NCBI RefSeq assembly: GCF_013004645.1
Contig: NZ_JABEME010000001.1
Location: forward strand, 372,001-436,000
Reading direction: 5' to 3'
DNA: 64,000 nucleotides
Source of the DNA: Stenotrophomonas africana
GTDB lineage: Bacteria; Pseudomonadota; Gammaproteobacteria; Xanthomonadales; Xanthomonadaceae
Below, one piece after another: positions 1-64,000 of this stretch. The notes beneath the pieces are model-generated. The model was not told the origin of the DNA. It searched no databases and was given only the letters and a program-made list of their open reading frames with translations. The position numbers were made by a program, and so were the translations under genes. The first letter of the stretch is position 1. Every line of letters starts with the position of its first letter.

Positions 1-1416
1 GTCCAGCATGTAGCGGTAGTTGAACGCACGCGCCGCCTGCATGTTGCCCAGGTAGCTGTCGCCGTTGGTCTGCAGGCCGGTCCACTCACGCCACTTGTCC
101 GGGTAACCGATCTTGGGGGTGAAGCTGGCCCACTTTTCCAGTGCCTTCTTCCTGGTTTCTTCGCCCATCCACGGCAGCTGCTCCAGGCGTGCCTTCAGCG
201 CCTGCGACAGGTTTTCAACCAGGTGCTGCATGGCCACCTTCGACTCGGCCGGGAACACGGCATCGACGTACAGCTGGCCCAGGGCTTCACCCATGCCACC
301 GTTGACCGACTCCAGCACGCGCTTCCAGCGCGGCTGCATTTCCTTCTGGCCACGCAGGGTGGTGCCATAGAAATCGAAGTTGGCCTTCTCGAACTGGCTG
401 CTCAGGTACGGCGAGGCGTCGTCGATGGTGTGGAAGCGCAGGTAGGCCTGCCAGGTACTGGCCGGCACATCGGCGAGCATCTTGTCCATTTCACCGAAGA
501 AGCCCGGCTGCGCCAGCGAGAACTTCTGCGCGGCCGGCACCTTCAGGGTGTCGAACAGCGCGGTCCAGCTGAAGTTCGGGGTCAGCTTGTCGGCGTCTGC
601 GGCGCTGAGCGGGTTGTAGCGCTTGGCCGGGTCACGCATTTCGATGCGCGACATCGAGGCCTTGGCCAGGCGGGTTTCAAAGGCCATCACGGCCTTGGCC
701 TGCTCGGCGGCCTGCGCGGCGTCCACGCCGGACAGGGTCAGCACCTGGGCGATATAGGCCACGTAGGCATCGCGGATCTTGGCCTGCGCGTCGTCGAAGT
801 AGTAGCCCTTCTCCGGCAGGCCCAGGCCACCCTGGCCGACATAGGCGATGACGTTGGCCGAATCCTTGTAGTCGGCATTGGCGAACAGCGAGAACAGCAC
901 GCCCTTGCCCTCGGCCTGGCTGTCGCGCAGGTACTGGGTGATGGCGGCGGTGTCGTTCAGCGCGGTGATCTTGTCCAGCTGCGGCTGCAGCGGCGCCAGG
1001 CCGGCCGCTTCGATCTTCGCTTCATCGTTGCCGGTCTTCCAGATGTCACCGATCTTGGCCTCCACCGAGCCGGCCTTGGCCTGGCTCGCGGCGGCCTGCT
1101 GCACCAGCGCGTGCTGCACTTCCAGCGAGCGCTCGCGCAGGATCTCGAAGCTGCCCCAGGTGGTCTGGTCGCCCGGCACCGGGTTGGCCTTCAGCCACTT
1201 GCTGTTGACGAAGCCATTGAGGTCGGTACAGGCCGAGATGGCCGGATCGAGGTCTGCGCTGTTGAGCGAGATCAGCGGCGTCTTGATCTGCGACAGGTCG
1301 AAGGCCGGCTTGGCGTCGGCGCTGGCCGCCGGCGCGGTTTCATTCTTGCCACAGGCCGCCAGCGAGGCAGCGATGGCGATGGTCAGGCCCAGCGGGACCA
1401 GGTTGCGGACGTTCAT
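1..1416 (-). CDS. M13-family (neprilysin/PepO-like) zinc metallopeptidase lipoprotein, partial
   Basis: The 472 N-terminal residues of a lipoprotein peptidase are present; the gene runs off the left edge, so the catalytic HExxH domain is outside the window. The start ATG is preceded by AGGAG. The N-terminus has a signal peptide ending in the lipobox LAAC, followed by a low-complexity linker. Residues from about 60 on (ACTDLNGFVNSKWL, then GSFEILRERS) match the start of M13 peptidases, and the helical N-terminal M13 domain follows. Family members are envelope-located endopeptidases that degrade oligopeptides. The gene stands alone and is followed in the divergent space by a SMAG repeat pair. 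The family call is firm; the substrate is unknown. Confidence 0.88.
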   Translation of the reverse strand, partial: MNVRNLVPLGLTIAIAASLAACGKNETAPAASADAKPAFDLSQIKTPLISLNSADLDPAISACTDLNGFVNSKWLKANPVPGDQTTWGSFEILRERSLEVQHALVQQAAASQAKAGSVEAKIGDIWKTGNDEAKIEAAGLAPLQPQLDKITALNDTAAITQYLRDSQAEGKGVLFSLFANADYKDSANVIAYVGQGGLGLPEKGYYFDDAQAKIRDAYVAYIAQVLTLSGVDAAQAAEQAKAVMAFETRLAKASMSRIEMRDPAKRYNPLSAADADKLTPNFSWTALFDTLKVPAAQKFSLAQPGFFGEMDKMLADVPASTWQAYLRFHTIDDASPYLSSQFEKANFDFYGTTLRGQKEMQPRWKRVLESVNGGMGEALGQLYVDAVFPAESKVAMQHLVENLSQALKARLEQLPWMGEETRKKALEKWASFTPKIGYPDKWREWTGLQTNGDSYLGNMQAARAFNYRYMLD

Positions 1417-1498
1417 GAGGCTCTCCTGCGGGTAATTTCACAGGGTAGCCGGGGGAGCCCACGGCACGGACCGGCCAAAGGTCACAGGACGCCCTTCT

Positions 1499-1590
1499 GT
1501 AGAGTCGAGCCATGCTCGACTGCTCTCCGTTCCGGGTTCATGGCGCGTGCGGCAAGAGGCCAACAGCAGTCGAGCATGGCTCGACGCTAC
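1499..1590. repeat. SMAG-type REP pair (GTAG ... CTAC)
   Basis: Two palindromic units built on GTCGAGCCATGCTCGAC face each other, beginning with GTAG and ending with CTAC, separated by about 40 bp. This is the structure of the S. maltophilia SMAG REP family. It sits between the M13 peptidase start and the gpmA terminator. Confidence 0.85.
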
Positions 1591-1621
1591 AAAAAGCGAA
1601 GGCCGGCTTGCGCCGGCCTTC
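1591..1621 (-). terminator. Rho-independent terminator of gpmA
   Basis: A 10-bp perfect stem (GAAGGCCGGC / GCCGGCCTTC, loop 1608-1611) lies immediately after the gpmA stop codon and is followed on the minus strand by a run of five T. Confidence 0.9.
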
Positions 1622-1627
1622 TGCTTC

Positions 1628-2377
1628 TTACTTCGCCTTGCCCTGGTTGGCCACGGCTTCAGCGGCCTTGCGCGCCGCTTCCGGGTCGCCCAGGTAGCGG
1701 AACGACTGCACGGTCAGATCATCGTTCAGTTCGAACAGCAGCGGGATGCCGGTCGGGATGTTCAGCTCGAGGATTTCCTCGCGCGAGACGTTGTTGAGGT
1801 ACTTGTACAGGGCGCGCAGCGAGTTGCCGTGGGCGGTGACCAGCACGGTCTTGCCGTCCTTCAGCTGCGGCGCGATGGCGTCATGCCAGTACGGCAGCAC
1901 GCGGTCCAGGGTGGTCGCCAGCGATTCGGTGCCCGGCAGCGCGTTGCGATCCAGGCCGGCGTAGCGGCGGTCATGGATCGGGTGGCCCGGATCTTCCAGG
2001 TCCATGGCCGGTGGCGGGATGTCGTACGAACGACGCCACACCTTGACCTGGTCCTCGCCGTGCTTGGCGGCGGTCTCGGCCTTGTCCAGGCCCTGCAGGC
2101 CGCCGTAGTGGCGCTCGTTGAGGCGCCAGGACTTGTTCACCGGCAGCCAGTCCTGCTCCAGTTCGGCCAGCGCACCCTGCAGCGTGCGAATGGCGCGCTT
2201 GAGCACGGAGGTGTGGGCGACGTCGAACTGCAGGCCTTCCTCGCGCATCAGGCGACCGGCGGCGGCCGCTTCCCGGCGCCCCTGCTCGGTGAGGTCGACA
2301 TCGACCCAGCCGGTGAAGCGGTTGTCCAGGTTCCACTGGCTCTGGCCATGGCGCAACAGTACGAGTTTACGGGTCAC
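1628..2377 (-). CDS. gpmA: 2,3-bisphosphoglycerate-dependent phosphoglycerate mutase
   Basis: Cytosolic glycolytic/gluconeogenic enzyme interconverting 3- and 2-phosphoglycerate through a phospho-histidine. The 249-residue length matches the dPGM family. The N-terminus has the signature [12 protein letters not shown] with the phospho-accepting His at residue 10, then [32 protein letters not shown] and the second catalytic histidine in [15 protein letters not shown]. The start is taken as GTG (GTG ACC CGT AAA), because the family begins exactly here; an in-frame upstream extension exists but is not conserved in such proteins. It is transcribed alone and ends at a strong terminator. Confidence 0.97.
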
Positions 2378-2471
2378 TGCAGGGTCTCCAACGCGAGGAA
2401 AGGCAGGCCGCCATTGTAGCCCCGGGCGCCGCTCACCGGGCCGTGGCACCGCGCATGCGATGCTGTGGCCA

Positions 2472-3146
2472 ATGAATACGGTGATCGACCCCGGGCGCTG
2501 GGAAGGCAGCGTCGCCACTGCCCGCGCGCAGCAGATCCAGCTGGCCGGCCGCGTGGAACGCCAGGACCGCCTGCCACGCAACGTGCGCTGGCTGGCCGGG
2601 CTGGATGTCGGCTTTGAAGACAACGGCGCCATCACCCGTGCCGCGGCGGTGCTGCTGGATGTGAAGACGCTGCAGCCCGTGGCGCAGGAGATTGCACGGA
2701 TTCCTACGGTGATGCCCTACATCCCCGGCCTGCTCAGCTTCCGCGAACTGCCGGCACTGCTGGCCGCGCTGGCGCTGCTGCCGCGGGCGCCGGATCTGGT
2801 GTTCGTCGATGGCCACGGCATCAGCCATCCGCGCAGACTGGGCGTGGCCGCGCATCTGGGCGTGGTCACCGACCTGCCGAGCATCGGCGTGGCCAAGTCG
2901 AAACTGGTGGGCCGGTTCGTCGAACCGGGCGCCGAGGCCGGTGCACATACGCCGCTGCTGGATGGCGATGAACAATTGGGCTGGGTGTTGCGCAGCAAGG
3001 TGCGCTGCAAGCCGCTGTTCGTGGCCGGCGGCCATCGGGTCAGTGCCGATACCGCGCTGGACTGGGTGCAGCGCACACTGCGCGGTTACCGGCTGCCGGA
3101 GCCGACCCGGCTGGCGGATCGGCTGGCGTCCCGACGGGACGAATGA
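2472..3146 (+). CDS. nfi: Endonuclease V (deoxyinosine 3'-endonuclease)
   Basis: Repair nuclease that nicks DNA at the second phosphodiester bond 3' of deoxyinosine and other deaminated bases. The 224-residue protein carries the family motifs: AGLDVGF with metal ligand Asp45, the wedge/base pocket [10 protein letters not shown] with Glu92, and [14 protein letters not shown] with Asp113, followed by GVAKSKL. All three catalytic acidic residues are present. An alternative in-frame ATG lies 12 bp upstream at 2460. The gene is divergent from gpmA with under 100 bp between the start codons, and is followed by a SMAG pair. Confidence 0.95.
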
Positions 3147-3198
3147 CCTTCGCTGCTCTGGACGGATGCAGACTGCGCGATCGCGTCGGAACGATTGG

Positions 3199-3285
3199 GT
3201 AGAGTCGACTTCCCGTCGACTATCGCGCGCAGCGCGGGATTTGCCGCAGCCTCGCAGAGAGCAGTCGACTGACAGTCGACTCTAC
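3199..3285. repeat. SMAG-type REP pair
   Basis: GTAGAGTCGAC-type hairpin unit and an inverted second unit ending GTCGACTCTAC enclose a spacer that starts TATCGCGCGCAGCGCGGG. The same spacer start occurs in the pair at 8501-8588, so the two dimers share an internal sequence as well as their ends. Confidence 0.85.
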
Positions 3286-3353
3286 CAAGGCGATTTCGCC
3301 CCGTCGGTTTCGCCCGGTCGGTTTCGCCCAACCGGCGTGCCCGCACTTCCCAC

Positions 3354-4334
3354 TCAACGATGCACGTGGCCGCGATGGCCCTGCGCGTCCTCGCCGTGGT
3401 CGTGGCCCTCATGGCCCTTGTGCTCGCCGCCCTTGGCCGGCGCCGGTTCACCACAGGCTTCGCCGCAGTGGTCCGCTTCGATCTGCAGCGTCACGTGCTC
3501 GATGCCGAAGTCATCGTGCAGGCGCGCGCCCAGCTCGCGGCGCAGCGCGTCGGCATCGGTGCCATCGCGCATCACGATGTGCGCGGTCAGCGCCGGCGTG
3601 CTGGAGGCCAGCGCCCACACATGCAGGTCATGCACGTCCAGCACTGCGGTGTGACCGGACAGGCTGTCGCGTACCCTGGCCACGTCCATGCCCTTGGGTA
3701 CGCCTTCCAGCAGCACGTTGATCGCCTCACGCATCAGCACGTAGGTGCGCGGCAGCACCCACAGGCCGATCAGTACCGCCAGGATCGGATCGATCGGTTT
3801 CCAGCCGGTCCACTTGATCAACAGCGCACCCGCAATCACCGCCACCGAGCCGAGCATGTCCGCCCACACTTCCAGGTAGGCGCCCTTCACGTTGAGGCTC
3901 TCGCCGCTGCCGGCCTGCAGCAGGCGCATCGAGATCAGATTGATGACCAGGCCCGCTGCGGCAATCACCAGCATGCCCGACGAGGCGATCTCCTGCGGCT
4001 CGCGGAAACGCCCAATGGCCTCCCACAGGATGTAACCGGCGACCACGAACAGCATCGCACCGTTGATCATCGCGCCCAGCGCTTCCAGGCGCGCATAGCC
4101 GTAGGTGCGGCGCGCATCCGGCGGGCGACGGCTCAGCCGTACCGCGACCAGCGCGATCATCAGTGCCAGTGCATCGGTGGCCATGTGCGCCGCGTCGGAC
4201 AGCAGCGCCAGGCTGTTGGTCCAGAACGCGCCCACCACCTCGACGATGAGGAAGGTGGAGGTCAGGCCGAGCGCCCACCGCAAGGGTTTCTCGTGGCGGA
4301 TCTCGGATGGCAGGTGATCGTGGTCGTGGCCCAT
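3354..4334 (-). CDS. Cation diffusion facilitator (CzcD/ZitB-like) metal efflux transporter
   Basis: Inner-membrane proton antiporter of 326 residues, expected to export divalent metal such as zinc. The start MGHDHDH is a histidine-rich tail; six transmembrane segments follow, then a cytoplasmic ferredoxin-like domain (HDLHVWALASSTPALTAH, about 230-290) and a second His-rich tail (KGGEHKGHEGHDHGED). The TM2 metal site reads HMATD (His50, Asp54). The usual TM5 HxxxD appears as EVWAD, so one histidine ligand is replaced by Glu; metal preference may differ from Zn-specific members. The longer reading frame upstream lacks the family start and is not used. The gene is monocistronic. Confidence 0.9.
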   Translation of the reverse strand: MGHDHDHLPSEIRHEKPLRWALGLTSTFLIVEVVGAFWTNSLALLSDAAHMATDALALMIALVAVRLSRRPPDARRTYGYARLEALGAMINGAMLFVVAGYILWEAIGRFREPQEIASSGMLVIAAAGLVINLISMRLLQAGSGESLNVKGAYLEVWADMLGSVAVIAGALLIKWTGWKPIDPILAVLIGLWVLPRTYVLMREAINVLLEGVPKGMDVARVRDSLSGHTAVLDVHDLHVWALASSTPALTAHIVMRDGTDADALRRELGARLHDDFGIEHVTLQIEADHCGEACGEPAPAKGGEHKGHEGHDHGEDAQGHRGHVHR

Positions 4335-4427
4335 GGCAACAGCTCCTTTGCGATGGAGGCAGGCTACGCTGGCGGCCGTGGGGAAACTATCACGGTGTTT
4401 ATAACATTGCAGGCGTGCAGCTCCGTT

Positions 4428-4496
4428 GCCGCCGGGCATGGCCCGGCGCGACCGGTGTGGCATGCCCGTCCCGGTAACGCCAGGCCATGCCTGGCG
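4428..4496. repeat. Degenerate SMAG/REP-like palindrome pair
   Basis: Two palindromes, GCCGGGCATGGCCCGGC (4431-4447) and CGCCAGGCCATGCCTGGCG (4478-4496), lie between the end of the TonB receptor and the start of the CDF gene. The terminal GTAG is not intact (GTAA before the second), so this is called a decayed copy. Confidence 0.55.
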
Positions 4497-4524
4497 AGCC
4501 CGGGGGAACGACGCCTGCCAGCGA

Positions 4525-6774
4525 TCAGAAGCCGAAGCGCAGGCTGGCCCAGTAGGCGCGGCCCGGCTCGTTGTAAGTCGCCGCGCCAGCGTCGCTGCTG
4601 TTGGCCTCGCGGAACAGGCGCTTGTCGGCCAGGTTGTTGACACCGAAGCCGAAGCTGACCGTCTCGGTCACCTTGTAGCGCGCGCTCACGCCCCAGATGT
4701 TGTACGCACCGCGATCCTGCAGCGCGATCAACGGGTCGCAGGTGCCGGTGCAGCGCGGATCATTGTTGATGTTGGTGGTGGCCGGCTTCTGCTTGCCATA
4801 GAACGTGCCGGTCAGCAGCAGCGACAGCTTGTCGGTGGCCTGCCAGTCCAGCATCGTGTTGATCGTGTACTTCGGAATCACCGACAGCGGCTGGCCGGTG
4901 CTCTTGTTCTCGTTCTCCACCATGTAGGTGAAATTGTTGCTCCACTTCAGGCGGTTGCCCTGCTCCCCGAGCAGCGGAATCACCAGGTTGCCTTCCAGCC
5001 CCTGCACGATCGCCTTCGGTGCGTTCTCCCAGCGGAAGATGCGGCCCTTGGTATCGGCAGTCAGCCCGATCTGGGTGTAGCCGGCCTGGATCTTGTCCTT
5101 GTAGTCGTTGTGGAAGTACGTCAGGGACGCCTGCCAGCCACTCTGCGGCGCCCACTCGATGCCCAGCTCCTTGTTCAGGCTGGTTTCCGCCTTCAGGTCC
5201 GCATTGCCACGCATGTAGCAGCCGGCGCCCAGGCTCGGCAGTGCATTCGGGCAGCCATTGCCACGGGTGTAATACAGATAGTCCGGATTCGACTGGTACA
5301 GGTTCGGTGCCTTGAATGCACGGGCGATACCGCCCTTCACCACCCAGTCGCTGTTGATGCGGAACTGCGCATTGAGGCTGGGGCTGGTGTTGTTGCCGAA
5401 CTGGCTGTGGTGGTCGAAGCGCAGGCCCGGCGTGACGATCCAGCGCTCACCCAGGTAGATGTTGTCTTCCACGAACACGGCCGTGGTCTGCGCATCGGCC
5501 TTGCCGCGCGCGCGATTGGCCGACAGCCCCGGGATGCCGCCGCCACTGCTGCTGGACTGGCTCATCGAATACGGGTCGGTCAGGCGGCTGTCGAGGTACT
5601 CGAAGCCCAGCGTCCAGATGTTCTCGGCGCCACCGAGCGTGGTCGGGAAGCTGACTTCGCCGTCCAGCTGGTAGTTGCGCAGGCGCGAGGTCGACCAGTC
5701 GGTGCCGTTGAAGCTGCCTTCCGGGCCACCGGCCAGGCCTTCGTTGATACGCGAATTGTTCACCGCTTCCACTGCAGCCGTTACTCGCGAGGTCACATCA
5801 CCCCACCGGCCGCGATGGGTGACCGCGCCGGTGGTGCGGTACATGCGGTTGGTCTCGGCCTGCTGCTCGGCCAGGGCCGCCAGATCGATCGGTGTCGAGG
5901 TGCCGGTGGTGCTGACCGCGCGGTCGCCGGCATAGATGTTGCCCTGGCGGCTGGTGCCGGCTTCGAACTCGACCACCTGGTTGGCGGTCACGTCCCAGCG
6001 CAGCAACGCGTTGATGTCGCGGTTCTTGACGCCCTCACGGCCGGCTGGCGGCACCGCGTTCGGATTCGTCGCGAAGTCACGGTTGAGTTCCAGCGAATCG
6101 GCGTCGGTGTTGTTGAGATTGCCGTACAGGCGGAACGACAGGGTGTCGGTCATCGGCCCGCTCAACTGCAGGCCGACGCGCTCGCTGCCGCCTTCGGCGC
6201 TGTGCTCGGGCACCAGGCCATACAGGTCGACCGCACCGGTCAGATCGCCGGTCGGGCGCTTGGTGATGATGTTGACCACGCCGCCGGAAGCACCCGAGCC
6301 ATAGCGTGCCGCCGCCGGGCCGCGCAGCACTTCGATGCGCTCGATCATTTCCGCCGGCACCCAGTTGGTATCACCGCGGGTATTGCGCTCACCGCTGCGG
6401 CCCATGCGCACGGCATCACGCGCGCCGATGCGCTTGCCGTCGACCAGGATCAGGGTGTTTTCCGGGCCCATGCCACGCAGGTCGATCTGGCGGTTGTTGC
6501 CGTATTGGCCCGAGGCACTGTTGCCGGTGAGGTTGACGCCCGGCATGGTCCGCAGCAGCTCGGCGATGTCGTTGGCCGGCGGGCGCTTGGCGATGTCCTC
6601 GGCGGTGATGGTCGAAGTGCCCAACGCCTGGCGCGCAATCTGCGAGGCGGTGACGTGCACCGTGTCGATATCGGTGGCCTCGGTTTCGGCCTGGGCGGTC
6701 AGGGCGCTTCCCGCCAGCAGGGCGGCAACGGCAAGCGCCAGCGGGCGCGGCGAAAGGACAACGGCAGGAGACAT
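4525..6774 (-). CDS. TonB-dependent catecholate siderophore receptor (FepA/PfeA-like)
   Basis: Outer-membrane receptor of 749 residues. A signal peptide (cleavage near AQA-ET) precedes a TonB box-like DTVHVTA. The plug contains ELLRTMPGVNLTGNSASGQYGNNRQIDLRG and the region GMGPENTLILVDGKR, then SGERNTRGDTNWVPAEMIER and VLRGPAAARYG, which is the signature block of the FepA/PfeA/IroN group for catecholate ferric siderophores. The barrel ends with a C-terminal Phe (RFGF). A candidate Fur box lies about 120 bp upstream, so iron repression is expected. No siderophore biosynthesis genes are adjacent. Enterobactin-type ligands are likely but the exact ligand is inferred. Confidence 0.93.
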   Translation of the reverse strand: MSPAVVLSPRPLALAVAALLAGSALTAQAETEATDIDTVHVTASQIARQALGTSTITAEDIAKRPPANDIAELLRTMPGVNLTGNSASGQYGNNRQIDLRGMGPENTLILVDGKRIGARDAVRMGRSGERNTRGDTNWVPAEMIERIEVLRGPAAARYGSGASGGVVNIITKRPTGDLTGAVDLYGLVPEHSAEGGSERVGLQLSGPMTDTLSFRLYGNLNNTDADSLELNRDFATNPNAVPPAGREGVKNRDINALLRWDVTANQVVEFEAGTSRQGNIYAGDRAVSTTGTSTPIDLAALAEQQAETNRMYRTTGAVTHRGRWGDVTSRVTAAVEAVNNSRINEGLAGGPEGSFNGTDWSTSRLRNYQLDGEVSFPTTLGGAENIWTLGFEYLDSRLTDPYSMSQSSSSGGGIPGLSANRARGKADAQTTAVFVEDNIYLGERWIVTPGLRFDHHSQFGNNTSPSLNAQFRINSDWVVKGGIARAFKAPNLYQSNPDYLYYTRGNGCPNALPSLGAGCYMRGNADLKAETSLNKELGIEWAPQSGWQASLTYFHNDYKDKIQAGYTQIGLTADTKGRIFRWENAPKAIVQGLEGNLVIPLLGEQGNRLKWSNNFTYMVENENKSTGQPLSVIPKYTINTMLDWQATDKLSLLLTGTFYGKQKPATTNINNDPRCTGTCDPLIALQDRGAYNIWGVSARYKVTETVSFGFGVNNLADKRLFREANSSDAGAATYNEPGRAYWASLRFGF

Positions 6775-6894
6775 GATCTGGACCTTCTGGCAGGGCTACG
6801 GGGCCTCTGGCAAAGGGCTTGAGGCAACGACGAGGGGGAGGCGGAGCATCGCTGCAGTCGCCTGCGGCCCGATCCGTGCGCGCATTCTCCCACC

Positions 6895-6915
6895 AATGCG
6901 ATTGATTCTCAAATG
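6895..6915 (-). promoter_or_regulatory. Candidate Fur box upstream of the FepA-like receptor
   Basis: On the minus strand the site reads CATTTGAGAATCAATCGCATT, the GAGAATCA-centred pattern typical of Fur boxes, with a matching imperfect inverted half. It is 120 bp upstream of the receptor start. Assigned by eye, and supported by the kind of gene it precedes. Confidence 0.55.
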
Positions 6916-7060
6916 CGTTCGCTCATTGCCGCAGCCATGGCGATGTGCTTTGCGCACCGTGCAACCCTGCACCGCGCGTAAACTGGCCGGCTAACCCGCC
7001 ATCAACCGTACGCCGTCGCGGCCGATACCCGTGGTTTGCCGTACGCAGTCAGAGATCGAC

Positions 7061-8476
7061 GTGGAACCACCCCAATTGGACGATGCCAGCCAGCCGCTGG
7101 CCGAGGCTTGGCAGCAGTGCCTGCTGCAGGCCGGCCCTGCCGCCACCGCGCTGCTCAAGTGCGCTGCCACCGATGCCCCACCCGCGCTGGCCCAGCGCTT
7201 CTATGAAGTGCTGCTGCAGGACGGGCGTGCACGCCGCTTCCTGTCCCACGACCAGGTCAAACAGCGTCTGCAGCCGGCCATGCAGCGCTGGCTGGTGCAA
7301 CTGCTGACCACTGACGCCTCCGGCATCGCCACCACCGTCGCCTCGCAGCGGGTGATCGGCGACGTACATGCGCGGGTCGGCATCCCGGTCGACCTGGTCA
7401 CCCGCGGTGCGCGCGTACTCAAGCACGAGCTGTTCGTGCGCCTGCGCGACGAGGCACCCGACAGCGCGACCGCATTCGCTGCCATCGCCTGCCTCAGCGC
7501 GATCATGGACATCGCCATGGAAGGCATGACGCTGGCCTATACCCATGCGCGCGAGCGCTCCACCCGTGCCGACGCCGCCTACCGGCTGTTCTCGCTGGTA
7601 CAGAACGTCGGTACCGAACGAGAGCGCCAGCGTGCACTGCTGCTGGACTGGGAAAACGCCCTGCTGTACGCACTCGCCGGTCATGTGCAGGCCAGCGACA
7701 ACGCCAGCCTGGCCACCTCGGAGTTCGGCCTGTGGTTCACCCACAAGGGCATCCCGAGCTTCGGCGAGAGCAGCGAAACGCAGCAGGTGGGCAAGTTGAT
7801 GGCCCGCATTGACGGCCACCTGCAGCGCGCGAGCGGCGATGCCCCGGCACAGCGACTGGCGGTGCTGCCGGCCATCCGCGAGGACCTGGCCGCCATCCGC
7901 ACCCTGATGACACTGCTGTTCGAGCGCATCGGTGAACTCGATGCCGGCAGCGACGCGCTGACCAACCTGCTCAACCGTCGCTTCCTGCCTACCGTGCTGC
8001 GTCGGGAAATCGAGCTGGCCACCCGCAACCGCACACCGTTCTCGCTGCTGCTGCTCGACCTGGATCATTTCAAGGCAATCAACGACGGCCATGGCCACGA
8101 TGCCGGCGACCGCGCGTTGCAGCACGTGGCCGGCCTGCTCGGCCAGCTCACGCGTGGCAGCGACTACCTGTTCCGCTATGGCGGCGAAGAATTCGTGGTG
8201 GTGCTGGTGGCCGCCAGCGAATCGCAGGCGACCGTGATCGCCGAGAGCCTGCGCCGGCAGATCGCACAGTCGCCGGTAGCGCTGGCCAATGGTCAGGTGC
8301 TGGAGCTGACCGCCAGCATCGGCGTGGCCGGTCACGATGGTCATCCGGACTACGAGCGGCTGATGGCACGTGCCGACGCCGCGATGTACGAGGCCAAGCG
8401 CAGCGGCCGCAACCGCGTGGTGGTGGCCAGCGAGGCACTGCAGGAAGCACCGGGACGGCGGGCATTGCAGCGGTAG
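7061..8476 (+). CDS. Globin-coupled sensor diguanylate cyclase (DosC/YddV-like)
   Basis: Predicted heme-based oxygen (or CO/NO) sensor making c-di-GMP. Residues 1-170 form a sensor globin: QRFYEVLLQD, FLSHDQVKQRLQPAMQRWL and DVHARVGIPVDLVTRGARVLK, with the expected proximal heme His at about 103. A linker helix region follows, and then a GGDEF domain with the active-site variant GGEEF; the inhibitory I-site RxxD (RGSD) sits five residues upstream, so product inhibition is likely. DALTNLLNRRFL and the terminal AMYEAKRSGRNRV are intact. The start is ambiguous: GTG at 7061 (VEPPQ) is preferred, GTG at 7031 would add ten residues. The gene is cytosolic and monocistronic. Confidence 0.93.
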   Translation: MEPPQLDDASQPLAEAWQQCLLQAGPAATALLKCAATDAPPALAQRFYEVLLQDGRARRFLSHDQVKQRLQPAMQRWLVQLLTTDASGIATTVASQRVIGDVHARVGIPVDLVTRGARVLKHELFVRLRDEAPDSATAFAAIACLSAIMDIAMEGMTLAYTHARERSTRADAAYRLFSLVQNVGTERERQRALLLDWENALLYALAGHVQASDNASLATSEFGLWFTHKGIPSFGESSETQQVGKLMARIDGHLQRASGDAPAQRLAVLPAIREDLAAIRTLMTLLFERIGELDAGSDALTNLLNRRFLPTVLRREIELATRNRTPFSLLLLDLDHFKAINDGHGHDAGDRALQHVAGLLGQLTRGSDYLFRYGGEEFVVVLVAASESQATVIAESLRRQIAQSPVALANGQVLELTASIGVAGHDGHPDYERLMARADAAMYEAKRSGRNRVVVASEALQEAPGRRALQR

Positions 8477-8500
8477 CCCGACGCGGACGGCAACCCAGGG

Positions 8501-8588
8501 GTAGAGTCGACTGCCAGTCGACTATCGCGCGCAGCGCGGGTTTTTTTGCAAGCTGACGGAAGAGCAGTCGACTAACAGTCGACTCTAC
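8501..8588. repeat. SMAG-type REP pair overlapping the 3' end of the MFS gene
   Basis: The pair begins GTAGAGTCGAC and ends GTCGACTCTAC with inverted units and a spacer starting TATCGCGCGCAGCGCGGG, shared with the copy at 3199. The stop codon of the MFS transporter falls inside the right unit at 8572. Confidence 0.87.
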
Positions 8589-9786
8589 CGGTTCGCGCGC
8601 CAGCCGATGCATTGAACGCCACCACCCGCCACGCTGCCCACCACAGCAGCGCCAGCAACGCGATGCCTGCACCCAGCAGGCACACGGCGGGCCAGCCATG
8701 CCGCACCTGCATCCAGGGCCCCGCCGCCGCGCCTGCACCACTGCCCACCGCATAGAACAGCATGTACAACGCCACCAGGCGCCCATGCTGTTCTGCCGGT
8801 GCACGCAGCAGCAGTGCCTGGTTCGAGACATGTAGTGCCTGGCCGCCGAGGTCGAGCACGACCACACCCAGCAGCAGCAAGGACAGCGACTGCGGCAGGC
8901 CCAGCAGCGGCCACCACGCGACCAGCATCAACAACAGCGCACCGAGGCTGACCCGATGGGTGAAACCACGGTCCATCCAGTGGCCGACACGCGCTGCCAT
9001 CAGCGCACCGACCACGCCGGCCAGGCCGAGCGCACCGATGGTCGCCGTCGACCAGTGCAGCGGCGGTGCGGACAGCGGCAAGGGTGCCGCCGCCCAGAAC
9101 ACATTGAGGCCTGCAAACAGCAGCAATGCCAGCGGCCCGCGCTCGCGCAGCGTTCGATCGCGGCGCAGCATGCCCAGCATCGAGCCCAGCAGCTCGCGCC
9201 AGCGTGGAGGGACCGACGGCACCGGTACTGCGGGCAGGCGCCGCCACAGCAGCGCCGCCAACACCGCCATCACCACCGCTGACAGCAGGTAGACCCTCTG
9301 CCAGCCAAAGGCCGCCGCCACCGTACCGGACACCACGCGCGCCAGTAGCAGGCCGATGAACACGCCGCACTGCACCACAGCGACCATGCGACCGCGCTGC
9401 TCGGGCGGTGCCAGCATGGCGGTATAGGCGATCAGGCCCTGGGTCAGCGCGGTACCCAGCAAGCCGGCCAGCAGCATGCCCGACAACAGCCAGCTCGCCG
9501 TGCGTGACGCCGCCAGCCACAACAGGGCCAGCACCAGTGCAATCAGCTGCAGCCGCAGCAGGCGTTGCCGGTCGCTGCGGTCAGCCAGCGGCAGCAGCCC
9601 AAGCAGCGCCAGCACGCTACCGGCCTGGGTGGCCGCCAGTACCGCGCCGGCCACGGCCCGGTCCAGCGCAAAGGCGCGTGCAAGCGGGTCCAGCAGCGGC
9701 TGCGCGTAGTAGACATTGGCAACGCTGGCACCGGCGGCAATCGCAAGCAGGACCAGCAGCGGGCGTGGAAGAGATGCGGCACTCAT
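8572..9786 (-). CDS. Major facilitator superfamily exporter
   Basis: Inner-membrane drug/proton antiporter-like protein of about 404 residues with twelve hydrophobic segments. Family signs are YYAQPLLDPLAR in TM1, LLPLADRSDRQRLL in loop 2-3, and the TM4-5 region LIAYTAMLAPPEQRGRMVA; it resembles the YnfM/EmrD-like multidrug or arabinose/sugar-efflux groups. The start is ATG at 9786; a TTG four codons upstream is less likely. The last residues (GRVDC) are encoded by the SMAG repeat, so the native C-terminus was probably altered by repeat insertion. It is divergent from an HxlR regulator, with a matching inverted repeat between the genes, so HxlR control is likely. Substrate unknown. Confidence 0.88.
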   Translation of the reverse strand: MSAASLPRPLLVLLAIAAGASVANVYYAQPLLDPLARAFALDRAVAGAVLAATQAGSVLALLGLLPLADRSDRQRLLRLQLIALVLALLWLAASRTASWLLSGMLLAGLLGTALTQGLIAYTAMLAPPEQRGRMVAVVQCGVFIGLLLARVVSGTVAAAFGWQRVYLLSAVVMAVLAALLWRRLPAVPVPSVPPRWRELLGSMLGMLRRDRTLRERGPLALLLFAGLNVFWAAAPLPLSAPPLHWSTATIGALGLAGVVGALMAARVGHWMDRGFTHRVSLGALLLMLVAWWPLLGLPQSLSLLLLGVVVLDLGGQALHVSNQALLLRAPAEQHGRLVALYMLFYAVGSGAGAAAGPWMQVRHGWPAVCLLGAGIALLALLWWAAWRVVAFNASAGARTGRVDC

Positions 9787-9787
9787 T

Positions 9788-9847
9788 TGTAGTTGCAATT
9801 CGAAACCAGATGCAGGCTATCGCCATTGGTTTTAAACTGCAACCACA
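9788..9847. promoter_or_regulatory. Candidate operator: spaced inverted repeat between MFS and hxlR-type genes
   Basis: The arm TGTAGTTGCAATT (9788-9800) and, on the opposite strand, TGTGGTTGCAGTT (9847-9835) match at 11 of 13 positions and lie 34 bp apart inside the 76-bp divergent region. The placement fits autoregulation by the HxlR protein and control of the exporter. Confidence 0.5.
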
Positions 9848-9862
9848 TTCGGAGATACCAGC

Positions 9863-10312
9863 ATGCACGCCGACAGCCCCTGCCCAGTAGCCCGCAGTGC
9901 CGACCTGCTCGGTGACCGCTGGGCATTGCTGGTGATCCGCGACGCGTTCGACGGCATCACCCGCTTCGGAGATTTCCAGCGCAGCCTCGGCGCGGCGCGC
10001 AACATCCTCAGCGACCGCCTGCGCCGGCTGGTCGAGGCCGGCATCCTGCAGCTGCAGCCGGCCTCCGATGGATCGGCCTACCAGGAGTACGTGCTGACCG
10101 CCGCTGGCCAGGAACTGTTCCCGCTGCTGGTCGCACTGCGCCAGTGGGGAGAGCGCCATTGCTTCGGTGCAGGCGAAGCCCATTCACAGCTGATCGAATT
10201 GGCGACGCGGCGGCCGCTGCCCTACATGCAGCCGCGCGGGCGCGACGACCAGCCGCTTCAGCCCATCGCCACCCGCGTACGCAAGCTCAGGGATGACGGG
10301 CGCGACACCTGA
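9863..10312 (+). CDS. HxlR-family winged-helix transcriptional regulator
   Basis: DNA-binding regulator of 149 residues. The N-terminus has the family's conserved CPVARSADLLGDRW, in which the cysteine (residue 7) is the redox or aldehyde-sensing position of many HxlR proteins. The wing-helix core is RFGDFQRSLGAARNILSDRLRRLVEAGIL followed by YQEYVLTAAGQELFPLLVAL. Such regulators often control a divergently transcribed oxidoreductase or efflux gene; here the divergent partner is the MFS exporter, and the shared inverted repeat supports this pairing. It acts in the cytosol as a dimer. The inducing ligand cannot be read from sequence. Confidence 0.92.
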   Translation: MHADSPCPVARSADLLGDRWALLVIRDAFDGITRFGDFQRSLGAARNILSDRLRRLVEAGILQLQPASDGSAYQEYVLTAAGQELFPLLVALRQWGERHCFGAGEAHSQLIELATRRPLPYMQPRGRDDQPLQPIATRVRKLRDDGRDT

Positions 10313-10385
10313 CCCGCCCATTCGCGCACACCGACGAACGCCCGCGCCGGTTAGCATCGGGTCTTTCCGCTGCTGGATGCCGCCG

Positions 10386-11513
10386 ATGTCGCGCGATCGC
10401 CCTTCCCTGCTGACCGCCCTGCTGTTGCCGCTGCTGGCCTGCGCCGCAGCAACCACGCAGGCCCGCGAGGTTGCCGCGCCCGCCGATCACGTGCAGGCCG
10501 ATGGTCCCTATGTGTTCCGCCAGGGCGACCGGCTGCAGGCCACATGGATCTGCGACGACAAGGTCGAGTCGCACACGCTTGCTACGCAGGCCGCGGGTAC
10601 CGATATCGCCCCGCGCTGCGGCTACGAGCACACGGTGCACGTGGCTGCCCCGAATGCACCTTCGGTCTCGGTGCTGCCGGCCGTGCCGCGCATCGTTGCG
10701 CTGTCCGACATCCATGGCCAGTACGGGCTGCTGGTGCGCCTGCTGCGTGCCCACCAGGTCATCGACGCACAGGACCGCTGGGCGCTGGGCAAGGACACCC
10801 TGGTCATCGCCGGCGATGTGTTCGACCGTGGCCCGCAGGTGACCGAGGCCTTCTGGCTGCTGTACGGCCTGCAGCAGCAGGCGGCCGCCGCCGGTGGCGC
10901 AGTGCACTTCGTGCTCGGCAACCACGAGACCATGGTGCTGTACGACGACCTGCGCTACGTCAACCCGAAGTACCTGCGCAGCGCCCAGCTGCTGGGGCGC
11001 AGCTACCCGCAGCTGTACGGTGCCGACTCGGTGATCGGGCAGTGGCTGCGCACCCGCCCGGTGCTGCTGAAGATCGGCGATACCCTGTTCCTGCACGGCG
11101 GCATCTCGCCCGAAGCAGTACAGCTGGCACTGGACCCGGCGCGCACCAACGCGGCCTACCAGGCCTCGCTCGGCCTGCCCAAGGCCGAAGTGAAGGCCGA
11201 CCCGGCCACCGCGCCGCTGTATGACGGCAAGACCAGCCCGATCTGGTACCGCGGCTATTTCGATGGGCGACTGGACACCGCAGGCGTGCAGGCCGTGCTC
11301 GATCGCCTGCAGCTCGCGCGCATCGTGGTCGGCCACACTTCGATGCCGCACGTCAGCAGCTTCCACGGCGACCGCGTGATCGCCATCGACAGCAGCATCA
11401 AGAACGGCGAGAACGGCGAACTGCTGTTCATCGAAGATGGCAAACTCAGCCGTGGTCTGCTGGACGGTTCGCGGGTGCCGCTGGCGGAGGGCGAGCCCGG
11501 CCTGCAGGACTGA
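10386..11513 (+). CDS. Exported calcineurin-like metallophosphoesterase
   Basis: Predicted periplasmic or secreted phosphatase of 375 residues. A signal peptide (LLTALLLPLLACAAATTQA) is followed by a 70-residue non-catalytic segment and a calcineurin-like domain with all metal motifs: LSDIHGQYG, AGDVFDRGP, LGNHET, LFLHGGISPE and VVGHTSMPH. The DIHG/GDxFDRG/GNHE pattern is that of Ser/Thr-phosphatase-type (PPP, Shewanella-like phosphatase) enzymes rather than nucleotidases. Start ATG at 10386 is chosen for the signal peptide; ATG at 10377 would add three residues. It stands alone, with a 130-bp gap before the two-component genes. The substrate is unknown. Confidence 0.88.
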   Translation: MSRDRPSLLTALLLPLLACAAATTQAREVAAPADHVQADGPYVFRQGDRLQATWICDDKVESHTLATQAAGTDIAPRCGYEHTVHVAAPNAPSVSVLPAVPRIVALSDIHGQYGLLVRLLRAHQVIDAQDRWALGKDTLVIAGDVFDRGPQVTEAFWLLYGLQQQAAAAGGAVHFVLGNHETMVLYDDLRYVNPKYLRSAQLLGRSYPQLYGADSVIGQWLRTRPVLLKIGDTLFLHGGISPEAVQLALDPARTNAAYQASLGLPKAEVKADPATAPLYDGKTSPIWYRGYFDGRLDTAGVQAVLDRLQLARIVVGHTSMPHVSSFHGDRVIAIDSSIKNGENGELLFIEDGKLSRGLLDGSRVPLAEGEPGLQD

Positions 11514-11646
11514 ATGGACGGAAAGCGCCGCCGCGCCCGGTGGCGGCGGCGCGCTCCACCTTCCCCCGGTTTGCGGCTACCCTCGGCAGCCGAGAGAGGC
11601 CCGCCCCGTCCATCCGGTGGGCCTGACTGTTACAGGAGCCCCGCGC

Positions 11647-12330
11647 ATGCGCGTTCTGATTGCTGAAGACGACCCGGATATCGCCTCCGGCCTGTGCGCC
11701 TCGCTGCGCCGGCAGGGCCATGTGGTCGACCACGTCGACAACGGCGCGCACGCCGACGCTGCCCTGGGCTCGACCCAGTACGCATTGCTGGTACTGGACC
11801 TGGGCCTGCCGCAGCTGGACGGCCGCGACGTGCTGCAGCGCCTGCGCCAGCGCGGCGATGGCCTGGCGGTGCTGGTGGTCACCGCCCGTGACGGCCTGGC
11901 CGAGCGCGTGCGTGTGCTCGACCTCGGCGCCGACGACTACCTGGTCAAGCCGTTCGCACTGGACGAATTCGAAGCACGTGTTCGCGCACAGCTGCGGCGG
12001 GTCACCAGCAACGGCAACCCGGATCTGCGCATCGGTCGCCTGCGCCTGGACCTGGCCGGGCATCGGGTGTGGATCGACGATCAGTCACTGGAACTGACCG
12101 CGCGGGAATTCGGCCTGCTGTCCGCGCTGGCGGTTCGCGCCGAGCGCATCGTGTCGCGCGCGCAACTGGTGGAAGCGCTGTGCGACTGGGGCCAGGACCT
12201 CACCGACAACGGCCTGGACATCGCCCTGCACCGCCTGCGCCGCAAGCTGCAACCCGGCGGCATGGGCATCCGCACCGTGCGCGGGCTGGGCTACATGCTG
12301 GAAGACGCGCAGGACGAAAACGCCTCGTGA
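11647..12330 (+). CDS. OmpR/TctD-family response regulator
   Basis: Cytosolic DNA-binding response regulator of 227 residues. The receiver domain has the acidic pocket AEDDPDI, phospho-acceptor Asp51 in VLDLGLPQLDG, TARD and Lys in YLVKPFALDE. The C-terminal winged helix contains LTAREFGLLSAL, DNGLDIALHRLRRKL and TVRGLGYML. It overlaps the downstream sensor kinase by four bases (GTGA), so the pair is translationally coupled. The kinase architecture places the system in the TctDE/QseBC-like group, often linked to carboxylate or metal responses. Target genes are not evident. Confidence 0.94.
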   Translation: MRVLIAEDDPDIASGLCASLRRQGHVVDHVDNGAHADAALGSTQYALLVLDLGLPQLDGRDVLQRLRQRGDGLAVLVVTARDGLAERVRVLDLGADDYLVKPFALDEFEARVRAQLRRVTSNGNPDLRIGRLRLDLAGHRVWIDDQSLELTAREFGLLSALAVRAERIVSRAQLVEALCDWGQDLTDNGLDIALHRLRRKLQPGGMGIRTVRGLGYMLEDAQDENAS

Positions 12331-13706
12331 TCAGTGGACCGCCCAGCCTGCGCCGGCGCCTGCTCGCCTTCCTGGCGCTGCCGATGCTGGGCCTGCTCAC
12401 CTTCAACACGATCCTGGCCTATTACGTTGCGCTGGACTATTCCAACCGCATCCACGACCGCAACCTGATCGACGACACGCATTCGTTCGCGCAGATGCTG
12501 AGCACCATGCCGGTGACCAGCGACCTGTCGCCGCAGGCACGCTTCCTGATCGAGTACGACCCCGACGGCCATCGCTACTTCAACGTCGACAGCAGCCGCA
12601 TGGGTACGCTCAGCGGCAATGCCGACTTCAGTCCGTACGCCCCTTCGCAGGACTGCACCGGTGTGCATCCGGCGCTGTACGACGGCAACCTCAATGGCCA
12701 GCAGGTGCGCATGGCCACGGTCTGCACGCAGGCGATGAACGATCCGCAGGACCAGCTGGCGGTGACCGTGGCCGAGAGCATGGCCGACCGCCGACAGCGC
12801 GCGCGCGAGATCCTGATGATCATCATCCCGCTGATGACCATGCTGGCGCTGGGTACCGCGGCGCTGGTCTGGTTCGGCGTGACCTACGGCCTGCGCATCC
12901 TGACCCCGCTGAGGACCCGCCTGGCGCAGCGCCGCGGCGAACTGGCACCGATCTCCGATGCCGACGTGCCGGAGGAGATCCAGCCCCTGATCAGCACCAT
13001 CGATGATCTGTTTGCCCGCCAGGCGGAAATGATCACGTTGCAGAACCGCTTCATCGCCGATGCCGCGCACCAGCTGCGTTCGCCGCTGGCGGGCATGGCC
13101 CTGCACGTGGACCAGGCACTGGCGCATGGTGACCCCGATACGGTGCGCGAGGCACTGCAGCACATCCGCCGGCTCAACCAGCGCACTGCCCGGGTCAGCA
13201 CCCAGCTGCTGGCGCTGAGCCGGGCGCAGACCGTGCCCGATACCGTGGAGGCGCTGGATCTATGCGAGCTGGTGCCGCAGTGGGTCGGCACGCGCGTTCC
13301 GGAGGCGATCCGTGATGGCATCGACCTCGGCTACCGCGGCAGCCCCCATCCGCTGCGTGTACTCGGCAACGGCGCCATGCTGCAGGAAGCGCTGGACAAT
13401 CTGATCGACAACGCCCTGCGTTATGCCGGCCGCAATGCGACCGTCACGGTGGGCGTGCACGCGCTGGACGACAATGATGTCGAACTGTATGTGGAAGACA
13501 ACGGCCCCGGCGTGCCCGACGACGTGATGCCACGGCTGGGCGAGCGCTTCTTCCGGGCACCGGGCACCGCTGCCAGCGGCACCGGCCTCGGCCTGGCCAT
13601 CGCGCACGAGGCGGTGGAGCACTTCGGCGGCCGCCTGAGCTTCCTGAACCGCCCCGGCGGCGGATTGAAGGTCGCCATCACGCTGCCGCTGCTGAAGGCG
13701 CCCTGA
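12327..13706 (+). CDS. TctE-like sensor histidine kinase
   Basis: Inner-membrane sensor of 459 residues starting at GTG, overlapping the regulator's stop. TM1 (about 10-35), a periplasmic region (about 38-160) of the short two-component-sensor type, and TM2 (about 163-187) precede the H-box DAAHQLRSPLAG with phospho-accepting His248. The ATPase domain is complete: N-box LIDNALRYA, G1 VEDNGPGVPDD, F-box RFFRAPG, G2 GTGLGLAIAHEA. The periplasmic part has two cysteines (DCTGVH and TVCTQA) that could form a disulfide. Ligand unknown. Confidence 0.94.
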   Translation: MISGPPSLRRRLLAFLALPMLGLLTFNTILAYYVALDYSNRIHDRNLIDDTHSFAQMLSTMPVTSDLSPQARFLIEYDPDGHRYFNVDSSRMGTLSGNADFSPYAPSQDCTGVHPALYDGNLNGQQVRMATVCTQAMNDPQDQLAVTVAESMADRRQRAREILMIIIPLMTMLALGTAALVWFGVTYGLRILTPLRTRLAQRRGELAPISDADVPEEIQPLISTIDDLFARQAEMITLQNRFIADAAHQLRSPLAGMALHVDQALAHGDPDTVREALQHIRRLNQRTARVSTQLLALSRAQTVPDTVEALDLCELVPQWVGTRVPEAIRDGIDLGYRGSPHPLRVLGNGAMLQEALDNLIDNALRYAGRNATVTVGVHALDDNDVELYVEDNGPGVPDDVMPRLGERFFRAPGTAASGTGLGLAIAHEAVEHFGGRLSFLNRPGGGLKVAITLPLLKAP

Positions 13707-13785
13707 CCCGGTCCGGGGCGCTGAAAGGCTGGCGAAAATCGCGCTTGCGATCCTGCCATCCCCACTGCCGTCACGGAGCCGCCAG

Positions 13786-14622
13786 GTGACCGAATCGCAC
13801 GACTTCTTCCTCCCCGGTGGCCCACAGGGCGTGCTGCTGGTCCATGGCCTGACCGGCACCCCCGCGGAAATGCGCATGCTGGGCAAGGGCCTGAACAACG
13901 CCGGTTTCACCGTGCACGGCGTGCAGCTGCCCGGGCATTGCGGCAGCGTGGATGATCTGCTGGCAACCACCTGGGAACAGTGGTACCTGGGCGTGGAAGA
14001 TGCGGCGGCAACCCTGCGCGGCAAGGTCGACCAGCTGTTCGTCGGTGGCCTGTCGATGGGCGCGGTGCTGTCGCTGGCCTTGGCTGCACGTCGCCCGGAG
14101 TGGGTCTCCGGGGTCGGCGTCTACGGCGCCACTTTCCGCTACGACGGCTGGAACATCCCCGCCGTGGCCCGGCTCTCGTTCCTGCTGCCGTGGTTCAAGC
14201 GCTTCAACATCGGCCGCGACCGCATGTTCATGGAAGAACCGCCCTACGGCCTGCGTGACGAGCGACTGCGTGCGCAGGTCAGTGCCGCCATGCTGTCCGG
14301 CGACAGCGCGGCGGCCGGCCTTCCGGGCAACCCCTGGCACGCGCTGGCCGAGATGCGCGCCCTGAGCAACTGGACCCGCCGCCACCTGCACCAGGTCACC
14401 GCGCCGTGCCTGGTGATGCACGCACGCGAAGACGACGTGGCCAGCATGGGCAATGCCGAACTGGTGATGTCGCGGGTCAGCGGCCCGAAGGAACTGGTGG
14501 TGCTGGAAGACAGCTACCACATGATCACCATCGACCGCGAACGCCGCGACGTGATCCGCCGCAGCGCGCGCTTCTTCACCGAGATCGGTGAACGCAGTGG
14601 CGTCCTCAAGGCGGTGGCCTGA
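13786..14622 (+). CDS. Alpha/beta-hydrolase (carboxylesterase/monoacylglycerol lipase-like)
   Basis: A 278-residue serine hydrolase, first gene of an eight-gene co-directional cluster. GVLLVHGLTGTP is the oxyanion region; nucleophile Ser90 lies in GGLSMGAVLS; the acid is in MHAREDDVAS and the histidine in EDSYHMITID. These match Est30-type carboxylesterases and MGL-like lipases. The GTG start follows ACGGAG. The next gene begins two bases after the stop. In this context it may hydrolyse or transfer an acyl group on the pathway product, but that is inference from neighbours only. Confidence 0.87.
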   Translation: MTESHDFFLPGGPQGVLLVHGLTGTPAEMRMLGKGLNNAGFTVHGVQLPGHCGSVDDLLATTWEQWYLGVEDAAATLRGKVDQLFVGGLSMGAVLSLALAARRPEWVSGVGVYGATFRYDGWNIPAVARLSFLLPWFKRFNIGRDRMFMEEPPYGLRDERLRAQVSAAMLSGDSAAAGLPGNPWHALAEMRALSNWTRRHLHQVTAPCLVMHAREDDVASMGNAELVMSRVSGPKELVVLEDSYHMITIDRERRDVIRRSARFFTEIGERSGVLKAVA

Positions 14623-14623
14623 A

Positions 14624-14983
14624 ATGGGGGCACTCGCCACGCTGCTGTGGCTGGCCAATGTGGTACTCGATACCGGTGGCCAGCTCGCCTTCAAGGCCGC
14701 CGCCAGCGATCCGCAGGAAGGCGAAGGACTGCAACGGTGGAAACACATGCTCAGCCGTCCCTGGCTGTGGATCGGCATCGCCTGCTATGTGCTTGAGTTC
14801 GTCGCCTGGATCGCGTTCCTGTCGCTGGTGCCGCTGTCCAAGGGCGTGCTGCTGGGCTCGATCAACATCGTCGCACTGATGATCGCTGGCCGCTTCCTGT
14901 TCCGGGAGAAGCTCACGCCGCTGCGGGTGACGGGCATGCTGCTGGTCACCGCAGGCGTGGCGGTGGTGGGAGCTGGCTCATGA
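14624..14983 (+). CDS. Four-TM SMR/DMT-type half transporter, subunit 1 (ArnE-like)
   Basis: A 119-residue membrane protein with four hydrophobic segments: LLWLANVVLDTGGQLAFKAA, LWIGIACYVLEFVAWIAFLS, GVLLGSINIVALMIAGRFLF and GMLLVTAGVAVVGAG. The pattern of LxxVPLSKGVLLGSIN followed by FxEKLTPLRVTGMLL is that of EmrE-like DMT proteins and of ArnE/ArnF flippase subunits. Its stop overlaps the start of a second protein of the same size and fold, which implies a heterodimer. Flipping of a lipid-linked amine is one possibility; simple amine export is another. Confidence 0.82.
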   Translation: MGALATLLWLANVVLDTGGQLAFKAAASDPQEGEGLQRWKHMLSRPWLWIGIACYVLEFVAWIAFLSLVPLSKGVLLGSINIVALMIAGRFLFREKLTPLRVTGMLLVTAGVAVVGAGS

Positions 14984-15378
14984 GGCGCCTGTATGTAATC
15001 GGCTTCCCGCTGCTGATGGCCTTCGACACGCTGGCCCAGCTGTGTTTCAAGTACGCCGGTGATGCCGCGCTGCCGGTCGAGGCCAACACCGCGTGGCTGC
15101 TGCGCGTGCTGTCGCAGCCGTGGGTGTACGGCGCCATCCTCGGCTACGTGGGTGCGTTCTTCACCTGGATGAGCCTGCTGCGGCATGCGCCGATCGGCCC
15201 CGCATTCGCCGCCTCGCACCTGGAAGTGATCAGCGTGCTGCTGCTGTCGGCGTGGCTGTTGAACGAGCCGCTGACCCTGCACCATCTGCTCGGTGCAGTA
15301 CTGATCGTGGCCGGCATCGTCTGCCTCGGCCGCGCGGAGGCCGACGACCCGCACAGCCCGGCCGAAAGCACGACGTGA
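14980..15378 (+). CDS. Four-TM SMR/DMT-type half transporter, subunit 2 (ArnF-like)
   Basis: A 132-residue membrane protein that starts in an ATGA overlap with subunit 1. Four hydrophobic segments are seen, including FPLLMAFDTLAQLCFKYAG and ILGYVGAFFTWMSLLRHAPIGPAFAASHLEVISVLLLSAWLLNEP in its DMT-type core, then LGAVLIVAGIVCLGR and a short polar tail. The two half transporters have unlike sequences but matching topology, as in ArnE/ArnF and paired SMR proteins. Likely substrate is the product of the surrounding enzymes, by context only. Confidence 0.82.
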   Translation: MRRLYVIGFPLLMAFDTLAQLCFKYAGDAALPVEANTAWLLRVLSQPWVYGAILGYVGAFFTWMSLLRHAPIGPAFAASHLEVISVLLLSAWLLNEPLTLHHLLGAVLIVAGIVCLGRAEADDPHSPAESTT

Positions 15379-15388
15379 GCGCACCACG

Positions 15389-16597
15389 ATGAGCCTGTTC
15401 GCGCGCGAGCTCCCACCGACGGCGGGCCTGCCGATGCAGGCCAGCGATTTCCTTCCCGGTGGCGGCAACCTGCGCGACATCCTGGCCAGCCAGCTCGGCA
15501 CACCCCCTCTGCAGCTGACCTGCTCCGGTACCCACGCACTGCTGATCGCGCTGCGTACGCTGCGCAAGCGTGCACCAAAGCGCGACACCGTAATCATGCC
15601 GGCCTATACGTGCCCGCTGGTGCCGATCGCGGTGCACAGCCTGGGTCTGCGGGTGCAGCTGTGCGATACCCGGCGCGACCATTTCGACTTCGACCCCGGC
15701 CAGCTCAGGCGTCTGGCCGATGCGCGCACGCTGGCGATCCTGCCCACCCACCTGGGCGGTCGCATCGCCGACGTCGAGCTGGCCTGCGAGGTCGCACGCG
15801 GCGCCGGTGCCTGGGTGATCGAAGATGCCGCACAGGCACTCGGTGCACGGGTTGGCAACACCAGTGTCGGCCTGCGCGGCGACATCGGTTTCTTCAGCCT
15901 GGCCGCCGGCAAGGGACTGAGCCTTCACGAAGGCGGCCTGCTGGTCAGCCGCGACGACGAACTGCGCGCCGCGCTGGCCGAACATGCCGCCGAACAGGTG
16001 CATTTCAGCCTGCGCTGGGAGCTGCTTCGCAGTGTGCAGCTGCTCGGGCTCGCAGCCTGCTATCGACCCTCGCTGCTGTCGCTGGTGTACGGAAATCCAC
16101 TGCGCAGTGCACTGCAACGCGGCGATCTGGAAGAAGCGGTCGGTGACATTTTCCCGCTGGACATCCCGCAGCACCGGGTCAGCCAGTGGCGGCAGAACAT
16201 CGGCGCACATGCCGCGCGGCGGCTGCCCGCCTTTTTGCAGGCCGGACGCCTGCGTGCATTGCAGCTGCGGGTGCAGCTGGCACAACTGCCGGCGGTGGAC
16301 GTGGTCGACGGGCTGGCCGGTACCGGCGGCACCTGGCCGATGCTGATGCTGCTGCTGCCCAGCCAGCGCGCGCGCGATGCTGCGCTGAAGAACCTGTGGC
16401 CACGCGGTCTCGGCGCCAGCCGCATGTTCATCCATGCCCTGCCCGACTACGCCTATCTGCGAGGCATCGTGCCGCAGGCCGACGTGCCCAACGCGCGCGA
16501 CTTCGCCGCACGCATGCTGACCCTTGGCAACAGCGCCTGGCAGACCCGTGAAGAGACCGCAGAAATTCTGCAGGCATTGGCTGACGCGCAGCTCTGA
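15389..16597 (+). CDS. DegT/DnrJ/EryC1/StrS-family PLP-dependent enzyme
   Basis: A 402-residue fold-type I PLP protein of the sugar aminotransferase superfamily. CSGTHALLIAL is the cofactor phosphate/substrate loop, PAYTCPLVPIAV the next family motif, IEDAAQALGA carries the PLP-ring Asp146, and GFFSLAAGKGLSLHEGGLL holds the likely Schiff-base Lys175. The lysine context departs from the usual SxxxxKxxxxGEGG, so the substrate may be unusual. It starts about ten bases after the half transporters and probably belongs to the same transcript. Usual family chemistry is transamination of keto-sugars, but sequence alone does not show that a sugar is the substrate. Confidence 0.85.
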   Translation: MSLFARELPPTAGLPMQASDFLPGGGNLRDILASQLGTPPLQLTCSGTHALLIALRTLRKRAPKRDTVIMPAYTCPLVPIAVHSLGLRVQLCDTRRDHFDFDPGQLRRLADARTLAILPTHLGGRIADVELACEVARGAGAWVIEDAAQALGARVGNTSVGLRGDIGFFSLAAGKGLSLHEGGLLVSRDDELRAALAEHAAEQVHFSLRWELLRSVQLLGLAACYRPSLLSLVYGNPLRSALQRGDLEEAVGDIFPLDIPQHRVSQWRQNIGAHAARRLPAFLQAGRLRALQLRVQLAQLPAVDVVDGLAGTGGTWPMLMLLLPSQRARDAALKNLWPRGLGASRMFIHALPDYAYLRGIVPQADVPNARDFAARMLTLGNSAWQTREETAEILQALADAQL

Positions 16598-16764
16598 AAG
16601 CGGGTATTCCCGGGCAATCGGCCCATTCACAAAGATCATTCCTGAACGCTTTCCCCGCCCGGAAATGAAGGCTTTCAACAGGAAAGGAACGAGAAAGGCT
16701 GCCTGCCTACATTGAGCCTGCCCCGGCATCGCGCCGGACGTTTCTTTCATCGACGGACCTGCCC

Positions 16765-17478
16765 ATGCGCTGGAGCATCCTGTGTGACTTCGACGGCACC
16801 ATCAGCCTCGAAGATGTCATCGACTCGCTGCTGGAGAAGTACGGCCAGCCGGGCTGGCAGGAACTGGAAGAGCAGTGGAAGTCGGGAAAGATCGGCTCGC
16901 GTGAATGCATGCAGGGCCAGGTCAGGCTGCTGAAGCTGGACCCGGCCACGCTCGACGCCCACCTGGACCAGGTACAGATCGATCCGGGCTTCGCCGACTT
17001 TGTCAGCCGCGCCGAACAACTGGGCGTGCCGCTGCGCATCGTCAGTGATGGCCTGGACTATGCGATCCACCGCATCCTCGCCAACCACGGCCTGTCGCGA
17101 CTGCCGGTGGTGGCCAACCACCTGCGCTGGTGCGGGGACCACTGGGAACTGGAATCGCCCTACCAGGCCGAAGGTTGCCGCAGTGGCACCTGCAAGTGCA
17201 CCTGCGCTGCGCAGGCGCGCGCCAACGAAGCACCGCGCGTGCTGATGATCGGCGATGGCAGCTCGGACTTCTGCGTCTCTGAAGACGCCGACTTCGTGTT
17301 CGCCAAGCGCCGCCTGATCACCCATTGCACGAAGGCCGGCATCGAACACGCCGCCATCGACACCTTCCACGATGCAGTCGCGCTGCTGCCGCGCCTGCTC
17401 GATGGCAGCCTGCTGCAGCCACGTCGCATCGACGCCAGCCCGCAGCCCATCGTACTGCCCCTGCTGGCCACCGCCTGA
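16765..17478 (+). CDS. HAD-IB phosphatase (MtnX/SerB-like)
   Basis: A 237-residue cytosolic phosphatase. Motif I is CDFDGTIS with nucleophile Asp8 and acid Asp10; motif II is IVSDGLDYAI; motifs III/IV are represented by MIGDGSSDFCVSEDADFVFAK. This arrangement matches MtnX-like HAD-IB enzymes, which act on small phosphorylated metabolites. A cysteine-rich stretch CRSGTCKCTC (about 152-161) could bind metal. A 167-bp gap separates it from the DegT gene, so an internal promoter is possible. No methionine-salvage genes are nearby, so the MtnX function itself is unlikely and a role in the local pathway is favoured. Confidence 0.86.
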   Translation: MRWSILCDFDGTISLEDVIDSLLEKYGQPGWQELEEQWKSGKIGSRECMQGQVRLLKLDPATLDAHLDQVQIDPGFADFVSRAEQLGVPLRIVSDGLDYAIHRILANHGLSRLPVVANHLRWCGDHWELESPYQAEGCRSGTCKCTCAAQARANEAPRVLMIGDGSSDFCVSEDADFVFAKRRLITHCTKAGIEHAAIDTFHDAVALLPRLLDGSLLQPRRIDASPQPIVLPLLATA

Positions 17479-17542
17479 GCACTCCCTTCCAGACCCGCTC
17501 CCCGTTGCCCCCTTTCGAACGTCCTTCACGGAACCGAACTGC

Positions 17543-18943
17543 ATGAACATTTTTGACAAGAACGCCGACGCCGCTGCCTCCGATGCGCAGCTGCTGGCCG
17601 ACGAAGCCCGCTACAGCTCCTTCGGCGATACCGTCCACTACGTCGACCCGCCGAAGATCTTCCAGCGCGGCGAAGGCAGCTACATGTTCGACGGTGCGGG
17701 CGTGCCCTACCTCGATCTGCAGATGTGGTACTCGGCCTGCAACTTCGGTTACAGCAACAAGCGCCTGAACGACGCGCTGAAGGACCAGATCGACACCCTG
17801 CCGCAGGTCGCCAGCCAGTACCTGCACCCGACCCGCGTGCAGCTGGCCAAGACCATTGCCGTGGACATGCACGAGAAGTTCGGCCTCGACGGCCGCGTGC
17901 ATTTCAACGTCGGCGGCGCGCAGGCCATTGAAGACTCGCTGAAAATCGTGCGCAACGCGCGTGGCGGCAAGAGCCTGATGTTCGCCTTCGAGGGCGGCTA
18001 CCACGGCCGCACCCTGGGCGCGTCGTCGATCACCTCCAGCTACCGCTACCGTCGCCGCTACGGCCACTTCGGCGAGCGCGCGATGTTCATCCCGTTCCCG
18101 TACCCGTTCCGCCGCCCGAAGGGCATGACCCCGGATGAGTACTCCGACCACTGCGTGTGGCAGTTCGAGCGCCTGTTCGAAAGCGAGTACAACGGCGTGT
18201 GGGATCCCAAGGTCGGCCAGGCCGAATACGCCGCGTTCTACGTCGAGCCGATCCAGGGCACCGGCGGCTACGTCATTCCGCCGCGCAACTTCTTCACCGG
18301 CCTCAAGCGCGTGCTGGACAAGTACGGCATCCTGATGGTGGTCGATGAAATCCAGATGGGCTTCTGGCGCACCGGCAAGCTGTGGTCGATCGAGCACTTC
18401 GGCGTGACCCCGGACGTGCTGGTGTTCGGCAAGGCGCTGACCAACGGCCTGAACCCGCTGTCGGGCCTGTGGGCGCGCGAAGAGCTGATCAACCCGACCG
18501 TGTTCCCGCCGGGCTCCACCCACTCCACCTTCAACTCCAACCCGCTGGGCACCCGCCTGGGCCTGGAAGTGCTGAAGCTGGGCAAGGAAATGGATTACGA
18601 GCGCACCGTGCCGGAAAAGGGCGCGTACTTCCTCGACGGCCTGCGTGGCCTGCAGAAGCGCCACCCGGAAATCGGCGACGTCGACGGCCTGGGCCTGGCC
18701 CTGCGCGCCGAGATCTGCCAGACCGACGGCTACACCCCGAACAAGGAACTGCTGGATCGCATGGTCGACATCGGCCTGGCCGGTGACCTGCTGCATGACG
18801 GCAAGCGCATGGGCCTCGTGCTCGACGTGGGTGGCTGGTACAAGAACGTGATCACCTTCGCGCCGTCGCTGGACATCAGCTACGAAGAGATCGACCTGGC
18901 GATCACTCTGCTCGATCAGGCGCTGACCAAGGCCAAGGGCTGA
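17543..18943 (+). CDS. Class-III PLP-dependent aminotransferase
   Basis: A 466-residue enzyme related to ornithine/diaminobutyrate/4-aminobutyrate aminotransferases. FNVGGAQAIEDSLKI is the phosphate loop, FEGGYHGRT the next motif, MVVDEIQMGFWRTG contains the PLP-binding Asp269, and VFGKALTNGLNPLSG the Schiff-base Lys297. It usually transfers an omega-amino group between an amine and a keto acid. The start ATG is the one followed by NIFDKNADA. It is followed after 22 bp by a FemAB/GNAT-like gene and then an arginase-fold gene, so a pathway handling a diamine, omega-amino acid or guanidino compound is suggested. Substrate unproven. Confidence 0.92.
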   Translation: MNIFDKNADAAASDAQLLADEARYSSFGDTVHYVDPPKIFQRGEGSYMFDGAGVPYLDLQMWYSACNFGYSNKRLNDALKDQIDTLPQVASQYLHPTRVQLAKTIAVDMHEKFGLDGRVHFNVGGAQAIEDSLKIVRNARGGKSLMFAFEGGYHGRTLGASSITSSYRYRRRYGHFGERAMFIPFPYPFRRPKGMTPDEYSDHCVWQFERLFESEYNGVWDPKVGQAEYAAFYVEPIQGTGGYVIPPRNFFTGLKRVLDKYGILMVVDEIQMGFWRTGKLWSIEHFGVTPDVLVFGKALTNGLNPLSGLWAREELINPTVFPPGSTHSTFNSNPLGTRLGLEVLKLGKEMDYERTVPEKGAYFLDGLRGLQKRHPEIGDVDGLGLALRAEICQTDGYTPNKELLDRMVDIGLAGDLLHDGKRMGLVLDVGGWYKNVITFAPSLDISYEEIDLAITLLDQALTKAKG

Positions 18944-18965
18944 CGTCGATGCGCTGCCGGTTCCC

Positions 18966-20036
18966 GTGCCGATGGAGATGACGTCACGCGCATCCAGCAC
19001 CGCGCTGGAACCGGCTGCGCTGCTGGAGGGCTTCCTGGCCCACCCGCCGCTCGGATTCGAGGCAGGCCGCCTTCCCAGCGGCCTGCCGACCTTCCGTGCG
19101 CCGCTGGACCTGACCACCACGATGGACGACGAACTGCGCGGCAGGCTGCTCGGCCTGCCGCTGTCGCGCCTGTGGCGGCCATGGATCACCTGGAAGACCC
19201 GCTTCGTCGGTGCCACCAGCACCGAGTACACCCCGTTGCCGGCGCACGTAGCGCCGGAGGCGCTGGCCGAGGACGTGGCGCGTCACGCGATCGGTGATAC
19301 GCGCCTGCTGGTGGTCAAGGACCTGGCCATCGATTCACCGCTGCTGGACGATGCCGCCAACGCACACAGCGGCGCCTTCCTGCAGGCATTGCTGGCGCGC
19401 GGCTTCGTCGAACTGGAAGGCATGCCGCTGGCCTGGGTGGCGATCGATTTCGATTCGCTCGATGGCTATCTCGGCCGCCTGTCGTCCTCGCGCCGCAAGA
19501 ACATCCGGCGCAAGCTCCGTTCGTGTGATGACCTGCAGATCGACTGCATCGCCACCGGTGATCCGGCCCTCGCCGACCCGCAGCTGCAGGCCGAACTGTA
19601 CGCACTGTACCTGGGCGTGTATGCGCAGAGCGCGGTGCATTTCGACCAGCTCGACCTGCCCTATTTCCAGTACCTGCTGGCCGACGGCCAGGGCCAGGGA
19701 CGGATGTTCCTATACCGCCACCAGCGCCAGCTGATCGGCTGGAACCTGTGCTACGTGCATGCCGGCAAGCTGGTGGACAAGTACATTGGCCTGGCTTATC
19801 CGCAGTCGCGCGAGCACAACCTGTACGCGGTCAGCTGGATGCACAACCTCGAGTACGCGCTGCAGCACGGCCTGAGCCACTACGTGGCCGGCTGGACCGA
19901 TTCGCGGATCAAGGCCGAGCTGGGCGCCCGCTTCACCTCCACCCGGCACGCGATCCACGCCCGCTCCCCGCTGTTGCGCGCTGCCCTGCGCAAGCTGGCG
20001 CCGCATCTGCAGGGCGAACCGGATGGAGGCGGTTGA
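18966..20036 (+). CDS. FemAB/GNAT-fold N-acyltransferase (Acetyltransf_6-like)
   Basis: A protein of about 356 residues (GTG 18966; ATG 18972 and 18978 are alternatives). The central part (FDSLDGYLGRLSSSRRKNIRRKLR) and the block LIGWNLCYVHAGKLVDKYIGLAYPQSREHNLYAV match the BioF2-like/Acetyltransf_6 and peptidogalycan-biosynthesis group, which are FemAB-type GNAT enzymes that form amide bonds on amino groups. No membrane segments are seen. It ends three bases before the arginase-like start codon, so the genes are tightly coupled. It may acylate or aminoacylate the amine made by the upstream aminotransferase, which is inference. Confidence 0.78.
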   Translation: MPMEMTSRASSTALEPAALLEGFLAHPPLGFEAGRLPSGLPTFRAPLDLTTTMDDELRGRLLGLPLSRLWRPWITWKTRFVGATSTEYTPLPAHVAPEALAEDVARHAIGDTRLLVVKDLAIDSPLLDDAANAHSGAFLQALLARGFVELEGMPLAWVAIDFDSLDGYLGRLSSSRRKNIRRKLRSCDDLQIDCIATGDPALADPQLQAELYALYLGVYAQSAVHFDQLDLPYFQYLLADGQGQGRMFLYRHQRQLIGWNLCYVHAGKLVDKYIGLAYPQSREHNLYAVSWMHNLEYALQHGLSHYVAGWTDSRIKAELGARFTSTRHAIHARSPLLRAALRKLAPHLQGEPDGGG

Positions 20037-20039
20037 ACG

Positions 20040-20924
20040 ATGCCGTTGCGTTCCCCGCTGATTCTGGACCTGGACGGTGGCGTGCTGCCGCTGCCACAGG
20101 CGCAGACGCTGGCCCTGCCGCAATGGCATGACCCGCTGCGCTTCGCCTGCAGCAATGCCACCCTCGACCGTTTCGCCGCGGAAGTGCTGGCGCCGCTGCC
20201 GGCCCAGCTCGGCACGGTCATGCTCGGCAGCGGCGACTTCCACCACCTCAGCCTGCCGCTGCTGCAGCGCATGCGCCCGCAGCAGCCCTTCCAGCTGGTG
20301 GTGCTGGACAACCATCCGGACAACATGCGTTTCCCGTTCGGCATGCACTGCGGTTCGTGGGTGAATGCCGCCAGCAAGCTGCCGCAGATCTCGCACATCC
20401 ACGTGCTGGGCATCACCTCGAGTGACATCGGCCTTGGCCACGCCTGGGAAAACCATTGGCGCCCGCTGATAGGCGGGCGCCTGACCTACTGGTGCATGGA
20501 TGTGGACGTGGGCTGGGGCCACCGCCTCGGCATGGGCCGTGCATTCCGACGCTTCGAGCATCCGGAGGGACTGGTCGCCGCGTTCGCCGCCGAGCAGGCC
20601 AAATCGCCGCAACCGGCCTACCTGTCGATCGACAAGGATGTGTTCGCCGAGGACGTCGCCCGCAGCAACTGGGACCAGGGCCGCTTGCAGCTGGAACACG
20701 CACTGGTGGTGATCGAAGCACTGCGCGCCGGTGGCCTGGTCGGCAGTGACATCACCGGCGAAGTGTCGCTGGCCAACTACCAGAGCCGCTTCAAGCGCTG
20801 GCTGTCGTCGCTGGATGGTCAGCCTGACATCAGCGCCGAGGATCTGCCAGTCTGGCAGGCGCGGCACCAGCAGGTGAACCGCGAACTGCTGGCCGCGATG
20901 GCCGCCGTGCCGACGGCCTGCTGA
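20040..20924 (+). CDS. Arginase/agmatinase-fold metalloenzyme, divergent
   Basis: A 294-residue protein with the ureohydrolase metal motifs in order but in divergent form: GSGDFHH (63-69, for GGDHS), DNHPDN (90-95, for DAHxD) and SIDKDVF (196-202, for SxDxDxxDP). The six expected Mn ligands (His, Asp90, His92, Asp94, Asp198, Asp200) can all be placed. The final Pro of the last motif is missing and overall similarity to true arginases is low, so it may hydrolyse a different guanidino- or amide-like substrate. It is the last gene of the cluster and is followed by a SMAG repeat. Confidence 0.82.
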   Translation: MPLRSPLILDLDGGVLPLPQAQTLALPQWHDPLRFACSNATLDRFAAEVLAPLPAQLGTVMLGSGDFHHLSLPLLQRMRPQQPFQLVVLDNHPDNMRFPFGMHCGSWVNAASKLPQISHIHVLGITSSDIGLGHAWENHWRPLIGGRLTYWCMDVDVGWGHRLGMGRAFRRFEHPEGLVAAFAAEQAKSPQPAYLSIDKDVFAEDVARSNWDQGRLQLEHALVVIEALRAGGLVGSDITGEVSLANYQSRFKRWLSSLDGQPDISAEDLPVWQARHQQVNRELLAAMAAVPTAC

Positions 20925-20932
20925 CCGCGTCG

Positions 20933-21010
20933 GTAGTGCCGGCCGCTGGCCGGCAATGCCAACCAAGGTTGGCATCTACCAGACCAATGCCGGCCAGCGG
21001 CCGGCACTAC
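20933..21010. repeat. SMAG-type REP array (three palindromes)
   Basis: A GTAG-headed unit (TGCCGGCCGCTGGCCGGCA), a central palindrome TGCCAACCAAGGTTGGCA followed by CTAC, and an inverted copy of the first unit ending in CTAC are packed into 78 bp. It separates the arginase-like gene from the VOC gene. Confidence 0.87.
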
Positions 21011-21038
21011 ACTGGACTCCCACCCCGGAGCCCTCGCC

Positions 21039-21398
21039 ATGCCCCAGACCGTCATCCCGCAGCTGCGCATGCGCCACGCCGATACCACCCTGCCGTCCTA
21101 CGTGCAGGGGCTGGGTTTCGTGGTCGACTGGGAACACCGCTTCGAACCCGGTTTTCCACTGTTCGCCCAGCTCACCCGCGACGGCCAGACGATCTTCCTC
21201 ACCGAACACAGCGGCGACTGCGAGGTCGGCGGCGCGGTGTACTTCATCGTCGAGGATGTCGACGCCCTGCACCGCGCCTTCAGTGCCGCCAGCGTGCCGA
21301 TCGAGCAGCCCCCGCATGACACCGAATGGGGCAGCCGCGAGATGCTGCTGCATGACCCCGACGGCAACCGGCTGCGCTTTGCCACCCACGTGGACTGA
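21039..21398 (+). CDS. VOC-superfamily (glyoxalase/bleomycin-resistance-like) protein
   Basis: A 119-residue single-module VOC protein. IPQLRMRHADTTLPSYVQGLGF opens the beta-alpha-beta-beta-beta fold, VYFIVEDVDALHRAFSAASVP is the second module and LLHDPDGNRLRFA the characteristic C-terminal motif. Members dimerise and may be metal-dependent isomerases or dioxygenases, or bind a drug. Metal ligands are not clear here. It lies alone between a SMAG repeat and the ParD-like gene. Confidence 0.85.
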   Translation: MPQTVIPQLRMRHADTTLPSYVQGLGFVVDWEHRFEPGFPLFAQLTRDGQTIFLTEHSGDCEVGGAVYFIVEDVDALHRAFSAASVPIEQPPHDTEWGSREMLLHDPDGNRLRFATHVD

Positions 21399-21418
21399 AC
21401 GATACGGACTTGAGGCGA

Positions 21419-21446
21419 ATATACGAAGCATATATGCTTCGTATAT
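21419..21446. promoter_or_regulatory. Perfect 28-bp palindrome, candidate operator of the ParD-like/Map pair
   Basis: ATATACGAAGCATA followed directly by its exact reverse complement forms a perfect 28-bp palindrome, far more AT-rich than its surroundings. It ends 20 bp before the ParD-like start codon. Ribbon-helix-helix antitoxins such as ParD bind palindromes at this position, so autoregulation is the natural reading. Confidence 0.7.
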
Positions 21447-21466
21447 CCACTCCTCCAGGACCGCCC

Positions 21467-21679
21467 ATGGGCATCGTCAACATCGATGACACCCTGCACG
21501 ACCAGCTGCGCCGCGCCTGCACCGTCTCCAGCCGTTCGATCAACGCCCAGGCCAACTTCTGGATCCGGGTCGGCATGCTGTGCGAGATGAACCCCACGCT
21601 GAGCTTCCAGGACATCGTCGCCAGCGAACTGCGCGCGGCCGGCGTGCAGCCGCAAGCGCTGGCCCCCGGGCGGGCCTGA
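21467..21679 (+). CDS. ParD-like ribbon-helix-helix protein
   Basis: A 70-residue protein, MGIVNIDDTLHDQLRRACTV then SSRSINAQANFWIRVGMLCEMNP and SFQDIVASELRAAG, matching the ParD-like antitoxin family in its RHH N-terminus. No ParE-type toxin follows; the next gene, one base after the stop, is a methionine aminopeptidase. The start ATG is the first that gives the RHH beta strand, and it is 20 bp after the palindrome. It probably dimerises on the palindrome and represses the operon. Whether it also binds or inhibits Map is open. Confidence 0.85.
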   Translation: MGIVNIDDTLHDQLRRACTVSSRSINAQANFWIRVGMLCEMNPTLSFQDIVASELRAAGVQPQALAPGRA

Positions 21680-21680
21680 C

Positions 21681-22469
21681 ATGGCGATGATCAAGCAGCC
21701 GCACGAAATCGCGCTGATGGCCGAATCCGGACGCCTGCTGGCGCAGGTGTTCGCCGCGCTCGACCAGCTGCCGCTGCAGGGCCGCAGCACCATGGAGATC
21801 AACGAGTTCGTCGAGCGCATGATCGTCGATGAGCTGCACGCGCGGCCGGCCAGCAAAGGGCAGTACGGCTTCCCGTACGTGCTCAACACCTCGATCGACA
21901 ACGTCATCTGCCACGGCGTTCCCAGCACCACCGACGTGCTGCGCAACGGCCAGATCGTCAACCTCGACATCACCCTGGAGAAGAACGGCTACATCGCCGA
22001 CTCCAGCACCACCTACCTGGTCGGTGAGGTCGACTACGCCGCGCGCAGGCTGGTGCAAACCACCTACCAGGCGATGTGGAAAGGCATCGGCGCAGTGCGC
22101 CCCGGCGCACGCCTGGGCGATATCGGCCACGCCATCGCCCGCCACGCGCGCAGCCACGGCTACAGCGTGGTGAAGGAGTACTGCGGCCATGGCATTGGCC
22201 AGGAAATGCACGAGGAACCGCAGATCCTGCACTACGGCCATCCCAATACCGGCATGGTGCTGGAGGAAGGCATGGTGTTCACCATCGAGCCGATGCTCAA
22301 CCAGGGCAAGCCGGCCATCCGCCAGCAGCCAGACGAATGGCCGGTCTACACGCGCGACGGCAAGCTGTCGGCGCAGTTCGAGCACACCCTGGCGGTCACC
22401 CGCAGCGGCGTGCGCGTGCTGACCCTGCGTCCCGGCGAAACCCCGCAGTGCGCGGTGGACGTGGCCTAG
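21681..22469 (+). CDS. map: Type I methionine aminopeptidase
   Basis: A 262-residue enzyme that removes N-terminal methionine from nascent proteins. All metal ligands are present: Asp96 and Asp107 (VNLDITLEKNGYIADSST), His170 (CGHGIGQEMHEEP), Glu203 (FTIEPM) and Glu234 (AQFEHTL), with substrate-site His79 in ICHGVP. No N-terminal zinc-finger extension is present. It is next to a ParD-like gene rather than rpsB, so it is likely a second, non-housekeeping Map of this genome. Its last bases overlap convergently with argO by four bases. Confidence 0.95.
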   Translation: MAMIKQPHEIALMAESGRLLAQVFAALDQLPLQGRSTMEINEFVERMIVDELHARPASKGQYGFPYVLNTSIDNVICHGVPSTTDVLRNGQIVNLDITLEKNGYIADSSTTYLVGEVDYAARRLVQTTYQAMWKGIGAVRPGARLGDIGHAIARHARSHGYSVVKEYCGHGIGQEMHEEPQILHYGHPNTGMVLEEGMVFTIEPMLNQGKPAIRQQPDEWPVYTRDGKLSAQFEHTLAVTRSGVRVLTLRPGETPQCAVDVA

Positions 22470-23080
22470 AGCGGGCGCAACAGCAACAGTGTCGCCAGGC
22501 AGAACATGAAGACCGCCACGCCGGCGTCCAGCATCCGCCAGGCGCTCGGCCTGCGGAACACCGGCTGCAACAGGCGCGCGCCATAGCCCAGCGTGCAGAA
22601 CCAGGCCACGCTGGCCGCGCAGGCACCGGCGGCGAACGCCCAGCGCAGATCGCCCGGGTAGCGTGTGGACAGGCTGCCGAGCAGCACCACCGTATCCAGA
22701 TAGACATGCGGATTGAGCAGGGTGAAGGCCAGGCAGGTCAGCAGTACCTGGCGTCCGCTGCCACCCTGCGATTCGGCGGCGGCCAGTGCACTGCCCCCTC
22801 GCCAGGCCCGCAGCCCGGCCTGCAGGCCGTACCAGAGCAGGAAGGCAGCACCACCGAAGCGCAGCACCTGCAACAGCAATGGCCACTGCAGCACCAGCGC
22901 GCCCATGCCGCCGACGCCGGCCAGGATCAGCGCGATGTCCGCGCCGGCGCAGGCCAGCACCACCCTCCCCACGTGACGCTGCTGCAGGCCCTGGCGCAAC
23001 ACGAAAGCGTTCTGTGCGCCGATGGCGATGATCAGGCCGGCACCTGCGAACAGGCCGGCGGCGGTAGCAGCAATCCACAT
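22466..23080 (-). CDS. argO: LysE/ArgO-family amino-acid exporter
   Basis: Inner-membrane exporter of 204 residues with about six hydrophobic segments. GLIIAIGAQNAFVLRQGLQ is the LysE/ArgO signature in TM1, and LAFTLLNPHVYLDTVVLLGSLS the TM4 motif with NPHVYLD. The family exports arginine or lysine and canavanine. It is divergent from an ArgP-like LysR regulator across about 105 bp, the same pairing as E. coli argO/argP, which supports the specific call. Its 3' end overlaps map. Confidence 0.92.
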   Translation of the reverse strand: MWIAATAAGLFAGAGLIIAIGAQNAFVLRQGLQQRHVGRVVLACAGADIALILAGVGGMGALVLQWPLLLQVLRFGGAAFLLWYGLQAGLRAWRGGSALAAAESQGGSGRQVLLTCLAFTLLNPHVYLDTVVLLGSLSTRYPGDLRWAFAAGACAASVAWFCTLGYGARLLQPVFRRPSAWRMLDAGVAVFMFCLATLLLLRPL

Positions 23081-23186
23081 CAGGACAGGCCAGGCAGTGA
23101 GGGGACGCGCAGGGTGCGGCCAAGGGTCCGGTTAAGACAATCTGTTTTTTCTTTATGCTGTGCAGAAAAACTGAAGAGGCTTCCAT

Positions 23187-24080
23187 GTGGACCTGGTACA
23201 TCCGCAACTGACCGCGTTTACCGCGGTGCTGGAGGAAGGCAGCTTCGAGGCCGCCGCACGCCGCCTGTCGATCAGCCCGTCGGCGCTGTCACAACGGATC
23301 AAGGCACTGGAGGATCGGCTTGGGCAGGTGCTGGTGGTACGTCAGGCACCGTGCCGCCCTACCACGGCCGGTGAGGCGCTGCTGCGCCGTGTGCGGCCGA
23401 TGCAGGCGCTGGAGGCCGAGGCGGTGGCCGAACTGCTGCCCGATCGCGGCAGTGACGCTGCGCGCACGCCGATTCCCTTGGCAGTCAACGACGACTCGCT
23501 CGATACCTGGTTCGTGCCGGCCATCGCCGACCTGCACCAACGTCATGGTTACCTGTTCGACCTGCGCATGGACGACCAGGACCACACCCTGCAGCTGCTG
23601 CGCGATGGCAGTGTGCTCGGCGCGGTCACCGCCGAAAACCAGCCTGTGAAGGGCTGCAACGTGCACCCGCTCGGCGCGATGCGCTACCACGCCATCGCCT
23701 CGCCCCGCTTCGCCCACCAGTACTTCAGCACCGGCATGCAGGCCGCAACATTGGCACGCGCGCCGATGCTGGTGTTCAACCGCAAGGATGAACTGCAGTG
23801 GCGCTTCGTGCGGCGCCTGACCCGCGCGCGGCTGCAGCCGCCGCTACACTACCTGCCCTCCTCCACCGGTTTCGTCGAAGCCGCCGCATGCGGGCTCGGC
23901 TGGGGCATGGCCCCGGAAAGCCTGGTCGCACCGGCTGTGCGCGCCGGCCGCGTGGTGGTACTGGAACCCGGCCGCTGGCTCGATGTGCCACTGTACTGGC
24001 AGCATGCAGCCGTGCGCTCAAGCACGCTGCAGCACATCACCCAGGCGCTGCGCGCTGCAGCCAGCGGCACCCTTCGTTGA
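23187..24080 (+). CDS. argP: LysR-family regulator ArgP (IciA)
   Basis: A 297-residue LysR regulator starting at GTG. The N-terminal winged helix is AFTAVLEEGSFEAAARRLSISPSALSQRIKALEDRLGQ, and the remainder is the ligand-binding domain (PIPLAVNDDSLDTWFVPA, LGAVTAENQPVKGC, PLGAMRYHAIASP), closely matching the ArgP group. It binds lysine or arginine and activates argO with arginine. The divergent argO gene confirms the assignment. The C-terminal end is followed by the efflux operon after 78 bp. Confidence 0.93.
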   Translation: MDLVHPQLTAFTAVLEEGSFEAAARRLSISPSALSQRIKALEDRLGQVLVVRQAPCRPTTAGEALLRRVRPMQALEAEAVAELLPDRGSDAARTPIPLAVNDDSLDTWFVPAIADLHQRHGYLFDLRMDDQDHTLQLLRDGSVLGAVTAENQPVKGCNVHPLGAMRYHAIASPRFAHQYFSTGMQAATLARAPMLVFNRKDELQWRFVRRLTRARLQPPLHYLPSSTGFVEAAACGLGWGMAPESLVAPAVRAGRVVVLEPGRWLDVPLYWQHAAVRSSTLQHITQALRAAASGTLR

Positions 24081-24158
24081 GGACCAACCAATGATCGCAG
24101 ACCCCGGCTTCACGCCACGCGCACTACCGTTTGCGCACTTCTTCATCACAGGGACGGC

Positions 24159-25559
24159 ATGGGCGTGATCGGCCGACGTACAAGGATGCACCGCGCGAAG
24201 GCCGCGCTGGCGCTGGCAACCTGCCTGCCACTGGCTGCGGCGGCGCAGTCTCTCACCGATGCACCCGCCTTGGACTGGGAACAGGCGCGGCAGCGTCTGG
24301 AGCAGGTTTCCGATGCACTGGCCGCCGCCGACGCATCGGTACGCAACAAGCAGGACCTGCAGGACGCCACCCGACTGCTGCGCCTGCCGGAAATCACCGG
24401 CGAAGTACGCAGGCTGCAGTTCCAGAAGACCCTCACCCTGCCACTGGGTTCGCTGGCGCCGGTAGCCGAGGCCTTTGGCATCGACTCGCCGCTGTCGTTC
24501 ACCGAACGCGACTGGCGCACCCGCCCAGTGGTCACCGCGGTGCTGCCGCTGTACACCGGCGGCGTGATTCCGGCCGCGCAACGTGCCGCCAGCGCCGCCC
24601 ACGAACAGGCCAGCGCCGAGCGCGAAGCACAGCGCCAGTCGCTGACCGTGCAGCTGGCCCAGGCCTATTTCGGCCAGCGCCTGGCCGAGCAGGCAGTGGA
24701 CGTGCGCCGCGACGTACGCGATGGCCTCAACCGCCACCTGTCCGATGCAGAGAAGCTGGAACGCGAGGGCTTCGCCACCCGCGCCCAGCGCCTGCAGGCC
24801 ACCGTGGCCCGCGACAAGGCCGAGCGCGAGTACCAGAAGACGGTGAACGATCTGGCCACGCTGAAGGCTGCGCTGGCCACGCTGCTGCGCAGTGGCGGCG
24901 AGGTACAGCCGGTATCGCCGCTGTTCGTGCAGCGCGTGCCGCTGGAACCGGTGGCCAGCTTCGAGCGCACGGCGCAGGCGCGCCAGCCGCAGATCGCACG
25001 CCTGCGGGCGATGGTGGCACAGGCCGAACAGGGCGTGCGCGTGCAACAGGCCAAACTGAAGCCGCAGATCTTCGCCTTCGGCCAGTACGACTTCCGTCGC
25101 CGCGACGAGATGCTGACCGATCCGGACTGGGCGTTCGGCATCGGCCTGAAGTACACCTTCCTGTCGCCGAACTCGCGTCCGGCGCAGATCAGCGCCGCAC
25201 GTGCGCAGCAGGACCAGGCCGAAGCGGGCCTGCGCGAGGCCGAGAACCAGGTCGCGCTGGGCGTGCGCAAGGCCTGGAACGAGCTGGAGACCGCGCGCCA
25301 ACAGTACGTGCTGCTCGACAGCAGCATCGCCCAGGCACAGGAAAACCTGCGCTTGCAGGAGCTGGCGTTCCGCGAAGGCCAAGCGACTTCGCTGGATGTG
25401 ATCGACGCGCGGCTCGGCCTCGGTGGCGCCCGTGTCGAGCGCGCGCAGGCCGCCTACCAATACGATATTGCGCTGGCACAGTTGCTGGAGGTCAGTGGAC
25501 AGATGGACCGTTTCGAAGAGTTCCGGCGGCGTGCGGACGAGGTGATCGACCATGAGTGA
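24159..25559 (+). CDS. TolC-family outer-membrane efflux protein
   Basis: Outer-membrane channel of 466 residues, first gene of a four-gene export operon. The signal peptide covers about residues 10-29 (ALALATCLPLAAAAQ). Two long coiled-coil repeats follow, seen in SAAHEQASAEREAQRQSLTVQLAQAYF and AARAQQDQAEAGLREAENQVALGVRKAWNELETARQQY, typical of the TolC barrel-tunnel fold. ATG 24159 has AGGGA upstream; ATG 24186 is the alternative. Its end overlaps the HlyD gene by eight bases. Confidence 0.92.
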   Translation: MGVIGRRTRMHRAKAALALATCLPLAAAAQSLTDAPALDWEQARQRLEQVSDALAAADASVRNKQDLQDATRLLRLPEITGEVRRLQFQKTLTLPLGSLAPVAEAFGIDSPLSFTERDWRTRPVVTAVLPLYTGGVIPAAQRAASAAHEQASAEREAQRQSLTVQLAQAYFGQRLAEQAVDVRRDVRDGLNRHLSDAEKLEREGFATRAQRLQATVARDKAEREYQKTVNDLATLKAALATLLRSGGEVQPVSPLFVQRVPLEPVASFERTAQARQPQIARLRAMVAQAEQGVRVQQAKLKPQIFAFGQYDFRRRDEMLTDPDWAFGIGLKYTFLSPNSRPAQISAARAQQDQAEAGLREAENQVALGVRKAWNELETARQQYVLLDSSIAQAQENLRLQELAFREGQATSLDVIDARLGLGGARVERAQAAYQYDIALAQLLEVSGQMDRFEEFRRRADEVIDHE

Positions 25560-26565
25560 TGTGCTGCACGACGACGCGACGACGCCCCCGGCCAAGCGCC
25601 GCCTGGGCCCGATCCTGATAATGGTGCTGCTGGTCCTGGTGGTACTGGGCTTGTGGCTGGCCTGGCGCAGCCCTGCCGACCAGATCCAGGGCATGGCCGA
25701 TGCGGACACCATCAACGTGGCCGCCAAGATCACCGCACGCGTGGCCGAGTTGAAGGTGCGCGAGGGCGACCGCGTGCAGCCAGGGCAGGTGCTGTTCCTG
25801 CTCGACAGCCCCGAAGTGGCCGCCAAGGAACAGCAGGCGCACGGCGCCCTGGCCGCCGCACAGGCCGTGGCCGACAAGGCCGACGAAGGTGCGCGCAGCG
25901 AAGACATCCGCGCCGCCGAAGCGAACTGGAAGCGGGCCGAAGCCGGTGCGACGCTGGCTGAAGCCACCTACCAGCGCGTGCAGAACCTGTTCAACGAAGG
26001 GGTGATGACCCGGCAGAAGCGCGATGAAGCGCATGCCCAGGCCACCAGTTCGCGCGAACTGGCACGTGCCGCCCGCGCGCAGTACGACATGGCATTGGCC
26101 GGCGCACGCGAGCAGGACAAGCGCGCCGCCCAGGGCCAGGTGCAGCAGGCACAGGGCGCAGTGGCCGAAGTCAACGCCGCGCGTGTCGAAGTGGAAGGGC
26201 GCGCGCCGGTGGCCGGCGAAATCAACAAGCGCATGGCCGACCCGGGCGAACTGGTGCCGGCCGGCTACCCGGTGTTCACCCTGGTCGACATCGACCGCAT
26301 GTGGGTGGCGATGAACCTGCGCGAATCGCAGATGCAGGGCCTGAAGGTCGGCAGCAAGCTGCAGGGCAGCGTGCCGGCGCTCGGCCTGGACGGCGAATTC
26401 GAGGTCTACTTCATCAACCCGGCGGGCGACTATGCAACCTGGCGTACCACCCGCCAGTCGTCCGGCTACGATGTCCGCAGCTTCGAGGTGCGGGTGCGCC
26501 CGGTACGCCGCATCGAGGGCTTCCGCCCCGGCATGAGCGTGCTGTTCGCATGGCCCCAGCACTGA
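25552..26565 (+). CDS. HlyD/EmrA-family periplasmic adaptor
   Basis: A 337-residue membrane-fusion protein. A short cytoplasmic N-terminus and one TM helix (about 21-39: ILIMVLLVLVVLGLWLA) precede the lipoyl half motif VAAKITARVAELKVREGDRVQPGQVLF, a coiled coil (about 85-210, rich in Ala/Glu/Gln) and the second lipoyl/barrel region GRAPVAGEINKRMADPGELVPAGYPVFTLVDID. It bridges the inner-membrane permeases to the TolC-like channel. The gene overlaps both neighbours. Confidence 0.93.
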   Translation: MSDVLHDDATTPPAKRRLGPILIMVLLVLVVLGLWLAWRSPADQIQGMADADTINVAAKITARVAELKVREGDRVQPGQVLFLLDSPEVAAKEQQAHGALAAAQAVADKADEGARSEDIRAAEANWKRAEAGATLAEATYQRVQNLFNEGVMTRQKRDEAHAQATSSRELARAARAQYDMALAGAREQDKRAAQGQVQQAQGAVAEVNAARVEVEGRAPVAGEINKRMADPGELVPAGYPVFTLVDIDRMWVAMNLRESQMQGLKVGSKLQGSVPALGLDGEFEVYFINPAGDYATWRTTRQSSGYDVRSFEVRVRPVRRIEGFRPGMSVLFAWPQH

Positions 26566-27737
26566 GCCCCGACCGAGGCGGCTTCGCCGCCTCTTGGCGA
26601 CGCGAGCTTCGGTCGCTGCGCGGCAACCGCGCCGATCTGATGCTGGTCACCGTGCTGCCCCTGCTGATGCTGCTGGTGATGGCGTGGATGTTCACGCCCT
26701 CGGTAATGCGCGACATTCCGATCGCCGTGGTCGACCTCGACCACAGCAGTGACAGCCGCCTGCTGCTGCGCATGCTCGACGCCAGCCCCGGCGTACGCAT
26801 CACCAGCCAACCTGCGGACATGGAGGACGCACGTTCGCAGCTGCGCAGCCTGGACGTGTTCGCCATCGTGCTGGTGCCGCGCGACGTCACCCGACAGGCG
26901 CTGCGGGGCCGTCAGGGCACGGTGTTCGCCTATTACAACGCCACCTACATGACGACCGGCCAATCTGCGGCGCGCGATATCGGCGACGCGGTTTCGGCCT
27001 GGAACGCACGCTTGCTGCGCGAGCGCATCGGGCTGCAGGTCGGCCCGGGCAAGCTGCGTGCGGCGCCGATCGCGGTGCAGTCGGACATCCTGTACAACCC
27101 GGCACGCAGCTACGAATTGTTCCTGCTGCCGCTGATCTTCCCGGCGGTGATGTCGCTGGTGCTGGCACTTGCGGTGGCCGGCAGCCTCGGCCGTGAGATC
27201 CGCGACGGCACTCTGCCCGCCTGGATGGGCCGCACGCCATGGTCGGCGATTGCCGGCAAGGTCGCGCCGTACATCCTGCTGTTCTCGCTGTACGGCGCGC
27301 TTGGCATCGGTTACCTGGCCTGGCTGCGCGGCGATGGTGTGGCGGGCAGCGTGCTCCTGCTGCTGCTCGCGCAGCCACTGTTCTATCTGGCCACCGCCGC
27401 CTACGCGTTGTTCTTCGTCGGCGTCACCCGTGACATGGGCACTGCGCTGTCCGCAGTCGGGCTCAGCATCGGCACCGCACTGGCGTTCTCCAGCGCCACC
27501 TTCCCGGTGCTGGACGGCCCCCTGTTCACCCGCGTCTGGCACCAACTGCTGCCGCTCAGCGCCTACATCAAGCTGCAGACCCAGCAGCAGTTCATCGGTT
27601 CGCCGCTGCAGGTCTCGGTATGGCCGCTGGCCACGCTGTTGTTGATGGCGGTCGTGGCCGGTGGCATCGGCGGCCTGCGCCTGATCGCCTTCGCGCGCAC
27701 GCCCGAGGCCGCGCAACCGGCGGGAGCCGACACATGA
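26550..27737 (+). CDS. ABC-2-type permease, subunit 1
   Basis: A 395-residue inner-membrane protein with the ABC2_membrane_3 layout: one N-terminal TM (about 31-50), a large periplasmic domain (IPIAVVDLDHSSDSRLLLRMLDASPGVRI, LRSLDVFAIVLVPRDVTRQ, YYNATYMTTGQ), then five C-terminal TMs with the family block LPLIFPAVMSLVLALAVAGSLGREIRDGT. It resembles YhhJ/YbhS/YbhR. No Walker motif is present and no ATPase gene is in the operon. The start overlaps the HlyD gene by 16 bases, so expression is coupled. Confidence 0.9.
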   Translation: MAPALSPDRGGFAASWRRELRSLRGNRADLMLVTVLPLLMLLVMAWMFTPSVMRDIPIAVVDLDHSSDSRLLLRMLDASPGVRITSQPADMEDARSQLRSLDVFAIVLVPRDVTRQALRGRQGTVFAYYNATYMTTGQSAARDIGDAVSAWNARLLRERIGLQVGPGKLRAAPIAVQSDILYNPARSYELFLLPLIFPAVMSLVLALAVAGSLGREIRDGTLPAWMGRTPWSAIAGKVAPYILLFSLYGALGIGYLAWLRGDGVAGSVLLLLLAQPLFYLATAAYALFFVGVTRDMGTALSAVGLSIGTALAFSSATFPVLDGPLFTRVWHQLLPLSAYIKLQTQQQFIGSPLQVSVWPLATLLLMAVVAGGIGGLRLIAFARTPEAAQPAGADT

Positions 27738-28861
27738 GCCCACTCTGGCGCAGCCTGCGGCAGACCCTGATGGCGGTGCTGTGCGACCGCTATGCGATCG
27801 TGGTGATGGTCGGCGCGGTGATCCTGTACTCGTTCTTCTACCCGGCCGCGTACCGCCACCAGGTGGCCGGCAACCTCCCGGTGCTGGTGGTGGACGAAGA
27901 CCACAGCGCCACCAGCCGCGAACTGCTGCGAAAACTCGATGCACTTCGGGTCGCGCGCGTGGTCGGGCAACCAGCGGACATCGACAGTGCGCGCCAACAA
28001 CTGGAAGCCGGCCACGCCGAAGGCATCGTCGTGATCCCGGCCAACCTGGAGCGCGACATCCTGCGCGGCCACCCGGCCAAGCTGGTGCTGCTCGGCAACG
28101 GCGCCTACCTGGGCCGTGCCAGCTGGGTGCTGGGCAGCGTGGCCGATGCACTGGGCGCGTTCGGGCGTGACGCCGTGGTCGGCCAGGCCGCCTTCATGGG
28201 CGCGCCACAGGCGCCGCCGGTCACCCTGGTGCAGCGCCCGCTGTACAACACCCAGGAAGGCTATGGCAGCGCCATCGTGCCCGGTGTGGCCGAGCTGATC
28301 GTGCACCAGACCCTGCTGATGGGCATCGGCGTGCTGCTCGGTGGTCGTCGTCTTGCACTCGGCCGGCGCCTGCGCTTCGACCTGCCGACCCTGGCCGGCA
28401 TGGCGATGGGCTTCGGCCTGATCGGCCTGTTCGGCCTGTTCTGGTACGCCGGGTTCACCGCCTGGGTGCAGGACTATCCGCGCGGCGGGAACCCACTGGG
28501 CCAGCTGCTGGGCGGCACCCTGTTCATCGCCGCTACCGTGGTTTTCGGCCTGTTCGTCGGCAGCTTCTTCCGCACCCGCGAACGCGCCTTCCAGTTCATC
28601 ATCGCCACCTCGATCCCGCTGTTCTTCCTGGCCAACCTGTCGTGGCCGGCAGTGATGACGCCGCAACCGCTGGTCTGGCTGGCGCAGCTGCTGCCTACCA
28701 CCTCCGGTATCAACCTGATGGTGCGCCTGAACCAGATGGACGCCAGCCTGGCCGACGTCAGCCACGAACTGATCACCCTCACCGTCCTGCTGCTGCTCTA
28801 CGGCAGCCTCGCCACCTGGCGCCTCCTCGCAAAAAAGGGGACGGAGGGGATTAAGTCGTAA
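27734..28861 (+). CDS. ABC-2-type permease, subunit 2
   Basis: A 375-residue paralogue of subunit 1 beginning in an ATGA overlap. Topology is again one TM (about 22-40), a periplasmic domain (LPVLVVDEDHSATSRELLRKL, AEGIVVIPANLERDILRG, GNGAYLGRASWVLGSV), then five TMs. The last residues (KKGTEGIKS) and the stop codon are encoded by the left arm of a 26-bp inverted repeat, so the C-terminus has been shaped by that repeat. Together the two permeases likely form a heterodimer. The ATPase must come from elsewhere, or the system works differently. Confidence 0.88.
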   Translation: MSPLWRSLRQTLMAVLCDRYAIVVMVGAVILYSFFYPAAYRHQVAGNLPVLVVDEDHSATSRELLRKLDALRVARVVGQPADIDSARQQLEAGHAEGIVVIPANLERDILRGHPAKLVLLGNGAYLGRASWVLGSVADALGAFGRDAVVGQAAFMGAPQAPPVTLVQRPLYNTQEGYGSAIVPGVAELIVHQTLLMGIGVLLGGRRLALGRRLRFDLPTLAGMAMGFGLIGLFGLFWYAGFTAWVQDYPRGGNPLGQLLGGTLFIAATVVFGLFVGSFFRTRERAFQFIIATSIPLFFLANLSWPAVMTPQPLVWLAQLLPTTSGINLMVRLNQMDASLADVSHELITLTVLLLLYGSLATWRLLAKKGTEGIKS

Positions 28862-28907
28862 ACGGCCGGTTTGGGGGATTGCGACTTAATCCCCTCCGTC
28901 CCCTTTT
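28833..28907. repeat. Perfect 26-bp inverted repeat at the end of the efflux operon
   Basis: Arms 28833-28858 and 28882-28907 are exact reverse complements, AAAAGGGGACGGAGGGGATT then AAGTCG, around a 23-nt loop. The arms end in A4/T4 runs, so the transcript would form a long hairpin with a U-run in either direction. It can serve as a bidirectional terminator between the convergent permease and glycine-zipper genes. Its size and sharp edges look like a dispersed genomic repeat rather than an ordinary terminator. Confidence 0.85.
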
Positions 28908-28987
28908 CCGTAACGACGAACGCCGGCGCAAGGCCGGCGTTCGACTACCGCGGTGTGGAAGGGGAAACGGGGGCTGTCAGCGATCGA

Positions 28988-29350
28988 TCAGCGGTAGACG
29001 CGTTCGCAGCGGCGCTCGACCACGCGGTCGCCGTTCTTCTGCTGGCTGTTGCCCTGGATCTGGCGACCGGCCGCACCACCGGCGACGGCACCGGCCACGG
29101 TAGCGAGCTTCTTGCCATTGCCGCCGCCCACCTGGTTGCCCAGCAGGCCGCCAATCACCGCGCCGGTGGCCGTACCGGCAATGCGGTTGGGATCGCGTGA
29201 GTTGCGCTGCACTTCAACGTTCTTACAGACCACGCGGCTGCCGTCGTTGAACCTGCGTCCCTCATCGCGCGGCCCGTAGGTCTGCGCGCCAGCCACGGAC
29301 GAAGCCGCCAGCAGGGTGCCCAGCACAAGCAATCGGGTCGAGGTCTTCAT
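28988..29350 (-). CDS. Glycine-zipper 2TM-domain outer-membrane/periplasmic protein (SlyB/17-kDa-like)
   Basis: A 120-residue exported protein. The signal peptide ends near SVAGA-QTYG. Residues about 60-100 contain the glycine zipper IAGTATGAVIGGLLGNQVGG and KLATVAGAVAGGAAGRQIQG, typical of the Rickettsia 17-kDa/SlyB group, followed by a polar tail ending CERVYR. Two cysteines (about 41 and 116) may pair. ATG 29350 is chosen over 29356 because AGGAG lies at the right distance only for it. The role is probably in envelope integrity; no partner genes are adjacent. Confidence 0.88.
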   Translation of the reverse strand: MKTSTRLLVLGTLLAASSVAGAQTYGPRDEGRRFNDGSRVVCKNVEVQRNSRDPNRIAGTATGAVIGGLLGNQVGGGNGKKLATVAGAVAGGAAGRQIQGNSQQKNGDRVVERRCERVYR

Positions 29351-29522
29351 GGCCATCTCCTGAGTTCCGGTATGGCGCAAGTGTCCTCCCGCGGTTGGCA
29401 ACCGGAAGTGAAATGCGCGTGCCCGCCATTTCATCGGCCATCGCGCGTTCAGGAAGAAAATCCGCGCCCATCGCGACCAGCCGTCGCGATGGGCGCCGTC
29501 TCCCTGCCGGCATTGCCCCCTG

Positions 29523-31745
29523 CTAGAACTCCTCCCAACCACCCGCATTGGCGGCCAACGTCGGCTCCATCCGCGGCGACAGCACCGCCGGCCGGCGCAC
29601 CGGCGCAACCGATGCCGCCACCGCTGCCAGCGCCGGGCGCACCACTGCGGCGGCGGTCACTGCCCCCGTGCGGAACACCGACACTGCCTCGGCCAACAGG
29701 TTTGCCTGCTCCTCCATCGAGCGCGCTGCGGCACTGGCTTCTTCGACCAGCGCGGCATTCTGCTGGGTGGTCTCGTCCATCTGCACCACCGCCTGGTTGA
29801 CCTGTTCGATGCCCGAGCTCTGCTCCTGGGATGCAGCGGAGATGTCGGCCATGATGTCGGTGACTCGCTGCACCGAGGCCACGATCTCGCCCATCGTGGT
29901 GCCGGCCTGGCGGACCAGGGCCGATCCATCGGCGACCTTGCCGACCGAATCCTCGATCAGGCCCTTGATCTCCTTGGCCGCACCGGCCGAGCGCTGTGCC
30001 AGCGTGCGCACCTCACTGGCCACTACCGCAAAGCCCCTGCCCTGCTCGCCGGCACGCGCGGCTTCCACCGCCGCGTTCAAGGCCAGGATGTTGGTCTGGA
30101 AGGCGATGCCGTCGATGACACTGATGATCTCGGCGATCTTCTTCGAAGAGGCTTCGATGGCCGACATCGTGGTGACCACCTGCCCGACCACTTCGCCGCC
30201 CTGCGAGGCGACACCGTGCGCGCCGATGGCGAGCTGGTTGGCCTGGCGTGCGTGCTCGGCATTCTGTTTCACGGTGGAGGTCAGTTCCTCCATCGACGCA
30301 GCCGTCTCTTCCAGGTTTGCCGCCTGCTGTTCGGTGCGCCGCGACAGGTCGGTGTTGCCCGAGGCAATCTCGCCTGCCGCCAGGTTGATGCTGGACGCGC
30401 TGGACTGGATGCGGCCGACAATCTGCTTGAGCTGATCGACGGTGGCATTGCAGTCATCGCGCATGCGGGCAAACACGCCGTGGAAGTCCCCCTGCATGCG
30501 TACGGTGAGGTCACCGCGCGAGATCGCCTGCAGCAGGGTCGAGACCTGCACCAGGTTCTCGTCGGTGGTCTGCATCAGCCGGTTGAGCCCTGCCACCATG
30601 TCGCGGAAATCGTAGGCGAAGCGACCTTCGTCGCCACGCAGGCTGAAGTCGCCTGCCGCGGCCGCTGTCGCCAACCGGCGGATCTCGCTGTTGATCGCCG
30701 ACAGGCTGGTCTTGGTTTCGTCCATCGCCTGGGTGATCGCCGCCTTCTCGCCGGGCAGCGGGTCCATGTCCACCGACAGATCGCCGCGTGCGTAGTGCTT
30801 CATCACCTCGATCAAGCGGTTCTGCACCTGCACGTGCGATCCGACCAGCGCATTGGTCTCATGCACCATGCGCCCGTAGTCGCCGGGGAAGGCGCTCTCG
30901 TCCATGCGGTAGCTGAGGCTGCCCGCATCGTGCTGGCGCGCCAGCTCACCCTGCGCCGCCATCACCGCCTGCAGCTGTGCCTGCATGCGCTGCATCGACC
31001 TGAGCAACTGGGTCACTTCATCGTTGCCCGAGGCATCGATGACGTTGTCCAGCCGCCCATTGGCGATACCGTCGGCCAGCTTCACCGCGCCTTCCAGAGG
31101 GCGGGTCAGGCTGCGGGTGGTCGCCCACGCGGCCAGCGCGCCGAGCAACAGGCTCATCACGCCGAACACGATCGACAAGGTGCCGGTCCAGGATTCGGTT
31201 GAACGGTATTCCTCGCGGCTGCGCTCGGTCAGCGTCTCCTGATGCCGCAGCAGCGTCGAGATGGCCTCGTTCCACGCCGTCGCCAGCCCATGCTCGGCGA
31301 GCAGTTCCTTGGCCGCGCCGTCGAAATCACCCGCCTTCAAGCGCTCGTGCAGATGCCGGGTGGAGGCGTCGGTGGCCTTGCGTGCCGCATCGATTTTCGC
31401 AACCAGGGTATCGCCGGTGGCGTCACGCGGAATCTTGATGTATTTGGCCCAGATACCATCGTAGGACTGCGACAGCTGCTGTGCGCGCTGATAATCCTGG
31501 TCAAAATCCTCGCCGCGCTTGATCACCATCAGGCGCCGATGCATCAGCACCGCATTATTGGTATCCAGCATGTCGTTCAACAGCCGCATCTTGACCATGT
31601 TGACGCCCACCACTTTCTCGAACTGGGCGGACTTCAGGTGATTTCCATACAGCACCAGGCCGACGATGGCCACGATGAACAGCAGCAGCAGACCAAACCC
31701 GGCACCCAGCCGGGATCCCACTCGGAGGTTGCGTAAGGCGAGCAT
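29523..31745 (-). CDS. Methyl-accepting chemotaxis protein
   Basis: Transmembrane chemoreceptor of 740 residues. TM1 (about 12-33) is followed by a 4-helix-bundle MCP periplasmic domain (about 34-190), TM2 (about 192-213), a HAMP domain ([19 protein letters not shown]) and further HAMP-like segments, then a signalling domain with the hairpin tip [42 protein letters not shown]. The C-terminus ends GGWEEF, a pentapeptide of the NWETF type that tethers CheR/CheB. A sigma-28-type promoter lies just upstream and rules out the longer starts; ATG 31745 has AAGGGA at proper spacing. The ligand is unknown. Confidence 0.95.
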
Positions 31746-31776
31746 CTCAATTCCCTTGATCATGGCCGTACGATCG

Positions 31777-31803
31777 GTTGCGGCGCAGGCAAGGGAAACT
31801 TTA
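31777..31803 (-). promoter_or_regulatory. Sigma-28 (FliA)-type promoter of the chemoreceptor gene
   Basis: On the minus strand a perfect -35 element TAAAGTTT (31803-31796) is followed after exactly 11 bp by GCCGCAAC (31784-31777), close to the consensus -10 GCCGATAA. Transcription would begin near 31770, leaving a leader that fits a start at 31745 with its AAGGGA ribosome site but not the upstream in-frame starts. Confidence 0.75.
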
Positions 31804-32354
31804 TGGGCCGTTATTATTGCATCGATCCAAAACAACGAAACTGTGCAGGCGGTCGTGAAATTGAACGGAGCCAGGAGGTATACCCGAAAATATCGACACC
31901 CCCTCACACACGGATCAATACCGCGCCGCCATCACGGGTATCGACGCAGCCACGACTTTCAACATTCAGCGGTTATACGCCCCACTGGAGTCAGCCAGAA
32001 TGGTTACAGGAGTTCATACCATGCCCCTGCATCTCCATATTCATTTTCTCCGAAGTACGCCCATGGAGTACCGGCAGGAGCAGCGGAGCGTATTGCGAGC
32101 GGCGTAACATCATCTGAAATGCATCTCGATGGCGGGGTGACCTGCAATCGCCGGGGCGTGGCCCAACGTACGACTCATGCCATGGAACGCATCATTATTG
32201 AGGCTCCATGCACTCCGCTTGAGACTGACGTAACTCCTGGTGCGGGCGCTATACACGGCCATACGGCGCGCAGTCTGTGTTGCCCGGATGTGCTCCGCAG
32301 ATCGCGCGCCACGCGCCCCCTCATCCGCACCTGGAACAACGCTACAGTCCGTAC
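31804..32354. other. Gene-poor, AT-richer intergenic stretch
   Basis: About 550 bp with no convincing gene. The base composition is clearly more AT-rich than the flanks, and short open frames (for example 31803-32117) encode low-complexity proteins without recognisable motifs or good ribosome sites. Between the chemoreceptor and the barstar-like gene it may be the remains of a lost gene or transferred DNA. No RNA gene or repeat was recognised. Confidence 0.6.
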
Positions 32355-32747
32355 ATGACCATCACCCTGCAGATCGAAGGAACCGCCATCGATGACATTG
32401 CCGGCCTGTACGCGGAGATCAACCGCGTGTTCATGGCCGGCGAGGACTGGCAGCTCGGGCCGAGCCTGGATTCGCTGGACGACCTGTTGCATGGCGGCTA
32501 TGGCGCGTTGGCCGGCCATGCGCAGGCCACACTGATCTGGCGCGATATCGCCCACAGCCGCACGGCTCTGGGCGTCGAGACCACCCGCCAATGGCTGCAG
32601 GCCAAGCTGGACACACCGGGCAGCTTCAATTCGCAGGCCATTGCCCGCCAACTGGACGCGCTGCAACGGGGCGAAGGTCCGACCTACTTCGAGATCGTCA
32701 TGGAGATCTTCGGCGGCCACCGGCAGATCACCCTGGTCCCGGCCTGA
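32355..32747 (+). CDS. Barstar-family ribonuclease-inhibitor-like protein
   Basis: A 130-residue cytosolic protein. ITLQIEGTAIDDIAGLYAEINRVF opens as barstar does (beta strand then helix), followed by SLDSLDDLLHGGYGAL, the counterpart of barstar's LDALWDCL, then TLIWRDIAHSR. The C-terminal FEIVMEIFGGHRQITLVP gives the last helix and strand. Barstars inhibit secreted RNases of the barnase type or act as immunity proteins for toxin domains. No RNase or toxin gene is next to it, so it appears to be an orphan; the AT-rich gap upstream could have carried a partner. Confidence 0.8.
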   Translation: MTITLQIEGTAIDDIAGLYAEINRVFMAGEDWQLGPSLDSLDDLLHGGYGALAGHAQATLIWRDIAHSRTALGVETTRQWLQAKLDTPGSFNSQAIARQLDALQRGEGPTYFEIVMEIFGGHRQITLVPA

Positions 32748-32872
32748 CCCGGATGCTGTGCCGTACTCCGGTGGCGGCAGCCCTGCGCCCCAGCAGTTAC
32801 CATGGACGGCCCTGTACCAGCTTCGCTGCCGCCGCCCTCCGGCGCGGCCGGACGCCCTGATCCACGAGTCCC

Positions 32873-35464
<2,592 letters not shown>

Positions 35465-35481
35465 CCGCAGCGCACGTGCTT

Positions 35482-35504
35482 GGCCTCCTGCCTGGCAGGA
35501 GGCC
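35482..35504. terminator. Strong hairpin after mutS
   Basis: GGCCTCCTGCC and its exact reverse complement are separated by one base, giving at least a 9-bp GC-rich stem 18 bp after the mutS stop. No U-run follows, so termination is likely but not certain. Confidence 0.5.
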
Positions 35505-35526
35505 CATCGAAAGATTTCGCAAATCT

Positions 35527-35552
35527 GATTCTGCGTTTCAATTGACAGAATC
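35527..35552. promoter_or_regulatory. Inverted repeat and -35-like element upstream of the catalase gene
   Basis: GATTCTG and CAGAATC are inverted repeats spaced by 12 bp, and a TTGACA hexamer (35542-35547) overlaps the second arm. The area is AT-rich and about 100-120 bp before the catalase start. This is a plausible promoter with a regulator site, but it is not a clear match to the four-element OxyR pattern. Confidence 0.4.
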
Positions 35553-35650
35553 TATCAACCTGAACGAATCATTCGATTATTCATTTCATCTGGCGCTAGC
35601 TAAAGTCGAGTGAAGATGTTCCACCCCATCTTCACCCGCAGGAGCCAGCC

Positions 35651-37294
35651 ATGAGCCAGTCCGATAACAACAGCCCCAAATGCCCGTATCACACCGCGCC
35701 GTCGCCTGCGGAAGGCGCCCAGCAGCAGCGCGAGCTGAGCACCACGCCGAAGCAGAAGCAGGGTGATGACCCGGTCACCCCGATGACCACGGCCTTCGGC
35801 GCGCCGGTGGTGGACAACCAGAACAGCAAGACCGCCGGCCCGCGCGGCCCGCTGCTGATGGAAGACGTGTGGCTGCTGGAAAAGCTGGCCAACCTCAACC
35901 GCGAGATCATTCCCGAGCGCCGCATGCACGCCAAGGGCTCGGGCGCGTTCGGTACTTTCACCGTCACCCACGACATCAGCAAGTACACCCGCGCCAAGCT
36001 GTTCGAGAAGGTCGGCAAGCAGACCGAGATGTTCGCGCGCTTCACCACGGTGGCCGGCGAGCGCGGCGCCGCCGACGCCGAGCGTGACATCCGCGGCTTC
36101 GCGCTGAAGTTCTACACCGAAGAAGGCAACTGGGACCTGGTCGGCAACAACACGCCGGTGTTCTTCCTGCGCGACCCGCGCAAGTTCGCCGACCTCAACA
36201 AGGCCGTGAAGCGCGACCCGCATACCAACCTGCGCAGCGCGCGCAACAACTGGGACTTCTGGACGCTGCTGCCCGAAGCCCTGCTGCAGGTGACCGTGGT
36301 GATGAGCGACCGCGGCATTCCGCGCAGCTTCCGCCACATGCACGGCTTCGGCTCGCACACCTACAGCTTCACCAACGCCGACAGCGAACGCTTCTGGGTG
36401 AAGTTCCACTTCGTCAGCCAGCAGGGCATCGAATCGCTGACCGACGCGCAGGCGCAGATCCTGGTCGGCCATGACCGCGAAAGCCACGGCCGCGACCTGT
36501 TCGCCGCGATCGAGAAGGGCGACTTCCCGAAGTGGAAACTGTTCATCCAGGTCATGCCGGAGCTGGAGGCGGAAACCTACCGCATCCATCCGTTCGACCT
36601 GACCAAGGTGTGGCCGAAGAGCGACTACCCGCTGATCGAAGTGGGCCAGTTCGAACTGAACCGCAACCCGGTCAACTGGTACCAGGACGTTGAGCAGTCC
36701 GCGTTCGCACCGAGCAACCTGGTGCCGGGCATCGGCCCGTCGCCGGACAAGATGCTGCAGGCCCGCCTGTTCGCCTATTCCGATGCGCAGCGCTACCGCC
36801 TGGGCGTGAACCACCACCAGATTCCGGTGAACGCCGCTCGCTGCCCGGTGCACAGCAACCACCGCGACGGTGCGATGCGCGTGGACGGCAACTACGGCGG
36901 CCTGCCGCACTACGAGCCGAACAGCTACGGCCAGTGGCAGGAACAGCCGCAGTACCGCGAGCCGCCGATGAAGATCCGCGGTGACGCCGACTTCTGGAAC
37001 TTCCGCGAGGACGACGCCGACTACTTCAGCCAGCCCGGTGCCCTGTTCCGCAGCTACAACCAGGCACAGAAGGATCGCCTGTTCGCCAACACCGCCCGCG
37101 CCCTGGGCGATGCGCCGGACTTCATCAAGCAGCGCCACATCGACAACTGCAGCAAGGCCGACCCGGCCTATGGCGCTGGCGTTGCCGCGGCCCTGAAGGC
37201 CCTGGCCAGCCAGCCGTCGGATCCGTTCAAGCCGGCGCAGCCGGAAGCGGACTTCCCCACCGCGACCCCGGGCGCCGAAGACATCGAGCTCTGA
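35651..37294 (+). CDS. katA: Monofunctional heme catalase
   Basis: A 547-residue clade-type catalase that converts hydrogen peroxide to water and oxygen. The distal histidine lies in [14 protein letters not shown] (His93), the distal Asn in [13 protein letters not shown], and the proximal heme-ligating Tyr in [32 protein letters not shown] is the usual NADPH/wrapping-loop region. An N-terminal polar extension of about 40 residues precedes the conserved [14 protein letters not shown]. No signal peptide is visible, so cytosolic. It is monocistronic with its own terminator. Confidence 0.97.
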
Positions 37295-37315
37295 TCGCCC
37301 TGGCCCGTGTACGGC

Positions 37316-37350
37316 ACGCCGCCTCCCCGTGAGGCGGCGTCGCCGTTTTA
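37316..37350 (+). terminator. Rho-independent terminator of the catalase gene
   Basis: A 10-bp stem ACGCCGCCTC / GAGGCGGCGT (37316-37325, 37331-37340) with a 5-nt loop lies about 20 bp after the stop and is followed shortly by TTTT. Confidence 0.8.
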
Positions 37351-37402
37351 ACGGTCCGCGTCGTACCTTCTGCACGCCCAACCCCAATCAAGGATTCCGC
37401 AG

Positions 37403-38005
37403 ATGAGCCTGACCGACGAACTTCTCGCCAAACTGCAGGGTGCCCCGCTGCAGCAGGTGTCGCAGCAGCTCGGCATCAGCGATACCCAGGCCTCCGGTGC
37501 GATCAGCGCCGCGCTGCCGGTGCTGATGGGCGCGCTGGGCAACAACGCCTCTCAGCCGCAGGGCGCGCAGGCGCTGCTCGGCGCGCTGCAGAACAACCAC
37601 AGCGGCCTGGACCTGGGCAGCGTGCTCGGCTCGGTGCTGGGCGGCGGTGGTGGCGGTGCCGCCAGCGACGGTGCTGGCATCCTCGGCCACATCTTCGGCG
37701 GCAGCCAGCAGAAGGTGGAAAACGGCCTGGCCCAGGCCACCCAGCTCGACAGCGGCCGCACCAGCCAGCTGCTGCAGATCCTTGCCCCTATCGTGATGGC
37801 CTTCCTCGCCCAGCGCCTCGGCGGCGGCCAGGCCGATGCCGGCTCGCTCAGCCAGGCCCTGGGCCAGGAGAAGCAGCAGGTGCAGCAGCAGGGCGGCCTT
37901 GCCGGTGGCCTGCTCGGCAGCCTGCTGGACCAGGACGGTGACGGCCAGCTCGGCGTGGGCGACCTGCTGAAGATCGGCGGCAGCCTGCTGGGCGGCAAGC
38001 GCTGA
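37403..38005 (+). CDS. DUF937 (YidB-like) protein with an EF-hand-type loop
   Basis: A 200-residue protein of the DUF937 family. The N-terminal LLAKLQGAPLQQVSQQLGISDTQASGAISAALPVLMGAL and the following LLQILAPIVMAFLAQRLGGG are helical repeats of the family; Gly-rich linkers separate them. Near the C-terminus DQDGDGQLGVGDLL fits the canonical calcium-binding loop DxDxDGxxxxxD in large part. No signal peptide or clear membrane span is seen. Function is unknown; calcium binding is inferred from the loop alone. Confidence 0.85.
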   Translation: MSLTDELLAKLQGAPLQQVSQQLGISDTQASGAISAALPVLMGALGNNASQPQGAQALLGALQNNHSGLDLGSVLGSVLGGGGGGAASDGAGILGHIFGGSQQKVENGLAQATQLDSGRTSQLLQILAPIVMAFLAQRLGGGQADAGSLSQALGQEKQQVQQQGGLAGGLLGSLLDQDGDGQLGVGDLLKIGGSLLGGKR

Positions 38006-38012
38006 GGTTTGC

Positions 38013-38037
38013 GGGCGCCGGACCCGGTCCGGCGCCC
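38013..38037. terminator. Bidirectional hairpin between DUF937 gene and hslR
   Basis: GGGCGCCGGACC and its exact reverse complement abut with one central base. It sits in the 38-bp space between two converging genes and could stop transcription from both sides, though no U-run is present. Confidence 0.5.
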
Positions 38038-38043
38038 TGGTAC

Positions 38044-38451
38044 TTACAACGCGTCGATATCGCCCAGCGCGCGGATCAACCTCCGTGCGCGCTTGTCCGG
38101 CTTGTGCTCCGGCGGCTGGAACCCATCGCGTGCGGCGATGCGCAGCGCACGCTGTTCGGCACGACGGGCCTTGGAGGCCTCGCTCTCGGCATACAGCTGC
38201 TGTGCCGTCGGCGCTGGCCCGCGCTGATCGCTCAGGCCCAGCACCTGGATCTCGAAATGCTCCTCGCCGCGGTCGACCTGCAGCTGCTCGCCCACGCGCA
38301 CCGCGCGCGAGGATTTCGGGCGCTGCCCGGCGACGCTGACCTTGCCGGTTTCGATGGCCTGCTTGGCCAGGCTGCGGGTCTTGAAGAAACGGGCCGCCCA
38401 CAGCCAGATGTCCAAGCGGACACTGGGCGACAGCGGGGAAAGCTCAGGCAT
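38044..38451 (-). CDS. hslR: Hsp15-like S4-domain RNA-binding protein
   Basis: A 135-residue protein. The S4 domain at the start (VRLDIWLWAARFFKTRSLAKQAIETGKVSVAGQRPKSSRAVRVGEQLQV) matches Hsp15, which binds the 50S subunit carrying a stalled nascent chain after heat shock and helps recycle it. A basic C-terminal tail (EASKARRAEQRALR, HKPDKRARRLIRAL) is also typical. A small lipoprotein gene lies ten bases upstream on the same strand, so the two may share a transcript. Confidence 0.92.
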   Translation of the reverse strand: MPELSPLSPSVRLDIWLWAARFFKTRSLAKQAIETGKVSVAGQRPKSSRAVRVGEQLQVDRGEEHFEIQVLGLSDQRGPAPTAQQLYAESEASKARRAEQRALRIAARDGFQPPEHKPDKRARRLIRALGDIDAL

Positions 38452-38460
38452 TGTTCGGCA

Positions 38461-38700
38461 CTACTCCGGTGGCTTGTTGAGAGGACGCGGGTTGTCCGGA
38501 TCGGCCCGGCAGCCGGTACCGCCGATCAGCGGCCTGACGCCGGAGACCAGGTCCTGGCGTTGGCTGCCGACCAGGCACTCGGGCCGGTCGGTCGGCCGGA
38601 TCTGGGTATCGCCCAGCCGGTCGTCCATCGAACATGCGGCCAATGCAGCGCTGATCAAGGCCAGCGCCACGCTCCACTTCACCCGCAGTCGTTGATGCAT
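38461..38700 (-). CDS. Small hypothetical lipoprotein
   Basis: A 79-residue protein with a signal peptide (KWSVALALISAALAAC) ending in the lipobox LAAC. Serine at +2 suggests sorting to the outer membrane. The mature part of about 55 residues is polar, Pro/Arg/Asp-rich and has two further cysteines (ECLVG, GTGCRADP). No family was recognised. The start at 38700 is fixed by the signal peptide. It is divergent from the MATE gene and upstream of hslR. Confidence 0.72.
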   Translation of the reverse strand: MHQRLRVKWSVALALISAALAACSMDDRLGDTQIRPTDRPECLVGSQRQDLVSGVRPLIGGTGCRADPDNPRPLNKPPE

Positions 38701-38762
38701 TGCCACATCCTGCAAACCGGCTTGGTGCTAGTGTGCGCCTCCCGGGATTCGATCACCACTCC

Positions 38763-40235
38763 ATGGCCAAAGCGCCGCTTGACCTGACCTCCGGCCCGAT
38801 CGGCCGCAATCTTCTGCTGTTTTCACTGCCGATCCTGGCAGGCAACATCGCGCAGTCGCTGAACGGTTCGGTGAATGCGGTCTGGGTCGGGCGCTTTCTC
38901 GGCGAGGCAGCGCTGACCGCCACCGCGAATGCCAACAACATCATGTTCTTCCTGATCGGCTCGGTGTTCGGCTTCGGCATGGCCTCGACCATCCTGATCG
39001 GCCAGGCGATCGGCGCGCGCGACATCGCGCAGGCGCGGCGCGTGGTCGGCACCAGTGCGACGTTCTTCATCGGCCTGTCGGTGATCATCGCCATCGCCGG
39101 CTGGTTCATGGCCCATCCGCTGCTGGCGGCGATGGGCACGCCGGCTGCCTCGCTGCCGTTGGCCGAGGCCTACCTGCAGATCATCTTCCTGGCGATGCCG
39201 ACGCTGTACGCGTTCGCCTTCCTCACCGCCGCACTGCGCGGTGCCGGTGATTCGCGCACGCCGTTCCGTTTCCTGCTGGTGTCGGTGGCGCTGGACATCG
39301 TGCTGAATCCGGTGCTGATCTTCGGCATGGGGCCGCTCCCCGCGCTGGGCATCGCCGGCTCGGCCTGGGCCACGCTGGTCGCGCAGACACTGTCGCTGGC
39401 CGGCCTGCTGCTGTACATGCGGCACAAGCGCCACACCCTGTGGCTGGGCCGCGCCGACATGCGCCTGTTCAAGCTCGACCTGACCATCCTCAAGGCGCTG
39501 GTGGTCAAGGGCGTGCCGATGGGCCTGCAGATGGTGCTGATCTCGCTGTCGGTGATCCTGTTGATGACCATGGTCAACCAGTACGGCACCGACACCGCCG
39601 CCGGTTACGGCGCTTCCCTGCAGCTGTGGAACTACCTGCAGATGCCGGCGATGGCGATCGGTGCGGCGTGTTCTTCGATGGCCGCACAGAACGTCGGTGC
39701 GCAGCGCTGGGACCGCGTGCGCGGCACCGCACGCCAGGGCGTGCTGTTCAATTTCCTGCTGACCGGCGCGCTGATCCTGCCGTTGGTGGTGTTCGATCGC
39801 CAGCTGCTGGCCCTGTTCCTGCCGCCGGCCAGTCAGGCGCTGGACATTGCCCGCCACCTCAACCATGTGGTGATCGGCTCGTTCCTGTTCTTCGGCGTCA
39901 GCTTCGTGATCTCCGGCGTGGTGCGCTCCACCGGCGCGGTGATTCCACCGCTGCTGATCCTGGCCGGCTCGCTGTGGGGCGTGCGCGTGCCGTTCGCCGA
40001 ACTGCTGCAGCCCTACTGGGGCGCCGATGCCATCTGGTGGAGCTTCCCGGTCAGCTCGTTTGTGTCGATGCTGCTGTCGCTGGCGTATTACCGCTGGGGC
40101 GGCTGGCGCAAGGCGAAGATGATCGGCAAGCCCTCGCACGCCGAAGAACTGGCCACGCCTTCGGAAATTCCGGCCTGCCCGCCGTCGCCGGTGGCCGACC
40201 CGGACGCCGCGCTGGAGTCAGCGCCGCCCCGGTAG
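38763..40235 (+). CDS. MATE-family multidrug/Na+ efflux protein
   Basis: A 490-residue inner-membrane exporter with twelve predicted TM helices. Family features are LFSLPILAGNIAQSLNGSVNAVWVGRFLGEAALTA in TM1-2, GQAIGARDIAQARRVVGTS in loop 3, and the repeat half LVVKGVPMGLQMVLISLSVILLMTMVNQYG with AAQNVGAQRWDRVRGTARQG. The C-terminal tail is a proline-rich cytoplasmic extension. The stop codon TAG is the TAG of the GTAG end of a SMAG element. Substrate unknown. Confidence 0.92.
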   Translation: MAKAPLDLTSGPIGRNLLLFSLPILAGNIAQSLNGSVNAVWVGRFLGEAALTATANANNIMFFLIGSVFGFGMASTILIGQAIGARDIAQARRVVGTSATFFIGLSVIIAIAGWFMAHPLLAAMGTPAASLPLAEAYLQIIFLAMPTLYAFAFLTAALRGAGDSRTPFRFLLVSVALDIVLNPVLIFGMGPLPALGIAGSAWATLVAQTLSLAGLLLYMRHKRHTLWLGRADMRLFKLDLTILKALVVKGVPMGLQMVLISLSVILLMTMVNQYGTDTAAGYGASLQLWNYLQMPAMAIGAACSSMAAQNVGAQRWDRVRGTARQGVLFNFLLTGALILPLVVFDRQLLALFLPPASQALDIARHLNHVVIGSFLFFGVSFVISGVVRSTGAVIPPLLILAGSLWGVRVPFAELLQPYWGADAIWWSFPVSSFVSMLLSLAYYRWGGWRKAKMIGKPSHAEELATPSEIPACPPSPVADPDAALESAPPR

Positions 40236-40307
40236 TGCCGGCCGCTGGCCGGCAACTTCAAACCTCTCCGGAACCATCGCACGACAGCCGCCAGCGGCCG
40301 GCTCTAC
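40232..40307. repeat. SMAG-type REP pair whose two ends supply the stop codons of both flanking genes
   Basis: The left end GTAG (40232-40235) contains the TAG stop of the MATE gene and the right end CTAC (40304-40307) contains, on the minus strand, the TAG stop of the DUF1801 gene. Between them lie units based on GCCGGCCGCTGGCCGGC and its inverted partner. Confidence 0.87.
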
Positions 40308-40711
40308 CGCTTCTTCTTCGCCGCGTTGAACGCCGCCGCCTCGCGCAGCAATGCCTTCAATGCCGCGGCGTTGGGCATCGCGCCTTCATGGATGTCGATT
40401 GCACGCCGCGTGTTGCCCTCCAGGCTGGCGTTGAATAGACCTTTCGGATCAGCCAGCGCCGCGCCATTGGCGAAGGTCAGCTTCACCGCCTGCTTGTAGG
40501 TCTCGCCGGTACACAGGATGCCGTTGTGCTCCCACACCGGCGTGCCGCGCCATTTCCAGGCTTCCTGCACATCCGGCAACGCCTCATGGATCAATGCACG
40601 CACGCGGGCCAGTGTCTGGCCACGCCAGTCGCCCAATTCGGCGATGCGGGCATCGATCAGTTCAGCTGCCAGGGTTCCGGCATCGGCAGGGTTCGGCGCA
40701 TGTGTGGCCAT
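40304..40711 (-). CDS. DUF1801-family protein (YdhG-like)
   Basis: A 135-residue cytosolic protein. Conserved parts are DWRGQTLARVRALIHEALPDVQEAWKW, GTPVWEHNGILCTGETYKQAVKLTFANGAAL and ALLREAAAFNAAKKKR, matching the DUF1801 fold (related to YdhG/iron-chaperone-like proteins). Function is unknown. The start at 40711 (MATHAPNPADAG) excludes an unconserved extension. Its stop codon is part of the SMAG repeat. Confidence 0.85.
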   Translation of the reverse strand: MATHAPNPADAGTLAAELIDARIAELGDWRGQTLARVRALIHEALPDVQEAWKWRGTPVWEHNGILCTGETYKQAVKLTFANGAALADPKGLFNASLEGNTRRAIDIHEGAMPNAAALKALLREAAAFNAAKKKR

Positions 40712-40889
40712 CGGGTGCTCTCGTCGGCAAGGAAATCGGAACAGCGGGGGCTTACATGCGCTCGCCGGGCAATGCCGCGGCTTGGTGCACCCAGTCCAGG
40801 AACGGTGCCTCATCCGCCATCCTGGAGGATGCGCAACTGCAGCCTAGCGCGGCCCGCAGCTGGCGGTCACGGCGCAGTGCGCCATCGGC

Positions 40890-41270
40890 TCAGTCCGCCT
40901 GCCGCGCCCGGAACTGCTGCCAGTCCGGCAGCTTGCGGTGGCGACGCAGCGAGCGCATCAGGGCCGCCATCACCACGCCGAACAACGCACCAGCCAACAG
41001 GCCGGCCACCAGCAGAAGGGCCAGCGGGCGCTCGCTGCCCTGCCACAGCATCAGCCACATCAGCGCGGTCCAGAACAGCCCGAACAGCAGGCCCTGCACC
41101 AGCGCGTTGGTGCCGAAGCCGGCCAGGATCGGCGGCGGCAGTGCGATGCCCATGCGCCAGAGCAGGCGGTGCAGCAACGGTGCCGACTGCACACGCGCCA
41201 GCCCCTTGCCGTCGAGGAAGCGCAACGCCGACTGGATCACGGCGGGATAGCGCGGGTTGATGTCGTTCAT
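40890..41270 (-). CDS. Two-TM hypothetical membrane protein
   Basis: A 126-residue protein. The first 45 residues are polar with RFLDGKGLARVQSAPLLHRLLWRMGIALPPPILAGF, followed by two hydrophobic helices (NALVQGLLFGLFWTALMWLMLW and LALLLVAGLLAGALFGVVMAALM) and a basic tail (RSLRRHRKLPDW). This looks like the DUF6404-type small membrane proteins, an identification held loosely. No operon partner is apparent; rplS and its terminator lie upstream. Confidence 0.72.
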   Translation of the reverse strand: MNDINPRYPAVIQSALRFLDGKGLARVQSAPLLHRLLWRMGIALPPPILAGFGTNALVQGLLFGLFWTALMWLMLWQGSERPLALLLVAGLLAGALFGVVMAALMRSLRRHRKLPDWQQFRARQAD

Positions 41271-41306
41271 CACCTGATCGTGGCCGATGCGATGCCGGAA
41301 ACGCAA

Positions 41307-41328
41307 ACGGCCACCCCAAGGTGGCCGT
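41307..41328 (-). terminator. Terminator of the rpsP-rimM-trmD-rplS operon
   Basis: A 9-bp stem ACGGCCACC / GGTGGCCGT with a CCAA loop lies 25 bp past the rplS stop and is followed on the minus strand by TTTGCGTTT. Confidence 0.75.
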
Positions 41329-41352
41329 CGCGGCAACAACCGAAGTTGTTTA

Positions 41353-41754
41353 TCAGGCCTTGTCGGCCAGACGGGCAGCCTTGGCGGCAGCAGCGGCAGC
41401 CAGGTCTTCCTTGATGCGGGCAGCCTTGCCTTCCAGGCCGCGCAGGTAGTACAGCTTGCCGGCGCGGACCTTACCACGACGCTTCACTTCGACCGAGTCG
41501 ATGATGGCGCTGTGGGTCTGGAAAACGCGCTCGACGCCGTAGCCGTGCGAGATCTTGCGGACGGTGAACGAGGAGTTCAGGCCGGCGTTCTTGGTGGCGA
41601 TGACAACGCCTTCGTAGGCCTGCACGCGTTCGCGGCTGCCTTCCTTCACCTTCACGTTGACGACAACGGTGTCGCCCTGGCTGAACTTCGGCAGTTCACG
41701 GGTGATCTGGGCGGATTCGAATTCCGCGACGATGGACTTGTTCAGCTTGCTCAT
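41353..41754 (-). CDS. rplS: 50S ribosomal protein L19
   Basis: A 133-residue L19 at the 30S-50S interface. [86 protein letters not shown] are diagnostic. The C-terminus has an Ala/Lys-rich extension ([18 protein letters not shown]). It is the last gene of the operon, separated from trmD by an unusually wide 154-bp gap in which no gene was found. Confidence 0.98.
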
Positions 41755-41908
41755 GGGTTACACCGATTCTTGTTCGGGTGGGCGTGTCGTGTCGACAACG
41801 TAGGCTCATGCAGTCACCGGACTGTGCTGCACGTTTGTTGTGGGTACTGCGCGCGCCGGCCGGGGCTGGCGGTAATTGGCCATGATAGCCGATAAAGCCG
41901 ACCCTGCG

Positions 41909-42667
41909 CTAGGGGTTGGCCTTCTGTTTCCGGGCCTCGCGGCCCTGTTCCAGCAGTTTGCGGTCAGCCTTGCCCAGCGCCTGTTCATCCAGCAGGTCCG
42001 GGCGCCGTTGGGCGGTACGGACCAGCGACTGCTGGCGGCGCCAGGCGGCGATGGCCGCATGGTTGCCCGAGCGCAGCACGTCCGGCACGTCGCCCAGAGG
42101 GTGCTGGGCCGGCTGGCTGTAATGCGGGCAGTCGAGCAGGCCGAGGTCGCCCTCGAAGCTGTCCTGGGCCGCTGATTCAGCGTCATTCAGGGCCCCGTCC
42201 TGCAGGCGGGCCACGGCGTCGATGATCACCGCCGCGCCCAGCTCGCCACCGGACAGCACGTAGTCGCCGAGGGAAATCTCCTCGTCGACATTGGCCTCCA
42301 GGAATCGCTCGTCGATGCCCTCATAGCGGCCGCAGAGCAGGACCATGCGCGGCAATGCCGCCAGTTCCCGCACCTTGGCCTGGGTCAACGGCGCCCCCTG
42401 CGGGCTGAGGTAGATCACCCGCGCCGGGGTCGGATCAGCATCGCGGATCGCCTGCAGGCAGGCCTGCAGCGGCTCGATCAGCATCACCATGCCCGGGCCA
42501 CCACCGAACGGACGGTCGTCTACCCGGCGGTAGTTGCCTTCGGCGTAATCACGGGGATTCCAGCCATGCAGGCTGAACAGCCCCTTCTCCTGCGCGCGCC
42601 CGACCACGCCCAATCCAGCGGACTGGGCGAGGAACTCAGGGAATAGGGTGATGACGTCGAAACGCAT
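41909..42667 (-). CDS. trmD: tRNA (guanine-N1)-methyltransferase
   Basis: A 252-residue SAM-dependent methyltransferase making m1G37 in tRNAs and preventing +1 frameshifts. The trefoil-knot motifs are intact: [66 protein letters not shown], and the C-terminal [30 protein letters not shown] 42667 is chosen; a GTG two codons upstream is possible. It begins eight bases after the rimM stop. Confidence 0.98.
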
Positions 42668-42675
42668 GCTCACAC

Positions 42676-43188
42676 TCAGAACTCGGGATCCCAGTCGACC
42701 ACGACCAGGTTGGCCTCGAAGTCGACCGACTTGACGAAGTCCGGCTGCACGAACGGAATCATCCGCTCGCGGTCACCACGGACCACCACCACGTCGTTGG
42801 CGCCGGTGCTGAACAGATGCGAGACCTGGCCCAGGGCAACGCCCTCGGTGGTCTTCACGTCCAAGCCTTCCAGGTCCACCCAGTAGTATTCATCGGGTTT
42901 CGGCGGCGGCAATGCGCTGCGGGCCACGTAGATCTCGGTGCCGTGCATCGCTTCGACGGTATCGCGGTCCTCGACGCCGGGGAAACGGGCGACCAAGTGC
43001 TTGCCGCTGTCGCGGCCACGCACACCTTCAATCGTGGTTTCCACGCCGGACGGGCTGCGCACGATCCACGGCTGGTAACGGAAAATGGCGGAACGTGGCT
43101 CGGTCCAGGACTCGAGCTTGATCTCGCCGCGCACACCAAAAGCGCCGACAACCCTGCCCAGCAGGATGCGGCGCTCGATATCTTTCAT
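42676..43188 (-). CDS. rimM: 16S rRNA processing/30S maturation factor RimM
   Basis: A 170-residue ribosome maturation factor that binds S19 and aids 30S head assembly. The N-terminal RimM domain has [24 protein letters not shown], and the C-terminal PRC barrel begins at [39 protein letters not shown] with the final [27 protein letters not shown]. Both halves are complete. The gene is second in the operon, 44 bp after rpsP with a UUCG hairpin between. Confidence 0.97.
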
Positions 43189-43203
43189 CTGCTTCAACCA
43201 AGA

Positions 43204-43225
43204 GGGCCACGCCGAAGCGTGGCCC
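43204..43225 (-). promoter_or_regulatory. UUCG-capped hairpin between rpsP and rimM
   Basis: On the minus strand GGGCCACGC-TTCG-GCGTGGCCC forms a 9-bp stem with the very stable UUCG tetraloop seven bases after the rpsP stop. No U-run follows. It may stabilise the 3' end of the rpsP message or reduce read-through to rimM. Confidence 0.7.
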
Positions 43226-43232
43226 GTCAGGA

Positions 43233-43493
43233 TCAGGCCGCAGCGGCCTGGGACTTGGTCGCTTCCTTGATCAGGTTGCGGACCTTGTCGGTCGGCTGGG
43301 CGCCGTTCTTGACCCAATGGTCAACGCGGGCCAGGTCCAGCTCGATGCGCTTCTCGGCGCCCTGGGCGACCGGGTTGTAGAAGCCAACGCGCTCGATGTT
43401 GCGGCCGTCGCGCGCGCTGCGCACGTCGGTCACGATGATGTGGTAGAACGGACGCTTCTTGGCGCCGCCGCGGGTCAGTCGAATCTTGACCAT
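43233..43493 (-). CDS. rpsP: 30S ribosomal protein S16
   Basis: An 86-residue S16. [19 protein letters not shown] and [22 protein letters not shown] are the family signature, followed by [23 protein letters not shown]. First gene of the operon, preceded by a clear sigma-70 promoter. Confidence 0.98.
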
Positions 43494-43513
43494 GGTGTTT
43501 TCCTATTGCCCAG

Positions 43514-43569
43514 TCGCCAGGATGGCGAGGTAAGCGGGCGATTATAGCGGCAGAGCCCGGCCGAGCCAA
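43514..43569 (-). promoter_or_regulatory. Sigma-70 promoter of the rpsP operon with leader hairpin
   Basis: On the minus strand TTGGCT (43569-43564) and a perfect TATAAT (43546-43541) are spaced by 17 bp. A small leader hairpin TCGCCA-TCC-TGGCGA (43528-43514) lies between the start site and the rpsP ATG, at about 20 bp from it. Confidence 0.8.
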
Positions 43570-43678
43570 CCCCGGGCTGTATCCATCTTCACGGTAGCGC
43601 AGTGCTATGCCTCGCCACTTTCGTTCAGCAAAGTGATCAACCTCCGACCGCCCCTCCAAAATTCCCGGGGCGATAGCG

Positions 43679-44281
43679 TCAGAGCGCTCCAGCTACCGGC
43701 GCCCGATGCATGTCCAGCACATCTACCTCGTGCCGCTGCAGCAGGTCGTCAAATGCATCGCCGCCAATCCGCTCGACAAGTTGCCGCTCGGATTCGTGGA
43801 TGGCGATGCACTGCAGCCAGTTGATGGCCACCGGCGGGAACTGCAGCCCCGGGAACCTGGCGTCATTCCAGAAGAAGGGCGGCACCAGATAGACGTGCGG
43901 CATCCGGGTCGACGGGAAGTAGTCCTGCAGGATTTCGGGAATCACGCTACCAGGCTGCACCGCCGCACGATCGCGCATGATCGCGAAAGCCGTCGAGGCG
44001 ACGACGTTGTCCCAATGCAGCGCGTCCTGTTCTGCGCACGCACACAGCTCGACGCGCGTTTCCAGTTCGTGCCCCTCCGCATGACGTAACACAGAATCCG
44101 ATAGGCCGATGGACGAGATGGACTTCAGCCCTGCTTCCGGAGAGCTGAACGTCGTGAGGATATCGACCGAACGTAGGCGATGATCATCGTGAAAGGTCTG
44201 GACCTTGGGCCGCCCCTCAGCGCCCATGACCTGGATTGCGTGCATCGCTACCGCGCGATGCTGCTCGGTGACCGTACCCAT
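43679..44281 (-). CDS. Suppressor-of-fused (SUFU)-domain protein, immunity-like
   Basis: A 200-residue cytosolic protein. It has features of bacterial SUFU-domain proteins: LRSVDILTTFSSPEAGLKSISSIGLSD, TRVELCACAEQDALHWDNVVASTAFAIM, and FPGLQFPPVAINWLQCIAIHESERQLVERIGGDAFDDLL. In bacteria this domain commonly occurs as an immunity protein in polymorphic toxin systems. No toxin gene is adjacent. It lies between the rpsP promoter and a SMAG unit, so it may be an orphan acquired gene. Confidence 0.78.
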   Translation of the reverse strand: MGTVTEQHRAVAMHAIQVMGAEGRPKVQTFHDDHRLRSVDILTTFSSPEAGLKSISSIGLSDSVLRHAEGHELETRVELCACAEQDALHWDNVVASTAFAIMRDRAAVQPGSVIPEILQDYFPSTRMPHVYLVPPFFWNDARFPGLQFPPVAINWLQCIAIHESERQLVERIGGDAFDDLLQRHEVDVLDMHRAPVAGAL

Positions 44282-44322
44282 ATCTGATTGGAACTCCTGA
44301 GTGTTGTTCGCTGCGGACGCAT

Positions 44323-44347
44323 CCGCCGGGCATGGCCCCGGCGCTAC
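44323..44347. repeat. Single SMAG-type REP unit
   Basis: GCCGGGCATGGCCCCGGCG followed by CTAC forms one unit; a second GTAG (44366) with a weaker palindrome follows. It lies between the SUFU gene and the PabC-like gene. Confidence 0.7.
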
Positions 44348-44409
44348 CGACTGCAACGCTTCAAGGTAGCGTCCGGCTATGCCCAGCGATCGCCAACCAC
44401 GCGCCTCGT

Positions 44410-45192
44410 TCAGGAAAGCGGCTGCCAAGCCACCGCCGCCAGCACCGCTCTGCCCTGTTCAGCCAGGGCCAGGGAATCCGGCAGGGCATGCCCGTCGATC
44501 GCCTCCAGCGCCCACAGGCCGCTGGCGTTGCAAGCAAAAGCGGCCTTCACACTGCCCAGTTCAGCCAGCGCCAACGGCCGCGTCACCTGTGCGCCGGGCC
44601 AATGCTGCTTCAGCAACGTTTCGGCGGTCCCGCGCAGGGCCGGCGCCTGCGGCCAGAGCAGCCGTTCACCATCGTGTACGGCCAGGTTCCAGGTGCTCCC
44701 TTCACTCACGTCGCCATCGGCGGTTACGAACAGCACATCGTCGAATCCTTCCGCCATCGCCGCGCGACGCTCGGCGAACAGGCCGAAGGTGCCCACATGC
44801 TTGATCTGCGGCAGTTCACGCTGCCAGGCCACGCTGCGCACACGCTTGGGGGCGGTCAGCGTCACCGGCGCGGACACCGCCACCAGCACGTCCACCGGCA
44901 CGGCAACCAGCGGATTGCGGAAATCGAAGCGGCGCGAGTACACCGTCACCCGCAGTGAGGCATCGGCGAGGCCGGCCTGCTGCAGCGCCTGCGCCATCCA
45001 GCCCCGTACCTGCGCCGTATCCAGTTCGCTGCCGAACAGCACGCGCGTCGCCTGCGACAGCCGCGCCAGGTGCAGCTCCAGCCCCTGCACGGCACCTCCC
45101 CGCACCTGCAGCGAGGTGAAGTGGCCATAGTTGACCAGCGCCGGCAGCAGATCCTCCACCTGCGCCGGTTGGCCGTTGCAGGTCAGCGTCAT
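44410..45192 (-). CDS. pabC: Aminotransferase class IV, aminodeoxychorismate lyase-like
   Basis: A 260-residue fold-type IV PLP enzyme. The probable Schiff-base lysine is in [22 protein letters not shown], followed by [23 protein letters not shown], the class IV cofactor-binding motif, and [11 protein letters not shown]. The N-terminus has [30 protein letters not shown], as in PabC/BCAT. Members cleave aminodeoxychorismate to p-aminobenzoate or transaminate branched or D-amino acids. Sequence and size suit PabC but do not exclude the others. Its ATG overlaps the stop of the upstream nitronate monooxygenase gene. Confidence 0.8.
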
Positions 45193-46265
45193 CGCAGCAG
45201 TGCCTGCGCCTGGTTCCACATGTCGCGCAGCACGTCGGCGGCCGGCTGCGCCGGTGCCATCCACGCCGACTGCCCGGCCCAGGCCTGCATCGCCGCCAGG
45301 CGGTTTTCCTGCACGGCCTGTTTGCGCATCGGCGCGGTCAGCCCGCGCTGAACCGGATACGGACGCGGCGCTGGGGCACCCTCCGCGGCGGCGGCACGCA
45401 CATACGGCGTGGCCAGTCCACGCCCCAGACGACCACTGAAGGCACGGGTCGGCCAGGTGTCTTCAGGTTCGCTGGCGGCCAGCCCATCGGCCCATGCCGA
45501 TGCAATCGCCGCTTCCGGCGTGCGCAGGAAGGCGGTGCCGATCTGCACAGCGCTGGCCCCCAGGGTGAGTGCGGCAGCGATGCCACGGCCATCGGCGATG
45601 CCACCGGCGGCAATCACCGGAATCTGCAGGTGGTCGGCCAGGCGTGGCAACAGCGCGAACAGGCCGACCAGCTGGCGCTCGGCCATCGCCGGATCGAATG
45701 AACCACGATGGCCGCCCGCTTCCACACCCTGCGCCACCACGGCAGTGGCACCGGCATCCTGGGCGGCGCGTGCTTCAGACAACGTGGTCGCGCACGCGAT
45801 CCAGGCGATGCCGGCGTCCTTCAGTTGCTGCACGTGGCGCGGCAACAGCACGCCCATGATGGTCGAGGCGACCGCCGGGCGCGCGGCCAGCAGCGCGGCG
45901 AACTGTTCTTCGAAGTCGGCGGGCGTGGCGTCGGCGGCGCTGGCCGGCACGTCCGGGCCCCACTGTGCGAGGAAGGCGCGACTGGCCGCTTCGGCGGCAA
46001 CGTCACGGGTCGGTTCGGGATCCGGCACCCACAGATTCACCTGCGCCGGACCGCTGGAGGCCGCGCGGAAGTCGTCCATCCAGCGACCGATATCGGCCGA
46101 AGACGACAGCACCGCGCCCATCGCGCCCATACTGCCGGCGTTGGCCAGCGCCGCTGACAACGGCACCGGACAGGCGCCGGCCATCGGTGCCAGCAGGATC
46201 GGAACGGAAACGCCAAAGCGCCGACAGAACGCCTCGACGCGGGAAGATACAGCGGAACTCTGCAT
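45189..46265 (-). CDS. Nitronate monooxygenase (2-nitropropane dioxygenase family)
   Basis: A 358-residue TIM-barrel FMN enzyme. [29 protein letters not shown] is the family N-terminus, [16 protein letters not shown] contains the catalytic histidine with flavin-phosphate loop, and [38 protein letters not shown] completes FMN binding. The reaction is oxidation of alkyl nitronates such as propionate 3-nitronate. It overlaps pabC by four bases (ATGA), so the two are coupled, though no metabolic link is obvious. Confidence 0.9.
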
Positions 46266-46360
46266 GACGGCCCATCGTTTCGGACAGGCCCCCATGGTGC
46301 GCGCAGGACGGGGTTGGCGTCGAGCTTGCTCGATTGCTGGATGCGGCGCTTCTGCGCCGT

Positions 46361-46386
46361 CGCCCGAGCATGGGCTCGGGCGCTAC
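46361..46386. repeat. Single SMAG-type REP unit
   Basis: CGCCCGAGCATGGGCTCGGGCG followed by CTAC lies between the end of ffh and the start of the nitronate monooxygenase gene. Confidence 0.75.
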
Positions 46387-46410
46387 ATCAGATTGCGGAC
46401 CGGACCAGGA

Positions 46411-47787
46411 TCAACGGAACGGCATGCCGCGGCCGCCCATGGCGCCCATCATGCCCTTCATGCTGCGCAACATGCCCTTCATGCCACCGCCGGCCATCTT
46501 GCTCATCATCTTTTCCATCTGCATGTACTGCTTCATCAACTTGTTGACGTCAGCCGGAGTCACGCCCGAGCCCTTGGCAATGCGCGCGCGGCGCGAGCCG
46601 TTGAGCAGGTTCGGGTTGCGCCGTTCCTTCTTGGTCATCGAGTTGATGATCGCGATCATGCGCGGCACTTCCTTGCCCTGGCTGACCTGCTGCTTCAGAT
46701 GATCGGGGATGTTGCCCAAGCCCGGCAGCTTGTCCATCAGGCCGCCGATGCCGCCCATGTTCTGCATCTGCTCCAGCTGGTCACGCATGTCGTTCAGGTC
46801 GAACTTCTTGCCCTTGGCGACCTTCTCGGCCAGCTTGGCAGCCTTGTCCTTGTCGACCTGCTGCTCGACCTGCTCGACCAGCGACAGCACGTCGCCCATG
46901 TCGAGGATGCGGCTGGCGATACGGTCCGGGTGGAACACGTCCAGGCCTTCCGGCTTTTCGCTGACGCCGACGAACTTGATCGGCTTGCCGGTGATGTAGC
47001 GCACGCTCAGTGCGGCACCGCCACGGGCGTCACCGTCGGTCTTGGTCAGCACCACACCAGTCAGCGGCAGGGCGTCGCCGAAGGCCTTGGCGGTATTGGC
47101 CGCGTCCTGGCCGGTCATGGCGTCGACCACGAACAGGGTTTCGGCCGGATTCACCGCCGCGTGCAGGGCCTTGATCTCGGCCATCATCGCTTCGTCGATG
47201 GCCAGGCGGCCGGCGGTATCGACCAGCAGTACGTCGACGAACGACTTGCGGGCATCGTCGATGGCGGCGCGGACGATGGCTTCCGGCTTCTGGTCGGCGC
47301 TGGACGGGAAGAACAGCACGCCCACCTGCTCGGCCAGGGTCTTCAGCTGCTCGATCGCGGCCGGACGGTAGACGTCGGCCGAGACCACCATCACCTTCTT
47401 CTTGCGCTTTTCCTTCAGGTGCTTGGCCAGCTTGCCCACCGTGGTGGTCTTGCCGGCGCCCTGCAGGCCCGCCATCAGGATGATGGCCGGGGCGGGCACG
47501 TTGAGGTTCAGGTCGTTGGCTTCGGCGCCCATCACCGCGGTCAGCTCGTCGCGCACGACCTTGATCAGGGCCTGGCCCGGGGTCAGCGACTTCAGCACTT
47601 CCTGGCCGACCGCGCGCACCTTGATGCGCTCGATCAGGGCCTGCACCACCGGCAGCGCAACGTCGGCTTCGAGCAGCGCGATGCGCACTTCGCGGGTCGC
47701 CTCGCGGATGTTCTCCTCGGTCAGGCGGCCACGGCCACGCAGGCGCTCGATGGTGCCGGAAAGGCGCTGGGTCAGGGACTCGAACAT
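46411..47787 (-). CDS. ffh: Signal recognition particle protein Ffh
   Basis: The 458-residue SRP GTPase that targets membrane proteins co-translationally. The N domain (FESLTQRLSGTIERLRGRG) precedes the G domain with GLQGAGKTTTVGKLA, VLLVDTAGR, VVLTKTDGDARGG and the DARGGAALS loop. The methionine-rich M domain (LMKQYMQMEKMMSKMAGGGMKGMLRSMKGMMG) binds 4.5S RNA and signal peptides. The start is ATG 47787. It is divergent from the CcsA-like gene, an arrangement common in gammaproteobacteria. Confidence 0.98.
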   Translation of the reverse strand: MFESLTQRLSGTIERLRGRGRLTEENIREATREVRIALLEADVALPVVQALIERIKVRAVGQEVLKSLTPGQALIKVVRDELTAVMGAEANDLNLNVPAPAIILMAGLQGAGKTTTVGKLAKHLKEKRKKKVMVVSADVYRPAAIEQLKTLAEQVGVLFFPSSADQKPEAIVRAAIDDARKSFVDVLLVDTAGRLAIDEAMMAEIKALHAAVNPAETLFVVDAMTGQDAANTAKAFGDALPLTGVVLTKTDGDARGGAALSVRYITGKPIKFVGVSEKPEGLDVFHPDRIASRILDMGDVLSLVEQVEQQVDKDKAAKLAEKVAKGKKFDLNDMRDQLEQMQNMGGIGGLMDKLPGLGNIPDHLKQQVSQGKEVPRMIAIINSMTKKERRNPNLLNGSRRARIAKGSGVTPADVNKLMKQYMQMEKMMSKMAGGGMKGMLRSMKGMMGAMGGRGMPFR

Positions 47788-47828
47788 GCGGCGCAACCTG
47801 TCTGAAAGCGGGGGACAATAAGGCCGAC

Positions 47829-47834
47829 AGTATA
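47829..47834 (-). promoter_or_regulatory. Candidate -10 element of ffh
   Basis: On the minus strand a TATACT hexamer lies 41 bp upstream of the ffh ATG. No good -35 is seen at 17 bp, so this is a tentative assignment. Confidence 0.4.
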
Positions 47835-47909
47835 ACGGGTCCGGCTGTCTCCCCGGACTGCGACCACGGGGCCGTCGCCACCACCGCAGGGGTATGCGAA
47901 ACTGCAACG

Positions 47910-48704
47910 ATGACAATCGTTCTCATCGCCGTCCTGCTCTACCTGGCCGCCAGTGCCCTGCTGGTGCGCGCGCTCGGCCGCGATGAAAGCACCGGCTCCC
48001 CCACCTGGCTGTGGCCGGCCCTGCCGGCGATGCTGCTGCATGGCGGCTACCACGTGATGGTGGCGATGCGCACCAACGGCGGGCCGGATATGCACTTCTT
48101 CGCCGCGCTGTCGCTGGTCGGCCTGGGCATGGCCTGGTTGACCTCGCTGGTCGGCGCACGCGGGCGGATGTCGGCGTTGGGCGTGGTGGTGTTCCCGCTG
48201 GCCGCGGTGCTGCTGCTGGCCTACCACGGCTACGGCCACGAACCGAGCAAGGTGCTGGGCTGGCGCCTGGCCAGCCACGCCTGGCTGGCCCTGCTGGCCT
48301 ACGCCACGCTGAGCATCGCCGCGCTGCTGGCGATCATGCTGTGGCTGCAGGAACGCGCACTGCGCCGCCGTGAGTTCCGCCCATGGCTGCGGGCGCTGCC
48401 GCCGCTGGCCGACCTGGAATCACTGCTGTTCCGGGTGATCACCGTCGGCTTCGCGCTGCTGACCCTGACCCTGGTCACCGGCGTGCTGTTCGTCGACGAT
48501 CTGCTGGCACAGAAGCTGGTGCACAAGACGGTGCTGAGCGTGCTGTCGTGGATCGTGTTCGGCGTGCTGCTGATCGGCCGCCGCCGCTACGGCTGGCGCG
48601 GCATGAAGGCGGTGCACTGGACGCTGGCGGCGATGCTGTTGCTGCTGCTGGCCTTCTTCGGCAGCCAGTTCGTGATCGAACTGGTGTTCGGGCACACGCG
48701 ATAG
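47910..48704 (+). CDS. CcsA/YpjD-family membrane protein (cytochrome c assembly-like)
   Basis: A 264-residue inner-membrane protein with eight hydrophobic segments, related to CcsA/ResC-type heme-handling proteins and to E. coli YpjD. Conserved pieces include LHGGYHVMVAM, FFAALSLVGLGMAWL, SHAWLALLAYATLSIAALLAIML and HKTVLSVLSWIVFGVLLIGRRRYGWRGMKAVHWTLAA. The WWD heme motif of true CcsA is not seen, so an actual role in cytochrome c assembly is doubtful. It is adjacent to ffh, as ypjD is in E. coli. Confidence 0.85.
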   Translation: MTIVLIAVLLYLAASALLVRALGRDESTGSPTWLWPALPAMLLHGGYHVMVAMRTNGGPDMHFFAALSLVGLGMAWLTSLVGARGRMSALGVVVFPLAAVLLLAYHGYGHEPSKVLGWRLASHAWLALLAYATLSIAALLAIMLWLQERALRRREFRPWLRALPPLADLESLLFRVITVGFALLTLTLVTGVLFVDDLLAQKLVHKTVLSVLSWIVFGVLLIGRRRYGWRGMKAVHWTLAAMLLLLLAFFGSQFVIELVFGHTR

Positions 48705-48708
48705 AAGC

Positions 48709-48729
48709 GTGCCGACCAACGGTCGGCAC
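48709..48729. repeat. REP-like palindrome after the CcsA-like gene
   Basis: GTGCCGACC-AAC-GGTCGGCAC is a 9-bp perfect hairpin five bases after the stop; it resembles a SMAG unit with decayed ends and may also terminate transcription. Confidence 0.5.
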
Positions 48730-48744
48730 CCACCGGCGCTACCG

Positions 48745-49203
48745 TCAAGGCTGGGCCAGGATCTTCCGCACCGAACGGCCGCTGTTGGTGAGGATGTCAT
48801 CGATCTGCCAGCAGCCCTGGCCCTGGCGCACCATCGGCAGGCGGGTCACGTAGGCCTTCTTCCATACCGAATAGCGCATCTCGACCTGGCCGGCGGTGGC
48901 CGAAGCCTCTTTCCAGCTGTAACGCACCGGGGCTTCGATGTCGCCGTCCTGCGCATCCAGCCAGGGATCGGAATCGATCGTGCAGATGCCCTCTTCGCGC
49001 TGCTGGCAGGCGCGCTCATCGCGCAGTGCCTTGCCGAAGGCCGGGCTGACCAGCGCGGCCGGCGGCTCCAGCAGATCACCGTTACCGGTCGTCGCTTCGT
49101 AGAAGGCACGGGCTACAGCCACTGGCTCCTGGCAGGCCGGCGCGGCCTGCACGATGGGGGCCAGCAGCAGCCCGGCGATCACGAACATCCCTGTCCTGCG
49201 CAT
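48745..49203 (-). CDS. Exported hypothetical protein
   Basis: A 152-residue protein with a signal peptide (RRTGMFVIAGLLLAPIVQA-AP). The mature domain begins CQEPVAVARAFYEATTG, has ALVSPAFGKALRDERACQQREEGICTIDSDPWLDAQDGDIEAP, and ends with RLPMVRQGQGCWQIDDILTNSGRSVRKIL, the layout of small DUF3828-like periplasmic domains; this assignment is tentative. Four cysteines in the mature part may form two disulfides. The start at 49203 is set by the signal peptide. Function unknown. Confidence 0.75.
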   Translation of the reverse strand: MRRTGMFVIAGLLLAPIVQAAPACQEPVAVARAFYEATTGNGDLLEPPAALVSPAFGKALRDERACQQREEGICTIDSDPWLDAQDGDIEAPVRYSWKEASATAGQVEMRYSVWKKAYVTRLPMVRQGQGCWQIDDILTNSGRSVRKILAQP

Positions 49204-49232
49204 ATCGCGTTCCTTGGTGATGATGATTCGTT

Positions 49233-49293
49233 GTAGAGCCGAGCCCATGCTCGGCTGATTATCCGCATGAGCCGAGCACAGGCTCGGCTCTAC
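49233..49293. repeat. SMAG-type REP pair
   Basis: A GTAGAGCCGAGCCCATGCTCGGCT unit is followed by an inverted AGCCGAGCACAGGCTCGGCTCTAC unit, 61 bp in total, between the TPR gene and the exported hypothetical protein gene. Confidence 0.87.
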
Positions 49294-49306
49294 ACGAGCC
49301 TGGAGC

Positions 49307-51613
49307 TTACAACCCGTAACGCTCGATCACGTCCAGATGTGGCTGGCGGTCCTGGTCGCAGGCTTCGGCCAGCCGCAGCCAGCAGTGTGGGTGCGGCCAC
49401 TTTGCGGTTTCCTGCTGCAGGAAGCGGTGCAGCGCCAGCGGCGCATGGTCCTGCGGCTGGGCAACCGTGAACAGCAGGCCCGGCAGCGTGCCCTCCTCCA
49501 TGTCTGGGTCGGTGACCGTGTAGTCCGGGCGGCTGTGCGACCACACCTTCCAGCCCTGCGCCTCGGCGGCTTCGACGAAGGCATTCCACGCCTCTTCGCC
49601 CGGGTGCGCGCCGTCGATCAGCCAGCTGCGGGCGAAGCCACCGCGCTCCAGTACATGCACCTGCGCATAGGTCGGGATGAAATGCTCGCGCGCTTCCTCT
49701 TCTTCCGGCGCCGGATGTACCAACGCAGCATCGAACACCACCCAGTCGCCCACCTGCTGCGCACGGTTGGCCGGCGCGTTTTCGACGACGCGTGCGGTGA
49801 CCGGGCCACTGCGGCGTGCGTAGTATTCCATCGGCTCGCCGTTCTCTTCGCTGCGGATGATCACCCAGCCCCAGGGTTCCTCGACCACGCCCTCCTGGCT
49901 GGACAGCTCCATGCCGATCGCGGCCGCCGAGCGGCGCACCGCATCCCAGTCGCGTGCCGCGCTGGCCGCACTCATGTGGTCCCAATGCGCGGCATTCGGT
50001 TCTTCCAGCAGCTCCACCAGCTGCGCATAGCAGGCCTGTGCTTCCCTGAAGCGGTCGGTTTCCATGTACATGCGCGCCAGCGTGCCACGCGCGCCGTGCG
50101 AGCCCGGAGACAGCTCCAGAAGCGATCGGGTCGCCTGCTCCAGGGCCGGCCAATCGGACACGCGACGGGCACGCTGCACTTCGCACCAATGCGCGAATAC
50201 CGGCACGCTGCCACGGTAGACCCCGGCCAGCTGGCGCAGGCCCTCGTCGTCGCCCTGCTCGGTCAGCCAGCGCATCAGCGTGTAGGCCGCAGGACCGTCT
50301 TCCTGCGTATGCGCGCGCACGAAACGCCACAGCAATGCGCGCGCTTCGGCCTGTGCGCCACAGGCGCTCAAGGCGGAGGCAGCCATCTCGGCCAGCGCCT
50401 CGTCATCGGGTTGCTGTTCGTGCGCCTGCAGCAGCCACTGCGCCTCACGCTCCGGATCGCGCGACTGGTTCTGCTCGCCCTGCGCGTCCAGCCAGGCCAG
50501 CAGTTCCGACGCCGGCACCGGCAGCGGTGCGACATCGGGCAAGGCATCGATGCGCGCGGCCAGGCCGGCCACCAGCGCTGCCGCACCACGGTCCTGGCGC
50601 AGCTGCGCCAGATGGGTACGCGCCAGTTCCAGCTGGCGCAGCGCCACCCAGCGTGCGCCACGCTGCAGGGCCAGCTCCAGGCTCAGCGCAGCGACTTCGA
50701 TCAGCAGGCGGTGCGAACCAACCTCGGCAAAGTGTTCGATGATGGTGTTGAAGCGCGTGCCCAGATCCCAGGTATTGCGCGTTGGATCGCGCCGGCACAG
50801 CGCTGCGGCGGTGTTCGCCCACAGCCGCCAGTAGGTAGGCGTCAGCTCGCTCCACGGCACCAGCTGCTGCACGGCCTCTTCGTCGCGGCCCAGCTGGGCC
50901 AGCGCCCACGCCTTGGACAGGCGGCGCGGCACCGTACAGTTGGCCGGCTCGTACTCGCCCGACGCGGCCACTTCGGCCTCGCGCTTCTCGATCAGCACCA
51001 GCGCTTCTTCGGCGCGGCCCATGCCCAGCAGGATCTTGATCTGCATCTCCGGGAAGCTGTCGAACACTTCCTTGCCGCAGGCCTCGATCGCATCCGACTG
51101 CACCTGCAGGTAGTCCAGCGCGTCCTGGCCGCGGCCATCGTCAAGCAGGGCATCTGCCTTCTCGCAGCTCAGGCACTGGAAGCAGGCCCAGCTAGGATCG
51201 ATGCGACCCAGCGTTTCGTCGCAGACCTCGATGCGTTCGGGCACCCAGCCCGGGCCATCGATGTTGCCGTAGCAGGCCGCCAGATCCTGGGTCACGCAGA
51301 TCGACTGCGGGCACTCCAGCGTATCCTCACGATGCGCACGCTCGAACAGCGCCACGGCTTCGCCCAGCGCGCTCTCGCCTTCGACGCGGTTGCCGACGCG
51401 GTTGCGCAGCGCCCAGTGGCCGACGTAGACGTCGACCCACGGGTTATCCAGCGCCTTGCCCAACGCACGCGCTTCGGGCAGCAGCGCGTCGACGCGGTCG
51501 ACACGCAATTCGCTCACCTCGTCAGCGAGGCGGTTCAGCAGATGCGCGTTCTGCGCCTGGCCGGCCTGGCGCAGGTCACCCTGCAGCTTTTCGACCCAGT
51601 TCCAGATGTCCAT
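49307..51613 (-). CDS. TPR-repeat protein paired with an Hsp90-like ATPase
   Basis: A 768-residue predicted cytosolic protein. Helical repeats with TPR character fill most of residues 1-560, for example SKAWALAQLGRDEEAVQQLVPWSELTPTYWRLWANTAAAL and LEQATRSLLELSPGSHGARGTLARMYMETDRFREAQACYAQLVELL. The last 200 residues are a different, mixed alpha/beta domain (WGWVIIRSEENGEPMEYYARRSGPVTARV, WLIDGAHPGEEAWNAFVEAAEAQGWKVWSHSRP). It follows the Hsp90-family gene by 48 bp on the same strand. In eukaryotes TPR proteins are Hsp90 co-chaperones; a comparable partnership is possible but unproven here. Confidence 0.85.
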   Translation of the reverse strand: MDIWNWVEKLQGDLRQAGQAQNAHLLNRLADEVSELRVDRVDALLPEARALGKALDNPWVDVYVGHWALRNRVGNRVEGESALGEAVALFERAHREDTLECPQSICVTQDLAACYGNIDGPGWVPERIEVCDETLGRIDPSWACFQCLSCEKADALLDDGRGQDALDYLQVQSDAIEACGKEVFDSFPEMQIKILLGMGRAEEALVLIEKREAEVAASGEYEPANCTVPRRLSKAWALAQLGRDEEAVQQLVPWSELTPTYWRLWANTAAALCRRDPTRNTWDLGTRFNTIIEHFAEVGSHRLLIEVAALSLELALQRGARWVALRQLELARTHLAQLRQDRGAAALVAGLAARIDALPDVAPLPVPASELLAWLDAQGEQNQSRDPEREAQWLLQAHEQQPDDEALAEMAASALSACGAQAEARALLWRFVRAHTQEDGPAAYTLMRWLTEQGDDEGLRQLAGVYRGSVPVFAHWCEVQRARRVSDWPALEQATRSLLELSPGSHGARGTLARMYMETDRFREAQACYAQLVELLEEPNAAHWDHMSAASAARDWDAVRRSAAAIGMELSSQEGVVEEPWGWVIIRSEENGEPMEYYARRSGPVTARVVENAPANRAQQVGDWVVFDAALVHPAPEEEEAREHFIPTYAQVHVLERGGFARSWLIDGAHPGEEAWNAFVEAAEAQGWKVWSHSRPDYTVTDPDMEEGTLPGLLFTVAQPQDHAPLALHRFLQQETAKWPHPHCWLRLAEACDQDRQPHLDVIERYGL

Positions 51614-51661
51614 GGGGTAAGTGCTCCTGTCTAGCGAAGGCTGGATGAGAGATTGCGGTGC

Positions 51662-53518
51662 TCAGCGCAGCATCTGCTGCAGGGCACCGGCGATATCGGT
51701 AAAGGCGCCGTTGAGATCCGGGCCGGGCGTGGCGGTCGCGCGGGCCAGCGGACGGCCCTGCGCGGCGACGATGATCTTCAGCGAGCGCAGCAGACGAGCG
51801 GCGGCTTCGGCCTGCGGATGGCCCTCGCGCTGGGCGCGCAGCAGCGCCTGCACCGCCGGGTTGTCGAGGTTGAGGTACAGCCGCGAGGGTGCACGTGATT
51901 CGATGCGTGCGGTGAACTGCCGCGCCAGGCGCAGCGCAGCCATCGAAACGCGCTTGTCGTTCTCATCGTCTTCCAGGCGCTGCTTCAGCTCGGCCTCGCG
52001 GTCGGGCACCACCACCACCGGCAGCGACTCGGGGCTGAAGCGTGCCGGCAGCAGCTGTTCGCCGTCACCCAGCTGCTCGCCCAGCCATGCCAGCTGCGCC
52101 TCGTCGAGGCTGTCGTCGCTGCGGAACAGCGCACGGTTGCCCTGTTCGGTACCGAGTTCAACCAGACGCAGGCCCTTGGCCTGGGCCCAGCGACGCAGGA
52201 ACGGCACCACTGCATAGCGATGGCCATGCGCGACCGGCACGCCCATCGCGCGGAACAGCATTTCCTCGAAGCCGCCGCCGTTGTCGAGGATCACATGCAC
52301 GGCACCGCGTGCGGGCAGCGCACTGGCAGGCAGGTCGCCCTGCGAGGTCGGCACGCGCACGTGTTCCAGCAGCAGGTCGAACAGGCGGTCATCGCATAGC
52401 GCTGCACCCAGCAGGGCCTCGTTGTGGCGGGTCAATACCCGCCGCCAGGCTTCCGGCTGCTGCCGCGCGACGTCAGCCAGGCCATCGATCAGCGCCTCCA
52501 ACAAGGCATGCTGCACGGCGCGGTACTGGTCGTCGCGCTGCAGGTCTTCGCGGCTGGCGGTAGGCGTGAGCCGGGAGGATTCGATCACCCCGCCAATGAA
52601 ACCGGCCCATGGCGGCAGCAGGTCGCGGGCGTCGTCATCCAGCAGCATGCCGCGCACGAACACCGACAGGTTGCGGTTGTCACTGGTGCCGTAGGTGGCA
52701 CCATCCTGCACCCACAGCAGGCCGGTCGCATCGCTGCTGCCATCGGCACGCAGTGGCACGGTGACGATCGGCTCGAAATCATGTTCGAAACGCGCGGCGA
52801 ACTGCAGTGCCTGCCGGCGCGCCTGCACCGGATGCAGGGCAACATCACTCTGCCCGCGCCACGGCGGCGGCTCGGGATTGAGCGCCGCGCCCGCAGCGCC
52901 GATGAAGATCGGCTCGGACAACAACGCGCAGTAGCGGCCCAGCACCTCGTGCAGGCGCGCTTCGTTGGCCAGCGGCAGGAAATCCGGATGCAGCTCCAAC
53001 TCCACCTCGGTGCCAACCGCGCGCGCCGGCATTTCGCTGACGGTGTACTGTTCGGCGTTGCTGGACACGTACAGATGGCCCAGGTCCGGTGTCTGGTACG
53101 AGGTGGTACGCACGCTGACCCGGCGCGCCAGCACGAAGGCCGACAGGAAACCGAGGCCGAACATGCCGATCAGGCCTTCGTCGTCCTCGCCGCCCTGGCG
53201 CAGGCCACGGGTATAGCCGACGCCGACGGTAGCCAGGTAATCGTGGATCTCCTGGCGGGTCAGGCCAGCACCGGTATCGGTGATGCGCAGCACGCCGGCA
53301 CCGGCATCGACCTGCACCGAAATGCGCGAGGGCACTTCGATGCCCGGTTGTTCGATGCGGCGGCGGATGATCGAGTCGTGCGCGTTCTGCACCAGCTCAC
53401 GCAGCGCCACCACGGGGGTGGAATACAGGTGCTTGCCCAGCACCGTCATCAGTCCATTGAGATCAACTCCGGCGCGACGGATTTCGGCGTTGGGGGCGGT
53501 GGGCGCGGTGTCCTGCAT
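51662..53518 (-). CDS. Hsp90-family (HtpG-like) ATPase, divergent
   Basis: A 618-residue protein of the GHKL/Hsp90 type, close in length to HtpG (about 624). The Bergerat fold has YSTPVVALRELVQNAHDSIIRRR (catalytic Glu and Asn), LRITDTGAGLTRQEIHDYLATVG (nucleotide Asp) and LIGMFGLGFLSAFVLA (lid glycine loop), followed by GTEVELELH. The middle domain contains SRLTPTASREDLQRD, aligning with the catalytic-arginine region of HtpG. The C-terminal third is poorly conserved. A canonical HtpG is expected elsewhere in the genome, so this is probably a specialised paralogue. An 8-bp leader hairpin (53544-53563) precedes its AGGAG ribosome site. Confidence 0.88.
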   Translation of the reverse strand: MQDTAPTAPNAEIRRAGVDLNGLMTVLGKHLYSTPVVALRELVQNAHDSIIRRRIEQPGIEVPSRISVQVDAGAGVLRITDTGAGLTRQEIHDYLATVGVGYTRGLRQGGEDDEGLIGMFGLGFLSAFVLARRVSVRTTSYQTPDLGHLYVSSNAEQYTVSEMPARAVGTEVELELHPDFLPLANEARLHEVLGRYCALLSEPIFIGAAGAALNPEPPPWRGQSDVALHPVQARRQALQFAARFEHDFEPIVTVPLRADGSSDATGLLWVQDGATYGTSDNRNLSVFVRGMLLDDDARDLLPPWAGFIGGVIESSRLTPTASREDLQRDDQYRAVQHALLEALIDGLADVARQQPEAWRRVLTRHNEALLGAALCDDRLFDLLLEHVRVPTSQGDLPASALPARGAVHVILDNGGGFEEMLFRAMGVPVAHGHRYAVVPFLRRWAQAKGLRLVELGTEQGNRALFRSDDSLDEAQLAWLGEQLGDGEQLLPARFSPESLPVVVVPDREAELKQRLEDDENDKRVSMAALRLARQFTARIESRAPSRLYLNLDNPAVQALLRAQREGHPQAEAAARLLRSLKIIVAAQGRPLARATATPGPDLNGAFTDIAGALQQMLR

Positions 53519-53657
53519 GTAATCGTTTACTCCTGGGCACGGAAAGGCGCCAGAGGGCGCCTTCGTCGAGCGGGAAAAACTAGCACAGTGAAGCTGACCG
53601 TTACTGCATTGGACATGTGTAGACCCGAACCAATTGCTCGGCTGCTCCTCGCTCTTT

Positions 53658-53748
53658 GCAGAGTCGAGCCATGCTCGACTGCTGTTCGACCACCACTCGA
53701 GCATGGCTCGACCCAACACAAAGCAGCCGAGCGTGGGCTCGGCTCTAC
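53658..53748. repeat. SMAG-type REP cluster (three units, partly degenerate)
   Basis: Units based on GTCGAGCCATGCTCGAC (53658-53682, with GCAG in place of GTAG), its inverted copy (53697-53716) and GCCGAGCGTGGGCTCGGC ending in CTAC (53748) lie between radA and the Hsp90-like gene. Confidence 0.75.
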
Positions 53749-53758
53749 AGGACGGGTG

Positions 53759-55135
<1,377 letters not shown>

Positions 55136-55285
55136 CGGATGATTTCCAGCAACGGGAACAGGCGTGGCAGGATAGCCGAGCCGGGTCGCAGGTGCTGCGA
55201 CCGCTCAAGTCCCGCCTGCCCGCGCCGATAGCTGTCGCGGGCGTGCGCCTTGCGGGCGCCCCCTCCCTCCCCCTCTGGATTCAAC

Positions 55286-57343
55286 ATGACTGGCAGTTAC
55301 AGTCAGAGCCTGGTCGCCATCTCCCTGCTGGTGGCCATTCTTGCTTCGTACACGGCGCTGGACATGGCCGGCCGCCTGGCCACCGCCGAGGGCCGCGTGG
55401 CCCGCTGGTGGCTGGCCGGCGGCGCGGCGGCGATGGGCCTGGGTATCTGGTCGATGCATTTCATCGGCATGCTGGCCTTCGACCTGCCGATTCCGGTGGG
55501 CTACGACCTCGGCATCACCCTGTACTCGCTGGCCGTGTCGATCGGCGCCTCGGCCTATGCGCTGTGGCTGGTGTCGCGGTCCAGCCTGCCCTGGCGACGT
55601 CTGCTGGCCGGCGCCGTGCTGATGGGCCTGGGCATTGCCACCATGCACTACCTGGGCATGGCCGCGATGCGCATGCAGCCGGGCATCGACTATCACCCGG
55701 GCTGGTTCGCTGCCTCCATCGCGGTTGCCATCGGCGCCGCCGGTGCGGCGCTGTGGATTGCCTTCCGCCTGCGTGCCGAGCAGCGCAACACCACGCGCCT
55801 GCGCCTGCTCGCCTCACTGGTGATGGGCCTGGCCATCGTCGGCATGCACTACACCGGCATGGCCGCGGCGCGCTTCCCGGAGGGCAGCATCTGCGGCGCG
55901 GTCGGCAGCGGCGGCATCGACACGCGTTGGCTGGCGGTGCTGGTGATCGTCACCACGGTGGCGACCCTGGGCATCGCCCTGGTGGCCTCGCTGTTCGACC
56001 GGCAGATGCGCGTGCGCACCGGGCTGCTGGCCGATTCACTGGCACACGCCAACGACAGGCTGATCCAGGCCGCCCTGCACGACCCGCTGACCCAGCTGCC
56101 CAACCGCATGCTGCTGCAGGACCGCATCGAGCAGGCCATCGAGAAGGCGCGGCGGCGCAACCAAGCGGTGGCGGTGATGTTCTGCGACCTGGACGGCTTC
56201 AAGGCGGTCAATGATGCCTATGGCCACCAGCTCGGCGACCGTTTGCTGGTGGCAGTGGCGCAGCGCATCGGCGGCCTGCTGCGGCCGCAGGACACCTTCG
56301 CCCGCCTCGGCGGCGACGAGTTCGTGATCGTGCTGGCCATCGATGTTCCCGACGATGCAGTGGTGGTCGCCGAGCGGATCATCGCGGCGGCGGGCGAACC
56401 ATTCCTGCTGGACGCAGCCGAGCTGCAGGTCAGCGCCAGCCTGGGCATCGCCCTGTATCCGGCTGATGCCGGCAACGAGCGCGAGCTGATGGCACACGCC
56501 GATGCGGCGATGTACCACACCAAGGAGACCGGCCGGAACGGCTATACGTTCTTCACCCCCTCGATGCAGCTCAGTGCCAACCGCCAGCTGCGCCTGCTGC
56601 AGGACCTGCGCAAGGCCATCGCCCGCGACGAGCTGGTGCTGCACTACCAGCCCAAGTTCCCTGCCGCCGGCGCACCGGCCACCGGCGCCGAAGCGCTGCT
56701 GCGCTGGCAGCATCCCGAGCTGGGCCTGCTGGCGCCGGATGTGTTCATTCCCATCGCCGAACGCAGCGGTCTGATCCTGCCGATCGGTGACTGGGTACTG
56801 GACCGTGCCTGTGCACAGCTGCGCGCGTGGCACGATGCCGGACATTCCGAATGGTCGATGGCGGTGAACCTGTCACCGTTGCAGTTCGCCTCGCCGGCGC
56901 TGCTGGACAGTGTGCGCGAGGTGCTGCAACGGCACCGCATCGAGCCGGCGTGCCTGACCCTGGAGATCACCGAGACCACGGCGATGAAGGACGTGGACGC
57001 CAGCCTGGCGATTCTCAACGACCTGACCGCGATGGGCGTGCATATTGCCATCGACGACTTCGGCACGGGCTATTCCAGCCTGCTCTACCTGAAGCGAATG
57101 CCCGCCACCGAACTGAAGATCGACCGCGCGTTCGTGCACGATCTGGAATGCAATGAAGAGGATGCCGCCATCGTCTCGTCGATCATCGCGCTGGGGCGCA
57201 CCCTGCAGCTGCAGGTGGTGGCTGAGGGTGTGGAGACGCAGGCACAGCGCGAGTACCTGAGCGAACTGGGGTGTGATCAATTGCAGGGTTACCACCTGGG
57301 CCGACCGATGGACGCCGAGGAATTCCTGCGCCGGGTGGGGTGA
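55286..57343 (+). CDS. MHYT-GGDEF-EAL c-di-GMP signalling protein
   Basis: A 685-residue inner-membrane protein. Residues 1-230 hold seven TM helices with three MHYT motifs in the forms SMHFIGML, MHYLGMAAM and MHYTGMAAA, a predicted copper/redox or gas-sensing module. A GGDEF domain follows with an intact active site LGGDEFV and an I-site RPQD five residues before it, and then an EAL domain with GAEALLRWQHP, LEITETT, IDDFGTGYSSLLYLKRMP and VAEGVETQAQ, all catalytic residues present. Both synthase and phosphodiesterase activities are possible. The ATG 55286 start is taken because the first TM begins right after it. Confidence 0.95.
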   Translation: MTGSYSQSLVAISLLVAILASYTALDMAGRLATAEGRVARWWLAGGAAAMGLGIWSMHFIGMLAFDLPIPVGYDLGITLYSLAVSIGASAYALWLVSRSSLPWRRLLAGAVLMGLGIATMHYLGMAAMRMQPGIDYHPGWFAASIAVAIGAAGAALWIAFRLRAEQRNTTRLRLLASLVMGLAIVGMHYTGMAAARFPEGSICGAVGSGGIDTRWLAVLVIVTTVATLGIALVASLFDRQMRVRTGLLADSLAHANDRLIQAALHDPLTQLPNRMLLQDRIEQAIEKARRRNQAVAVMFCDLDGFKAVNDAYGHQLGDRLLVAVAQRIGGLLRPQDTFARLGGDEFVIVLAIDVPDDAVVVAERIIAAAGEPFLLDAAELQVSASLGIALYPADAGNERELMAHADAAMYHTKETGRNGYTFFTPSMQLSANRQLRLLQDLRKAIARDELVLHYQPKFPAAGAPATGAEALLRWQHPELGLLAPDVFIPIAERSGLILPIGDWVLDRACAQLRAWHDAGHSEWSMAVNLSPLQFASPALLDSVREVLQRHRIEPACLTLEITETTAMKDVDASLAILNDLTAMGVHIAIDDFGTGYSSLLYLKRMPATELKIDRAFVHDLECNEEDAAIVSSIIALGRTLQLQVVAEGVETQAQREYLSELGCDQLQGYHLGRPMDAEEFLRRVG

Positions 57344-57360
57344 GACCCCATCCACGCATG

Positions 57361-57549
57361 GCGTGGATCTCCTGGTAGAGCCGGCCGCTGGCCGGCTTCC
57401 CGCAACTGCCGGCCAGCGGCCGGCACTACCACGCTGTGCCGGCCATGCCGGGTGGGATGAGGCCGATGGCTTTGGGGTCGGATCCCTGGCCGCAGGCAAG
57501 GGCTCTGACCCCATCCCCGTGCAGCGTGGATCTCCTGGTAGAGCCGGCC
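57361..57549. repeat. 26-bp direct repeat and SMAG pair downstream of the MHYT gene
   Basis: An identical 26-bp sequence starting GCGTGGATCTCCTGGTAGAG occurs at 57361-57386 and 57524-57549, each beginning just before a GTAG unit. Between them are a SMAG pair (57375-57429) and a GGGGTC...GACCCC inverted repeat (57474-57512). Confidence 0.75.
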
Positions 57550-57571
57550 ATGCCAGGTGGGCGCGACAAAC

Positions 57572-57597
57572 AAAAAGGCCGCCCGAGGGCGGCCTTT
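57572..57597 (-). terminator. Rho-independent terminator of the cyo operon
   Basis: A 10-bp stem AAAGGCCGCC / GGCGGCCTTT with a CGAG loop is followed on the minus strand by TTTGTTTG, 25 bp after the cyoD stop. Confidence 0.9.
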
Positions 57598-57621
57598 CTG
57601 CGTGACAACGTCGCCAGGACG

Positions 57622-57963
57622 TCAGTGCATCATGTGCACGTTCATGTTGTGCATGACCCACAGGGTGCCGATCACGATGATGCCGATCACCACCACGGTG
57701 AAGGCCGCAGCGTTGACGTTCCAGCGGCTTTCCGAAGAGCGGTCCAGGTGCAGGAAGAACACCAGGTGGACCAGCATCTGCAGCACCGCGGTGACCGCGA
57801 TCACCACACCGTTGACGGTGCGCGAGAAGTCGCCCGACATCACCATCCAGAACGGGATGACGGTCAGCACCACCGCCAGCACGAAGCCGATCAGGTAGGA
57901 CTTGACGCTGCCGTGGCTCTCGCCGCCGGCTGCGTGGTCGTGTGCATGGTTGTCATGTGCCAT
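57622..57963 (-). CDS. cyoD: Cytochrome bo3 ubiquinol oxidase subunit IV
   Basis: A 113-residue membrane subunit with three TM helices and a His-rich N-terminus (DNHAHDHAAGGESHGS). The core has VKSYLIGFVLAVVLTVIPFWMVM and VLQMLVHLVFFLHLDRSSESRWN, the subunit IV signature. It assists assembly around the CuB site. The start overlaps the cyoC stop by one base (TAATG). Last gene of the operon. Confidence 0.96.
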   Translation of the reverse strand: MAHDNHAHDHAAGGESHGSVKSYLIGFVLAVVLTVIPFWMVMSGDFSRTVNGVVIAVTAVLQMLVHLVFFLHLDRSSESRWNVNAAAFTVVVIGIIVIGTLWVMHNMNVHMMH

Positions 57964-58601
57964 TACAGCGCTCCATTGAGGTAGACGACGGAGAACACGC
58001 CGATCCAGATCAGGTCCAGGAAGTGCCAGAACAGGCTCAGGCACGCCATGCGGGTCTTGTTGGTCGGGGTCAGGCCGTACTTCTTCAGCTGCACGAACAT
58101 CACCAGCAGCCACAGCAGGCCGGCGCTGACGTGCAGGCCGTGGGTACCGACCAGGGCGAAGAACGCCGACAGGAAGGCACTGCGGTCCGGACCGTAGCCC
58201 TGGTGGATCAGGTGCTGGAACTCCCACACTTCCATGCACATGAAGCCGAAGCCCAGCAGCCAGGTGATGCCCAGCCACAGGTACATCTGGCCCATCTGCT
58301 TGCGGTGCATGGCGATCATGCCCAGGCCGAAGGTCAGCGACGAGGTCAGCAGCAGCGCGGTTTCCCACGCCACGAACGGCAGTTCAAACAGGTCCTTCGC
58401 GGTCGGGCCACCATCGGTACCGCCTGCCAGCACCACGTAGGTGGCGAACAGCGAGGCGAAGATGAGGCAGTCGCTCATCAGGTACACCCAGAAACCGAAG
58501 ACGGTGTTGCCGCCGGTGTCGTGGTGCTCGTGGTCGTCATGGCCATGGGCCGCCGCGTGCGCGGCGTGCCCGTGGCTCAGGGTCGAGGTATTGGTGCTCA
58601 T
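57963..58601 (-). CDS. cyoC: Cytochrome bo3 ubiquinol oxidase subunit III
   Basis: A 212-residue subunit of the heme-copper oxidase III family with five TM helices and a His-rich leader ([19 protein letters not shown]). Motifs include [60 protein letters not shown] and [23 protein letters not shown]. It overlaps cyoB by four bases. Confidence 0.97.
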
Positions 58602-60601
58602 GCCTTCAGCTCCGACTTCACCAGGCCCTGGGCTTCCAGGTGCTTGCGGTGTTCGTTCTCGATGCGTTCCACCTCGGCGGCCGGGACCCAGTAGTCCACG
58701 TCCTGGTCGAAGGTGCGGTAGATGAACGTGGCGATCATGCCGACGAAGCCGACGATGGCCAGCCACCAGATGTGCCAGATCATCGCGAAGCCGAACACCA
58801 GGCTGAAGGCACCGATGACAACGCCCGTGCCGGTGTTGCGCGGCATGTGGATGTCGGTGTACTTGGCCGGCTTCGGCCAGGCTTCACCGCGCTGCTTGCG
58901 CTCCCAGAAATCGTCCAGCTCGGTGACTTCCGGCAGGGTGCCGAAGTTGTAGAAGGCCGGCGGCGAAGAGGTTTCCCACTCCAGCGTACGGGCATCCCAC
59001 GGGTCGCCGGTCAGGTCGACGGTCTTCTTGCGGTCGCGGATCGACACGGCCACCTGGATGATCTGGCACAGGATGCCGGCACCCACGATGAAGGCACCTG
59101 CAGCGGCGATCAACAGCAGCGGCTCGTAAGCCGGGTTGACGGTGCTCTGCAGACGACGGGTCATGCCCATGAAGCCCAGCACGTACATCGGCATGAAGGT
59201 CACGTAGAAGCCGATGAACCAGCACCAGAACGCGCACTTGCCCCAGAACTCATTGAGGCGGAAGCCGAACATCTTCGGCCACCAGTAGGTGATGCCGGCG
59301 AACATGCCGAACACCACGCCGCCGATGATGACGTTGTGGAAGTGGGCAATCAGGAACAGGCTGTTGTGCAGCACGAAGTCAATGGCCGGGATCGCCAGCA
59401 TCACGCCGGTCATGCCGCCGATGACGAAGGTGACCATGAAGCCGATGGTCCACAGCACCGGGGTGGTGAAGTGCACGCGGCCGCGGAACATGGTGAACAG
59501 CCAGTTGAAGATCTTCACGCCGGTCGGGATCGAGATGATCATCGTCGTGATGCCGAAGAAGGCATTGACGTTGGCACCCGAGCCCATGGTGAAGAAGTGG
59601 TGCAGCCACACGATGAACGACAGCACGCCGATGCAGGCGGTGGCGTAGACCATGCCCTTGTAGCCGAACAGCGCCTTGCGCGAGAAGGTCGCGATGACTT
59701 CGGAGAACACACCGAACGCCGGCAGGACCAGGATGTACACCTCCGGGTGACCCCAGATCCAGATCAGGTTGATGTACAGCATGGCGTTGCCGCCACCGTC
59801 ATTGGTGAAGAAGTGCGTACCCAGGTAACGGTCCAGGGTCAGCAGCACCAGGGTGATGGTCAGCACCGGGAAGGCAGCGACGATCAGCACGTTGGTCACC
59901 AGGGCGGTCCAGGTGAACACCGGCATCTGCATCAGCTTCATGCTGGGGGTACGCATCTTCAGGATGGTGATGAAGAAGTTGATACCGCTCAGCGTGGTAC
60001 CCAGGCCTGCGACCTGTAGACCCCAGATGTAGTAGTCCATGCCGACGCTTGGACTGTATTCGATGCCCGACAACGGTGGGAACGCCAGCCAGCCGGTGGC
60101 AGCGAACTCACCGATCCACAGCGACAGCATGATCAGCACAGCGCCCGACACGAACAGCCAGAAGCTGAGCGAGTTGACGAACGGGAACGCGACGTCGCGC
60201 GCACCGATCTGCAGCGGCACGGCCAGGTTCATCAGGCCGGTGATCAGCGGCATCGCCACGAAGAAGATCATGATCACGCCGTGGGCGGTGAAGATCTGGT
60301 CGTAGTGGTGCGGCGGCAGGTAACCCTCGGATCCGCCGACGGCGAGCGCCTGCTGGGTACGCATCATGATTGCGTCGGAGAAGCCGCGCAGCAGCATGAC
60401 GAAGGCGACGATGAGGTACATCACGCCGATCTTCTTGTGATCCACCGAGGTGAACCACTCCTTCCACAGATAGCCCCACAGCTTGAACTTGGTGATCAGG
60501 GCCATGACGCCCAGGCCACCCAGCACCGCGCCGACCAGGGTGGTCAGCACGATCGGATCGTGGGGGATCGACTCAAGAGAGAGTTTTCCCAACATGTTCA
60601 T
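58598..60601 (-). CDS. cyoB: Cytochrome bo3 ubiquinol oxidase subunit I
   Basis: The 667-residue catalytic, proton-pumping subunit. Heme and CuB ligands are in [49 protein letters not shown] and [13 protein letters not shown]. The long N- and C-terminal extensions and the TM0 are those of ubiquinol oxidases rather than cytochrome c oxidases. It overlaps cyoA by four bases, so translation is coupled. Confidence 0.98.
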
Positions 60602-61638
60602 TCTCCCGAACCCGCGTGGCCAGCATGGCCAGCGTGTTCGTGTTCGGTGGCATCCAGGTTTTCACCCGATTCCTTGGAATCATGCGCGTCACTGGGGGCA
60701 TGCCCCTCGTGCGCTTCATGGCTGGCGGCATCGGCAGCGGCGGCACCGGCGTGTTCGTGCTTCATGCCGTAGTGCTTGTTGTCGCCCATGTGCTTGGCGA
60801 TGACCCAGTCGAACAGGCCTTCTTCGGTCTTGCCGAAGTAGGTGACCGGATACCACTCGGCGTTGCGTGCTTCACCCAGGGCCTTGAACGAGGCCTTGTC
60901 CAGGGTCTGCTCGCCGGCGCGGACCTGGTCCAGCCACTGGCGGTATTCGGCATCGGTGACCGAGTAGGCGGTGAAGTGCATCTTGGCGAAGCCCGCGCCG
61001 CTGTAGTGCGAGGACATGCCCGGGAATTCACCGGTCTCGTTGGCGATCAGGTGGAGCTTGGTCTCCATCGCAGCCATCGAGTAGATCATGCTGCCCAGGT
61101 GCGGGATGAAGAAGGCATTCATCACCGAATCGGACGTGATCTTGAAGTTCAGCGGCGTGTTGACCGGGAACTTGATTTCGTTGACGACCGCCACCTTCTC
61201 TTCCGGATAGATGAACAGCCACTTCCAGTCCAGCGAGATCGCCTCGATGGTGACCGGCTTGACGTCCGAATCCAGCGGCTTGTACGGGTCCAGTGCGTGC
61301 GACGAGCGCCAGGTCAGGACCGCCAGTACCAGCACGATCATGCAGGGAATGGACCACACCACCACCTCGATCGCCGTCGAGTGGGACCACTTCGGCTCGT
61401 AACGGGCCTTGGTGTTGGAGGCGCGATACTTCCACGCGAAGGTCAGGGTCATGATGATGACCGGGATGACGACCAGCAGCATGAGCACGGTGGCCGTGAT
61501 CAGCAGGGTCTTCTCATCCTGGCCGATCTGGCCCTTCGGACTGAGGATGGCCACGGCATCGCAGCCGGTGAGCATCACCAGCAACGACAGCAGCAGGCCC
61601 GGGCGCAACCAGCGCCCAAGGGTTTTCAACGGAATCAT
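60598..61638 (-). CDS. cyoA: Cytochrome bo3 ubiquinol oxidase subunit II
   Basis: A 346-residue lipoprotein subunit. Signal peptide ends at the lipobox LTGC (about 23-26). Two TM helices follow, and a periplasmic cupredoxin domain without the CuA ligands, as expected for quinol oxidases ([74 protein letters not shown]). The C-terminal 60 residues form a His/Glu/Ala-rich tail ([21 protein letters not shown]), longer than in E. coli CyoA. ATG 61638 is chosen to give the lipoprotein signal. First gene of the operon; no cyoE follows cyoD. Confidence 0.97.
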
Positions 61639-61990
61639 CGGTCGATCCAATTGCGAGGGAATGCCGTTCCCCGTCCTGCCTGTTCCGGCCAAAGCCGGTC
61701 CCACCGGTCCGGAAGACAGGTAGGGAGGTGGGATCGAGTCAGCCTTTCAATTTTAGGCCGTCACCCACCATTTAAGAAAGGCATTGACATTGATCGAGCG
61801 CAGGAAAGGCGCGATTCTGGCTGCGACACGTTGTCGCACCGCGCAACCGCGGCGGGCAGAACACCCGGGTGCGGCATCCTGGGATCGGGCGATGGTGCCT
61901 GCTCCGCCCGTGTTCGGCAAAGTGACCTGAACATGTTCAGACACACGCGCACGGGCAATGCATGGGATGCTCGGCGTCGGAGGAAGCCCC
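61639..61990. other. Divergent intergenic region between cyoA and the GyrI-like gene
   Basis: About 350 bp without a convincing gene, likely containing the cyo promoter. Two exact palindromes stand out: TGCGACA-CGT-TGTCGCA (61822-61838) and CTGAACATGTTCAG (61927-61940). Either could be a regulator site. The better -10/-35 elements could not be chosen by eye. Confidence 0.55.
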
Positions 61991-62626
61991 ATGGACAAGA
62001 TCGACTTCAAGAAGCGCGATCGCGCGTTGTACCAGCCCCCGGCGGGCCGGTTCGTGACGGTGGACGTGCCGCCCCTGCCCTACCTGATGGTCGACGGTCG
62101 CGGCGATCCGAATACCGCCCCCGCGTATGTGCAGGCGGTGCAGTGGCTGTACTCGGTGAGCTATGCACTGAAGTTCGCGCTGAAGGCCGGGGGCCAGGAC
62201 TACGTGGTGCCACCGCTGGAAGCGCTTTGGACCGCCGAGGATCCGTCGAGCTTTGTGGCACGCTGCAAGGATGAGTGGAGGTGGACGGTGATGATCCGTA
62301 CGCCGGACGGGATCAGTCCAGCACAGCTGGAGGCTGCCATCGCCAAGGCGGCGAAGAAACTGGGCGACGTTCCGGCCAGCTTTCGCCATGAAATTCTTGA
62401 AGAGGGCCTCTGCCTGCAGACCCTGCATGTAGGCGCCTACGATGACGAGGGTCCGGCCCTGGCCCGTCTGCACGACGAACTGATGCCTTCTCTGGGATAC
62501 ACCTTCGCCGGCCCCCATCACGAGATCTACCTGAGCGATCCGCGCAGGACCGACGCAGCGCGGTTGAAGACTGTGCTTCGGCAGCCGGTGCGGCCGATCG
62601 GGCCTGATGAGGACTCGCACACGTGA
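61991..62626 (+). CDS. GyrI-like small-molecule-binding domain protein
   Basis: A 211-residue cytosolic protein with the SOUL/GyrI-like fold: FVTVDVPPLPYLMVDGRGDPNTAPAYVQAVQWLYSVSYALKFALK opens the domain, and VVPPLEALWTAEDPS, EWRWTVMIRTPDGI, and GLCLQTLHVGAYDDEGPALARLHDELMP follow. Stand-alone members bind xenobiotics or act as enzymes or gyrase-inhibitor-like proteins. The ATG at 61991 has GGAGGAAG in front. The gene for a small membrane protein begins 13 bp after the stop. Confidence 0.88.
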   Translation: MDKIDFKKRDRALYQPPAGRFVTVDVPPLPYLMVDGRGDPNTAPAYVQAVQWLYSVSYALKFALKAGGQDYVVPPLEALWTAEDPSSFVARCKDEWRWTVMIRTPDGISPAQLEAAIAKAAKKLGDVPASFRHEILEEGLCLQTLHVGAYDDEGPALARLHDELMPSLGYTFAGPHHEIYLSDPRRTDAARLKTVLRQPVRPIGPDEDSHT

Positions 62627-62639
62627 CACAGGGAATGCC

Positions 62640-62975
62640 ATGCGCCTGATCAACCGATTGCTGCACTGGACCACCCTGCCAGCCGGGCGCCGCCTGATGG
62701 CCGTGCTGGGTGCCGCGCTGGTGATCGTGCTGGCCTGCAATCCGGCACTGTCGCCGTTGCTTCCGGTGGTGGACGCGCTGGGGCTGGACGTGCTGATGCT
62801 GTTGCTGGGTGCGCAGGTGGTGGCGGTATTGCCTTGGGTGCAGGAGCGGGCCGCACGCGGGACCAAGGTGCTTGCACGCCTGCTGATCGGCGCATTGGTG
62901 GGAGCAGCAGGTGGCTATCTCCGGCAGCTCGCGTGGTTGCTGGCATCGGATGCGGTGATCGCGGGACGTGAATGA
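62640..62975 (+). CDS. Small hypothetical membrane protein
   Basis: A 111-residue protein with three hydrophobic segments: RRLMAVLGAALVIVLACNPALSPLL, LDVLMLLLGAQVVAVLPWV and LARLLIGALVGAAGGYLRQLAWLLAS. No family was recognised. AGGGA lies seven bases before the ATG, and the gene directly follows the GyrI-like gene, so the two are likely co-transcribed. Confidence 0.72.
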   Translation: MRLINRLLHWTTLPAGRRLMAVLGAALVIVLACNPALSPLLPVVDALGLDVLMLLLGAQVVAVLPWVQERAARGTKVLARLLIGALVGAAGGYLRQLAWLLASDAVIAGRE

Positions 62976-63093
62976 AGGCGTGTTTCCATCGATGACGTTG
63001 CCGACCAACCATTTTCCTTGGGCAGAAACAGAAAGCCCCTGCAAGGGCCGGGGCGTACTGTTGATGGACCCGCTCGTCTTGCGTGGAGCGTGC

Positions 63094-63528
63094 CTAGAAC
63101 GCCGTCGGGCCGATTTGAATCACGCCATCATGGGCCAACGCGAGACGGATCTTGGTTCTGCCACCCGCCGTGACCATTTGGGAAATCTCGCGCCTGTGCG
63201 CCGATTCATCCCCCCACAAACAGAGACCTTTGCCCGCGAAACTTGCGCTTACAATGCGATTCCCGGCGGGAATGGACAGCGAGACGGACTCTCCCCGCTG
63301 CAGATGGGCTGCCAAGGTGCCGTCGATATACAGTGCAAGTGGGCACGCCCCACCAACCGCGCCGACGTCGCGCGTGACGATTAGCTGTCCGGAAGCACTG
63401 TCACCTGTCCCATGGAAGGCGAAAACCCGCTCGGCAGGCACCGGTTGCGCCTGTTCGGAGCTGATCTGGCGGGTTGCACAGCCGGCGAGAACGACGCACG
63501 CAATCAGACTCACCACGATCTTCTTCAT
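63094..63528 (-). CDS. Hypothetical lipoprotein
   Basis: A 144-residue protein with a signal peptide (KKIVVSLIACVVLAGC) and lipobox LAGC. The mature region is a beta-rich domain (RVFAFHGTGDSASGQLIVTRDVGAVGGACPLALYIDGTLAAHLQRGESVSLSIPAG) followed by GKGLCLWGDESAHRREISQMVTAGGRTKIRLAL, a pattern seen in small DUF2846-like lipoproteins; this link is tentative. Two cysteines may pair. It is the last core gene before the island edge. Confidence 0.78.
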   Translation of the reverse strand: MKKIVVSLIACVVLAGCATRQISSEQAQPVPAERVFAFHGTGDSASGQLIVTRDVGAVGGACPLALYIDGTLAAHLQRGESVSLSIPAGNRIVSASFAGKGLCLWGDESAHRREISQMVTAGGRTKIRLALAHDGVIQIGPTAF

Positions 63529-63680
63529 GACATCCCCTGTTGATTGAAACTGACTTGCTCAGTCCAGCGCCGCAAGCAATCCACCTCGGCAATGGTAATG
63601 ACCCCGACCGAGCAGGTACATGCCCGCAGTTCCATCGGACGCTGGCGCTGGCCCAGGGCCCGCGCCAGCACAGCCCAAAC

Positions 63681-63710
63681 AAAAAAGCCCCGACCAAGGC
63701 CGGGGCTTTT
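63681..63710 (-). terminator. Rho-independent terminator downstream of the tRNA-Thr 3' fragment
   Basis: On the minus strand a 10-bp stem AAAAGCCCCG / CGGGGCTTTT with an 8-nt loop and a run of T follows the tRNA 3' end by nine bases. It would be the terminator of the ancestral tRNA-Thr gene. Confidence 0.85.
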
Positions 63711-63719
63711 CACTACAAC

Positions 63720-63759
63720 TGGTGCCGGAAACAGGAGTCGAACCTGCGACCTACGCATT
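63720..63759 (-). other. 3' fragment of tRNA-Thr(CGT), putative att site
   Basis: The 40 bases on the minus strand run AATGCGTAGGTCGCAGG, then the T loop TTCGACT, then CCTGTTTCCGGCACCA, and match tRNA positions 37-76 of a Thr(CGT) tRNA, CCA included. The 5' half (positions 1-36) is absent: the sequence diverges directly upstream at 63760, and no GCCGGAA acceptor partner is present in the window. A 3'-only fragment with the native terminator behind it is the usual attachment-site remnant left when an element integrates into a tRNA gene. Confidence 0.75.
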
Positions 63760-64000
63760 GCCGATCGCCAGCGACTGCCAAGAGGCTGACTGGAATAAGG
63801 AGCTGTGCCCGGAAGAACAAAGCAATCTTGCTCATTCAATCGCGACGAAAGAGTATTCACCTGCAGGAAACTGCCAAAAAGCTGGAGCAACCTCGCCCGG
63901 CATGGTCAAGAGAAACGCTCCCGGCACGCCTAACGCCACGGCCGAGAAGGTCCGGCCATCGGCAAAATGCAAACAAATGCCGGAGTCAACGATCAGTCCG
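63760..64000. other. Putative left edge of an integrated island
   Basis: Sequence to the right of the tRNA fragment is less GC-rich than the chromosome to the left and contains no recognised gene within the 240 bp visible. It is read as the start of an element integrated at tRNA-Thr. Nothing else can be supported here. Confidence 0.5.

Follow-up and report, generated by a model that had tools for sequence, protein, structure and literature searches.

The question raised by this locus is what eight co-directional genes of Stenotrophomonas africana make together. A sequence-only reading had proposed that they form one pathway, matching no named one, for an amine or guanidino compound that is flipped or exported, possibly on a lipid. 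The window analyzed here is a stretch of 64,000 nt (GCF_013004645.1, contig NZ_JABEME010000001.1, positions 372,001 to 436,000, forward strand). All eight open reading frames were present at 13786-20924 on the + strand, and every one of the eight proteins (8/8) matched a Pfam family above its curated cut-off. We computed the conservation of the gene set, the occurrence of a regulatory repeat (including at an unlinked exporter), predicted folds and residue conservation. The features are:

11647..12330, + strand: OmpR-family response regulator, nearest PmrA/BasR (Pfam Response_reg and Trans_reg_C)
12327..13706, + strand: sensor histidine kinase (Pfam 2CSK_N input domain, HisKA, HATPase_c)
13723..13738, + strand: direct repeat GAAAG-N6-GAAAA, 5' of the hydrolase unit
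13786..14622, + strand: alpha/beta hydrolase, GLSMG nucleophile motif (Pfam Hydrolase_4, 1e-21)
14624..14983, + strand: EamA/SMR half-transporter 1, ArnE-like (EamA, 1.4e-7)
14980..15378, + strand: EamA/SMR half-transporter 2, ArnF-like (EamA, 1.7e-10)
15389..16597, + strand: DegT/DnrJ/EryC1/StrS-type PLP enzyme (DegT, 3.9e-39, best match over the N-terminal half)
16682..16697, + strand: direct repeat GAAAG-N6-GAAAG, 5' of the phosphatase-aminotransferase unit
16765..17478, + strand: HAD-IB phosphatase, MtnX-like (NCBIfam TIGR01489)
17543..18943, + strand: class-III PLP aminotransferase (Aminotran_3, 5.2e-71; ATG at 17543)
18966..20036, + strand: FemAB-like tandem-GNAT transferase (FemAB_like PF04339; start uncertain)
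20040..20924, + strand: divergent ureohydrolase-fold metalloenzyme, arginase-like (PF00491 superfamily)

The overlaps and short gaps described earlier were found again, with an ATGA overlap at 14980 between the two EamA genes and a 3-bp gap between the FemAB-like and arginase-like genes. It should be noted that some early reference sequences were taken from too far 5' (aminotransferase 17537, EamA-1 14588), ahead of the likely start, and thus carried extra residues. A single eight-gene operon was dropped as an interpretation. Because the 167-bp gap between the DegT and HAD genes contains a conserved repeat, and because the two halves are often differently oriented in other genera, the genes probably form two transcription units, hydrolase-EamA-EamA-DegT and phosphatase-aminotransferase-FemAB-arginase-like. 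Between 13000 and 21500, no known structured RNA was matched at the Rfam gathering threshold. A sigma-70 scan returned 0 sites, and a terminator scan returned 4 where 2.9 were expected; our interpretation draws on neither scan. A role in anti-phage defence was rejected, as PADLOC had no match for any of the eight proteins at E 1e-5.

Relatives of the core aminotransferase (E 1e-3) are encoded at no fewer than 580 places in a species-level genome collection. We inspected the best 80 of these, a sample biased by its ranking against an alphaproteobacterial first sequence, and 58 of the 80 had full flanks. A lack of co-occurrence outside the species had been named beforehand as a result that would refute the proposal. 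The opposite was seen: related clusters were found across Xanthomonadales, in Pseudomonas, in many Rhizobiales, in a Rhodocyclaceae and in a Pigmentiphaga record. Among the 58 full-flank loci, the phosphatase gene lies immediately 5' of the aminotransferase gene in 56, an alpha/beta hydrolase gene was found in 52, and the FemAB-like and arginase-like genes are both present in 42, with just one of them in 2. The DegT gene was seen in 10 of the 58, nine of these ten being gamma- or betaproteobacterial, and some loci (e.g. L079) have only the HAD and aminotransferase genes nearby. The aminotransferase is the most conserved member (73-75% identity in loci L024-L026, versus 28-35% for the arginase-like protein). 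The gene set is thus a conserved cluster, and its conservation across loci excludes a chance assembly. Within the genus, distribution is patchy: the aminotransferase is present in 32 of 81 genomes. Copies also occur on 34 plasmid records.

The earlier boundaries of the locus were too narrow, since an upstream PmrA-like two-component system belongs with it and so, on regulon and phyletic evidence, does an unlinked exporter. The response regulator has PmrA as its best NCBIfam match (222.6 bits, under the equivalog cut-off of 330). Five aminotransferase loci, three from Dyella and one each from a Pseudoxanthomonas and a Lysobacter record, encode regulators that share 55-71% identity with it and kinases that share 44-48% with the sensor kinase of the window. 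Both units are preceded by the direct repeat GAAAG-N6-GAAA[A/G], and the GAAAG-N6-GAAAG copy at 16682 is the sole exact one in the window (0.02 expected). The repeat was present in 32 and absent from 10 of 42 upstream regions assigned by hand to the gamma/beta group. Across loci, 15 sites preceded the phosphatase, 4 the hydrolase (L017, L063, L094 and L102) and 1 lay elsewhere, and 9 of 25 gamma/beta loci had no copy at all. Genome-wide, the repeat was no commoner than a reversed control (4 vs 4). Among 57 other regions, 14 sigma-54 matches were seen, one of them lying 10 kb away. In the genome of the window, GAAAG-N6-GAAAG also lies 5' of an unlinked DevC-type exporter, about 250 kb from the locus. 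It precedes the exporter in 13 of 14 other genomes of the genus. The sole exception (G540) has no detected aminotransferase; its exporter is more diverged, and a single 301-bp stretch there was checked for the repeat. On these sequence grounds, both units and the exporter are predicted to constitute a three-operon regulon. Gene co-occurrence and the common repeat together back the proposal of one pathway.

The partners of the cluster in sister loci include acyl carrier protein (ACP), ketoacyl synthase (KAS), desaturase, cyclopropane (CFA) synthase and a DevC-type tripartite exporter. One Xanthobacter contig has the same-strand row TolC-permease-ATPase-MFP-ACP-KAS-HAD-aminotransferase-arginase-like-hydrolase. 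These genes point to a lipid product, and they lend weight to the earlier suggestion of a flipped lipid. Neither KAS nor ACP is encoded at the locus in the window; their best matches in its genome (42% and 35%) adjoin each other at another site, where they may serve as the housekeeping pair. The permease of a sister locus (L018) is 54% identical to that of the unlinked exporter, and in both settings the permease sits in a TolC-permease-ATPase-membrane-fusion set. This arrangement resembles DevBCA-TolC, a glycolipid exporter, and DevC was the only NCBIfam match of the L018 permease (E 1e-10). However, its 77.2 bits are below the DevC cut-off of 290.35; pumps of the DevC type export non-lipids as well. 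Across the 81 genomes of the genus, 29 had both aminotransferase and exporter permease, 3 the aminotransferase alone, 1 the permease alone and 48 neither, the Fisher co-occurrence tests not being phylogeny-corrected. Within 10 kb, the FemAB-like gene and the pump show a tendency toward mutual exclusion: of 58 loci, 7 have both, 8 the pump alone, 37 FemAB alone and 6 neither.

The first chemical steps are suggested by the most constant gene pair. The phosphatase exceeds the TIGR01489 subfamily cut-off (101.6 bits, cut-off 81.55), misses both MtnX equivalog cut-offs (106.9/292 and 94/303.2 bits) and has MtnX (2fea, 1.7e-20) as its nearest PDB entry. The aminotransferase scores 239.9 bits against PF00202 (cut-off 30.5) and keeps the catalytic Lys in 91 of 91 aligned sequences. 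One column is Thr in 91 of 91; of the four displayed PDB relatives with a residue there, three have Arg. We take this Arg to be the alpha-carboxylate-binding residue of amino-acid-type class-III aminotransferases, and the enzyme appears to act on a non-amino-acid. RtxA is reported to make serinol from DHAP via serinol phosphate, and there too an aminotransferase reaction is followed by dephosphorylation (PMC3222319). The likeness drawn here is one of reaction logic, and, unlike RtxA, the window has two separate proteins, encoded by neighboring genes in the 56 of 58 loci given above.

The 356-residue FemAB-like protein scores 41.3 bits against PF04339 (cut-off 27) and has no PDB sequence relative at E up to 1. 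Its predicted fold is nearest to tRNA-dependent aminoacyl transferases (FemX, MprF), with MprF ranking high; the nearest are the aminoacyl-tRNA-dependent Sba18/Sbb17, two of whose three entries were solved with streptothrisamine (the alignment comprised 33 rows, the window protein plus 32 of 48 listed references). The earlier reading as a plain N-acyltransferase was therefore changed. MprF aminoacylates lipids in a tRNA-dependent manner and flips them. The window protein has an MprF-type transferase fold, but it aligns (over 4-347) to the soluble part of MprF only, lacks the membrane half (the fused N-terminal flippase domain) and is FemAB_like and not MprF by Pfam; moreover, the cluster itself would make the acceptor lipid. 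That the protein is instead an acyl-ACP/CoA N-acyltransferase, yielding a ceramide-like N-acyl amino-alcohol with no tRNA involved, seems to us doubtful. KAS and ACP genes do adjoin the FemAB-like gene in several gamma loci, a non-amino-acid substrate of the class-III enzyme would fit, and the fold is common to N-myristoyltransferases. That acyl-CoA users also have the FemX/MprF-type fold, though with lower Z (mycothiol synthase 14.8, NMT about 13), counts against the tRNA-dependent reading.

The arginase-like protein keeps the ureohydrolase fold and the binuclear metal ligands of the PF00491 superfamily. A PF00491 search of the genome recovered only the canonical gene and not this one. The canonical Glu and the His loop serve ureohydrolases on guanidines. 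The motifs had already been called atypical, correctly so: by a weak alignment, Gly240 occupies the Glu position and residue 241 is acidic in 59 of 59 sequences, and a gap stands in place of the catalytic-His loop (hhalign to the arginase-family protein of the same genome, probability 2%). Apparently, then, the metal residues are kept and the other catalytic residues are not. A PDB sequence search gave a single match (E 0.86). The nearest predicted fold, with rows within 1 Z tied, was proclavaminate amidino hydrolase, an antibiotic-pathway enzyme which, like ureohydrolases in general, differs from the window protein at these same Glu and His-loop positions. None of the 50 matches listed was a histone-deacetylase-type chain, and the structure alignment comprised 30 rows (the window protein plus 29 of 38 listed). 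Since the protein seems to be without residues that ureohydrolases use, the guanidino part of the earlier proposal was loosened, and the amine part was kept.

The EamA pair, the DegT enzyme and the regulator recall the PmrAB-controlled Arn pathway for L-Ara4N modification of lipid A. ArnE and ArnF are the top NCBIfam matches of the half-transporters, DegT matches ArnB among others, and all cluster members compared (18 of 18) retain its catalytic Lys, which corrects the earlier view of an atypical lysine context. A variant of Arn, with DegT as ArnB and the pair as ArnE/ArnF under PmrA, is nevertheless highly improbable. ArnE (32.8/92 bits), ArnF (31.8/99) and ArnB (62.9/631), like PmrA, all score far short of their equivalog cut-offs, for which reason identity with the Arn system was rejected. 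DegT is confined to the few loci noted above, and the ten locus proteins scanned included no ArnA, ArnC, ArnD or ArnT and no sugar-nucleotide or glycosyltransferase family. To our knowledge, nothing in the Arn pathway corresponds to the class-III aminotransferase, phosphatase, FemAB-like or arginase-like genes.

On balance, we lean toward a conserved envelope pathway under PmrA-like control in which a small lipid carrying an amine is made, decorated, flipped and exported; all substrates, the product and the order of reactions are our inference. The class-III enzyme would aminate a carbonyl compound without an ordinary alpha-carboxylate, and its MtnX-like partner would remove a phosphate before or after amination, the leading guess being conversion of DHAP via serinol phosphate to serinol. 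An acyl chain might then be attached or trimmed by the alpha/beta hydrolase, with a dedicated ACP and ketoacyl synthase, a desaturase or a cyclopropane synthase taking part in other lineages. The FemX/MprF-like protein would attach an amino acid, with aminoacyl-tRNA as the probable donor, and the adduct would be trimmed by the ureohydrolase-fold enzyme, after which the EamA pair would flip the lipid and the DevC-type TolC-linked pump export it. It is in our judgment unlikely that the product is instead a secreted small molecule other than a lipid (an antibiotic, toxin or signal of the aminoacylated amino-polyol type), with the EamA pair and the tripartite pump exporting it. The Sba18/Sbb17 and proclavaminate amidino hydrolase folds, the patchy distribution and the plasmid copies would suit such a product, but the lipid genes of the sister loci, the ArnE/F-like half-transporters and the high rank of MprF argue against it. 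A specific form of the aminolipid pathway, which we consider quite a long shot, is that the FemX/MprF-like transferase charges the amine of an amino-alcohol lipid with Arg taken from Arg-tRNA, and that the ureohydrolase-fold enzyme then cleaves off the guanidino group to give an ornithyl lipid. Flipping and export of this cationic lipid would again fall to the EamA pair and the co-regulated DevC-type pump under PmrA-like control. We know of no tRNA for ornithine. Such a system would amount to an MprF divided over separate proteins, with an acceptor lipid made for the purpose, across many proteobacteria.

No description of the cluster was found in the literature searched by title and abstract start, whose coverage is partial, and within it the view that no named pathway corresponds holds; papers on serinolipids and serinol phosphate did come up there. 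The proposal can be tested directly, given the near-clean presence or absence within a single genus and the three operons of the predicted regulon. If an envelope aminolipid is made, a regulated class of compounds is missing from what is catalogued of the lipids of Xanthomonas-, Rhizobium- and Pseudomonas-type bacteria, with possible effects on surface charge, cationic-peptide tolerance and contact with hosts.

The sequence-only reading had described eight co-directional genes at 13786–20924, and this was borne out when the sequence was read: all eight ORFs lie at the claimed places, and both the ATGA overlap at 14980 and the 3-bp gap ahead of 20040 are correct. Each protein was assigned to a Pfam family with a score above the cut-off, and the start codon of the aminotransferase gene is the ATG at 17543. 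Comparison of the window with a second genome of its genus shows the 167-bp gap between the DegT and HAD phosphatase genes to be conserved, and in other genera one half (hydrolase-EamA-EamA-DegT) is often oriented differently from the other (HAD-aminotransferase-FemAB-arginase); for these two reasons we regard the locus as comprising two transcription units. Directly 3' of the arginase-like gene (window 20936–21010) we noticed by eye an inverted pair of GCCGGC-rich palindromic repeats, presumably akin to the short dispersed repeats of this group, at which the transcript may end.

When the arginase-like protein was compared with 299 genomes of the phylum, matches were obtained in 11, its own genome included, and the stretches around all ten others contained more members of the set; two of these stretches (L023 and L026) run out at contig edges. 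In two fetched stretches, L020 and L022, FemAB-like, arginase-like and EamA genes are clustered with no aminotransferase or phosphatase inside the stretch, and this module can therefore sit apart. No member is conserved as strongly as the aminotransferase, which has 73–75% identity to that of the window in the three most distant stretches (L024–L026), where the arginase-like protein has 28–35%. A scan of a species-level genome collection found aminotransferase relatives in at least 580 places, and all partner counts rest on the best 80 of these, 58 of which have full flanks. Profile searches detected the phosphatase in 57 of these 58 loci, the hydrolase in 52, and FemAB-like, EamA and arginase-like proteins in 44, 43 and 42, respectively. 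The gene immediately 5' of the aminotransferase is the phosphatase in 56 loci, and the two reading frames overlap in 25. FemAB-like and arginase-like genes occur together in 42 loci, the former alone in 2, the latter alone in none, and neither in 14. The aminotransferase is also carried by 34 plasmid records (Rhizobium, Agrobacterium, Bartonella, Xanthomonas, Sinorhizobium, Phyllobacterium), four of which were inspected for gene content.

Two side observations concern the aminotransferase. In a Rhizobiales metagenome contig, one 664-aa ORF (L047:9344-11338) spans phosphatase and aminotransferase, representing either a natural fusion or a frameshift. Within the genus, the aminotransferase (window 17543–18943) is 99–100% identical in 27 of the 32 positive genomes, own included, reflecting either unusually strong constraint or recent transfer; in one such genome (L017) the arginase-like protein is 93% identical.

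Regulatory features of the window (repeat copies are sequence patterns)
11647–12330, response regulator, ahead of the hydrolase gene
12327–13706, kinase, ahead of the hydrolase gene
13723, direct repeat, copy 1
16682, direct repeat, copy 2

Relatives of the regulator (55–71% identical) and the kinase (44–48%) are present in aminotransferase loci of three Dyella, one Pseudoxanthomonas and one Lysobacter record. Of 42 distinct gamma/beta upstream regions, 32 have the repeat in its exact form, GAAAG-N6-GAAAG, ahead of the phosphatase (shuffled expectation near 0), and every other spacing tried from 0 to 20 was found in at most 2 of the 42. The form GAAAG-N6-GAAA[A/G], to which both copies in the window conform, has 20 sites across 25 gamma/beta loci (510 kb) and is absent from 9 of these loci; 15 of the sites lie just 5' of the phosphatase, 4 lie just 5' of the hydrolase, and 1 is elsewhere. 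Of the 19 full-flank loci that have an NtrC-type regulator, 14 show a sigma-54-like site, TGGCA[CT]-N5-[TC]TGC, 5' of the phosphatase; this site is present in 2 of 38 without such a regulator and in none of the 11 that bear the repeat. By these motifs, loci with an NtrC-type regulator use a different signal. By eye, three Pseudomonas loci (L083, L085, L093) have a glutamate-type ABC transporter and a DctBD-like two-component system upstream of the cluster, and a MipA/OmpV-like gene within it.

The product is called a lipid mainly because sister clusters add genes for a ketoacyl synthase (KAS; 10 of the 58 full-flank loci from the best 80 of at least 580), an acyl carrier protein (ACP; 9), a fatty-acid desaturase (14), a cyclopropane synthase (15) and a DevC-type TolC-linked ABC pump (permease 15, membrane-fusion protein 14, TolC 12). 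An X. sacchari plasmid carries both units together with KAS, ACP and pump genes. In a Xanthobacter contig, the genes for the pump, ACP and KAS form a single row with those for the phosphatase, the aminotransferase, the arginase-like protein and the hydrolase. Speaking against a tight link, pump and FemAB-like genes are both in reach in only 7 of these 58 loci; 8 have the pump alone, 37 the FemAB-like gene alone and 6 neither.

The own genome contains four exact repeats, and the reversed control also gave four, so that the repeat is no commoner than the control. The first is the copy at 16682 in the window. The second is found some 250 kb from the locus, 5' of the TolC gene in a TolC-permease-ATPase-membrane-fusion set; this set belongs to the pump family adjoining the hydrolase in sister loci. 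The repeat recurs at this position, with differing spacers, in 13 of 14 further genus stretches. It is missing in G540, the sole one of 81 genus genomes with the permease and no detected aminotransferase; this genome is 85% complete and its permease is more diverged. Over the 81 genomes, 29 have both genes, 3 the aminotransferase only, 1 the permease only and 48 neither. We predict that this unlinked exporter belongs to the regulon of the locus. By gene names assigned by eye, the third copy is near a GH31-like gene and the fourth (L156:6727-6742) is about 115 bp 5' of two genes, for a MacA-like membrane-fusion protein and an ABC ATPase, which are transcribed divergently from a glmS-like gene; this operon is possibly a further regulon member, or the match is due to chance.

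The best matches of the regulator in NCBIfam and PDB are PmrA and BasR. The locus would work like MprF and the PmrA-Arn response, yet it is neither, because its proteins were tested for the defining scores or domains of these systems and fell short of them. That the locus is a variant of the Arn system, as the regulator matches might suggest, is accordingly very improbable. Among the literature searched, which leaves out most subscription journals, no paper recognisably describes the cluster. Overall, the findings support a single regulated pathway to which lipid chemistry is attached and whose last steps are flipping and export; the best mechanism would be a putative amino-lipid decorated by a FemX/MprF-like transferase.
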